Virus record (IMG/VR): IMGVR_UViG_3300031234_000027
Coordinates: 1 to 31,133 of that record
Origin: a virus
Length of the DNA: 31,133 nucleotides
Reading direction: 5' to 3' (one strand)
The translations under genes were made by a program, and so were the position numbers. This document shows positions 1-31,133 of this stretch, one piece after another. The notes under the pieces are model-generated. The model did no database searches. It was not told the DNA's origin and saw nothing but the letters and a program-made list of their open reading frames with translations. The first letter of the stretch is position 1; each line of letters opens with the position of its first letter.

Positions 1-367
1 TGGCCACGATATCGATTACGCTCTCCGGCAACCGGTCGATGATGATCTCCGGCCGTTCGAGGTGTTCCAGTGTTTCGAAGGACACGAATGCCTCGTATCC
101 CTCCATCGGGACCGTGTGGATGTCGCCGACCTCGAACCGCCGCGCCGGATACTGAGCCCGCGCCAGATCAACGGCCGCCGGATCGATATCCACGCCGAAA
201 GGGTCGCACGTCTCCGCCAGGATGTCGGTTCCGTAGCCCATACCGCAGGAGCAATCGAGCACGCGCTTGCCGCCGAGGACGGACGCGGCGTATTCGTAGC
301 GCTCCATGTGCATCCGCTTTTCCGGCTGCTCAATCGCCATCTCGGCGATGTTCATCCATTCCGGCAT
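1..367 (-). CDS. SAM-dependent methyltransferase, class I (3' end beyond window)
   Basis: The frame is open from an ATG at 367 to the left edge, so the C-terminus is missing. The visible 122 residues begin MPEWMNIAEMAIEQPEKRMH. They contain the SAM-binding motif I as VLDCSCGMGYGTDIL, then GVDIDPAAVDLAR, whose acidic residue should bind the SAM ribose, then VSFETLEHLERPE, which fits motif III of Methyltransf_11-like enzymes. The substrate cannot be told; it could be a small molecule, a nucleotide or a capping sugar. It is the last visible gene of the head operon and starts 2 nt after the preceding small ORF. No strong Shine-Dalgarno is visible, so coupling is likely. Fold assignment is secure; biological role is unknown. 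Confidence 0.8.
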   Translation of the reverse strand, partial: MPEWMNIAEMAIEQPEKRMHMERYEYAASVLGGKRVLDCSCGMGYGTDILAETCDPFGVDIDPAAVDLARAQYPARRFEVGDIHTVPMEGYEAFVSFETLEHLERPEIIIDRLPESVIDIVA

Positions 368-369
368 AT

Positions 370-492
370 TTAGAATTGATCTGCCTGCACTGTCATCTGA
401 GTCCCGCCGGCGATCTCACGAAGCGACTGCGCGAGGCCTCCGGAATACAGCGCATGGAACTTCTCAACGATGTCGTACTGGGCTTCCGTCAT
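370..492 (-). CDS. Small coupled ORF, 40 aa, unknown
   Basis: This 40-residue ORF (MTEAQYDIVEKFHALYSGGL onward, ending TVQADQF) begins at an ATG whose last two bases are shared with the TGA stop of the head-closure gene (ATGA). It ends 2 nt before the methyltransferase start. The exact overlap on both sides of the operon spacing, and the soluble helical composition, argue that it is translated. I recognise no family. A small tail or connector accessory protein would be a plausible role, from position only. Confidence 0.55.
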   Translation of the reverse strand: MTEAQYDIVEKFHALYSGGLAQSLREIAGGTQMTVQADQF

Positions 493-884
493 TTCACTAT
501 CCTGCAAACAATATGCAGCTCCCGCTGAGCCGCCGCGATGTCGGAAACCGAGCGGATATCGTAAGTGAGACCCGAGCTGGGGTTATAAACTTGCATCGAC
601 GTATCGACCACCACTCCCGGCATGTACCGGGTTCTCACGATCACTTCTCCCAGTGAGATCTCGCGGTCCGCTTCGACCACCATGGCCGCGCCAGCTCGCA
701 TGGCTGTGACCAGCGCCGGTTCGAGCGCGCCCCAGAACTGGATCGAGACCGTGTACGTCTGCTTTCCGTTCGCATCCAGCACGATTTCATCCCGCGCCGC
801 GTTGTAGGTTGGGACCATCAGGCTCAGATACTGGCGGAATTGGCCTGCGCCGTAATAGGCGGTCTGGCCCTGAAAGGCTTTCAT
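489..884 (-). CDS. Head-closure / head-tail joining protein
   Basis: This 131-aa protein has the layout of the Phage_H_T_join family (SPP1 gp16-like head completion proteins). It has a beta-rich central part with VEADREISLGEVIVRTRYMP and a C-terminal segment with LTYDIRSVSDIAAAQRELHI, resembling the family pattern in which a measured or induced value is followed by an R-x-L-x-[IL]-x-C ending. The family docks under the portal/connector and closes the filled capsid for tail attachment. The position, just after the connector gene and before the tail region, fits. The start ATG overlaps the stop of a 29-aa ORF (TAATG), and the stop overlaps the next ATG. The assignment rests on pattern and synteny, not on an alignment. 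Confidence 0.65.
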   Translation of the reverse strand: MKAFQGQTAYYGAGQFRQYLSLMVPTYNAARDEIVLDANGKQTYTVSIQFWGALEPALVTAMRAGAAMVVEADREISLGEVIVRTRYMPGVVVDTSMQVYNPSSGLTYDIRSVSDIAAAQRELHIVCRIVK

Positions 885-973
885 TAGAGCCCCACGTCGT
901 GGAGGCCGCTAAGCCACTCTTGAAAGCGCCAGAAAGCGTAAAGCACCAAGTACCAAAGCCTGCGGAGCCACAT
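884..973 (-). CDS. Tiny hydrophobic/aromatic ORF, 29 aa
   Basis: The ORF encodes MWLRRLWYLVLYAFWRFQEW and nine more residues. Its ATG overlaps the TGA of the connector gene (TGATG) and its TAA overlaps the ATG of the head-closure gene (TAATG), so it exactly fills the space between them. It is very rich in Trp, Leu, Tyr and Arg and could form one amphipathic or membrane-inserting helix. Overlap at both ends is the main support. It could instead be a spacer that only maintains translational coupling. Confidence 0.5.
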   Translation of the reverse strand: MWLRRLWYLVLYAFWRFQEWLSGLHDVGL

Positions 974-1839
974 CAGAATCCCTGCCCTATCGGATGAAAG
1001 TTCCGGTCTAGATCAAGCAGCGCCTTGACCCCGTAAGGCATGTCGGTCGGCATCGAGTCGATCAGCGTGGCTTCGCGGTTCTGATACATATCTGCGGCCA
1101 GCAGAATGATTGCCTGCTTGTAGTTCTGCGGCACTGAATTCGCCGTGTACGGGACGCCCGTCTGGTTCGGCGTCGTCTTGACCGCCAGCACGATATCGTT
1201 CGCGTCCGTGACGGTCTGAACCGAGCAGCTCGCCCCGCCGATCTGCATGAACGATCCGGCCATCGTCGGATCGAACAGGCTGCCCGAGGCCCAGGAAACG
1301 AGCAGCCCGCTCGCGTCTACATTCACCGTTCCGGCAAAGGCCGAATAACCGGCGACAAAGACGATCTGGATAGGATCCATGGGCAGCAGGACCGTCGTTG
1401 GCCAGATGCCCGAATACGGAAGGAAGATCCGGCCCGGCTGCGAGTCGAGGTCGAGCAGGTAGTTGCCCTCGGTGTTGGCATACCCCTGCTGCATGTTGAA
1501 GAGATTCCCGTTCACATCCATATAGGTGAACGTGGTGATCGACTGCAGCGGCGGCCGCGGAATCTCGATGTAGTTGAACTTGTAGTACTCGGCCAGCGTC
1601 GAGAAATTGCGCGCGACGTTGGTATACGAGCGCCCCGGCCAGTGCCGCAAGGCATACCGCCAGGACTGCGGCATGAGCGCGATCGCCGCCTGGCCTTCGA
1701 TGAGCCGGCGGGATGCCGAGATGTAACCGGCCACCATGGAGGCGTCGGCTGACGTCGTGATACGCGAGTGCAGGGTGACGTCCGCCACCGACACTGGTTC
1801 CCCAGTGGGCGGCGTCACCAGGGTGAGGCCGGCGTACAT
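973..1839 (-). CDS. Head-tail connector protein (gp6-like)
   Basis: A 288-aa protein opening with MYAGLTLVTPPTGEPVSVAD, then a helical stretch (ADASMVAGYISASRRLIEGQ) and an aromatic IPRPPLQSITTF segment. These are typical of the Phage_connect / HK97 gp6-like adaptor that sits on the portal ring. The family is usually about 100-230 aa. The extra length is an insert at about residues 165-235 (GTVNVDASGLLVSWASGSLF onward) with beta-sandwich character. The C-terminal helix (NYKQAIILLAADMYQNREA) is the usual ending. The start ATG is preceded by GAGGAG inside a hairpin leader shared with the major capsid gene. The stop overlaps the next small ORF. Confidence 0.75.
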   Translation of the reverse strand: MYAGLTLVTPPTGEPVSVADVTLHSRITTSADASMVAGYISASRRLIEGQAAIALMPQSWRYALRHWPGRSYTNVARNFSTLAEYYKFNYIEIPRPPLQSITTFTYMDVNGNLFNMQQGYANTEGNYLLDLDSQPGRIFLPYSGIWPTTVLLPMDPIQIVFVAGYSAFAGTVNVDASGLLVSWASGSLFDPTMAGSFMQIGGASCSVQTVTDANDIVLAVKTTPNQTGVPYTANSVPQNYKQAIILLAADMYQNREATLIDSMPTDMPYGVKALLDLDRNFHPIGQGF

Positions 1840-1845
1840 GGTTTG

Positions 1846-1870
1846 CTCCTCGCGTCGTCAACGACGCTAG
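1846..1870 (-). promoter_or_regulatory. Hairpin plus Shine-Dalgarno leader of connector gene
   Basis: On the minus strand the leader reads CTAGCGTCGTTGACGACGCG then AGGAG, about 7 nt before the ATG at 1839. GCGTCG and CGACGC pair perfectly around a TTGA loop (1852-1867), and the Shine-Dalgarno follows immediately. Nearly the same leader precedes the major capsid gene. It may control message processing, stability or translation. Confidence 0.55.
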
Positions 1871-1943
1871 ATTGGAAAGTGGTGGGGCTGAAGACGAGAG
1901 CGCCTGGTTGACCATGTCGCCAGGAGGTCGGACCCGACAAAGA

Positions 1944-2027
1944 GGGCTGATGGGCACGGTAGCTCAGATGGTCCCCGTGACGCCGTGAAAAGTTAACACG
2001 GCACATCGCCCTAAATCGGTTCAGCCC
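1944..2027 (+). ncRNA. Structured noncoding element, multi-stem, function unknown
   Basis: Nested complementary segments are visible by eye: GGGCTGA (1944-1950) with TCAGCCC (2021-2027); GGG (1952-1954) with CCC (2009-2011); CACGG (1955-1959) with CCGTG (1975-1979); GCCGTG (1982-1987) with CACGGC (1997-2002). The loop of the third stem contains TAGCTCAGATGGT, which looks like a tRNA D-loop. The region is in a gap of about 350 nt without a convincing gene. The strand is a guess because stems exist in either transcript. Confidence 0.35.
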
Positions 2028-2052
2028 CGCTGTCCTTTAAGATTGGAACCGA

Positions 2053-2181
2053 GCTGGCGAAATGCGCGGGATGGCCCAACGCGGCCAGGGCGCGCGGTAT
2101 TCCAGCGGCGATAGCGTCACGGATCAGCCCGGACCTGCCTCGCTGGGGCGGACGGGCGGCGGTTCGAATCCGCACGCCAGC
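2053..2181 (+). ncRNA. tRNA-like structured element (enlarged cloverleaf)
   Basis: GCTGGCG (2053-2059) pairs perfectly with CGCCAGC (2175-2181) like a 7-bp acceptor stem. Just inside the 3' strand is GCGG-TTCGAAT-CCGC, a canonical T-arm with a TTCGAAT loop. Between them are two larger arms: GCGCG/CGCGC (2064-2095) enclosing TGGCC/GGCCA, and CCAGCG/CGCTGG (2102-2146). At about 129 nt it is too long for a normal tRNA, I find no credible anticodon arm, and there is no CCA. It may be a decayed tRNA, a tRNA mimic or another phage RNA. The T-arm orientation indicates the plus strand. Confidence 0.35.
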
Positions 2182-2188
2182 CTGAAAT

Positions 2189-2617
2189 TTACGCCGTCAC
2201 GAGCGAATGCCACTGCCCGGCGGTGCAGCAGTAGAAGGTCGCCGTCTTGTTGGCCGCCACGCTGAGGGCGGTGTTTGCCGAAAGCGCGTTGATGATGTCT
2301 CCGGTCTGCGGATAGACGTACATCGCGTTGGCGGCCGCCGCGTTGATCACGACCACATCGAGGCCCGCCACCGATATGGGCAGCTTTACCGAGTCGTTCC
2401 CGGTTGCGACCGTGGTGATGCGGTTGATGGCCGCCGCGAGCTGCAGGGCGTTCGTCTGCCCGCCGCCGGCATGCGCCGTAAGGTTATCCGTGCTCGAAAC
2501 GACGGTCTGGCTTCCGACCGAGGTCCGGAAGGCGAACTGAACCACGCCGCTCGTTTTGTCGACGAACTCCATGTCCGCGCCGGTGTTGCGAGTGAAAACT
2601 CCGAATACATCGCTCAT
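2189..2617 (-). CDS. Putative virion structural protein, 142 aa
   Basis: Starts MSDVFGVFTRNTGADMEFVD, with AGGAG 7 nt upstream (TTAGGAGATTTCAAATG). The protein is rich in Ala, Thr, Val and Gly, predicted mostly beta, with AAANAMYVYPQTGDIINALS and a C-terminal AGQWHSLV. This composition and its place between the post-capsid gene and the connector gene suggest a capsid decoration or minor structural protein. I do not recognise a specific family. The gene follows a rho-independent terminator, so it may be transcribed separately or by readthrough. Confidence 0.65.
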   Translation of the reverse strand: MSDVFGVFTRNTGADMEFVDKTSGVVQFAFRTSVGSQTVVSSTDNLTAHAGGGQTNALQLAAAINRITTVATGNDSVKLPISVAGLDVVVINAAAANAMYVYPQTGDIINALSANTALSVAANKTATFYCCTAGQWHSLVTA

Positions 2618-2658
2618 TTGAAATCTCCTAAGATGGCAAGCCGCCCGAAGGTGTCGAA

Positions 2659-2694
2659 CAAAAAATAGAGGGAGCTGGATAAACCAACTCCCCC
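2659..2694 (-). terminator. Rho-independent terminator after the 163-aa gene
   Basis: On the minus strand GGGAGTTGG and CCAGCTCCC form a 9-bp stem (one G-T pair) around a TTTAT loop, followed by a run of T (CTATTTTTTG). It sits just downstream of the stop at 2708. This is the clearest terminator in the window. Confidence 0.75.
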
Positions 2695-2707
2695 AAGGGA
2701 AAGAGTT

Positions 2708-3199
2708 TTAGGTCAGAACGGTGGCAGAGCCCTGATAAGCCAGACGGCCGGCGCTCAACACTGCAAGCGCGGCAATCAGCGTGGCGCTTCCACCAGCCAG
2801 AACGAGCTGCGCATAGCAGAGCCCATCCGTGTTGCCTTCCAGCTCCGCCGAGTCGATCTCGATGGTGTAGAGGCAACCGGCAACCGACGTCGCCGGCACA
2901 AAGCCGGTCGTGGTCGCGATTGTTGGCCCGGCCAGCACGTCGCCGGACGGTGTGGTGACCTGTTTGTAATACCGGAAGCCCATCGCGACGCTACCAGCGC
3001 CGGCGGCCGAACTTGCGATATTGACCGTGACTCCGGTCGGCGTGGCAGAGCCATTGGCGCCGAGCAGAATCAGAATCGAAGCGTGCGCCCAGCCCTTCAT
3101 CGAAAACCATTGACTGGTCCCGACAACTGTCGAGCTGGAAGACACCGGGCAAAGCAACGGTACGACGTGCCCGGCTTCGGAAATGTTAAATCCTTGCAT
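2708..3199 (-). CDS. Putative capsid-associated protein, 163 aa
   Basis: Starts MQGFNISEAGHVVPLLCPVS after AGGAG (CTCAGGAGAAAAAAGAATG). The N-terminal INISEAGHVV-type opening followed by a WFSMKGWAHASILILLGANG stretch resembles a protein often encoded directly after HK97-type capsid genes. It has repeated Thr/Ala/Gly-rich beta segments. The role is probably capsid decoration or stabilisation, inferred from synteny and composition. It is followed by a strong terminator. Confidence 0.6.
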   Translation of the reverse strand: MQGFNISEAGHVVPLLCPVSSSSTVVGTSQWFSMKGWAHASILILLGANGSATPTGVTVNIASSAAGAGSVAMGFRYYKQVTTPSGDVLAGPTIATTTGFVPATSVAGCLYTIEIDSAELEGNTDGLCYAQLVLAGGSATLIAALAVLSAGRLAYQGSATVLT

Positions 3200-3236
3200 T
3201 CTTTTTTCTCCTGAGATTGAATTTCCGGAGCGGGCA

Positions 3237-3261
3237 GGAAGGCCCTATCGAAGAGCCTTCC
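3237..3261 (-). other. Intergenic hairpin after the capsid gene
   Basis: GGAAGGC (3237-3243) and GCCTTCC (3255-3261) form a 7-bp stem between the capsid stop and the next start. There is no T-run, so it may be an attenuator, a processing site or mRNA-end protection and not a true terminator. Confidence 0.35.
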
Positions 3262-3285
3262 CGTCGCGCTGAGGAGGTTGAAAAA

Positions 3286-4704
3286 TTACGGCCGGGCTGC
3301 GAGCGCAACGAACGGAGACAGCGTGTTCGTGCCGTTGAAGGGGGTCAGAGCGGTGTGCCAGATCGGCTGGGCATCGGCGCGCCAGATGAACCGGTAGGTC
3401 ATTTCGTCGGTCAGGAACTTCACGTGCATCGACGCCGCGGACTGCATGTCCTTCTGGATGCGAACCACCTGGCTCATATCCGCGAGGATGATGTCGCCCA
3501 AGGTTCCCAGGGTCTGCGCCTGCTCGATCGGGACCACGGGACGGTTCAGCAGCCGGGCGAATCCGTCCTGGAACTGCGAGCCAGGAGTGTACGCGCCGAC
3601 GCCGGCGGGCCCGATGCCCTGCACGACCGACGATCCACCAGTCCCGACAGCCAGGGACATCGTGAGCAACTGCTGCTCGGTGTCCTGGTTCACGAACCAG
3701 CAGGAGTTCAGCCGGCTGCGCGCATGCAGGCGGTAGTACATCTTGGTGACGTTGTTGAACACGATGGTCGCCGTCGCCTGTCCGCTCTCTTTCGCAATCG
3801 TGATCAGCGCGGGCGAGTTCAGGATGCCGAGCGGCATTCCGGCGCCGGTGCCGTTGATCATGCCGTCGTCCATCCGGAACGCGAATTCCTCACCGAACCC
3901 CTGCATGGCCAGCGCGCCGAAAGAAGGCGCATCGACCAGCAGTTCGTCGGTCGTGTACATCAGGCCCGTTAATTTCTTAAGCACGAGCGTGATCAGGCGA
4001 AACTTCGGCTTGGTGGCGTTCAGCGCGTCCGCTTCGTTCTGCCAGTAGGCCAAAATGCCGCCCCACCGGCTGCCGTTTTTCCGGCTCTGCTCGTCGATGC
4101 CGGGGATGTTGACCGTGTTGGTTGTCTCCGCGATCGGCAACTGGCGGGTCTTGGTGTAGACCTGGCCCACGTCATGCGCGATCATGACGATTTCCTGCGA
4201 GTACTCCGGATAAACGAGGAATCCGCCGTCTGCGGGAACCTGCTCCGAGGCTCCGGCCGGTCCTGTGCCGAGGCGCTTCTGATACCGGTTGTTCAGCTCG
4301 AGCAATCGCTTGTCGACTGCGGCCGGATTGCCCCCCGACATGGCGGCGTTGCGGACGGCCAGCATCTGGGCGCCGAATCCGCGGCCAACACGGTCCTTGC
4401 GAGCTTCTTTCGATTCGCCCGATACAGGCTCGTCACCGAACAGGCATTCCTTGTCGCGCCAGTTGTCGCGCACTTCGGCCGATCCGGCCGGGTTGTCGTT
4501 CGGGATGTTCGAGAGCGCGGCGGCGCGCTGCTCGGCGTTGAGCGATGCGGTGATGCCTTCCGCCAGGGTGGTAAAGCCATCGAAGCGGGTCAGCTCTTCC
4601 GGATTCATCGCCCGGTTTTCGGTTGTGGCGACTGCCAGAATTGCCTTTGCGTCGGCGAGCCGCGCGTCACGGTCCTGCTGCAATTGCAGCGTCCGATTTG
4701 CCAT
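3286..4704 (-). CDS. Major capsid protein, HK97 fold
   Basis: A 472-aa protein. The start MANRTLQLQQDRDARLADAK is chosen because GAGGAG lies about 9 nt upstream and the N-terminal charged, coiled-coil delta domain is typical; the longer frame upstream is not plausible. After the delta region (about residues 1-120) comes the capsid domain beginning near GGFLVYPEYSQEIVMIAHDV, with LPIAETTNTVNIPGI, LTGLMYTTDELLVDAPSFG and the C-terminal VHVKFLTDEMTYRFIWRAD-type strand, a classic HK97 pattern. The N-terminal segment is probably removed by the S78 protease encoded upstream. It is the expected most abundant product and carries the special hairpin-SD leader. Confidence 0.92.
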   Translation of the reverse strand: MANRTLQLQQDRDARLADAKAILAVATTENRAMNPEELTRFDGFTTLAEGITASLNAEQRAAALSNIPNDNPAGSAEVRDNWRDKECLFGDEPVSGESKEARKDRVGRGFGAQMLAVRNAAMSGGNPAAVDKRLLELNNRYQKRLGTGPAGASEQVPADGGFLVYPEYSQEIVMIAHDVGQVYTKTRQLPIAETTNTVNIPGIDEQSRKNGSRWGGILAYWQNEADALNATKPKFRLITLVLKKLTGLMYTTDELLVDAPSFGALAMQGFGEEFAFRMDDGMINGTGAGMPLGILNSPALITIAKESGQATATIVFNNVTKMYYRLHARSRLNSCWFVNQDTEQQLLTMSLAVGTGGSSVVQGIGPAGVGAYTPGSQFQDGFARLLNRPVVPIEQAQTLGTLGDIILADMSQVVRIQKDMQSAASMHVKFLTDEMTYRFIWRADAQPIWHTALTPFNGTNTLSPFVALAARP

Positions 4705-4712
4705 TGGTGTTT

Positions 4713-4736
4713 CTCCTCGCGTCCTCACGACGCTAG
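4713..4736 (-). promoter_or_regulatory. Hairpin plus Shine-Dalgarno leader of capsid gene
   Basis: The minus strand reads CTAGCGTCGTGAGGACGCGA then GGAG, about 9 nt before the capsid ATG at 4704. GCGTC and GACGC pair around a 5-nt loop (4719-4733). It is nearly identical to the leader at 1846-1870. Confidence 0.55.
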
Positions 4737-4820
4737 TGATTTTTGGATTTTGACTGCTGGTACTACAGAGCCTTTTTTGGCCCTTGCCGGAAACTACGAA
4801 CTGTTTTATGCTTCCCTGTG

Positions 4821-5417
4821 ATGCGGAAGCACACGCTGAACCCGCCGACAAACGGCGTCTCGCAATTGATGCGGTATGGGCGAGTGCCCACTGTCGCCGC
4901 ACTTCTCAACGATTCCGAATTCCTCACCCTTCTTCGCGGGCTTCCCCACGCCGAGGAGCGCCTTGAATTTCTGCAAAAATGCCGGACGGAAACTGAGCTT
5001 GGGTTACAGCTAAAGCTCTGGGAAACCATCAAGCGAGTGGTTCAACCGTCCTGGGAACCGCCGGGCGGCTGGCGGGTTGCCCCGCGCCGCCGCCCGCGCT
5101 CGGTGGGCGAAACAAAAGAAAACTACGCGACCTTGAGTAGTCGTAGACGCGCCGAACACCGGTCGTACTGGGCAGCAATTTCAAGCTTGAGCGTTTCCGC
5201 TGCCGCCAGCGCCGCCAAATCGGGAGCCGCTTCAGCCGTCGTCGCATCGTACGCAGCGAAGCTGACTACAGATCCCTCGACCAGCTTAGCCTTCTCGATC
5301 ACGCGGACCTTCTGGCCTGACTGGTATTCCCAGCGCGGCCGGAGAATGAAGAAGCCAGCGGACGACCGTTTGATGTCGCCGCGCCGCATCGAGACGAGAA
5401 GATCCGACGCCCACTGA
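4821..5417 (+). CDS. Possible plus-strand ORF opposite the capsid operon
   Basis: An open frame starting MRKHTLNPPTNGVSQLMRYG lies in the 418-nt gap between the protease and capsid genes. Its first 80 residues (VPTVAALLNDSEFLTLLRGL, then AEERLEFLQK) look protein-like. A weak -35/-10 pair, TTGCCG (4783-4788) and TATGCT (4805-4810), precedes it. Downstream of about 5120 it runs antisense to the protease gene and loses protein character, so the true end may differ or the ORF may be chance. No family is recognised. Confidence 0.25.
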   Translation: MRKHTLNPPTNGVSQLMRYGRVPTVAALLNDSEFLTLLRGLPHAEERLEFLQKCRTETELGLQLKLWETIKRVVQPSWEPPGGWRVAPRRRPRSVGETKENYATLSSRRRAEHRSYWAAISSLSVSAAASAAKSGAASAVVASYAAKLTTDPSTSLAFSITRTFWPDWYSQRGRRMKKPADDRLMSPRRIETRRSDAH

Positions 5418-7123
5418 GTATCCGGCGCGTCGGCTTCGAAGTAGAGACCGTCCGCCCTCTCGAAGAAGCGGGCAGTCCCGGCGGATTTACAGCCAATGAC
5501 GTACCGTGCGTCATGAGCGAACAGGGCGCACGGATCGTCATTCGAATCCGCCAGCGCCTCGGTAAAGCAGCCCGGCTCGTAAATCTCTTTGAATCCGCCC
5601 AGGTCCTGCGAGAGTTGGCCGTATGGCGCGATCAGGCAGGTGATTTGCCGGTTGCTGGCGTGGACCGTAGCGCGGGTTTGGAAGCTGCGCAGGTGAAGCT
5701 CGATGTCGCTGCCTTCGTATCCGAACGAGATCCGATGCCGAGGCGCACCGGTAGCCCACCGGCGCATCCCCGCGACGGTCGCGAACGGGTTGCTGTCCAG
5801 CTCATGCAGGCTTGAGATCGCCGCGAGCAGCGCGTCGTGCTCGCTCTTCAGCGGAGCTGGATCGACTTTGGCGTCTTTGAGGTGTCGCGCGGCGTGGTTA
5901 TAAACGCCTTGGCGATCGCCAGACGGAATCGAGCTACCACCCCGAGCGCCGTTGAGGGCTCCGATAATACTTTGGCAGGCTTTGACATTGGCCGCTCCGA
6001 TATCTCCGCCTCCGGAAACTTCATGATGGGGGAATTTGTAAGCATTTTTCTTGGTGGCGTCCTTCTCGCCGTCGACCCAGGCGTATTCCTTGCGGTAGTA
6101 GCTCGCCGATTGATCGCCCTTCAGCCGCGCTTCAGCCGCCGGTCCGTCCCATGCGCCGTCAGACGTGGCGGTCGAGTGCGGTGCGATCGCAGCCGCGGCA
6201 AGCTCGCCCGTGCGCACGGAATCGCCTTTTGTGCGCACGGCAAGCGCACGCTTCGGACTGCGCGCCATTCCCAGCAGCTTGCACATGTCGTCCGCCGCGT
6301 CGTCCATGCCGCCCACCTGGTCGGCCAGCATCGGAACAGCGCAGTTGGAACCGGAGGCCTGGTAACATCCCGCCTGTGTATCGATTATCGACTGCGCCGT
6401 CACGTTCCGATTCTTCGCGACCAGCGTCACGAACATGTCCCGCTGTCGATCGACTTCCGCCTGCGCATCGGCTTTAGCGCCAGTGCTCAGCGCGGCGTGC
6501 GGATTGCCGTCGAGCTTCTTGTCACCGGCTGAGATGTAGGTGTACTTCAGCCCGTCCTGCTTGTCCGCTTCCGATTGGTCGACGTGCAGCATGTAGACGC
6601 CGATCGATCCGACTCCGGCGACGGAGGTCAGATAGAGTTTGTCCATGCAGGAAGCAAGGGCGTAAGCGGCCGAGTATGCGGAATCATTGCTGACACCGTA
6701 CATCGGCTTCTGACCCCGAAGGCCGGAGAGGTAACTCGCCAGTTCGAACATGCCGGAGCTTTCTCCGCCAGGCGAGTCAAAATCGAACAGGAGCCCTTGT
6801 ACCGAGTCGTCGTCCATCGCGGACTGGACCGCCTGCATGATGCTTCCGTAGGTGGTCAGTCCCGACATGGCATCCATTCCCGTCGAGCGCTTCACCAGGG
6901 TTCCGTGGACTTGAATGAGCGCCAGGCCCGGCTGGATGTCGTCGCCTTCCTGATCGGACGGCTCGCTCGACATGTCGATGTCGTCGGTATCCGGGATCGT
7001 TGGAATCGCGCCCGCGAACCCGAGCCGCGGGCCCAGGACATGCAGGATCGCGTTGAACTTCGCCGGATGGACCATCAGCGGCTGGTTGAATAGCCGGGTT
7101 GCCAGGTGGACGAGGGATTTCAT
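5123..7123 (-). CDS. S49 peptidase - S78 prohead protease fusion
   Basis: A 666-aa protein with two protease modules. Residues about 60-290 are S49/ClpP-like (SppA / lambda gpC type): LLFDFDSPGGESSG, SAYSAAYALAS with the likely nucleophile Ser151, VGSIGVYM, and AGDKKLDGNP with a candidate Lys at 202-203. Residues about 320-430 are a linker domain with AYKFPHHE. Residues about 478-620 are an S78 (HK97 gp4, U35) prohead protease: GFKEIYEPGCFTEAL, catalytic His in LFAHDARYVIG (His537) and Ser in GDIKRSSAGF (about 587-588). These families normally act alone to cleave scaffold or the capsid delta domain during maturation. The start overlaps the portal stop (ATGA). Confidence 0.88.
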   Translation of the reverse strand: MKSLVHLATRLFNQPLMVHPAKFNAILHVLGPRLGFAGAIPTIPDTDDIDMSSEPSDQEGDDIQPGLALIQVHGTLVKRSTGMDAMSGLTTYGSIMQAVQSAMDDDSVQGLLFDFDSPGGESSGMFELASYLSGLRGQKPMYGVSNDSAYSAAYALASCMDKLYLTSVAGVGSIGVYMLHVDQSEADKQDGLKYTYISAGDKKLDGNPHAALSTGAKADAQAEVDRQRDMFVTLVAKNRNVTAQSIIDTQAGCYQASGSNCAVPMLADQVGGMDDAADDMCKLLGMARSPKRALAVRTKGDSVRTGELAAAAIAPHSTATSDGAWDGPAAEARLKGDQSASYYRKEYAWVDGEKDATKKNAYKFPHHEVSGGGDIGAANVKACQSIIGALNGARGGSSIPSGDRQGVYNHAARHLKDAKVDPAPLKSEHDALLAAISSLHELDSNPFATVAGMRRWATGAPRHRISFGYEGSDIELHLRSFQTRATVHASNRQITCLIAPYGQLSQDLGGFKEIYEPGCFTEALADSNDDPCALFAHDARYVIGCKSAGTARFFERADGLYFEADAPDTQWASDLLVSMRRGDIKRSSAGFFILRPRWEYQSGQKVRVIEKAKLVEGSVVSFAAYDATTAEAAPDLAALAAAETLKLEIAAQYDRCSARLRLLKVA

Positions 7124-8454
7124 TTTGCGGGCTCCTTAATCTGGTCGTTTGGCTTTTCACCGGCTGCCAGGGCTGTCGGGCCGGGATCGGGCGGTGTCGG
7201 CGCGCCGGGCTGATTCGGGCCGGGCTGTCCTTGCGGCGTGTAATCGGCTGCCGGCATCATGGCGGATTGCTTCCAGGGCTCGTTTGCGAGCTTGCCGGGC
7301 AGGGGATTCAGGCGCAGCCGCTTGCGGACTTCGTTCTGGACCATGACGCCGCTTGTGGTCAGCGATCCATAGAAGGCGGCCTGCGCCGCCATGTCGCCCA
7401 TCGTCAGAGCCAGGCTGTCGAAGCGGACGCAGACGTTATCGCGATCGCGCGTGGATAGCAGCGAGAACTCGATTTCTGCTTCCCAGTTCGCGGCCCACGG
7501 TCCGAAGGTGTAATCGACATACTCTTTGCCCGCGTTCTCGACGTTGTTATTTGTTGCCCCCAGCAGCGAGGCGATCCGATGCGGCGGCATTTTGTACATG
7601 CGTGCGATGTCGTCGACCGAGAACTGCATGAGCTGCAGATACTGAGCGTCGACCATCTTCGCGCCGGTTTCCTGCCACTTCGCGCCTTCCTCGAGGATGG
7701 CCACGCGGTGTGCGTTCGGAAGGCCCTTGTGCTCTGTGTTCCAGCCCTCGCCGAGACTCGCGCGCGCCTTATCGCTCAGCTTGCCGGGATACTGGATCAC
7801 TCCGTTCGGCGTGGCGTCGTTTGAAAAGAACCGCCCGCCGTGCTCAGTCATCGCCATTGACGCGCCGACGGTCTGCTTGTGCAGATCGATCGGTGACAGG
7901 CCGATATCACCATCCATCCCGAGGCCTCGCAGGTGAAGCATGTTCTCCTGCGGGATCCACTTCGTGGGCGGCTGGCCGTTCTGAAATTTGTACCGGTAGA
8001 TCAGCGGCGCGTTCGGTACCAGGGAGGTGCGCCTGATCTCCACGCGGTCCGGACGCCAGGGCCACAAGGCGACCACCTGGCCGCGCCCGCTGGTCTCGAT
8101 CTCTGCATAGGCGTTTCCGAAGAGCATGACCCAGGTCTGCATCAGCCGCTTGAACCGGAAGGCGGTCATCTGTGGATTCGCTTCGTACTGCAACAAGCTC
8201 CACAGATAGTGCGATGTGGCGGGATATACGCCATCGTCCCGCTTGTAATACGTCAGAAGCGGCGCCGTGGCGATGTCATCCGATCCTGCGCTCACGCAGG
8301 CCCAGACGGCCGTTACCTGCAGAGCGTTCTGCGGCGAGACGAGCTTCCCCGTGTATGTTGGATTCCCTTGGGCCTGGAAGTCCATCATCATGTCCAGATC
8401 TGAAATGGACATGCGCTGTTCGATCTGTCGGGCTGCTCTGCGGACTAGGTTCAT
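7120..8454 (-). CDS. Portal protein, HK97 type
   Basis: A 444-aa protein matching the Phage_portal (HK97 gp3) pattern: LVSPQNALQVTAVWACVSAG near residue 40, the NPQMTAFRFKRLMQTWVMLF helix, GNAYAEIETSGRGQVVALWP, then the stem/clip region with LGMDGDIGLSPIDLHKQTV and the C-terminal FGPWAANWEAEIEFSLLS. It forms the dodecameric ring at the capsid vertex through which DNA is packaged. A Pro/Gly-rich tail ends the protein. Its ATG overlaps the stop of a small upstream ORF and its stop overlaps the protease start, so the three are translationally coupled. Confidence 0.92.
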   Translation of the reverse strand: MNLVRRAARQIEQRMSISDLDMMMDFQAQGNPTYTGKLVSPQNALQVTAVWACVSAGSDDIATAPLLTYYKRDDGVYPATSHYLWSLLQYEANPQMTAFRFKRLMQTWVMLFGNAYAEIETSGRGQVVALWPWRPDRVEIRRTSLVPNAPLIYRYKFQNGQPPTKWIPQENMLHLRGLGMDGDIGLSPIDLHKQTVGASMAMTEHGGRFFSNDATPNGVIQYPGKLSDKARASLGEGWNTEHKGLPNAHRVAILEEGAKWQETGAKMVDAQYLQLMQFSVDDIARMYKMPPHRIASLLGATNNNVENAGKEYVDYTFGPWAANWEAEIEFSLLSTRDRDNVCVRFDSLALTMGDMAAQAAFYGSLTTSGVMVQNEVRKRLRLNPLPGKLANEPWKQSAMMPAADYTPQGQPGPNQPGAPTPPDPGPTALAAGEKPNDQIKEPAK

Positions 8455-8615
8455 TGGCTGATATTTTTCAGACAGGCCATGTGCTCGGCCATTCCGGGAT
8501 CGGTCAGAAAATCCAGATGGGTGGTTCGAACTGGTGACTGACCTTCTAACGTGACCTGGCGGATGATTCGATACCGCTGGGGGCCTACCAATTCGGGATA
8601 ATAGACGACTTTCAT
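8451..8615 (-). CDS. Small phage protein, 54 aa
   Basis: The ORF encodes MKVVYYPELVGPQRYRIIRQ and onward to MAEHMACLKNISQ, and its TGA overlaps the portal ATG (CAATGAAC). The coupling and the soluble, evenly charged sequence suggest a real gene. No family is recognised. The Shine-Dalgarno is weak. Confidence 0.5.
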   Translation of the reverse strand: MKVVYYPELVGPQRYRIIRQVTLEGQSPVRTTHLDFLTDPGMAEHMACLKNISQ

Positions 8616-8668
8616 TTTGGGTCCGCTACGAATGCTGGTTGCCGTTTTCGATCTGTGCGAGGGCTGCT

Positions 8669-8754
8669 GCTGTTGGCGTTCGCTGCGTACTGGCTACTGA
8701 ATCCGCCGCCCCCGCAACAGCAGGAAACCTGCTACCGAAGACAGGTAGCGAACG
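8669..8754. repeat. Palindrome cluster with dispersed repeat copy A
   Basis: This noncoding stretch holds inverted pairs CTGCTGTTG (8667-8675) / CAACAGCAG (8715-8723), CGTTCGCT (8677-8684) / AGCGAACG (8747-8754), AGCAGG/CCTGCT (8719-8733) and GCTACC/GGTAGC (8731-8749). Its first 37 nt (8669-8705) match copies at 24566-24602 and 26782-26818. It lies between two small genes near the terminase and is not obviously coding. Confidence 0.5.
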
Positions 8755-8756
8755 GC

Positions 8757-8960
8757 TCAAGAATTGTTTTCAGCGGATATTAAAGTGGAAAGCCAGAAGA
8801 GTAGAAGACCAGCCACAATAAAACCCGAAGGCCTGTAAACCATCCAGCATCCATAAGCGACGGAACTCATCCCGCCGAAGAAGAAGATCTGCTCACAGGC
8901 TCGGGGAACAATCGCGGAAATGACTCCGGCGACACGTTTATAAGCTGCTTTGAATCTCAT
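8757..8960 (-). CDS. Small membrane protein, two TM segments
   Basis: A 67-aa protein starting directly at the end of the terminase gene (stop TGA and ATG are adjacent). The sequence MRFKAAYKRVAGVISAIVPR is followed by two hydrophobic stretches, about residues 26-42 (QIFFFGGMSSVAYGCWMVY) and 45-62 (SGFIVAGLLLFWLSTLI). Size and topology would allow a holin-like or superinfection-exclusion role, but nothing specific shows this. Confidence 0.6.
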   Translation of the reverse strand: MRFKAAYKRVAGVISAIVPRACEQIFFFGGMSSVAYGCWMVYRPSGFIVAGLLLFWLSTLISAENNS

Positions 8961-11708
8961 TCAGATGGTTTGAATTCCGCGTGTCTCATACACGCTGACC
9001 TCGGGCCGGACCGCTCTGCTGGCTCCCATGATGGCTGCCACAATCGCATCGATCCGCTTGCTCGACTTGCCCCGATCCGGTTTACTTGGCCTCACGTTAT
9101 CGTTGAACCGAACCAGCGTCAGGCAGTCCGCGCACCACCGAAGCAGCGGGTGGCCGCCGTGAATGATCGTGCCCGCCGCGATCTGATCCAGAAACTGTTT
9201 CGTCGGCTGACTCATCTGCGCGTACGTCTGCGGGACCTCAATGCAGGTGAAACCGTCTTTGATCAGCGAGCTCGCCACGCCCTTGTCGTTCCAGGGATCG
9301 AAGACCACTTCGCGCAGGTTGAACATGCGCGAGGCCCAGCGGATCCGCTCGGCGATCAGGTCGTAATCGATCAGGTTCCCCTCGACGACCTCGAGGAATC
9401 CGCCGTCGACCAGCCGGCGCAGGTGATCCAGTTGCCGGAGCGCCTTCTCTGTCGTCCAGCAAAACGGCACGATTTCCAGCTTTCCGTCGTCGGTCGGGAA
9501 CACCAGCACCACTGCCGTGAGATCCGTCGACGCCGAAAGGTCGACGCCGATCCAGCACTCGCGCTCGATGAAGCGGTCGGTGAATTCCTTCGACAGCCCA
9601 TAATCCCCGCCGACCCAGCCTTCCGCTTCCCACGGTTTCGGGCAGGCGTCCCACTGCGCCAGGTCGATAGCTCGCGTTTCATTCTGAACCCAGACATTAA
9701 GGTTCAGCCGGAGGTAATCGGTCTGCTCCGCTGGGACCGCGATGGCCTTATTCAGCTCCTCGACAATCGCTTCGTCCCGGAGGAAGCCGCCCAGGTCCTC
9801 GTGGCTCGGATTCGCCGCGACTCTGGCTTCTCGCGATTTCCAATACTCCGGCTCGATCTGGACCTTCGATGAATCCGCTTCCCAGATCGCCGCGTAGAAG
9901 CGCTTCGACTCCACCGTTCCGGCGAGGACCTGCTTGGCGAACTCGTACTCGCGATGGCAAATCTGCGAGCTGTAGATCTCGCCCGCCGTCGTGATCTGCG
10001 CCACGTGCGGCTCTGCCCTCGACAGCGTTCCCTTGGTGATGACCTTGTACAGCGTGTCCGCCGCCAGCGTGCGCCACCTGTGCAGCTCGTCGATCAGACC
10101 GAGGCTCGGCTCGATCCCGTCGTTCACCCCGCCGTCCGCGGAGAGCACCGCATAGAAACCGGCCTTGTCCTTGCGGACGATCCGCTTGGTGGAATCGAGA
10201 ACGGTCAGTCGCTCCCGGAGCGTCGGATTCGCGCGGACTAATCGAGCTGCTGCTGAGAAAACAAGTCCGGCCTGATCTCGGGCGGCCGCCGCGCCGTATG
10301 CTTCCGGCCGGTCCACCCCTTCCGAGGTGATGTGATAGAGCGGCATGCCGGCGATGAAAAACGAGTTGTGCGTCGGGATCATCGATTCTCCCGCCAGGAA
10401 TAGGTGGGATGGGGAATCGACTTGGATGCACCGCACTGGCTCGCTCGGTACGGACTCGACTGATACGATATGCCGCGTCGTGCTCCTGAGCTTCTTCGCG
10501 CCCGCCGCTTTCTTCAACCGGGCGCATTTGCGGCGCAGCCGGAAGCAAGGCGCATCGGCCCGACTCCAAAACTGGATCCGCCACTTGGGACCGATGACGC
10601 GCCCGTATAATTTTGCTTCACCGCGCTTCGTGGTCGGCTTAAGGCCGAGCGAACGAATCAGTTCCGCCGCCTGCTTTGCCAGCGCCTCACTCGTGGTCGT
10701 AAATTCGCACTGGCCCCCCTTGGTCGCGTAACCATCGGTGTCCATCAGGCCCTGTAAAAGGGCCATGCGCTGATGGATGGATGCTCTGAGGTACACCGCC
10801 GGGATGTGCTTGTTGTTCAGCAGCTCCAGCCGACCGAGCAAGGCCTGGAACGAAGATCCGTCCCGCGTATTTTTCAGGCCGGTGTCCGGAATCGCGCTCT
10901 TTCCGAGCCTGTAGCTATGCGCGCTCTTGGCGAAGCCGCCGGACTTGAAGCGGTCGCAGGTGATTCCTTCTTTTTCGATCTGGCTGATGATTTCCAAATC
11001 GTCGGGATGAACGGTGATGGTCGCAATTGACGAAGTCCCGTCGCCGAGCCACGCCCCGAGGACATAGGGCGGAACGGGGAGCGCCGCGTCCGGGAGCGCC
11101 AACGCCCCGCATACCCGGATGGAATGATTACTGCCCGAGCTGCCAGGGCTTTCTATTCGAATAGAATCCGCAATCTCCTGCGTAGTCCTGATCCGAACGC
11201 ACGGCTGGCGCTTCGCTCCTACCCTAAAGGATGGGAGCCTGCTCATTGTCAGCCATTCATGCTCAGCGTCGGCCACAATTTCGCAGCCATCGGAGAACTT
11301 CACCCGGAAGCAGGGACGCCCGACCATCGTCTCGGTTATGCCGACCACCGTACAGGGAATACCGCGCTCATCAAAGACGCGAGCACCGGAGCGGATGCCG
11401 CCAATAGTCTGCCAACCGTCCGGCGTCGGGATCGGAGTTTCGAGGCCGAGCGCCTTCCCGTTTTTCTTCGCCATCGACAGGTAAGATCGCCGATAGCGCC
11501 GTTGCCCGGTGTCTATATCGCAGGCGCCGTACAGGTCCCGCAAGACCTTTTCCTGCCACGGAAGAACGGTGAAGTCGATGTGCTTGTAGAGCCAGCGAAA
11601 GAACGCGACTGCCTTGCATCCGCCGCACTGGGGCTTCCCGTCCCCCCGGATCTCGCACCAGGTTGCGGACGAACACCAGGCGCATATTTCAAGCGTTCGT
11701 CTCGGCAT
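8961..11708 (-). CDS. terL: Terminase large subunit precursor with in-frame intein
   Basis: The 915-aa precursor encodes a packaging motor of 552 aa after removal of residues 86-448. The N-terminal part has Cys pairs (CAWC, CGGC) that may bind zinc. The Walker A motif is split: MAKKNGK lies before the intein and SFFIAGMPLYH after it, so the joined P-loop is KKNGKSFF. Walker B is LGLIDELHRW. The nuclease domain has WIGVDLSASTDLTAVVLVFP and VVFDPWNDKG. It is of the HK97/P27-associated Terminase_1 type and acts with the small subunit on concatemeric DNA at the portal. Because the intein interrupts the ATP site, the enzyme should be inactive until spliced. Confidence 0.93.
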   Translation of the reverse strand: MPRRTLEICAWCSSATWCEIRGDGKPQCGGCKAVAFFRWLYKHIDFTVLPWQEKVLRDLYGACDIDTGQRRYRRSYLSMAKKNGKALGLETPIPTPDGWQTIGGIRSGARVFDERGIPCTVVGITETMVGRPCFRVKFSDGCEIVADAEHEWLTMSRLPSFRVGAKRQPCVRIRTTQEIADSIRIESPGSSGSNHSIRVCGALALPDAALPVPPYVLGAWLGDGTSSIATITVHPDDLEIISQIEKEGITCDRFKSGGFAKSAHSYRLGKSAIPDTGLKNTRDGSSFQALLGRLELLNNKHIPAVYLRASIHQRMALLQGLMDTDGYATKGGQCEFTTTSEALAKQAAELIRSLGLKPTTKRGEAKLYGRVIGPKWRIQFWSRADAPCFRLRRKCARLKKAAGAKKLRSTTRHIVSVESVPSEPVRCIQVDSPSHLFLAGESMIPTHNSFFIAGMPLYHITSEGVDRPEAYGAAAARDQAGLVFSAAARLVRANPTLRERLTVLDSTKRIVRKDKAGFYAVLSADGGVNDGIEPSLGLIDELHRWRTLAADTLYKVITKGTLSRAEPHVAQITTAGEIYSSQICHREYEFAKQVLAGTVESKRFYAAIWEADSSKVQIEPEYWKSREARVAANPSHEDLGGFLRDEAIVEELNKAIAVPAEQTDYLRLNLNVWVQNETRAIDLAQWDACPKPWEAEGWVGGDYGLSKEFTDRFIERECWIGVDLSASTDLTAVVLVFPTDDGKLEIVPFCWTTEKALRQLDHLRRLVDGGFLEVVEGNLIDYDLIAERIRWASRMFNLREVVFDPWNDKGVASSLIKDGFTCIEVPQTYAQMSQPTKQFLDQIAAGTIIHGGHPLLRWCADCLTLVRFNDNVRPSKPDRGKSSKRIDAIVAAIMGASRAVRPEVSVYETRGIQTI
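10365..11453 (-). other. Class 3 intein with LAGLIDADG homing endonuclease
   Basis: The 363-aa intein lies between Lys85 and Ser449 of the terminase precursor. It starts with Ala (ALGLETPIPTPDGW) in place of Cys or Ser and ends MIPTHN, followed by Ser+1. It shows the non-contiguous W-C-T set known for class 3 inteins: block B AEHEWLT (His150, Trp152), block F VRCIQVDS (Cys427) and block G Thr446 before His447-Asn448. In the class 3 mechanism the block F Cys makes the first attack, replacing residue 1. The endonuclease has YVLGAWLGDGT (about 215-225) and ALLQGLMDTDGY (about 316-327), the two LAGLIDADG-like motifs. Junction bases were checked codon by codon. Confidence 0.9.
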
Positions 11709-11775
11709 ATTCCACAGTGCGCCGAAGCCCCTGTTTTTACTAGGTTCAAACGCTATACTTCGGTACTTTCTGCCG

Positions 11776-12264
11776 TCAGTTCGGCCTCGCTACCGGCAGA
11801 TCGCACAGCGCCTGCTCAATCGCATCCATCCGGGTATCCTCCGGCATCATCTGCACCCGCGACCGAGAGGCCGGTGTCATGCCGAACTCGCGCAGCGCCC
11901 GCGTAACCCGGTCTGTCGTAACGGACACGACGTTCAGCAACGGATTCTGGTGGATCACCCCGGACTTGGTGGTCTTCGTAAGCAGCCCGGTCTTCGCCAA
12001 GCTTTCCTGGGCCTGCTGTAGTAATGAGCAATCGACGCACAGATTCGTCAGTGCGATCGCATCGACCTCGGTCAGCACGCGCATTCGTTCGAGCATCGGG
12101 CATAGGCGTCGCCATTCCTTCTTGGCCCGCGCGTCGAGGTATCCGGGCATCTTCGGACGGCCCGAGGCTGGCTTCGGCTCGCGGCGGTTGGGCGCGCGCT
12201 TGCCGGGGAAGCCTTCGAGCGCTTCGATGGCGGAGGGCTTCGGCGCTGGACCTCTAAGCCCCAT
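11776..12264 (-). CDS. terS: Terminase small subunit, P27 family
   Basis: The start MGLRGPAPKPSAIEALEGFP is the hallmark N-terminus of P27-type small terminases and has GGGGAG 5 nt upstream; a TTG five codons earlier is less likely. The 162-aa protein continues with PGKRAPNRREPKP, a helical central part and the C-terminal NPLLNVVSVTTDRVTRALREFGMTPASRSRV pattern typical of the family. It recognises the packaging site and loads the large subunit, which is encoded 67 nt downstream. Confidence 0.9.
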   Translation of the reverse strand: MGLRGPAPKPSAIEALEGFPGKRAPNRREPKPASGRPKMPGYLDARAKKEWRRLCPMLERMRVLTEVDAIALTNLCVDCSLLQQAQESLAKTGLLTKTTKSGVIHQNPLLNVVSVTTDRVTRALREFGMTPASRSRVQMMPEDTRMDAIEQALCDLPVARPN

Positions 12265-12356
12265 TGGTACTCCCCGCAAAACAAAGCGCTTGACTCGTTA
12301 GCGATCCAGAGCGAAGCTCGACACTGCGCAGCAAGCGCGAATAGGAGCGAACCATC

Positions 12357-12959
12357 ATGGGTAAGAAAGTAGTCACCTTTGCAATCGACAACGAAAACGG
12401 CATCACTGCCTATCCAAGCCGGAAGGAAGCGGAGGACGGCGCCGGCGACGGCGTGGCCCTCTTCACATCGCCATCGCAACTCGACACGATCCTGACTGGC
12501 TGCAGCGGCAGCCGCCTGATCGAGATCTGGAACGGCATCCCCGGCGTCGAGCCGGTAACGAAGTTCACCAGCCGGACCGTCGCGATCGGCCGAATCTGGA
12601 AAGCTATCCAGGTCCTGGCGCCGGAAGCGGCCGAAGAAACGCCCGACGCCGCGCCACAGGCGCCCGTGGTAGCGCCGAAGCCGGCCAAGGCGACCAGGAA
12701 GGCGACCGCGGCGAAAGAACCGCGCGCCAAGGCAAAGGCCGAACCGAAGGGCGACAGCAAGAAGGCCCAGGTCATCGCCATGATCCAGAAGCCTGGCGGC
12801 GCGACCTTGGCGGCGATCATGGCAGCCACCGACTGGCAGGCGCACACGGTTCGCGGATTCATGTCCACCGTCCCCAAAAAGTTGGGGATCGAGGTGGTCT
12901 CCGCGAAGGTCGACGGTGAGCGGACTTACTCGGCCAAGGCTACTGCAGCCGGAGCCTGA
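12357..12959 (+). CDS. DUF3489 domain protein, plus strand
   Basis: A 200-aa protein (MGKKVVTFAIDNENGITAYP) with AGGAG about 9 nt before the ATG. The middle, about residues 90-135, is an Ala/Lys/Pro-rich linker. The C-terminus (KKAQVIAMIQKPGGATLAAI, then MAATDWQAHTVRGFMSTVPK, then VDGERTYSA) is a DUF3489 winged-helix-like domain seen in many phages and proteobacterial or acidobacterial genomes; DNA binding is likely but unproven. It is one of few plus-strand genes, and its 3' end overlaps the ParB-methyltransferase gene tail-to-tail by 34 nt. Confidence 0.85.
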   Translation: MGKKVVTFAIDNENGITAYPSRKEAEDGAGDGVALFTSPSQLDTILTGCSGSRLIEIWNGIPGVEPVTKFTSRTVAIGRIWKAIQVLAPEAAEETPDAAPQAPVVAPKPAKATRKATAAKEPRAKAKAEPKGDSKKAQVIAMIQKPGGATLAAIMAATDWQAHTVRGFMSTVPKKLGIEVVSAKVDGERTYSAKATAAGA

Positions 12960-14314
12960 ACCGGAACGCGCTCGGCGGCGAGACTCGCGAAGGTGCGACC
13001 GCCGCCGATGCTGTCTCCGTCGAGCGTTGCTTCCTGCCCGGTAAACTTCTGCCAGCGTCTCACGATCATGTCGCAGTACTTGGGATCCAACTCCATCCCG
13101 AAACAAATCCGCCCCAACTCCTCTGCAGCGATGAACTGAGATCCCGAGCCCGCGAACGGCTCGGCGATCAGCGCACCCGCCGCCGTATGGTTCCGAATCG
13201 GGATTCGGAAAAGCTCAACCGGCTTCTGGGAGATGTGATTCGCGTGGAAGTCATCCGCGACGTCGCCCGTTCGGCCCGCGCCGCTTCCGTTGCCCGATTC
13301 CCAAACCGTGTTCTGCGTCCGGTCACCTTGCCAGTTCGCGTTCGCGTCCTTCTTGACCGCGTACCAGCACGGCTCATGCTTCCAGTGATAGGCGCCGCGC
13401 CCGAAGACCATCACGGATTTGTTCCAGATGATCTGCGCCCGCAGCTCGTAATCGCAGGCCGTCAGGCTTTCCGCGACCGCCGCCGCGTGGAGGCCGCCGT
13501 GCCAAACGTAAGCCACCGGGCAATTCCAGAGCGCCCACACCTCGCGCCAGTCCGCGCGGTCGTCATTCTCGATAGTGCCCGAGGAGTACTCGCCCGACGA
13601 ATACTTCGCCCGCCAGGACGAATCGTACTTCACGCCGTACGGTGGATCGGTAGCCATCAAGCCGGCCTTCCGTCCCGCCATCAGTCGCTCGAACGCCAGC
13701 GCGTCGGTCGAGTCGCCGCACAGCAGCCGGTGAGATCCCAGCAGCCACAGATCCCCAGGCACGGTAATCGGATCCGCCTGGACTTCCGGACAGGCATCCG
13801 GCTCGGTTAAGCCTTCGGCCACCTTCTCCCCGGCCAGATCCAGGCACAGCGCCTTCAGCGCATCGTCCCCCACCACTATCGAGCCCAGCAGTTCCGCCAG
13901 CAGCTTGTCGTCTTTCTCCGCCATAGCGGACAGCGGGTCGAGCGTCGCCAGGATCAGGGCTTCTTCTTCGTCCGATAGGTCCACATAGACCACCGGAACC
14001 ATCTCGTTCGCCTTAATTGCGAGTGCGACGCGCGCATGTCCGTCGACCACGAAGCCGGACCGCTGGTTGACGATGCAGTCCTGGACCCAGCCAACCTCGC
14101 TCAGCACGCCCGCCAGCGCATCGACCTGATTCTTTGGGTGGATACGCCAGTTCTTCGGATTGGCCAGCAGGCTCTTCGCCTCGACCTCCGCGTGGCCCGT
14201 GATGCGGTTGCGCCACTTGCGCGCGGAATCGGGCGCGGACGGCGACAAATCGGGCGCGGTCGGCTTCGGAACGGCTATCTCGACTGCTTTGTTGCGCTTG
14301 GTGAATTTTGGCAA
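12926..14314 (-). CDS. ParB-like N-terminus plus N6/N4 DNA methyltransferase
   Basis: A 462-aa protein. Residues about 38-125 form a ParB/sulfiredoxin-like domain (NPKNWRIHPKNQVDALAGVL, FVVDGHARVALAI). Residues about 185-440 are a methyltransferase with catalytic DPPY (223-226) before the SAM motif EPFAGSGSQF (about 385-394), the order of beta-class amino-methyltransferases. Such fusions are common in phages and modify adenine or cytosine to avoid host restriction. The frame opens with TTG (14314) without a strong Shine-Dalgarno, so the start is uncertain. No restriction enzyme is next to it. Confidence 0.9.
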   Translation of the reverse strand: MPKFTKRNKAVEIAVPKPTAPDLSPSAPDSARKWRNRITGHAEVEAKSLLANPKNWRIHPKNQVDALAGVLSEVGWVQDCIVNQRSGFVVDGHARVALAIKANEMVPVVYVDLSDEEEALILATLDPLSAMAEKDDKLLAELLGSIVVGDDALKALCLDLAGEKVAEGLTEPDACPEVQADPITVPGDLWLLGSHRLLCGDSTDALAFERLMAGRKAGLMATDPPYGVKYDSSWRAKYSSGEYSSGTIENDDRADWREVWALWNCPVAYVWHGGLHAAAVAESLTACDYELRAQIIWNKSVMVFGRGAYHWKHEPCWYAVKKDANANWQGDRTQNTVWESGNGSGAGRTGDVADDFHANHISQKPVELFRIPIRNHTAAGALIAEPFAGSGSQFIAAEELGRICFGMELDPKYCDMIVRRWQKFTGQEATLDGDSIGGGRTFASLAAERVPVQAPAAVALAE

Positions 14315-14456
14315 ACTTTTTACTCGGAAACCTGCGGATTACCGCGGTGCCTTGGCAACGGCGCCGCGCAAAAACTTTTTCAGGATTTGACCCACCCCTT
14401 CCCTTGCCGCGCGGCCCGCTTCTTTTGTTGCAGGCTGCTTACCGCTTTCATGTTGG

Positions 14457-14864
14457 TTATGGGCCGAGCGAGCGTCTCAGTCGTCCTGCTGCTCCATTGG
14501 GTACGGAGACCACCACCTTTTGCTTGCCCTGGTCCCGCAGCGCGCTGAATCGATGGCGCCCGTTCTCGAAGGCGATCTTGCCGCCACTGGTCAGGGTCAC
14601 CACCGGGGCTATGATTGGCTTGGTCGTGGACGCCAGGAACGTAGCGAAGCGATCGCGCCTGTCGCCTATCTGTGCGCCTCCGCCGCCCGGCGGAATGTAG
14701 TAGGCGGAGTCCTTAGACCAGGCCGCGTCCAGCTTGGCCGTGCTTACCGTGACCAGGGTATGGCCAAACTTAACCGGTTCGACCGTGTACGTCACGCCGC
14801 TTGCCGTCACCGTCCGTGCTGCTCCGCCGCCGCCACCTGCGCCCGCCCCGCCGTTTCCGCCCAT
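14457..14864 (-). CDS. ParB-like phage protein, 135 aa
   Basis: The chosen ATG (MGGNGGAGAGGGGGAARTVT) has GAGGAG upstream, and the gene overlaps the 3' end of the DUF4417 gene by 58 nt in another frame. After a Gly/Ala-rich start comes TYTVEPVKFGHTLVTV and the C-terminal GKIAFENGRHRFSALRDQGK, which resembles the ParB-like G-R-H-R box. It may be a ParB-like nuclease or binding protein; the catalytic details cannot be judged by eye. Confidence 0.65.
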   Translation of the reverse strand: MGGNGGAGAGGGGGAARTVTASGVTYTVEPVKFGHTLVTVSTAKLDAAWSKDSAYYIPPGGGGAQIGDRRDRFATFLASTTKPIIAPVVTLTSGGKIAFENGRHRFSALRDQGKQKVVVSVPNGAAGRLRRSLGP

Positions 14865-15526
14865 GTGTCCGCTGCTCCTCGCCCAAATCCAACTTTCCGC
14901 ATGCCGTCGATTGCAGCGGGAAGTCTGCTGTAGACCGGCCCGATCGGCAATTCCTCGTCGCTCAGCCACTTCGCCTGGCCATAAAACACGATGCGTTGTG
15001 GCTCGAGCGCCCGAACCCCGGCCCGCAGGCCGCGCAAGAACAGCTTTCGATCTGCCACTCTCACAGTGCGAGCCTGGCAGAACACCACGGGCGCGCCGCA
15101 TGGGATGCCTTGAAAGCAGAATTTGTAGGACTGTGGTGCCCCGAACGATAGGTTCGGCGCGATGCGCAGTCCGGCATCCTGCCATGCCAGGGCAAGCACA
15201 CGAGAGCGATACACGTTCCAGAGTTGTTCCGGGTACGGCGCGTCTCGCCACAACGAGAAGTCCGGACATACCAGACCAGCCCAAGCCTGGCGCACGAAGT
15301 CTGCGGTCCATGCGGCGCGCCGTGTCCACACGCCCTCCAGCCGGAAGTCGTCACAATAGAATCCCAGCGTTCCGCCGATTCCCCGGTGGTCGAACCGGCC
15401 GGCGCGGAATAGGAAGAAGGTCTTCGCCGCGTCGAATCTCCCGTATCTGTGCCAGGTCGTCTCGGGCACGATATCCGACAGCATGTCAGCGCGCAAGCTC
15501 GGAATACCTAACTTTGCTGCCCCCAT
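14807..15526 (-). CDS. DUF4417 family protein
   Basis: A 239-aa protein preceded by AGGA 8 nt upstream of MGAAKLGIPSLRADMLSDIV. It has the DUF4417 layout: LGFYCDDFRLEGVW, the CPDFSLWRDAPYPEQLWNVY motif, RSRVLALAWQDAGLRIAPNL, and YKFCFQGIPCGAPV. The family is common in phages and plasmids, often near ParB-like genes as here, and its function is not established. The C-terminal 19 residues overlap the ParB-like gene. Confidence 0.8.
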   Translation of the reverse strand: MGAAKLGIPSLRADMLSDIVPETTWHRYGRFDAAKTFFLFRAGRFDHRGIGGTLGFYCDDFRLEGVWTRRAAWTADFVRQAWAGLVCPDFSLWRDAPYPEQLWNVYRSRVLALAWQDAGLRIAPNLSFGAPQSYKFCFQGIPCGAPVVFCQARTVRVADRKLFLRGLRAGVRALEPQRIVFYGQAKWLSDEELPIGPVYSRLPAAIDGMRKVGFGRGAADTWAETAGRAQVAAAEQHGR

Positions 15527-15578
15527 TCTTTGATTCCTAAGGTTGGCTGTCTAAGTATCTTTTGTGCTTGCCCGCTTA

Positions 15579-15608
15579 TTGACAAAATCAAGGTGACGGG
15601 GCAATAAT
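15579..15608 (+). promoter_or_regulatory. Sigma70-type promoter of the 70-aa plus-strand gene
   Basis: TTGACA (15579-15584) and AATAAT (15603-15608) are separated by 18 nt. The start codon is only 7 nt after the -10 box, so the transcript would be leaderless or nearly so. Confidence 0.6.
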
Positions 15609-15615
15609 TGTAAGT

Positions 15616-15828
15616 ATGAAGAGCACAACAAAGACGGCCAGCGTAGAGCAGATCAGACGCGAATTGAAGGACGGCGCAGAGGAACTCAAGGACCTGAGAC
15701 AGCTCGCCCTGAATAACCTCAAGGCGCAGAACAACGGACCGAATAATCGCGCCTACGACGAAATCAATAGCCGCATCACAGCCTTCGCGGGCCGGCACGG
15801 ATGGGAACACTTTGAAGGAATCTGGTAA
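15616..15828 (+). CDS. Small plus-strand protein, 70 aa
   Basis: MKSTTKTASVEQIRRELKDG continues with a charged helical body (EELKDLRQLALNNLKAQNNG) and ends GRHGWEHFEGIW. A near-consensus promoter lies directly upstream with no room for a Shine-Dalgarno leader. No family is recognised. Strand and promoter resemble a moron or an early regulator expressed from the prophage, which is inference only. Confidence 0.7.
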   Translation: MKSTTKTASVEQIRRELKDGAEELKDLRQLALNNLKAQNNGPNNRAYDEINSRITAFAGRHGWEHFEGIW

Positions 15829-15955
15829 AACAAGAGGGCCAAAAGCGACGTGGGGTGGCAAACGCCCCAGGTCTGGCCGCCCGCGCCAAACAGAACGCTG
15901 CACGTGCGGCGCTATGACACTTAAACGCGCTGCCGCGCGCTGCCACAAGTGCTAG
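15812..15955 (+). CDS. Small Cys-rich basic protein, 47 aa, plus strand
   Basis: A frame starting at TTG (15812) overlaps the end of the 70-aa gene by 17 nt. It encodes a basic GGKRPRSGRPRQTERCTCGA segment followed by MTLKRAAARCHKC. The CxC and CxxC pairs could bind zinc, and similar C-terminal sequences occur in small phage proteins. The start is uncertain and the 3' end overlaps the HNH gene on the other strand. Confidence 0.45.
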   Translation: MKESGKTRGPKATWGGKRPRSGRPRQTERCTCGAMTLKRAAARCHKC

Positions 15956-16316
15956 CTGCTGTCTTCCGGGAGTGGCAGCTCGCGCACAGGCCCTGCAAAT
16001 TCGCCCGGTCGAGCCTCAGCGGATCATCCAGCCCGCGGAACGGAACGATGTGATCGATCTGCCGCGTCGCTTCGATCATGCCGACAGCCAGGCACGCCCT
16101 GCAGAGCGGCTCCTCTGCCCGCACGATGCGCCGGAGCTTATCCCAGGCGGTATCGTAGCCGCGATCTCGGGAGTTGCCGTGCGGTCCGGTTCGGTGAGTC
16201 GGACAGTAGCCGTGCGCGACCAGCTCGCGGCAGCCGGGGGATGCGCAGGGGCGGAGCGGAGCAGTTGGTATAATGGCCCCCAAAATCCCCCGCGCGATGC
16301 AGGCGGAGAGCAGCAA
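15921..16316 (-). CDS. HNH endonuclease
   Basis: The domain carries a zinc-binding frame (CASPGC, then CPTHR) and the HNH core TRQIDHIVPFRGLDDPLRLD followed by NLQGLCASCHSRKT. The family nicks or cuts DNA and in cos-type phages an HNH protein often helps the terminase; here it is about 3.7 kb upstream of terS. The start is uncertain: the frame begins at TTG (16316), and a TTG at the Leu of RGILGAI (about 16283) behind a G-rich stretch is an alternative. Total length is at most 131 aa. Confidence 0.8.
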   Translation of the reverse strand: MLLSACIARGILGAIIPTAPLRPCASPGCRELVAHGYCPTHRTGPHGNSRDRGYDTAWDKLRRIVRAEEPLCRACLAVGMIEATRQIDHIVPFRGLDDPLRLDRANLQGLCASCHSRKTAASTCGSARQRV

Positions 16317-16378
16317 ACCACTGACCGGGCGGCTTTCTGTTACGGTTTCTTGGCCGCCCGGCTTACATGCGAGGTGGT

Positions 16379-16990
16379 TTAATGTCCGACGCTGAGAATG
16401 CTGTTGACCAGCGCGGCAATCACACCCTGTACGTTATTCGGTTGAGCGAGAAACTGCCGCACGATCAGCACGGCATTGAATCCGGTGACCTGAAACGGCT
16501 GTCCTATTGCCGGTGCGATCTGGAAGCGAAGGCAAAGGTTCAGGTACTCGACGCCTTGGACTTTGATCTCGAATCCGCCGCCTGAAGGAGCAACGCTCGG
16601 AGTGTAGATGCCAGGCGCCGGAGTCTCGATCGTGCCAGGCGCTGCGCTGTCGTCGCCCGCGGGAATCGTGATCTGTGAGGGCAGCACCGTGCGAAGCGCC
16701 GTCGCGAGCTGCTCGGCCCAGGCGTACCCAGGGCAGTATTCGGACAGCGATCCAAGCGGGCTCGCCATGGCAGGAGTCAGCGCGGGCAGCTCGGCGAGAA
16801 ACGGTGTGGGCGGCAAGGTTGGCGGTGGACCGTAGATCAGGGTGTAGGCCGCGAGCGACATGCCTGGTATCGGACTTGGCAGGGATGCTGCAGGACTTGC
16901 TGCGATCTGCGCGAAGGATTGAGTAGGACCAGCTACGCCGCTGAATGCGCCGCCTGGCTGAGTCAGATAGTTTGTGAGTGAATTGCTCAT
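16379..16990 (-). CDS. Pro/Ala-rich protein, 203 aa, unknown
   Basis: MSNSLTNYLTQPGGAFSGVA opens a low-complexity Pro/Ala/Ser-rich first half (PPPTLPPTPFLAELPALTPA). The second half is more structured (GGFEIKVQGVEYLNLCLRFQ, then VTGFNAVLIVRQFLAQPNNV). It looks like a virion accessory or secreted protein, but I see no signal peptide and recognise no family. The start has no strong Shine-Dalgarno. Confidence 0.55.
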   Translation of the reverse strand: MSNSLTNYLTQPGGAFSGVAGPTQSFAQIAASPAASLPSPIPGMSLAAYTLIYGPPPTLPPTPFLAELPALTPAMASPLGSLSEYCPGYAWAEQLATALRTVLPSQITIPAGDDSAAPGTIETPAPGIYTPSVAPSGGGFEIKVQGVEYLNLCLRFQIAPAIGQPFQVTGFNAVLIVRQFLAQPNNVQGVIAALVNSILSVGH

Positions 16991-17029
16991 GAGCTGATTA
17001 TCGTCCCCGAATGTTCAAGTTTTATTGAC

Positions 17030-17302
17030 TTACCACGTTTGAGGCCCGCTGCAAGGGTCTAAGAAATGCTTTTTCAATAAACCCTTGAGTCTCTCCCACC
17101 GGGTGGGCGGAGCTATCGGAACGACCAGGCCGCGAACGAAGTCCATGCAGCGCTCGCACCAGCGGTATTCACAGAGGTCCGCTTCTGCAGCTTCCGGCTC
17201 ATCGATGAGCGGACGGCCGCATGCTTCACAGACGAGCTGCTCACCTGGACCGGGAAAGAGTATCTTCATGTTGCTGTAGAAAACGCAATTCGTGATCGTC
17301 AT
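17030..17302 (-). CDS. Small zinc-ribbon protein, 90 aa
   Basis: The ATG at 17302 (MTITNCVFYSNMKILFPGPG) overlaps the stop of the preceding gene (ATGA), which supports this start; an internal Met at 17269 is the alternative. Residues VCEACGRPLIDEP and YRWCERC give a CxxC...CxxC zinc ribbon. A basic C-terminal helix (RWERLKGLLKKHFLD) follows. The role is unknown; such ribbons often bind nucleic acid. Confidence 0.65.
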   Translation of the reverse strand: MTITNCVFYSNMKILFPGPGEQLVCEACGRPLIDEPEAAEADLCEYRWCERCMDFVRGLVVPIAPPTRWERLKGLLKKHFLDPCSGPQTW

Positions 17303-17541
17303 TCTGCATCGATGTGGCGCCGCGCGGGAATGATGCTCGCTTCTGTTGGGCTCGATAGCGGACATCCAGAGCGTGGATCGAGCTCGAAGTATATTTTCGG
17401 CCAGGGCATGCGCTCTTCACTTCTCCATTTCTCGTTGCCGCGGTTGCCGTACTCTGGGTTTTCCGGATCCCGGCGTTCCTGCATGTAGACCCGATGCCGG
17501 CAGGTTATGCAGTGTCCGCAATGGCAAGTGGGTCTCGGCAT
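17299..17541 (-). CDS. Small Cys-rich phage protein, 80 aa
   Basis: The ATG at 17541 lies 10 nt after the recombinase stop and gives MPRPTCHCGHCITCRHRVYM. The CxCGxCxxCRxR cluster is typical of small phage zinc proteins. The body is polar and rich in Arg, Glu and Pro. The stop overlaps the next ATG. A frame that starts earlier runs through the recombinase gene and is not believed. Confidence 0.65.
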   Translation of the reverse strand: MPRPTCHCGHCITCRHRVYMQERRDPENPEYGNRGNEKWRSEERMPWPKIYFELDPRSGCPLSSPTEASIIPARRHIDAE

Positions 17542-17551
17542 GCAGCCATTT

Positions 17552-18148
17552 TCATCCCAACTGCTCGTAAACCTCAACAGCAGCCTTGTCCAGTTCGAGC
17601 GATCGGAACTGGGCGTACACAGCAGTGCTGCGCGGATCGCGATGTCCAAGCCAGGCCTGCACTTTATCGAGCGACAGCTTCCCCATCAGATGCGTGCCGA
17701 TCGAATGCTTTAAAACGTGGCAGTGGCGAAGGTCTTGCGGAATGTCCGCCGCGGTGGCATAGCGGACGAACAGCACATGCAGCATTCCGCGCTGTATGCC
17801 TTTTCCGCCTTCTCTCGATGGAAACAGCGGGCCCGGGGAATGACCTCGAACGCGGATCCACGCTTTCAGGACTCGATTTTCCGCCGGCGACAGAAGAGGC
17901 TCACTGGTAAGCGAACCCTTCAGCCGCTCGACGTACAGCCGGCCGGATTCCTGCCGCCAGCTCGACAATTTGAACTTTCCAATCTCCGAAGCGCGCAGGC
18001 CTCGCCAGTACATGAGGGTGAAGATTGCCGCGTTTCGGGCCCTGTTGTAACCGTTTTGCTCCGCGGAAACGCGACTCATGAACCTCGTAAGTTCCGCTTC
18101 CGTTAGGTACTTACGTACTTCGGTGTGCCTCATTTTCGGGTTAGACAA
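17552..18148 (-). CDS. Tyrosine recombinase, catalytic domain only
   Basis: A 198-aa protein with the catalytic layout of phage-integrase-family enzymes: the first Arg in YWRGLRASEIGKF, HVLKHSIGTHLMGKLSLDKV (box II), LGHRDPRSTAVY with the nucleophile Tyr in TAVYAQF. The usual second Arg of HxxRH is Lys here (HVLKH). The N-terminal arm-binding and SAM-like core-binding domains are missing, giving a size like FimB/FimE invertases. It could be a short integrase, an invertase or a truncated recombinase. The frame starts at TTG (18148); an ATG at 18133 is equally possible. Confidence 0.85.
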   Translation of the reverse strand: MSNPKMRHTEVRKYLTEAELTRFMSRVSAEQNGYNRARNAAIFTLMYWRGLRASEIGKFKLSSWRQESGRLYVERLKGSLTSEPLLSPAENRVLKAWIRVRGHSPGPLFPSREGGKGIQRGMLHVLFVRYATAADIPQDLRHCHVLKHSIGTHLMGKLSLDKVQAWLGHRDPRSTAVYAQFRSLELDKAAVEVYEQLG

Positions 18149-18187
18149 AATACCGCAAACTGTGCAATTGGGCTCGAAAAACCAGGC

Positions 18188-18355
18188 CTATCTCGATGAT
18201 TCCAGGTTGGCCTGAAAACGCGATTTCCTGCTGTAGTGTGCAACCGGAGCGCGTTTTTCCGTTCTGCCGGCGATGTCACCCAGCAGATCCGAGACCGGGT
18301 CGTCGTGGTCGTCGACTTCGAACAGCCACCAGAAACTGCGCGCGGTTTTCGTCAC
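18188..18355 (-). CDS. Small protein, 55 aa
   Basis: The GTG at 18355 overlaps the stop of the preceding gene (GTGA) and gives MTKTARSFWWLFEVDDHDDP, then VSDLLGDIAGRTEKRA. The coupling is the main support. Acidic middle, basic C-terminus, no recognised family. Confidence 0.5.
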   Translation of the reverse strand: MTKTARSFWWLFEVDDHDDPVSDLLGDIAGRTEKRAPVAHYSRKSRFQANLESSR

Positions 18356-18576
18356 CTTCGACCGCCCGGCTTCTTGAACATCTGCAGTAGCTGGGCGCGG
18401 AACCATTCGAATTTTCCGCACTCTCCGCAGGAACAGCCGCCCTCTTTCGAATGCCAGTTGGCGTGCTCTTCGGCATGGCGGATCAGGAGGTCGACCTGGT
18501 CCCGCATTACCTGGTTTGGATGCGCCCAGATGATCGGACGAACCTCGGGCTCAGGAGCGAATTCAGGAGCTGCCAA
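18352..18576 (-). CDS. Small zinc-finger-like protein, 74 aa
   Basis: MAAPEFAPEPEVRPIIWAHP leads into VDLLIRHAEEHANWHSKEGG and then CSCGECGKFEWFRAQ. The CxCxxC group with an upstream His could bind one zinc ion. It is coupled to the following 55-aa gene. No family is recognised. Confidence 0.6.
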   Translation of the reverse strand: MAAPEFAPEPEVRPIIWAHPNQVMRDQVDLLIRHAEEHANWHSKEGGCSCGECGKFEWFRAQLLQMFKKPGGRR

Positions 18577-18640
18577 AGGAAACCTCCAGCGGGCGGGAAT
18601 ATCGATTGCGGACGATCTACTTATCGATTGTGAACAATCG

Positions 18641-19141
18641 TTACGCGGCTTTTTTGATGATGACCGGCTTGCTGCTTCGGCGCAGGACTATCGACGGACG
18701 CCAGTTTCCACCGCCTTCATAGAACAGGCGCACTGCAGGACCTGCTACTGGTAACCCTTCGACTTGCTCGATTGTTGCCAGGCCGCTGCCAAGCTCGCGT
18801 TCCTGAATCGTTGGCTTATTGACCAGGCGGATTCCGCGCTCGGGCTTGTTGCCGAACAGCAGCTCCGCTTCTCCCAACTTCATCTTGTCGCGGGCTTGCC
18901 ATTCGGCTACTTCGAAAAGAAATACCGGAGGATCACCCACGTAAACACGAACGTCAGAGGAATGTACATCGGGATGAGGTTGTGGTGTGGATTCTGATTG
19001 GGTCAGCTTCGGGGCGCTGATGAGGACTACGGGGCAGTGCGCGTCTTTAGAGCCGCCTACTGCAAACGGCTTTACAACAGAACCATTATAAGGGGAAATG
19101 ACCTGTAATTTACGCCGCTTTTTGGATTTCTTTTTTGACAG
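18641..19141 (-). CDS. Unknown protein, 166 aa, probable CTG start
   Basis: The frame opens right after a TAA (19142-19144) with CTG TCA AAA AAG, giving (M)SKKKSKKRRKLQVISPYNG. GGGAG lies 6 nt upstream of this CTG, at ideal spacing. In the first 67 codons there is no ATG, GTG or TTG; the first is GTG at 18940, which would delete the region containing VVLISAPKLTQSES and leave 99 aa. The translated segment reads as normal protein throughout, e.g. VYVGDPPVFLFEVAEWQARD. I therefore favour CTG initiation. No family is recognised. Confidence 0.6.
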   Translation of the reverse strand: MSKKKSKKRRKLQVISPYNGSVVKPFAVGGSKDAHCPVVLISAPKLTQSESTPQPHPDVHSSDVRVYVGDPPVFLFEVAEWQARDKMKLGEAELLFGNKPERGIRLVNKPTIQERELGSGLATIEQVEGLPVAGPAVRLFYEGGGNWRPSIVLRRSSKPVIIKKAA

Positions 19142-19184
19142 TTAGGTCTCCCTTTGTTTTTCGCTACTTGGAATCGGTCTCGAT

Positions 19185-19436
19185 TCACGGATTACCGAGG
19201 GCGGCGAGCGTTTGCGCCAGCTTCCTTGGACGTGTTTGCAGCCGGTTCAGCAGATCGAGCTGTTTCTGGCTCCCTCCGTGCGCCTTAGTGCAGCGAACCT
19301 GGACACAGATAAATCCAAGTGCTGTTTTCTCTTCGGCTTCAGCCCTTGCGACCCACGGATCGTAATAGAAAACCGGGCGCGGTCGCAAATGCTCGCGGAC
19401 GAATTCAAGTAGCCTTTCATTTCTCCAATCTGTCAC
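19185..19436 (-). CDS. Small phage protein, 83 aa
   Basis: A GTG start at 19436 overlaps the upstream stop (GTGA), giving MTDWRNERLLEFVREHLRPR, then PVFYYDPWVARAEAEEKTAL. The sequence is polar and helical without transmembrane segments. No family is recognised. Confidence 0.6.
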   Translation of the reverse strand: MTDWRNERLLEFVREHLRPRPVFYYDPWVARAEAEEKTALGFICVQVRCTKAHGGSQKQLDLLNRLQTRPRKLAQTLAALGNP

Positions 19437-19840
19437 GCTGCCTTCTGCAACGCCGGCTTTTCAATCGCCTCAATCGTCCGGTAGCCGATCTGTTCCTCGA
19501 CCACGTATTTCGGGCGATCCAGAATCGTCACATGATCATCGAACTTGCCGAGCGGCACGTCGGCGATCTTGTAGAACGCATCGCCGAGAAACGCGCACAG
19601 CCGCTTCAGCGCGCCCGGCTTGAAAACGCGCTTCATCGTCCGCGCGCTGAGCTTCAGGGTGAAATGCTCGCCTTCGAACAGGCACGGCTGGTTCGCCGGC
19701 TCTGCATCGGCGCGCGCCCGCATGGTCTTGCCGAGCTTCTCGCGCTCCGCAATTTCGGATTTGAACGGCGCCAGTTTTTGATCGAGATAGCCGAAACGGT
19801 CGGCTTCGAGGGAAACGACGGACTTTTCCTTACTTGTCAA
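19433..19840 (-). CDS. Phage protein, 135 aa
   Basis: A TTG start (19840) is supported by AGGAG 9-13 nt upstream and overlaps the malectin gene stop (TTGA). MTSKEKSVVSLEADRFGYLD begins a mixed helical protein with FTLKLSARTMKRVFKPGALK and FDDHVTILDRPKYVVEEQIG. It is polar and probably cytoplasmic. No family is recognised. Confidence 0.6.
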   Translation of the reverse strand: MTSKEKSVVSLEADRFGYLDQKLAPFKSEIAEREKLGKTMRARADAEPANQPCLFEGEHFTLKLSARTMKRVFKPGALKRLCAFLGDAFYKIADVPLGKFDDHVTILDRPKYVVEEQIGYRTIEAIEKPALQKAA

Positions 19841-20415
19841 AGTATCGCTCTCCTGTTGTGTGTACCTCTAGTGTGACAGGTGCGGGCGGTGGCGTTCACA
19901 AGTGAAATCGTGGCGACTGGCGTTCCAATCGTCAGATCGCTGCTGATCGTGATCGCCGATATCACCGCATTGCGAACCGAGGCTGTGAAGGTCAGGTTCA
20001 AGGTCGTGCCCGGGATCGCGAGGAAGGCCGCACGTGAGGTTGGCGTCATCGCTCCATTCTCCGCGTAGAGATCCAGATTCTGAATGATCGGCTGATCGTT
20101 TGCTGTCACCGAGAATACGCGCTGGCCTGGCGCTGCGATCCAGCCGCCGCAGCTCGCCGGCGTGCAGGGTTCAAGGAAGGAGAGCGTCACCGTATACAGC
20201 CCTGGTGAGCTGACTGTCAGGTGATAAGTGAACTGCGTTCCGTACCGCATGGTCCCTACATTTGGTGAGACCGGTGTGTAGTTCGGCACGGTGTACGCGG
20301 TTGTCGAGATCCCTGGCGGGCTTGAGAATAATCCCGTATCACTTGGGCTTCCCGGATAGATGGTTATGGGCTGCCCTAATAAGGGGAGTGTGATCAGTAG
20401 CGCGAGTGCTTTCAT
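19837..20415 (-). CDS. Secreted malectin-like domain protein, 192 aa
   Basis: MKALALLITLPLLGQP is a likely signal peptide. The body has a malectin/carbohydrate-binding beta-sandwich pattern: YTVTLSFLEPC, GQRVFSVTANDQPIIQNLDL, TTLNLTFTASVRNAVISAIT. Malectin domains bind sugars; in a phage this could be a virion-associated adhesin, a lysogenic-conversion product or a host-derived gene. The ATG overlaps the stop of the interrupted gene upstream. The Pro/Ser/Thr-rich N-terminal part resembles acidobacterial secreted proteins, a weak hint at host. Confidence 0.7.
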   Translation of the reverse strand: MKALALLITLPLLGQPITIYPGSPSDTGLFSSPPGISTTAYTVPNYTPVSPNVGTMRYGTQFTYHLTVSSPGLYTVTLSFLEPCTPASCGGWIAAPGQRVFSVTANDQPIIQNLDLYAENGAMTPTSRAAFLAIPGTTLNLTFTASVRNAVISAITISSDLTIGTPVATISLVNATARTCHTRGTHNRRAIL

Positions 20416-20639
20416 TGTTTGGCCTCATCTGGAGCGCCCGTTTCGGCTGTTGCGGGGGCGGCTGGTGTTGAGTTACGCCACTCGGTTCCTATCGTCAGTT
20501 CGATCTGAACCAAGGCTTTCTGGAAGGCGTCTTCGTAATCGCGGCCGATGCCACTCGCGGACGAAACTAAATTCCCTTTGTGTTTGCAGCGTATGTCGCA
20601 CTGAACCTTTTCTGTGCGCGAAATCGAATACGGAAGGCC

Positions 20640-20647
20640 AAAACTAG
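20640..20647. repeat. Target duplication, left of cassette 1
   Basis: AAAACTAG directly abuts the outer GGG of the left inverted repeat. The same 8 bp in the same orientation is at 21934-21941. Confidence 0.9.
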
Positions 20648-20672
20648 GGGAATTATATACATGACTACAGTG
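20648..20672. repeat. Left inverted repeat of cassette 1
   Basis: Twenty-five bp starting GGGAATTATATACATGACTA, perfect inverse of 21909-21933. It includes the TAG stop of the methyltransferase (20665-20667). Confidence 0.95.
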
Positions 20673-21897
20673 CTCCATTGGTTACCTCAAGATACGCCTC
20701 TATGAATCCTTTGGCCGCTTGCGCGACGATGCCATCGCCGTAACCCCGCAGTCGTCCCACACGTGCGGCAGCCCCATGAGCCAGCGGGAATGCGCCGCGT
20801 TCAACTGGCCTGAGGCCGGGACGATCTCCCACCCGTTGGGGCCGAGTAAGTACCCAATTGGCGTCTCGCCAAAAGCCGTTAACCGGACCTGGCCTTGCAG
20901 ATTCAGAATCTTCTCTGTCCCGCTGTTCTGATAGTCCCCACTCGCCACCTTCGGCGTTGCCCAACTTGCCAACCTCGCATCCAGCGTTAGTGATTCGTTC
21001 GCCGGTCCCTGCCCGCTCCGTTCCGTTGACGTGGGAGTCGTCCAGCCGCTCAACTTCGCTTCGTTCTCCAATCCGATTTGAGCTTTCGTCCCGTCCTGAT
21101 GCTTCCCGATGTCCGTCTGGTTCCCGCTGATCCGGTCGCCGTTTGGAACGCACGGCGTTTTCCAGCCGGACAGTTGCGCCATCACCTGAAGACTGGTAAT
21201 TGCCGTCCGGTTCGCACCCGTCCCGTCTCGCTCGCCCATTCTCGTTTTCATCGCTAAGTGAGCTTCTGGTGTCTTGTTGTCGTCGTTCGCAACCGGCGTT
21301 GGCCATGCGGCCAATACCGCCATATTGCTCAGGTCGTGGGGAAAGTAATGGTGATCCGCCATCGTGTTGCCCCGCTCCCGTTCGTCGTGCTTCTGCGGAG
21401 TCGGCCACCCAATAAAGACGCTGCCTTCGGTGAGGGGCTCCGAAGCCCGCAGCGCAGAGATCGACTGCCCCGCAGGTGTAACCCGCACGGTCCAGGTCAG
21501 ATTGAACAAGGTCGAGCCAAGTGAGTCCGTCAATGGACGCAACTTGCTCGCCAAAGCAAACGATAGGTCGTCGTGCTTCGATGAGTGGAAACCAGACTGG
21601 CCAAAGATGCCTTTCGTCGTCGAACGCTTCGCCTTTGCCGGCCGCGCTGAAGGGTTGGCAGGGACAGGAGCCAGTCCAGACTTCGCGGTCGTCTGGCCAT
21701 CCGGCGAGCCGGAGCGCGTAGGACCAGATGCCGATCCCGGCGAAGAAGTGGCACTGGTTATATCCTCGGAGGTCATCGGCTCGAACATCGGCAATTGATC
21801 GCTCATCCACAACTCCCGGCGCGATCACTCCACGCAAAATCAACTCCCGCAGCCACGCGGCCTTTTTCGGATCGATCTCGTTGTACCATGCGCTCAC
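20665..21897 (-). CDS. C5-cytosine DNA methyltransferase 1, 410 aa
   Basis: Dcm-type motifs appear in order: motif I FFAGIGIWSYALRLAG (about 51-66), motif IV GSCPCQPFS with the nucleophile Cys80, motif VI CFGEQVASIDG, motif VIII GAPHRRQRLYWVA (about 153-165), and motifs IX-X GRLRGYGDGIVAQAAKGFIE near the C-terminus. Between VIII and IX, in the target-recognition position, is a charged low-complexity stretch with repeated boxes (RMANAGCERR, RLENAVRSKRR, RLDDSHVNG, RITNAGCEVGKLGNAE). It starts at GTG directly after the TAG that ends the upstream interrupted frame, so it is probably translated by coupling. It likely protects phage DNA from host restriction. It fills the mobile cassette. Confidence 0.9.
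   Translation of the reverse strand: MSAWYNEIDPKKAAWLRELILRGVIAPGVVDERSIADVRADDLRGYNQCHFFAGIGIWSYALRLAGWPDDREVWTGSCPCQPFSAAGKGEAFDDERHLWPVWFPLIEARRPIVCFGEQVASIDGLTWLDLVQSDLDRAGYTCGAVDLCAAGFGAPHRRQRLYWVADSAEARRTGAGQHDGGSPLLSPRPEQYGGIGRMANAGCERRQQDTRSSLSDENENGRARRDGCEPDGNYQSSGDGATVRLENAVRSKRRPDQREPDGHREASGRDESSNRIGERSEVERLDDSHVNGTERAGTGERITNAGCEVGKLGNAEGGEWGLSEQRDREDSESARPGPVNGFWRDANWVLTRPQRVGDRPGLRPVERGAFPLAHGAAARVGRLRGYGDGIVAQAAKGFIEAYLEVTNGAL
20700..21806 (-). CDS. Nested +1-frame ORF inside methyltransferase 1 (dual coding)
   Basis: A 368-codon frame from ATG 21806 (MSDQLPMFEPMTSEDITSAT) to 20700 lies wholly inside the methyltransferase gene. It encodes LGSTLFNLTWTVRVTPAGQS, then ALRASEPLTEG, then five W-x-T-P boxes (WPTP twice, WKTP, WTTP, WATP) spaced about 27-47 residues, and ends LNAAHSRWLMGLPHVWDDCG plus VTAMASSRKRPKDS. 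From memory, phage proteins with the same LTWK..TP, RAS, WPTP and LNP.HSRWLMGLP pattern exist as annotated entries, so this is not a random shadow. Each WPTP box is the +1 reading of the Leu/Met-x-Asn-Ala-type boxes in the methyltransferase frame. The function is unknown. Confidence 0.65.
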   Translation of the reverse strand: MSDQLPMFEPMTSEDITSATSSPGSASGPTRSGSPDGQTTAKSGLAPVPANPSARPAKAKRSTTKGIFGQSGFHSSKHDDLSFALASKLRPLTDSLGSTLFNLTWTVRVTPAGQSISALRASEPLTEGSVFIGWPTPQKHDERERGNTMADHHYFPHDLSNMAVLAAWPTPVANDDNKTPEAHLAMKTRMGERDGTGANRTAITSLQVMAQLSGWKTPCVPNGDRISGNQTDIGKHQDGTKAQIGLENEAKLSGWTTPTSTERSGQGPANESLTLDARLASWATPKVASGDYQNSGTEKILNLQGQVRLTAFGETPIGYLLGPNGWEIVPASGQLNAAHSRWLMGLPHVWDDCGVTAMASSRKRPKDS

Positions 21898-21908
21898 CTA
21901 GTACTCGC

Positions 21909-21933
21909 CACTGTAGTCATGTATATAATTCCC
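21909..21933. repeat. Right inverted repeat of cassette 1
   Basis: Perfect inverse copy of 20648-20672. It encodes the last residues of the truncated upstream frame before the methyltransferase start. Confidence 0.95.
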
Positions 21934-21941
21934 AAAACTAG
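21934..21941. repeat. Target duplication, right of cassette 1
   Basis: AAAACTAG, identical and in the same orientation to 20640-20647. Confidence 0.9.
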
Positions 21942-22105
21942 CACGTGGTTCGGTTTGAAGATTCAGCCAGTCACGTAACGTCACCGGTCCTGCGCTCGCA
22001 GCCCTCAATTTTTCAGCGCGCCGCCGGGTAATCAGCATATCCACAACCGCCGCGATCATCGCGCCGGCGACGATTCCAGCCGCTATAGAATTTAAGCCTC
22101 GGGGA

Positions 22106-22125
22106 CTGTCGCCTTCAGGCGACAG
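22106..22125 (+). repeat. Left-end hairpin of the IS
   Basis: CTGTCGCC-TTCA-GGCGACAG, an 8-bp stem with a TTCA loop. It matches the right-end hairpin in stem core and loop and is the likely TnpA recognition structure. Confidence 0.85.
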
Positions 22126-22208
22126 CGGAAGAGGCTTTCCGTACCCCAGTACGGACTGCCTTTTTTTGAACCTTGTAGTAAGTGTCTGTAAGGCGCATAC
22201 TCGGGCTG

Positions 22209-22607
22209 ATGAGTGAGCGATACGCCAAAAATGCCGGGGCGGTATTCAGCCTGAAATACCACGTTGTGTGGTGTCCCAAGTACCGCCGTTCCGTTCTGGT
22301 CAAGCCGGTCGACGCGCGATTGAAGGTGCTGTTGCGTCAGAAAGCCGCCGAATTGAACCTGACGATTCACGTGATGGAGGTTATGCCCGATCACGTCCAC
22401 CTTTTTGTGGAGGGCGCGCCGACGATCTGCGTAGCCGAGATCGTCAACGGGCTGAAGGGCTTCACATCGCATGAATTGCGGGAGGAGTTCCCGTTTCTCA
22501 AGTCGCGGCTGCCTACCCTTTGGAGCAGGAGTTACTACGCTGGTTCGGTTGGCTCCGTCAGTGAAGTCGTCGTTCGAAAGTACATCGAAGATCAGAAGGG
22601 GAAGTAG
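22209..22607 (+). CDS. tnpA: TnpA, HUH (Y1) transposase
   Basis: A 132-aa IS200/IS605 single-strand transposase. It has KYHVVWCPKYRRSVL, the HUH pair in MPDHVHLFVE (His62, His64) and the nucleophile Tyr in VVRKYIEDQ (Tyr125). It cuts and rejoins single-stranded IS ends recognised through the hairpins. I chose MSERYAKNAG as start; a GTG nine codons earlier is possible. The stop is immediately followed by the tnpB ATG. All key residues are present, so it could be active. Confidence 0.92.
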   Translation: MSERYAKNAGAVFSLKYHVVWCPKYRRSVLVKPVDARLKVLLRQKAAELNLTIHVMEVMPDHVHLFVEGAPTICVAEIVNGLKGFTSHELREEFPFLKSRLPTLWSRSYYAGSVGSVSEVVVRKYIEDQKGK

Positions 22608-23732
22608 ATGCGCTTCGCCTTCAAATACCGCCTGTATCCCACGGCTGCGCAGGCCGTGTTTCTCGATGGCGAGCTGCGCGATGCCTGCTCTCTCTACAAC
22701 GCAGCTAAGCAGGAACGGGACGACGCCTGGAAGACTTGCCGCAAGTCGATCAACTACTACGATCAGGCAAACCAATTGAAAGCGATGCGCGCCGATGGAT
22801 GCCTCACGCTGGCAAACTTCTCCTGTTGCCAAGACGTGCTGCGCCGCGTGGACAAGACGTACAAGGCTTTCTATGCCCGCGTGAAGCGCGGAGAGAAGCC
22901 GGGCTTCCCGCGCTACCGTTCTTTCCGGCGCTACGACAGCATCACCTTCCCGTCCTACGGCGACGGCTGCCGGTTGCTCGATTCCGGCAAGCTTCGCGTC
23001 CAGGGCGCCGGGCACATCAAGGTTAAGCTTCATCGCCCGGTTGAAGGCGATATCAAGACGGTCACGATCAAGCGGGAAGCTGGCCGCTGGTTCGTGTGCT
23101 TCAGCATCGAGCGCGCCGCCGCACCGCTGCCGGTGAGTTCCACCGAAATCGGAATCGATGTCGGATTGACCAGCTTCGCGGTCCTCTCCGATGGCTCCGA
23201 GATCGAGAATCCCCGGCGTTACCGGAAGGCTCAAGCCAAGCTGCGCTGCGCACAGCGAAAGGTAGCGCGGCGCAAGAAGGGCGGCAACCGGCGCCGGAAG
23301 GCTGTTCGATTGCTCCAGCGCGCTCATGCACACGTCGGTAACCAGCGCAGGGACTTCCAGCACAAGGAATCCCGCAAGCTGGTGAACAGGTACGGTCTGA
23401 TTGCCGTGGAAGATTTGAACGTGAAAGGGCTCGCCGGAGGAATGCTGGCGAAGTCCGTTCACGATGCGGGATGGGCGGCTTTTCTGAATATGATCTCGTA
23501 CAAAGCGGAAGATGCTGGTCGAGATTACCGAAAAGTCGATGCACGAGGAACGTCGCAAGAATGTCTCTGTGGGGCGCGAGTGCCCAAGACCCTTGCGGAT
23601 CGTTGGCACTTTTGCCCGGCTTGCGGATTGTCTGCTAGTCGCGATCATGTTTCTGCTCAACTGATACTCAAACGGGCCTGGATCGGGCCTTCAAGCGCTA
23701 ACGTAGAGGTTGTAGTCTCATGCGTTGCTTGA
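22608..23732 (+). CDS. tnpB: TnpB, RNA-guided RuvC-like nuclease
   Basis: A 374-aa TnpB starting MRFAFKYRLYPTAAQAVFLD. The RuvC triad is visible: Asp184 in EIGIDVGLTSFAV, Glu268 in IAVEDLNVKGL and Asp346 in SRDHVSAQ. The zinc-ribbon segment TSQECLCGARVPKTL ... FCPACGLSAS has CxC in the first knuckle in place of the usual CxxC. TnpB proteins use an RNA from the IS right end to cut the empty donor site and promote retention of the IS. The length is normal and the frame intact. The gene ends 4 nt before the right-end hairpin. Confidence 0.92.
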   Translation: MRFAFKYRLYPTAAQAVFLDGELRDACSLYNAAKQERDDAWKTCRKSINYYDQANQLKAMRADGCLTLANFSCCQDVLRRVDKTYKAFYARVKRGEKPGFPRYRSFRRYDSITFPSYGDGCRLLDSGKLRVQGAGHIKVKLHRPVEGDIKTVTIKREAGRWFVCFSIERAAAPLPVSSTEIGIDVGLTSFAVLSDGSEIENPRRYRKAQAKLRCAQRKVARRKKGGNRRRKAVRLLQRAHAHVGNQRRDFQHKESRKLVNRYGLIAVEDLNVKGLAGGMLAKSVHDAGWAAFLNMISYKAEDAGRDYRKVDARGTSQECLCGARVPKTLADRWHFCPACGLSASRDHVSAQLILKRAWIGPSSANVEVVVSCVA

Positions 23733-23765
23733 GAAGCCGTCGCCTTCAGGCGACGGAGTGGTCAC
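23600..23765 (+). ncRNA. Predicted reRNA/omegaRNA at the tnpB 3' end
   Basis: By analogy with characterised IS200/IS605 elements, the RNA should cover the 3' end of tnpB and the right end including the 23737-23756 hairpin. Its guide should begin at the flanking AAGAAAGTCTTGCAGTGCAA (23766-23785). The 5' boundary is arbitrary. Confidence 0.5.
23737..23756 (+). repeat. Right-end hairpin of the IS
   Basis: CCGTCGCC-TTCA-GGCGACGG, an 8-bp stem with a TTCA loop, paired with the left-end hairpin at 22106-22125. Confidence 0.85.
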
Positions 23766-23948
23766 AAGAAAGTCTTGCAGTGCAATTAGAATTTTCATTC
23801 GGCAGCCCTCCCCGGAAACTCCGTACCCCACGGCGGCAGTACGATGCCAAACCAAACAAAAACAGATCAAGAACCCCGGACAGCCCTTTATAGTGGGCTG
23901 CCCGAGTAGAAAGGAGAGCGCCAGCAGAATCAAAGCTCGACGCAACAT
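23766..23948 (-). pseudogene. 5' part of gene X, cut by the IS
   Basis: Two starts are possible in one frame. The ATG at 23798 (MKILIALQDFL, GGGAGG about 7 nt upstream) gives a restored 140-aa protein. The ATG at 23948 (MLRRALILLALSFLLGQP, AAGGAGG 5 nt upstream) adds 50 residues with a signal-like hydrophobic start. Both have good Shine-Dalgarno sites, so a dual-start product is possible. The frame now runs into the IS right end and stops. Confidence 0.75.
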
Positions 23949-23958
23949 GGTTTCCTCC

Positions 23959-24336
23959 TTACGGACCAGCGGGCGCGGGTGTGGTGCTGGTTACCGGCGT
24001 TCCTTGCGCTACGGGTGTGCCGAGCCCGACGCCGATCGTCGTTGCCGGGCCACCCACGATGTCGATCGTGTCGGTTATTGTGAGCGCCGGCCCGGAGGGG
24101 TGTTGGAGCGCGAACGTGATCACCAGGCCCAAGCTTTCCTTTTGCGCCACAATCACGCCCGAGGCAACACTGCCGGCTGCTGGGGTTGTGTCGAACGTCA
24201 CGGTTGCCGCCGTGCTGTCGCTAAGGCTCGATGAAAATGTGTCGCCTGGCTGAGGGACCGCCGGGTTCCCCTTGCCATCGAGTTCTGTGATTGTAAACGG
24301 CACTTGCTGTGTGTCGCCTAATTGAAAATTTCCCAT
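23959..24336 (-). CDS. Ig-like phage protein, 125 aa
   Basis: MGNFQLGDTQQVPFTITELD follows AAAGGAGAA at good distance. The protein is beta-rich with PQPGDTFSSSLSDSTAATVT and ALTITDTIDIVGGPATTIGV, and a Thr/Pro-rich C-terminal tail. The character is of an Ig-like or virion-surface domain, but no specific family is recognised. Confidence 0.65.
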   Translation of the reverse strand: MGNFQLGDTQQVPFTITELDGKGNPAVPQPGDTFSSSLSDSTAATVTFDTTPAAGSVASGVIVAQKESLGLVITFALQHPSGPALTITDTIDIVGGPATTIGVGLGTPVAQGTPVTSTTPAPAGP

Positions 24337-24352
24337 ACTGTTGATTCTCCTT

Positions 24353-24511
24353 TTACTTCGGGGTGGGGACCGGAGTTCCCAGTTTCAAAACCAATGTCGT
24401 AGCGGCTTCTTCCGACTGCTGAAGCGCCGTCAAGATTGCGAGTATTTTATCCAGGGTCGCCTGGACAGCATCTAGTTGCGCGGAAAGTTGAGCGGCCTTT
24501 GAGCTGATCAT
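24353..24511 (-). CDS. Small coiled-coil protein, 52 aa
   Basis: The ATG overlaps the stop of the upstream gene (ATGA). MISSKAAQLSAQLDAVQATL and DKILAILTALQQSEEAATTL form a heptad-like helix, ending LGTPVPTPK. It probably oligomerises. The role is unknown. Confidence 0.6.
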   Translation of the reverse strand: MISSKAAQLSAQLDAVQATLDKILAILTALQQSEEAATTLVLKLGTPVPTPK

Positions 24512-25038
24512 TCTGATTGTCCGCTACCTGTCTCGGTGGCCGTCGAGGACTTTGTGGGGGCGGCGATTGTTGGCGGCGGGTTCGTGCTGGCTACTGAATC
24601 CGCGAACTCAATCACGCGCTGCGCCGAGAGCTTCTGTTGATCCCAATCGCGCGCGTATAGCGGTCCCGCCAGCTTATTCGGCGAATGAAACGATACCTGC
24701 CCTTGCGGTAGGTCGACGTACAGCACCCAGGAAGCTTCCTCACCGAAAACGGTTTGCGGATCTTCCTTCCATCCGAACGTGATGCCCAGCGCGGCGCCGT
24801 GCTCCGTCAGCACCTTGACCAGATTTTCCATCGCCCAGCGTTTGGTGTCGTACGCCATCGATTTGTAGCTGCCCTTGCCGCGGATTCCACCACGGTAGAG
24901 CTTGGCGCGCGTGCTGGTTTTCTGGGCGCGGAATAGATTCACAGCTACCACGCCAGCGGGACCGCGGGCCTCCAGTGCGGCGTAGAAGGCCCTGGTGAGC
25001 GCGCCGTCGCTGCCTTCGTAAACCTCCACAGCTCTCAT
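24508..25038 (-). CDS. Conserved phage protein, 176 aa
   Basis: The ATG at 25038 (MRAVEVYEGSDGALTRAFYA) overlaps the stop of the preceding gene. The body KGSYKSMAYDTKRWAMENLV, LGITFGWKEDP, WVLYVDLPQGQVSFHSPNK and LYARDWDQQKLSAQRVIEF matches a conserved phage family I recognise by pattern (WVLYVDLPTGQVSFH) without known function. The C-terminus ADSVASTNPPPTIAAP is encoded by dispersed repeat copy B and may be an added tail. Confidence 0.75.
   Translation of the reverse strand: MRAVEVYEGSDGALTRAFYAALEARGPAGVVAVNLFRAQKTSTRAKLYRGGIRGKGSYKSMAYDTKRWAMENLVKVLTEHGAALGITFGWKEDPQTVFGEEASWVLYVDLPQGQVSFHSPNKLAGPLYARDWDQQKLSAQRVIEFADSVASTNPPPTIAAPTKSSTATETGSGQSE
24566..24602. repeat. Dispersed 37-nt repeat, copy B
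   Basis: The core TTCGTGCTGGCTACTGAATC is shared with copies at 8669-8705 and 26782-26818. On the minus strand it encodes ADSVASTNPPPT. Confidence 0.6.
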
Positions 25039-25418
25039 AACGGGTCGATTCCAATATCGAGACAGCGTCCGATCCACATGGCCATCGCCTCCGGAGTTTT
25101 CAGAAACGCGACATCGAGGCGCAGGCCCACCAGCGCCAGCCGTTCTCCAGCGATTTCCTGCAAGGTCTCTTCGCTCACCTCACCCGGATCAATGAGTGTA
25201 AGCATATGGTCCCAGCACGGCGCGTTGATGTAGTGCTCCATGAATACGCGCACAATTTCAAGCTGTATCTCATCGAGCTGCGTTCCGTCGATGCGGTTAT
25301 CGAGGTAGGCTTTGACCGCCGCTGGTAGGACGCCGGTCACTTCGTCCCGCCAGTTCAGCGGCAGGCCTTTGACTGGCCCAATGTTCCGATAAATAGGCGG
25401 AACCGTGAATTCCTTCAT
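25035..25418 (-). CDS. Phage protein, 127 aa
   Basis: The ATG at 25418 (MKEFTVPPIYRNIGPVKGLP) overlaps the preceding stop. It is mostly helical, with LNWRDEVTGVLPAAVKAYLD and LDEIQLEIVRVFMEHYINAP, then a C-terminal LRLDVAFLKTPEAMAMWIGR. It lies between a basic linker-like gene and the WVLYVDLP protein. No function is recognised. Confidence 0.65.
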   Translation of the reverse strand: MKEFTVPPIYRNIGPVKGLPLNWRDEVTGVLPAAVKAYLDNRIDGTQLDEIQLEIVRVFMEHYINAPCWDHMLTLIDPGEVSEETLQEIAGERLALVGLRLDVAFLKTPEAMAMWIGRCLDIGIDPL

Positions 25419-25618
25419 GCGCGCCACCTCGCCTTTCCGTACTTCTCCCGCATCCGTTCCGCGATCGGTTCGAGCCTGCGCCGTCGCGCCGTAGCCAGCG
25501 ATCCGCTTGGTCCTCGCGGGCGGCCCGCCCTTTTCTTCCGCTGCACCGGCGGTGGCTCGTCGTCGTTTCCCTGCTCGGCAATCAGCCGGTCCAGTTCTGC
25601 AAATCGCGCATCCCTCAT
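25415..25618 (-). CDS. Small basic protein, 67 aa
   Basis: MRDARFAELDRLIAEQGNDD is followed by QRKKRAGRPRGPSG and RRRRLEPIAERMREKYGK. It is strongly basic with an AT-hook-like RPRG, so DNA binding is possible. It overlaps neighbours by ATGA at both ends. Confidence 0.6.
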   Translation of the reverse strand: MRDARFAELDRLIAEQGNDDEPPPVQRKKRAGRPRGPSGSLATARRRRLEPIAERMREKYGKARWRA

Positions 25619-26034
25619 GCCGTGTGCTCCATTCGTAATTGCCCTACTTCTTCATCTCGGCGTCGTCGCGCGGTTGCAAGGTGATGCCGCATATCGTGGA
25701 TCAGATGACAACGCCTGCATAAGTGCGCCAGGTTGGAGAGATCGTTATTTGTTGGATCGTGATCGAGGTGCGCGACGGAAAGTTGTACCAGCACGAATAC
25801 GCCGGTTTCGGGAAGTGGCGCCGGCGGGGCGAGCCAATCGCGAAATGGCGATACCCAGGTCCACTTCGTCGGATCGTACCATCGGCCTGTTTCGTCATCC
25901 GCCGTTAAGATCCAGCGGCGGTTCGGACGGGAGCACCATTCGCAACAGCCTCCGGAGCGCATCCTTACCAGGCCTTTTGCTGTGAACCATTCCTCGGTTT
26001 CATAGAGGTGTTGAAGTTCAGGACTGATCGGCAT
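25615..26034 (-). CDS. HNH endonuclease, second copy type
   Basis: A 139-aa protein with CCEWCSRPNRRWILTADDET (zinc pair) and the HNH core LSVAHLDHDPTNNDLSNLAH followed by LCRRCHLIHD. It differs in sequence and layout from the HNH gene at 15921. Its ATG is directly next to the TGA that would end the ancestral gene broken by cassette 2, showing the original operon spacing. Roles in packaging, recombination or homing are all possible. Confidence 0.85.
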   Translation of the reverse strand: MPISPELQHLYETEEWFTAKGLVRMRSGGCCEWCSRPNRRWILTADDETGRWYDPTKWTWVSPFRDWLAPPAPLPETGVFVLVQLSVAHLDHDPTNNDLSNLAHLCRRCHLIHDMRHHLATARRRRDEEVGQLRMEHTA

Positions 26035-26052
26035 TCAGCTCACCGCCTCACT

Positions 26053-26060
26053 AATCCTTT
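26053..26060. repeat. Target duplication, left of cassette 2
   Basis: AATCCTTT, adjacent to the outer GGGA of the left inverted repeat, identical and same orientation to 26724-26731. Confidence 0.9.
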
Positions 26061-26084
26061 GGGATTTATATACATAAGTCCCTT
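26061..26084. repeat. Left inverted repeat of cassette 2
   Basis: Starts GGGATTTATATACATAAGTC. It contains the TAA stop of the methyltransferase at 26066-26068. Confidence 0.85.
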
Positions 26085-26710
26085 ATCTGTTTACCGATGA
26101 ACTTTGAGTACGCCGGAGGGATGGCTTGAGAGAGTTCGTTGCCAGTCATCCAGTCGATGCCCATGGCTTCCGGCCCGACATACGAGCCGATGTCCCCTAC
26201 GACCGTCACGAACCCGCCAGCGTCCCAATGCCCGCGCCGGTTCTTCTTTCTTCGGTTTACGGGCGTAATATGCTTGGGATGTTCCATGCCTTTTAGTGGG
26301 CGATTCGATTCAAAGATTCGATGGCGATAGCTGCGAAGGCCAAACGCTGCGGCGCAAAGCATCAGGTCCCGCCTCAGCGGAGCACCCACCACGTTTTCAA
26401 TCACGAACGGCACGCCGGAAGCCTCCAGGCGCGCTCTGACGGGCGCTACCAAGTCTTCGTACTTCGAGCTATCGAAAACGCTCCGCAGGCACGTAAACCG
26501 CTGGCAAGGCGGACTCGCCCAGATGAAATCGAATCCTTCCAGCGGGAAAGTCATGGCGTCCGCTAAGTGGAAGACATGGCCCACATAGCGCGGCTGTGCC
26601 TTGATGTCCACACCCGTGACGTGGAAGCCAGCGAGACGCAATCCCTTCGTCGCACCGCCCGCGCCGCAAAAAAGGTCCAAAGCCTTCGGTTTCTTACGCA
26701 AGGGACTCAT
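26066..26710 (-). CDS. C5-cytosine DNA methyltransferase 2, 214 aa
   Basis: A compact Dcm-type enzyme: motif I ALDLFCGAGGATKGLRLAG, motif IV WASPPCQRFT, motif VI FVIENVVGAPL, motif VIII-like SYRHRIFES and a C-terminal PPAYSKFIGKQI. At 214 aa it has only a minimal target-recognition part, like other short phage C5 methyltransferases. It shares little sequence with methyltransferase 1 beyond the catalytic motifs. Its ATG overlaps the truncated upstream frame (GNYIDESLA), so translation is probably coupled to the interrupted gene. Confidence 0.9.
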   Translation of the reverse strand: MSPLRKKPKALDLFCGAGGATKGLRLAGFHVTGVDIKAQPRYVGHVFHLADAMTFPLEGFDFIWASPPCQRFTCLRSVFDSSKYEDLVAPVRARLEASGVPFVIENVVGAPLRRDLMLCAAAFGLRSYRHRIFESNRPLKGMEHPKHITPVNRRKKNRRGHWDAGGFVTVVGDIGSYVGPEAMGIDWMTGNELSQAIPPAYSKFIGKQIRDLCI

Positions 26711-26723
26711 CTATATAATTCCC
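26700..26723. repeat. Right inverted repeat of cassette 2
   Basis: Reads GGGAATTATATAGATGAGTC inward on the minus strand. It contains the methyltransferase start codon. Confidence 0.85.
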
Positions 26724-26731
26724 AATCCTTT
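26724..26731. repeat. Target duplication, right of cassette 2
   Basis: AATCCTTT, identical to 26053-26060. Confidence 0.9.
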
Positions 26732-26781
26732 TACGTTCGTTACGACTGACCCGCACACTCCGTTCTGCTGTGAGGGCTGCC

Positions 26782-26818
26782 GCTGTTGGCCTCGGCTTCG
26801 TGCTGCCTACTGAATCGC
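26782..26818. repeat. Dispersed 37-nt repeat, copy C
   Basis: Contains GGCTTCGTGCTGCCTACTGA, matching copies A and B. On the minus strand it encodes DSVGSTKPRPTA. Confidence 0.6.
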
Positions 26819-26908
26819 GCGGCGCCCGGCCGGCCAGGCGCATCATTGCTTCGTGGCGCGAGCAGGGCGCTTCGCTGAATAGATCGACCAGTAGCTCGAC
26901 CAGGCGCA

Positions 26909-27313
26909 TCATTCGCAGCCGCCTTGACGGTCGAATATGTGCCACGCTACCCAGCCGCTCGGGCAGATGAAACCCCATTCACGGCGCCGGCGGAATCGGA
27001 GCACGAGCGTCCACGCTGGCCGGGCAAGTTCGAGACGATGCTGCCATTCCGCGGGACGAATCAGCACCGATCCGGGACGATGACGCCGCGGCCCTTGTGG
27101 TGTGTGCTCGATGTATCCCGCCGTCAGAATGATCGAAATGAAGCTCCACGGGTGATCATGCAGGGCGCGGTCCTCGTCGCTTCGACAGAGCCGGTGCAGG
27201 TACACCGCGAACCGGTCGGCGCGGAAGAGAAAGTACCGGATCAGCAGCGGACCGGCCGGGACATCCCACCCGATTACGCGATGCGGAAATCGATTTGCGA
27301 TCGCCTGTATCAT
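26909..27313 (-). CDS. Cupin-fold phage protein, 134 aa
   Basis: The ATG at 27313 overlaps the preceding stop. The protein has the conserved phage cupin pattern: FLFRADRFAVYLHRLCRSDE, RALHDHPWSFISIILTAGYI, RRHRPGSVLIRPAEWQHRLE, then AWTLVLRFRRRREWGF. The HDHPW metal-binding histidines are present. Cupins of this type occur in many phages without known substrate. Frames extending upstream overlap the preceding gene and are not believed. Confidence 0.8.
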   Translation of the reverse strand: MIQAIANRFPHRVIGWDVPAGPLLIRYFLFRADRFAVYLHRLCRSDEDRALHDHPWSFISIILTAGYIEHTPQGPRRHRPGSVLIRPAEWQHRLELARPAWTLVLRFRRRREWGFICPSGWVAWHIFDRQGGCE

Positions 27314-27738
27314 CGCCGCCTCGCCTCGCGCCCGTGGCCCACCTGCATCGAACGTCCGATGAAATCCCAGCCGAGCAGCACTTGCAGCGGCGCGGTTATT
27401 TTGTTGCGTCTGAGCAGTTCGAGCCCGATGCGCCGGACAGGATCGTATCTCGCGTTGACGACGCGCCATTCGGGCGCGCCTGGAACCTGGGCGATCACCA
27501 GGTATTCCGTCTGGCCCATCACCACCTGTTTGACCAGCGCGTAACAGAGTCCGAGCGCGGGATCGACCGTCACCGGCAGGCGTGTGGCGCGCATATTCTC
27601 GCCCTTTCCTTCCGGGCCCTGGACGATGACGCACAGCTCGCGGCCCTCGCTAACAGCATTCCTTTTGCCCGGTTCAGATTTAACCGCTACTCTGCGCCAT
27701 TCTGTTGGTGTGCGGACTCTTGGACGTTCCCCTCGCAT
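27310..27738 (-). CDS. Phage protein, 142 aa
   Basis: GGAGG lies 5 nt before the ATG at 27738 (MRGERPRVRTPTEWRRVAVK). A later Met (MRATRLPVTVDPALGLCYAL) would leave a 160-nt gap, so the longer form is preferred. The C-terminal half reads VKQVVMGQTEYLVIAQVPGA and RRIGLELLRRNKITAPLQVL. No family is recognised. Confidence 0.6.
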   Translation of the reverse strand: MRGERPRVRTPTEWRRVAVKSEPGKRNAVSEGRELCVIVQGPEGKGENMRATRLPVTVDPALGLCYALVKQVVMGQTEYLVIAQVPGAPEWRVVNARYDPVRRIGLELLRRNKITAPLQVLLGWDFIGRSMQVGHGREARRR

Positions 27739-27755
27739 TCAATCCTCCGTCGCGC

Positions 27756-28304
27756 TCATTGCACGCTCCGGGAACTTGCAGCATTCCGCTGCAATTTGGA
27801 AGATCCGGCAATTTGGAAGACGCTATCTGCCAAATCTTCCAGATTGTCCAAATCAGCCTGAAGCACTTTAATCGACCGATCGCGGATAGCCTTGAGGCGC
27901 CCGGCGGCGATTAAACGGCGCAGTAACGCGACGGATAAGCCCGTCCTGGCGTTCGCGGCCCTCAGGTCAAGCCAACGGGCGGGCGGCCGCGGCGGCGGTT
28001 CCTGGAGGCGATTTGCCAGCAGCTTGACAAGTTGCTCAAGCGGCGAGCCCGGCGCCATCAGGCCGGCGGGAATCTGGACACGCGGAGTCAGCGCGGAATT
28101 GCTCGAGAACACGGCGGGCGGGGAAGCGGCCAGGCGGTCGACGTCCTCGGGATTGTAGACCGGCTGGGGCTTCAGTCCTTCGCGCTTCCGCATCCGGCGC
28201 TCCGGACCTTTGCCTTCCTTGCAATGCTCGCGCAGTGTGCGTTCACTCATACCCAGGCGTTCGGCTGCTTCCGATTCAGTAAGCCAGGTGGATAGGTCGG
28301 TCAT
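27756..28304 (-). CDS. Double HTH, excisionase-like DNA-binding protein
   Basis: A 182-aa protein with GGGGAG before MTDLSTWLTESEAAERLGMS. The first HTH (LTESEAAERLGMSERTLREH) is of excisionase/MerR type. The second (DLRAANARTGLSVALLRRLI, then AAGRLKAIRDRSIKVLQADL) is a similar unit, with a Pro-rich linker between. Such proteins act as excisionase, regulator or small-terminase-like factors. As the only clear HTH protein in the window it is a candidate regulator. The ATG overlaps the preceding stop. Confidence 0.75.
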   Translation of the reverse strand: MTDLSTWLTESEAAERLGMSERTLREHCKEGKGPERRMRKREGLKPQPVYNPEDVDRLAASPPAVFSSNSALTPRVQIPAGLMAPGSPLEQLVKLLANRLQEPPPRPPARWLDLRAANARTGLSVALLRRLIAAGRLKAIRDRSIKVLQADLDNLEDLADSVFQIAGSSKLQRNAASSRSVQ

Positions 28305-28552
28305 TGGAAGCTCCCCTTTTTCGGTCCCTGCTCGAACGCGTGATCAGCCCACTGCTGGGCGAATTCGACAGCCTCTGCCACCGAGTTGCACTTTGCGCAG
28401 GACTCCAGTAGGTTCCTCGTCGGTTCCAATCCAACCGAAACCGCAAACGCGCTCCCGATGCCAAGGCGGTACGCTGCTATCGCGTCCAAGCCGGGTAGGA
28501 TCTCGTTTACGAGTTGTATGTGTGCGTCGGTGAACCAGGTATAGGCTTTCAT
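28301..28552 (-). CDS. Small phage protein, 83 aa
   Basis: MKAYTWFTDAHIQLVNEILP follows GGAGG and overlaps both neighbours by ATGA. It is helical with LLESCAKCNSVAEAVEFAQQ. No family is recognised. Confidence 0.6.
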   Translation of the reverse strand: MKAYTWFTDAHIQLVNEILPGLDAIAAYRLGIGSAFAVSVGLEPTRNLLESCAKCNSVAEAVEFAQQWADHAFEQGPKKGSFQ

Positions 28553-28728
28553 CTCGCACCTCCGTTTTCAATCAGCAGCCCGTTCGCCGTGATCGTGTGG
28601 CGGATCTGCCAGGACTCGATTTCTATTTCACGGCCGCACTTTTCGCACGTTGCTGTTTTGCCCAGCGTTCGTACCTTCTCTCCGCAGAGGCATTCTACTT
28701 CGTAGACGGAAAACCGTGCGGGGCTCAT
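28549..28728 (-). CDS. Zinc-ribbon protein, 59 aa
   Basis: The ATG at 28728 (MSPARFSVYEVECLCGEKVR) overlaps the preceding stop. ECLCGEK and ATCEKCGREIEI form a CxC...CxxC zinc ribbon. It may bind nucleic acid. Confidence 0.65.
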   Translation of the reverse strand: MSPARFSVYEVECLCGEKVRTLGKTATCEKCGREIEIESWQIRHTITANGLLIENGGAR

Positions 28729-28940
28729 CGGCCACCTCGCGTGCGCGTCCATTCATCCTCTGGGAACATGGCGGAGAACGCGGCGTCATAGCGCTTCTGC
28801 CCCATTACTCGGACCCTGGTGGCGCGCCGGTGTTGCTCGATGAGGATATCGACGGTGCGCTCAATCACGTGCGCTACGTGCGCTTGTTCCACGTCCGCGG
28901 GATGTGGCGCAGTGGGAGGCTGTTCGCTGGCTCGCTTCAT
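28725..28940 (-). CDS. Small phage protein, 71 aa
   Basis: MKRASEQPPTAPHPADVEQA then HVAHVIERTVDILIEQHRRA and FPEDEWTRTRGGR. Polar and helical. It overlaps genes at both ends (ATGA). No family is recognised. Confidence 0.6.
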   Translation of the reverse strand: MKRASEQPPTAPHPADVEQAHVAHVIERTVDILIEQHRRATRVRVMGQKRYDAAFSAMFPEDEWTRTRGGR

Positions 28941-29146
28941 ACGGATCTACCTCCGGCGACGCGCCTCCTGGGGCCGTGCTTCATTTCCTTCAGCAGAGCG
29001 GCCGCGCTGAATCGGTAGACGACCTCCGCGTATTCGCGCAGCGCCTCGGCCATCTTCGCGCAGTTGGTGCAGAGTTCTTCCGTAGCCCAGCCACAGCTGT
29101 TATCGCAGGCCCGCTCATGCGTGCATTTGCAGACTCGGCACTTCAT
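28937..29146 (-). CDS. Small Cys-rich protein, 69 aa
   Basis: MKCRVCKCTHERACDNSCGW is followed by ELCTNCAKMAEALREY. Up to seven Cys in the first 30 residues indicate zinc binding. The start overlaps the preceding stop and the stop overlaps the next start. Confidence 0.65.
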   Translation of the reverse strand: MKCRVCKCTHERACDNSCGWATEELCTNCAKMAEALREYAEVVYRFSAAALLKEMKHGPRRRVAGGRSV

Positions 29147-29514
29147 GACGCGCCTCCAGCTTTTGCCGTCAGGACCTCGACTGCCTCCCGGTCCGTTTCC
29201 TTATCGAGCGCGAAGTTCCAGTGATAGACTCCGCCGCGTTCCGTTGGATCCTTCCAGAAGCCTGCCCTTGATGGAGTCCAGCGGCGCGACTTTAGGTAGT
29301 CGACGATGAGATGCTTTAGCCGCTCGGCCTCGGGGTCCGTCAGGCTATCGAATGCTCTGGTCCAGTGACTAAATCCCCCGTCGCACGGATCTTTCCAGAA
29401 GCCGTTTCCGTTTGGTATCCACCCGCGCAATTTCAAGCAGTCCTTGATGGCGTTCTGCAGTTGGCGGCCGCGGACTACTTTCTTCTCTCCGTTTCCCGGT
29501 TCGTAATGTTCCAC
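29143..29514 (-). CDS. Protein with tandem-duplicated W-domain, 123 aa
   Basis: A GTG start (29514) has AAGGAG about 10 nt upstream. Two homologous units follow each other: LKLRGWIPNGNGFWKDPCDG plus FSHWTRAFDSLTD (about residues 28-61), and LKSRRWTPSRAGFWKDPTER plus VYHWNFALDKETD (about 74-108). GFWKDP is identical in both. The unit is probably a small fold used twice. No function is recognised. Confidence 0.65.
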   Translation of the reverse strand: MEHYEPGNGEKKVVRGRQLQNAIKDCLKLRGWIPNGNGFWKDPCDGGFSHWTRAFDSLTDPEAERLKHLIVDYLKSRRWTPSRAGFWKDPTERGGVYHWNFALDKETDREAVEVLTAKAGGAS

Positions 29515-29535
29515 TTTTTACGATCTCCTTTTTTG

Positions 29536-29625
29536 TTGACACCTTCATTTCAGTCCCCTTCTCATATTTCAGTCCCCTTCTCATCGGGGAGCCGCCGGAT
29601 TTGTAGAGCTGCCCGAAGGTGTCAA
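29536..29625. repeat. Inverted repeat enclosing a 19-bp tandem duplication
   Basis: TTGACACCTTC (29536-29546) and GAAGGTGTCAA (29615-29625) are perfect inverse copies. Between them ATTTCAGTCCCCTTCTCAT occurs twice in direct tandem (29547-29565, 29566-29584). The site lies between gene groups upstream of the 29143-29514 gene and could be an operator, a replication site or an attenuation structure. Confidence 0.6.
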
Positions 29626-29629
29626 GCTA

Positions 29630-29935
29630 TCAATCTCCTGATGCCGCACGAGCCTTCTGTCCTCTCGCTACAAACTGATCGATCACTGACTGATTGAAGC
29701 CACTCGTCGCAGCTTGCTTCATGCGTCGGGATCCCCGTGGGCGCCACATGCCTCTGATTCTTCCGCTTGGATTCACACGGCTTTCGCTCTGCGCTGCATA
29801 CCCGGCGGCATAGCAAGCAGCGTATCGCTCCTCGTTCGCCTTCGCGCGACCTGGAGCTATATACCTCTCCGTGTCTGGCCGGGGCCTGCGCGTTTTCTTC
29901 GCTCTTTTTCTCGAAATACCCAACGGGCTGCTCAT
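29630..29935 (-). CDS. Basic protein, 101 aa
   Basis: AAGGAG lies about 9 nt before MSSPLGISRKRAKKTRRPRP. The N-terminus is very basic, then ERYAACYAAGYAAQSESR, and a C-terminal helix NQSVIDQFVARGQKARA. Nucleic-acid binding is likely from composition only. It ends next to the repeat structure at 29536-29625. Confidence 0.55.
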   Translation of the reverse strand: MSSPLGISRKRAKKTRRPRPDTERYIAPGRAKANEERYAACYAAGYAAQSESRVNPSGRIRGMWRPRGSRRMKQAATSGFNQSVIDQFVARGQKARAASGD

Positions 29936-30078
29936 CGTTCCACTCTCCTTTTCGTTTGAAGCCGCCCGAGCGCCCGGTTTAGCTTCCAATCAAAACCGAG
30001 CGCCCAGCGGCTCGCCAAGTTTCACTTACGCTCTGGTTAGCTCCACACCTCCTTTGTAAAATTCTTGGGTGTTGAATC

Positions 30079-30423
30079 TCATGCTGCCCCTTGGGGTTCG
30101 GAGTTTCCGATGGAGCGGCGAGTGTTTGTGTCGGGCCCCGGCGCGGGCAGCCGCATCATGCGCCACAGTTTTCCGTTCTCATCGGTCCACGAACCGTAGC
30201 GCAGGCGCAGGCGGCGCGTGATCTCGCGCGGCAGTAGGCCCTCGAATGGCTGGATCACCTCAAGGCACTTTATTGCCCGCTCGCGGCTCTCTGCCGCCGT
30301 CAGTGGAGACCTAAACCGGTAGTACGCTGTGGTAAGTTTACCCAGCCCGGTTTTCAAGAGCCTTCGTTTCGCGGGATCGAGCGCGATTCCGTCCGTTATC
30401 TCTTGCCATCTGTCGTCGTTCAT
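30079..30423 (-). CDS. Phage protein, 114 aa
   Basis: MNDDRWQEITDGIALDPAKR overlaps the preceding stop (ATGA). It has GLGKLTTAYYRFRSPLTAAE and PREITRRLRLRYGSWTDENG. Basic and helical. No family is recognised. A strong AAAGGAGGT lies about 50 nt after its stop, next to only very short ORFs. Confidence 0.6.
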   Translation of the reverse strand: MNDDRWQEITDGIALDPAKRRLLKTGLGKLTTAYYRFRSPLTAAESRERAIKCLEVIQPFEGLLPREITRRLRLRYGSWTDENGKLWRMMRLPAPGPDTNTRRSIGNSEPQGAA

Positions 30424-31133
30424 TCTGTCGGCTCCTTCAGTGCGTCGATCTCCTTCCAGAGTTTGTCGTCTTTGGCAAGCTCAACCATTGCAGCTTTCAG
30501 ATAGTCGTAGACCTGCTTGTCGAATCGACCGACGTGTTCGAGAGTGCGCTTATATATCCGAAGAACCTCCACAAGGTCCTCATGCGCGCGCGCCGCATCC
30601 TTCACAGCTTTCTCCTGCTGCTTGATAGCCTCCTCGTCGCGCCAGCTAAAGTAGGCGCCGATGGTCACATCCTCCGCCGTCGATGTGAGTAAGTACGGAA
30701 CCGGCAATCTGACGCGGGAAACCAGGGTTCTTGTCGCCTTATTTAAATCCGCTCCGCCGCGATCAATAATCCAGCGGCAGCAAATTACCAGCCCCTCAGC
30801 CGTCATCTCGCGCGGTGGATTACGCGCGGCGGCGACGGCGATCGCGTTCGCCGCTATCTCTGCGGCGTCGGTGGGCGCGCAATAACCGCGGGCGAAGTGA
30901 TCGAGCCACTTCTTTGCGGTCTGCGTATAGGAGTGGCCATCGGTCCCCCAGTACGTCACGACCGTAGCCAGCATCTGGTCGATATTCACCGCCGCCACTT
31001 TCGACGGAGTTTTCACCACCGCCTTGGTCGACACGGCCTTCGTCACCGGCTGCACGGAGGTAACAGCCGGTTCAGAAGGCCGCGCTTCCGGCGCCGCTGC
31101 GGGAGGCGACGACACGACAGCCTCGGCGCGCTT
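30420..31133 (-). CDS. Unknown phage protein, 5' end beyond window
   Basis: The frame is open to the right edge, so the start is probably missing (a GTG at 31115 is possible). An Ala/Pro/Val/Lys-rich linker (TKAVVKTPSKVAAVNI) leads to a helical domain with QMLATVVTYWGTDGHSYTQT, RNPPREMTAEGLVICCRWII and a long charged helix (EEAIKQQEKAVKDAARAHED). The end overlaps the next gene (ATGA). It could be an early or replication-related protein by position, but nothing specific is seen. Confidence 0.6.
   Translation of the reverse strand, partial: KRAEAVVSSPPAAAPEARPSEPAVTSVQPVTKAVSTKAVVKTPSKVAAVNIDQMLATVVTYWGTDGHSYTQTAKKWLDHFARGYCAPTDAAEIAANAIAVAAARNPPREMTAEGLVICCRWIIDRGGADLNKATRTLVSRVRLPVPYLLTSTAEDVTIGAYFSWRDEEAIKQQEKAVKDAARAHEDLVEVLRIYKRTLEHVGRFDKQVYDYLKAAMVELAKDDKLWKEIDALKEPTE

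Follow-up and report, generated by a model that had tools for sequence, protein, structure and literature searches.

Two C5-methyltransferase genes of a viral contig are very probably carried by mobile insertion cassettes of an IS1595-type family

The window analysed here, the whole of IMG/VR virus record IMGVR_UViG_3300031234_000027 (31,133 nucleotides), contains two compact cassettes. Each carries a C5-cytosine DNA methyltransferase (MTase) gene, has terminal inverted repeats (TIRs), is bordered by a perfect 8-bp target site duplication (TSD) and interrupts a reading frame, called gene X for cassette 1 and gene Y for cassette 2. Their features are, in window coordinates:

20412–20647, minus strand: gene X, 3' part, joining in frame with 21942–22059
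20640–20647, no strand: TSD copy 1 of cassette 1, AAAACTAG, adjoining the TIR
20648–20672, plus strand: cassette 1 TIR, ACTACA end type (repeat search and family consensus)
20665–21897, minus strand: MTase 1, C5-cytosine DNA methyltransferase, 410 aa, the sole cargo of cassette 1
20700–21812, minus strand: 370-aa ORF in an alternative frame, almost completely overlapping with MTase 1
21909–21933, minus strand: cassette 1 TIR, gene-proximal (repeat search)
21934–21941, no strand: TSD copy 2 of cassette 1, AAAACTAG, a perfect match to copy 1
21942–22059, minus strand: gene X, 5' part (joined-frame test)
26053–26060, no strand: TSD copy 1 of cassette 2, AATCCTTT, a perfect 8-bp duplication
26061–26084, plus strand: cassette 2 TIR, AGTCCC end type
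26066–26710, minus strand: MTase 2, C5-cytosine DNA methyltransferase, 214 aa
26700–26723, minus strand: cassette 2 TIR, gene-proximal
26724–26731, no strand: TSD copy 2 of cassette 2, AATCCTTT
26732–26978, minus strand: gene Y, split five codons upstream of its stop (joined frame ...NERKRISEAVS, stop, ATG)

An initial annotation had described cassette 1 (20648–21933) as a transposon-like insertion without a transposase, with perfect 25-bp inverted repeats, a perfect 8-bp direct repeat, a frame restored on removal and a methyltransferase as its only cargo, and each of these points was borne out. The 25-mer is unique in the window to the two ends of the cassette (three or fewer mismatches) and was present in 0 of 100 shuffles, AAAACTAG borders both ends exactly, and removal of the cassette with one TSD leaves a single open frame (...TEPRASF/GLPYSIS..., joined at the slash). 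MTase 1, whose stop codon is inside the left repeat, matches Pfam DNA_methylase (3.4e-13) and phrog_363 (9.7e-74) and has a PCQ motif. The 370-aa ORF overlapping it matches phrog_1008 (3.6e-22) and phrog_31772 (2.7e-18), so this region may code in two frames. The 5' frame of gene X enters the TIR, where a TAG (21898–21900) directly precedes the GTG of MTase 1. A search for a cassette-free relative of gene X, which the initial annotation had proposed, returned only a 99.98% identical copy of this phage, which also carries the cassette; the empty site of cassette 1 is therefore still missing, and no homologue came up in which the methyltransferase is a fixed part of the gene, the finding that the annotation had named as counting against insertion. 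An IS200/IS605 pair (Y1 transposase TnpA and TnpB; 22182–23732, plus strand) lies about 240 bp from cassette 1. This pair was rejected as the mover of the cassettes, being of a different transposase type whose elements make no target duplication.

Cassette 2 (26061–26723), overlooked in the initial annotation, was recovered by an end search allowing three mismatches. Its ends, GGGATTTATATACATAAGTCCCTT and GGGAATTATATAGATGAGTCCCTT, are of the same kind as those of cassette 1, in inverted orientation. MTase 2 matches Pfam DNA_methylase (9e-5) and phrog_363 (1.1e-31) and is only distantly related to MTase 1; its start codon lies within one TIR and its stop codon within the other. The final codons and stop of gene Y are displaced to 26035–26052, adjoining the start of an HNH gene (26034), and without the cassette the gene Y stop would directly precede the HNH start codon. 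A query with the HNH neighbor for the corresponding empty site gave no useful relative. The interrupted gene Y frame crosses the TIR and meets a TAA shortly after the MTase 2 ATG; in both cassettes, an interrupted host frame that stops near the MTase start would permit translational coupling. The two MTase genes occupy 96–97% of their cassettes, neither of which contains an IS1595 transposase ORF, and no transposase with cassette-type ends was found within the 31-kb record. Elsewhere in the window are a third DNA methyltransferase of the phage (N6_N4; 12926–14314, minus strand), which has no TIRs, and a terminase large subunit (8961–11708, minus strand) with an in-frame insertion that matches LAGLIDADG and homing endonucleases and is probably an intein.

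Related ends are widespread in environmental viruses. IMG/VR was searched by end patterns only, ignoring cargo, which yielded hundreds of stretches, and an element was accepted if inverted ends were accompanied by an exact 8-bp duplication, one mismatch being allowed only with very good ends. Together with genome scans, this search, which follows a check proposed in the initial annotation, recovered at least 129 distinct elements that combine matching ends with an 8-bp duplication, in at least 321 loci (numbered L below), many of which are fragments. Across 861 end pairs, exact 8-bp duplications numbered 144 at the true offset versus 1 summed over 24 control offsets. The family consensus end is GGGAATTATATACATGACTCCC, conserved over about 22 bp, and target sites are 80% A+T with a weak palindrome. 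Across 257 Gb of genomes from bacteria and archaea, a broader end pattern gave 11 stretches, and two of its sub-patterns gave 72 stretches in IMG/VR, a raw count and not a rate. Uncultivated viruses often carry the family, bacterial genomes rarely do, and isolated phages have no close relatives of it. At least two cases from genomes (L315 and L323) adjoin ordinary-looking chromosomal genes, as judged from translations read by eye, and the clade is therefore virus-associated, not virus-exclusive. One locus (L102:477-1956) holds two adjoining cassettes at which one duplication, CTATATTG, occurs three times, as though the target duplication of one cassette had been the exact insertion site of the other.

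The initial annotation left open which enzyme moves the cassette and proposed a search for an insertion sequence (IS) with the same ends. Such elements were found, and the question now has an answer at the family level. At least 64 of the 129 elements encode a relative of one transposase (tblastn), and all 48 intact transposases match Pfam DDE_Tnp_IS1595 and Zn_ribbon_IS1595 as well as NCBIfam NF033547; the transposases of the family share an invariant acidic triad (D138, D207, E239). They form a clade whose members are at least 61% identical to the L110 transposase, whereas the best plasmid match reaches 45%, no other IS1595 copy within the same MAGs exceeds 43%, and isolated phages provided only three distant matches below 39% identity. 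Among 297 Acidobacteriota genomes there was a single close member, in an already known carrier. The ends of distant cellular IS1595 relatives were not recognizable, no solved structure of an IS1595 transposase turned up, and a Foldseek search with the transposase model yielded nothing beyond weak matches of retroviral integrase and mariner type (best E 2.6e-3). In two autonomous elements, L204 and L266, the transposase stands beside a homolog of MTase 1 (62% identical over the whole length in L204 and 66% over the N-terminal part in L266), closer than the best isolated-phage match (48%, EBPR podovirus 2); the L204 transposase is itself 96% identical to that of L110. Because half of the elements with these ends encode a transposase, and all 48 scanned are of IS1595 type, the window cassettes are very probably IS1595 mobile insertion cassettes, and their mover is very probably an IS1595-type transposase that would act in trans.

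Several known systems resemble these cassettes. Passenger genes are known in the IS1595 family, whose ISXO2-like members share with the present family the DDE_Tnp_IS1595 and zinc-ribbon domains, the 8-bp duplication and ends starting with GGG. The elements described here differ in forming a separate clade that comes mainly from virus contigs and has GGGAATTATATACATGACTCCC as its conserved end, and the window cassettes themselves lack a transposase. Miniature inverted-repeat transposable elements (MITEs) are likewise non-autonomous, with TIRs and a duplication, whereas the window cassettes are compact protein-coding genes and MITEs by definition are not coding. The Tn3 family makes a 5-bp duplication and has GGGG ends of about 38 bp, and was rejected given the 8-bp duplication and roughly 22-bp conserved ends found here. 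The published definition of a mobile insertion cassette (MIC) fits the window cassettes (PMC3913671): they have TIRs and a TSD, cargo in place of a transposase, and ends common to an autonomous IS. Known examples are mic-qnrD (PMC3913671) and MIC231 of Bacillus cereus, such cassettes being mobilized in trans by a related IS, as shown for MIC231A1 with IS231A. MIC231 and mic-qnrD likewise combine IS-like inverted repeats and a target duplication with a cargo gene replacing the transposase. The window cassettes differ in being phage-borne, in having IS1595-type ends where IS231 is of the IS4 family, and in that their relatives make up a whole class (at least 65 transposase-less elements with family ends) with mostly DNA-modification genes as cargo. 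Orphan methyltransferases are well known in phages and linked to host restriction (PMC10370329). Those of epsilon15 and EBPR podovirus 2 belong to the same C5-methyltransferase family as MTase 1, whereas MTase 1 lies inside a transposable cassette that has ends and a duplication of its own. No prior report of a phage IS1595-type clade with modification genes was found in the open-access literature and, as far as we have found, this family of virus-borne elements is previously unreported.

The two ends of an element co-vary beyond chance at positions 18, 20, 22 and 23, as expected if one transposase reads both. Position 22 tracks a residue of the zinc ribbon (YRCNxC): Arg54 is present in 46/46 transposases whose elements have C22 at one or both ends and missing from 6/7 with A22 at both ends, the exception being L135 (53 transposases; p 3e-7, uncorrected for the 309 columns). 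The tree implies about five separate origins of A22, of which at least four rest on well-supported branches (for example L266 beside L069). Outside this set, every element for which both ends are known follows the pattern (26 with Arg and C22, 1 with His and A22); where one end is known, L234 breaks the rule and L127 possibly does. Residue 54 lies in one strand of the ribbon in an AlphaFold model, and we infer from the correlation that it may contact base 22. The helper class is therefore predictable for each cassette: the predicted helper for cassette 1, which has ACA ends, is a transposase of the ACA type, for example that of L025 or L129 (His54), and for cassette 2, which has CCC ends, an Arg54-type transposase. 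L110 and L204 combine CCC ends with Arg54.

The cargo of the family is dominated by DNA modification. Of the 39 listed transposase-less elements whose main ORF reaches 130 aa or more, 24 encode a Mom protein or a DNA methyltransferase (Pfam or PHROGs), and because the search key was the ends alone, cargo was not selected for. The types are:

C5: both window cassettes, L037, L321
N4/N6: L045, L059, L072, L132, L142, L185, L194, L206, L207, L227, L242, L309
D12: L218, L220 (the latter by homology to L218)
Dam: L302
Mom: L018, L059
other PHROG methyltransferases: L172, L261, L301

One explanation is that the methyltransferases serve the transposon, by regulating transposition or transposase expression or by protecting intermediates. 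DNA modification genes are indeed also passengers in transposase-bearing elements, and certain IS elements are known to be under Dam control, but the cargo chemistries are unrelated (C5, N4/N6, D12, Dam, Mom), which a single regulatory site would hardly need and which protection against varied restriction enzymes would favor; we regard this explanation as unlikely.

Other passengers were also seen. A TnpB gene of OrfB_IS605 type is the sole passenger at L122:1097-2392 (Pfam) and L305:2001-3178 (homology to L122), and a cassette at L015:9791-10945 carries a PTPS/QueD gene with a gene of the unnamed family phrog_15826, possibly for 7-deazaguanine DNA modification. PAPS reductase-like genes (phrog_424) recur (L260, L284, L285, L315; 7/47 passengers of autonomous elements), for which a connection with sulfur-based DNA modification is no more than a guess. 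The passenger at L282:5831-6490 (phrog_24928) looks Mom-like by eye. The phage family phrog_12600 recurs as a passenger at separate sites (L094:1005-1571 and L102:482-1048), an association that hints at a possible role in DNA modification. Of the cargo ORFs, 15/65 can begin at a TIR ATG and 16/65 end in the other TIR. A conserved gene-start device in the TIR was rejected: the ATG counts were 12/31 on the cargo's 5' side versus 12/31, and since the ATG is no commoner on that side, no such role is claimed.

Some members of the family occupy more than one site. A 1561-bp transposase-bearing element occurs 99.7–99.9% identical at three sites (L070, L231, L278) with different duplications and unrelated flanks, and empty sites with one target copy were found for L086 (in L280, 94.6%, gapless) and L290 (in L208, 91%). 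Elements without a transposase do so too, and this bears on the idea that the window cassettes are dead relics of transposase deletion from L204-like elements, immobile since. Internal deletion would be an easy origin, since the autonomous L204 and L266 carry a homologous MTase. However, two transposase-less pairs, L218/L220 (91% identical) and L094/L102 (75%), share gene and length within the pair, yet the two members of each pair have their own site and duplication and unrelated flanks, and the window cassettes differ from each other in cargo and end type, each with a perfect duplication, so that they look like separate insertions. We find this idea improbable.

The cargo bias could also be a by-product, short single-gene methyltransferases being frequent phage morons of a size that the elements can accommodate. 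N4/N6 methyltransferases are a joint commonest family among control genes, but only 3/140 size-matched ORFs (130–420 aa, naive ORF calls included) outside cassettes on the same contigs were methyltransferases, all N6_N4, against 24/39 cargo genes (Fisher p 1.5e-16). Because 29 single-member control families were not listed, 7/140 was tested as well (p 9e-14); against that count the difference persists with Pfam-only matches (21/39, p 3e-11) and with cargo collapsed to homology clusters (11/24, p about 1e-6), leaving a by-product very unlikely. Nothing was found to favor reading the repeats as operators, the other possibility that the initial annotation had named as counting against insertion, or as recombination sites, flanked by chance or artefactual direct repeats, although the TIRs are AT-rich with TATAAT-like letters, and this reading can be dismissed given the duplications of at least 129 elements, their near absence at control offsets, and a second contig that agrees 99.98% with the window through the cassette 1 end.

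We consider it highly probable that both window cassettes are non-autonomous mobile insertion cassettes of the virus-associated IS1595 clade, which would be moved in trans and carry putative anti-restriction cargo. A helper IS1595-type DDE transposase would come from a co-infecting or resident phage that carries a related element, or from a rare copy in the chromosome. It would bind the roughly 22-bp ends, excise or copy the cassette and insert it into an AT-rich 8-bp target, which would then be duplicated. The cargo MTase would be read from upstream phage transcription and translation and would mark the phage DNA, protecting it from host restriction. A wider proposal, that the clade forms a gene-exchange network shared among phages, in which helpers with distinct zinc-ribbon and TIR codes mobilize modification-enriched cassettes in trans, residue 54 reading base 22, is advanced tentatively, and we judge it slightly more apt to fail than to hold.

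The patchy distribution of orphan methyltransferases in phages is usually ascribed to recombination. The present findings provide a defined vehicle for such genes, a transposon family with a recognizable end in many environmental phages, and if the proposal is true, phages swap modification types by transposition, beyond homologous recombination alone. The 22-bp end can serve as a search key for mobile anti-restriction genes, including passengers such as phrog_12600, and its relationship to residue 54 offers a testable protein–DNA code for IS1595 transposases. Given that the cargo consists mostly of DNA-marking genes, phages may trade protection from restriction by transposition.
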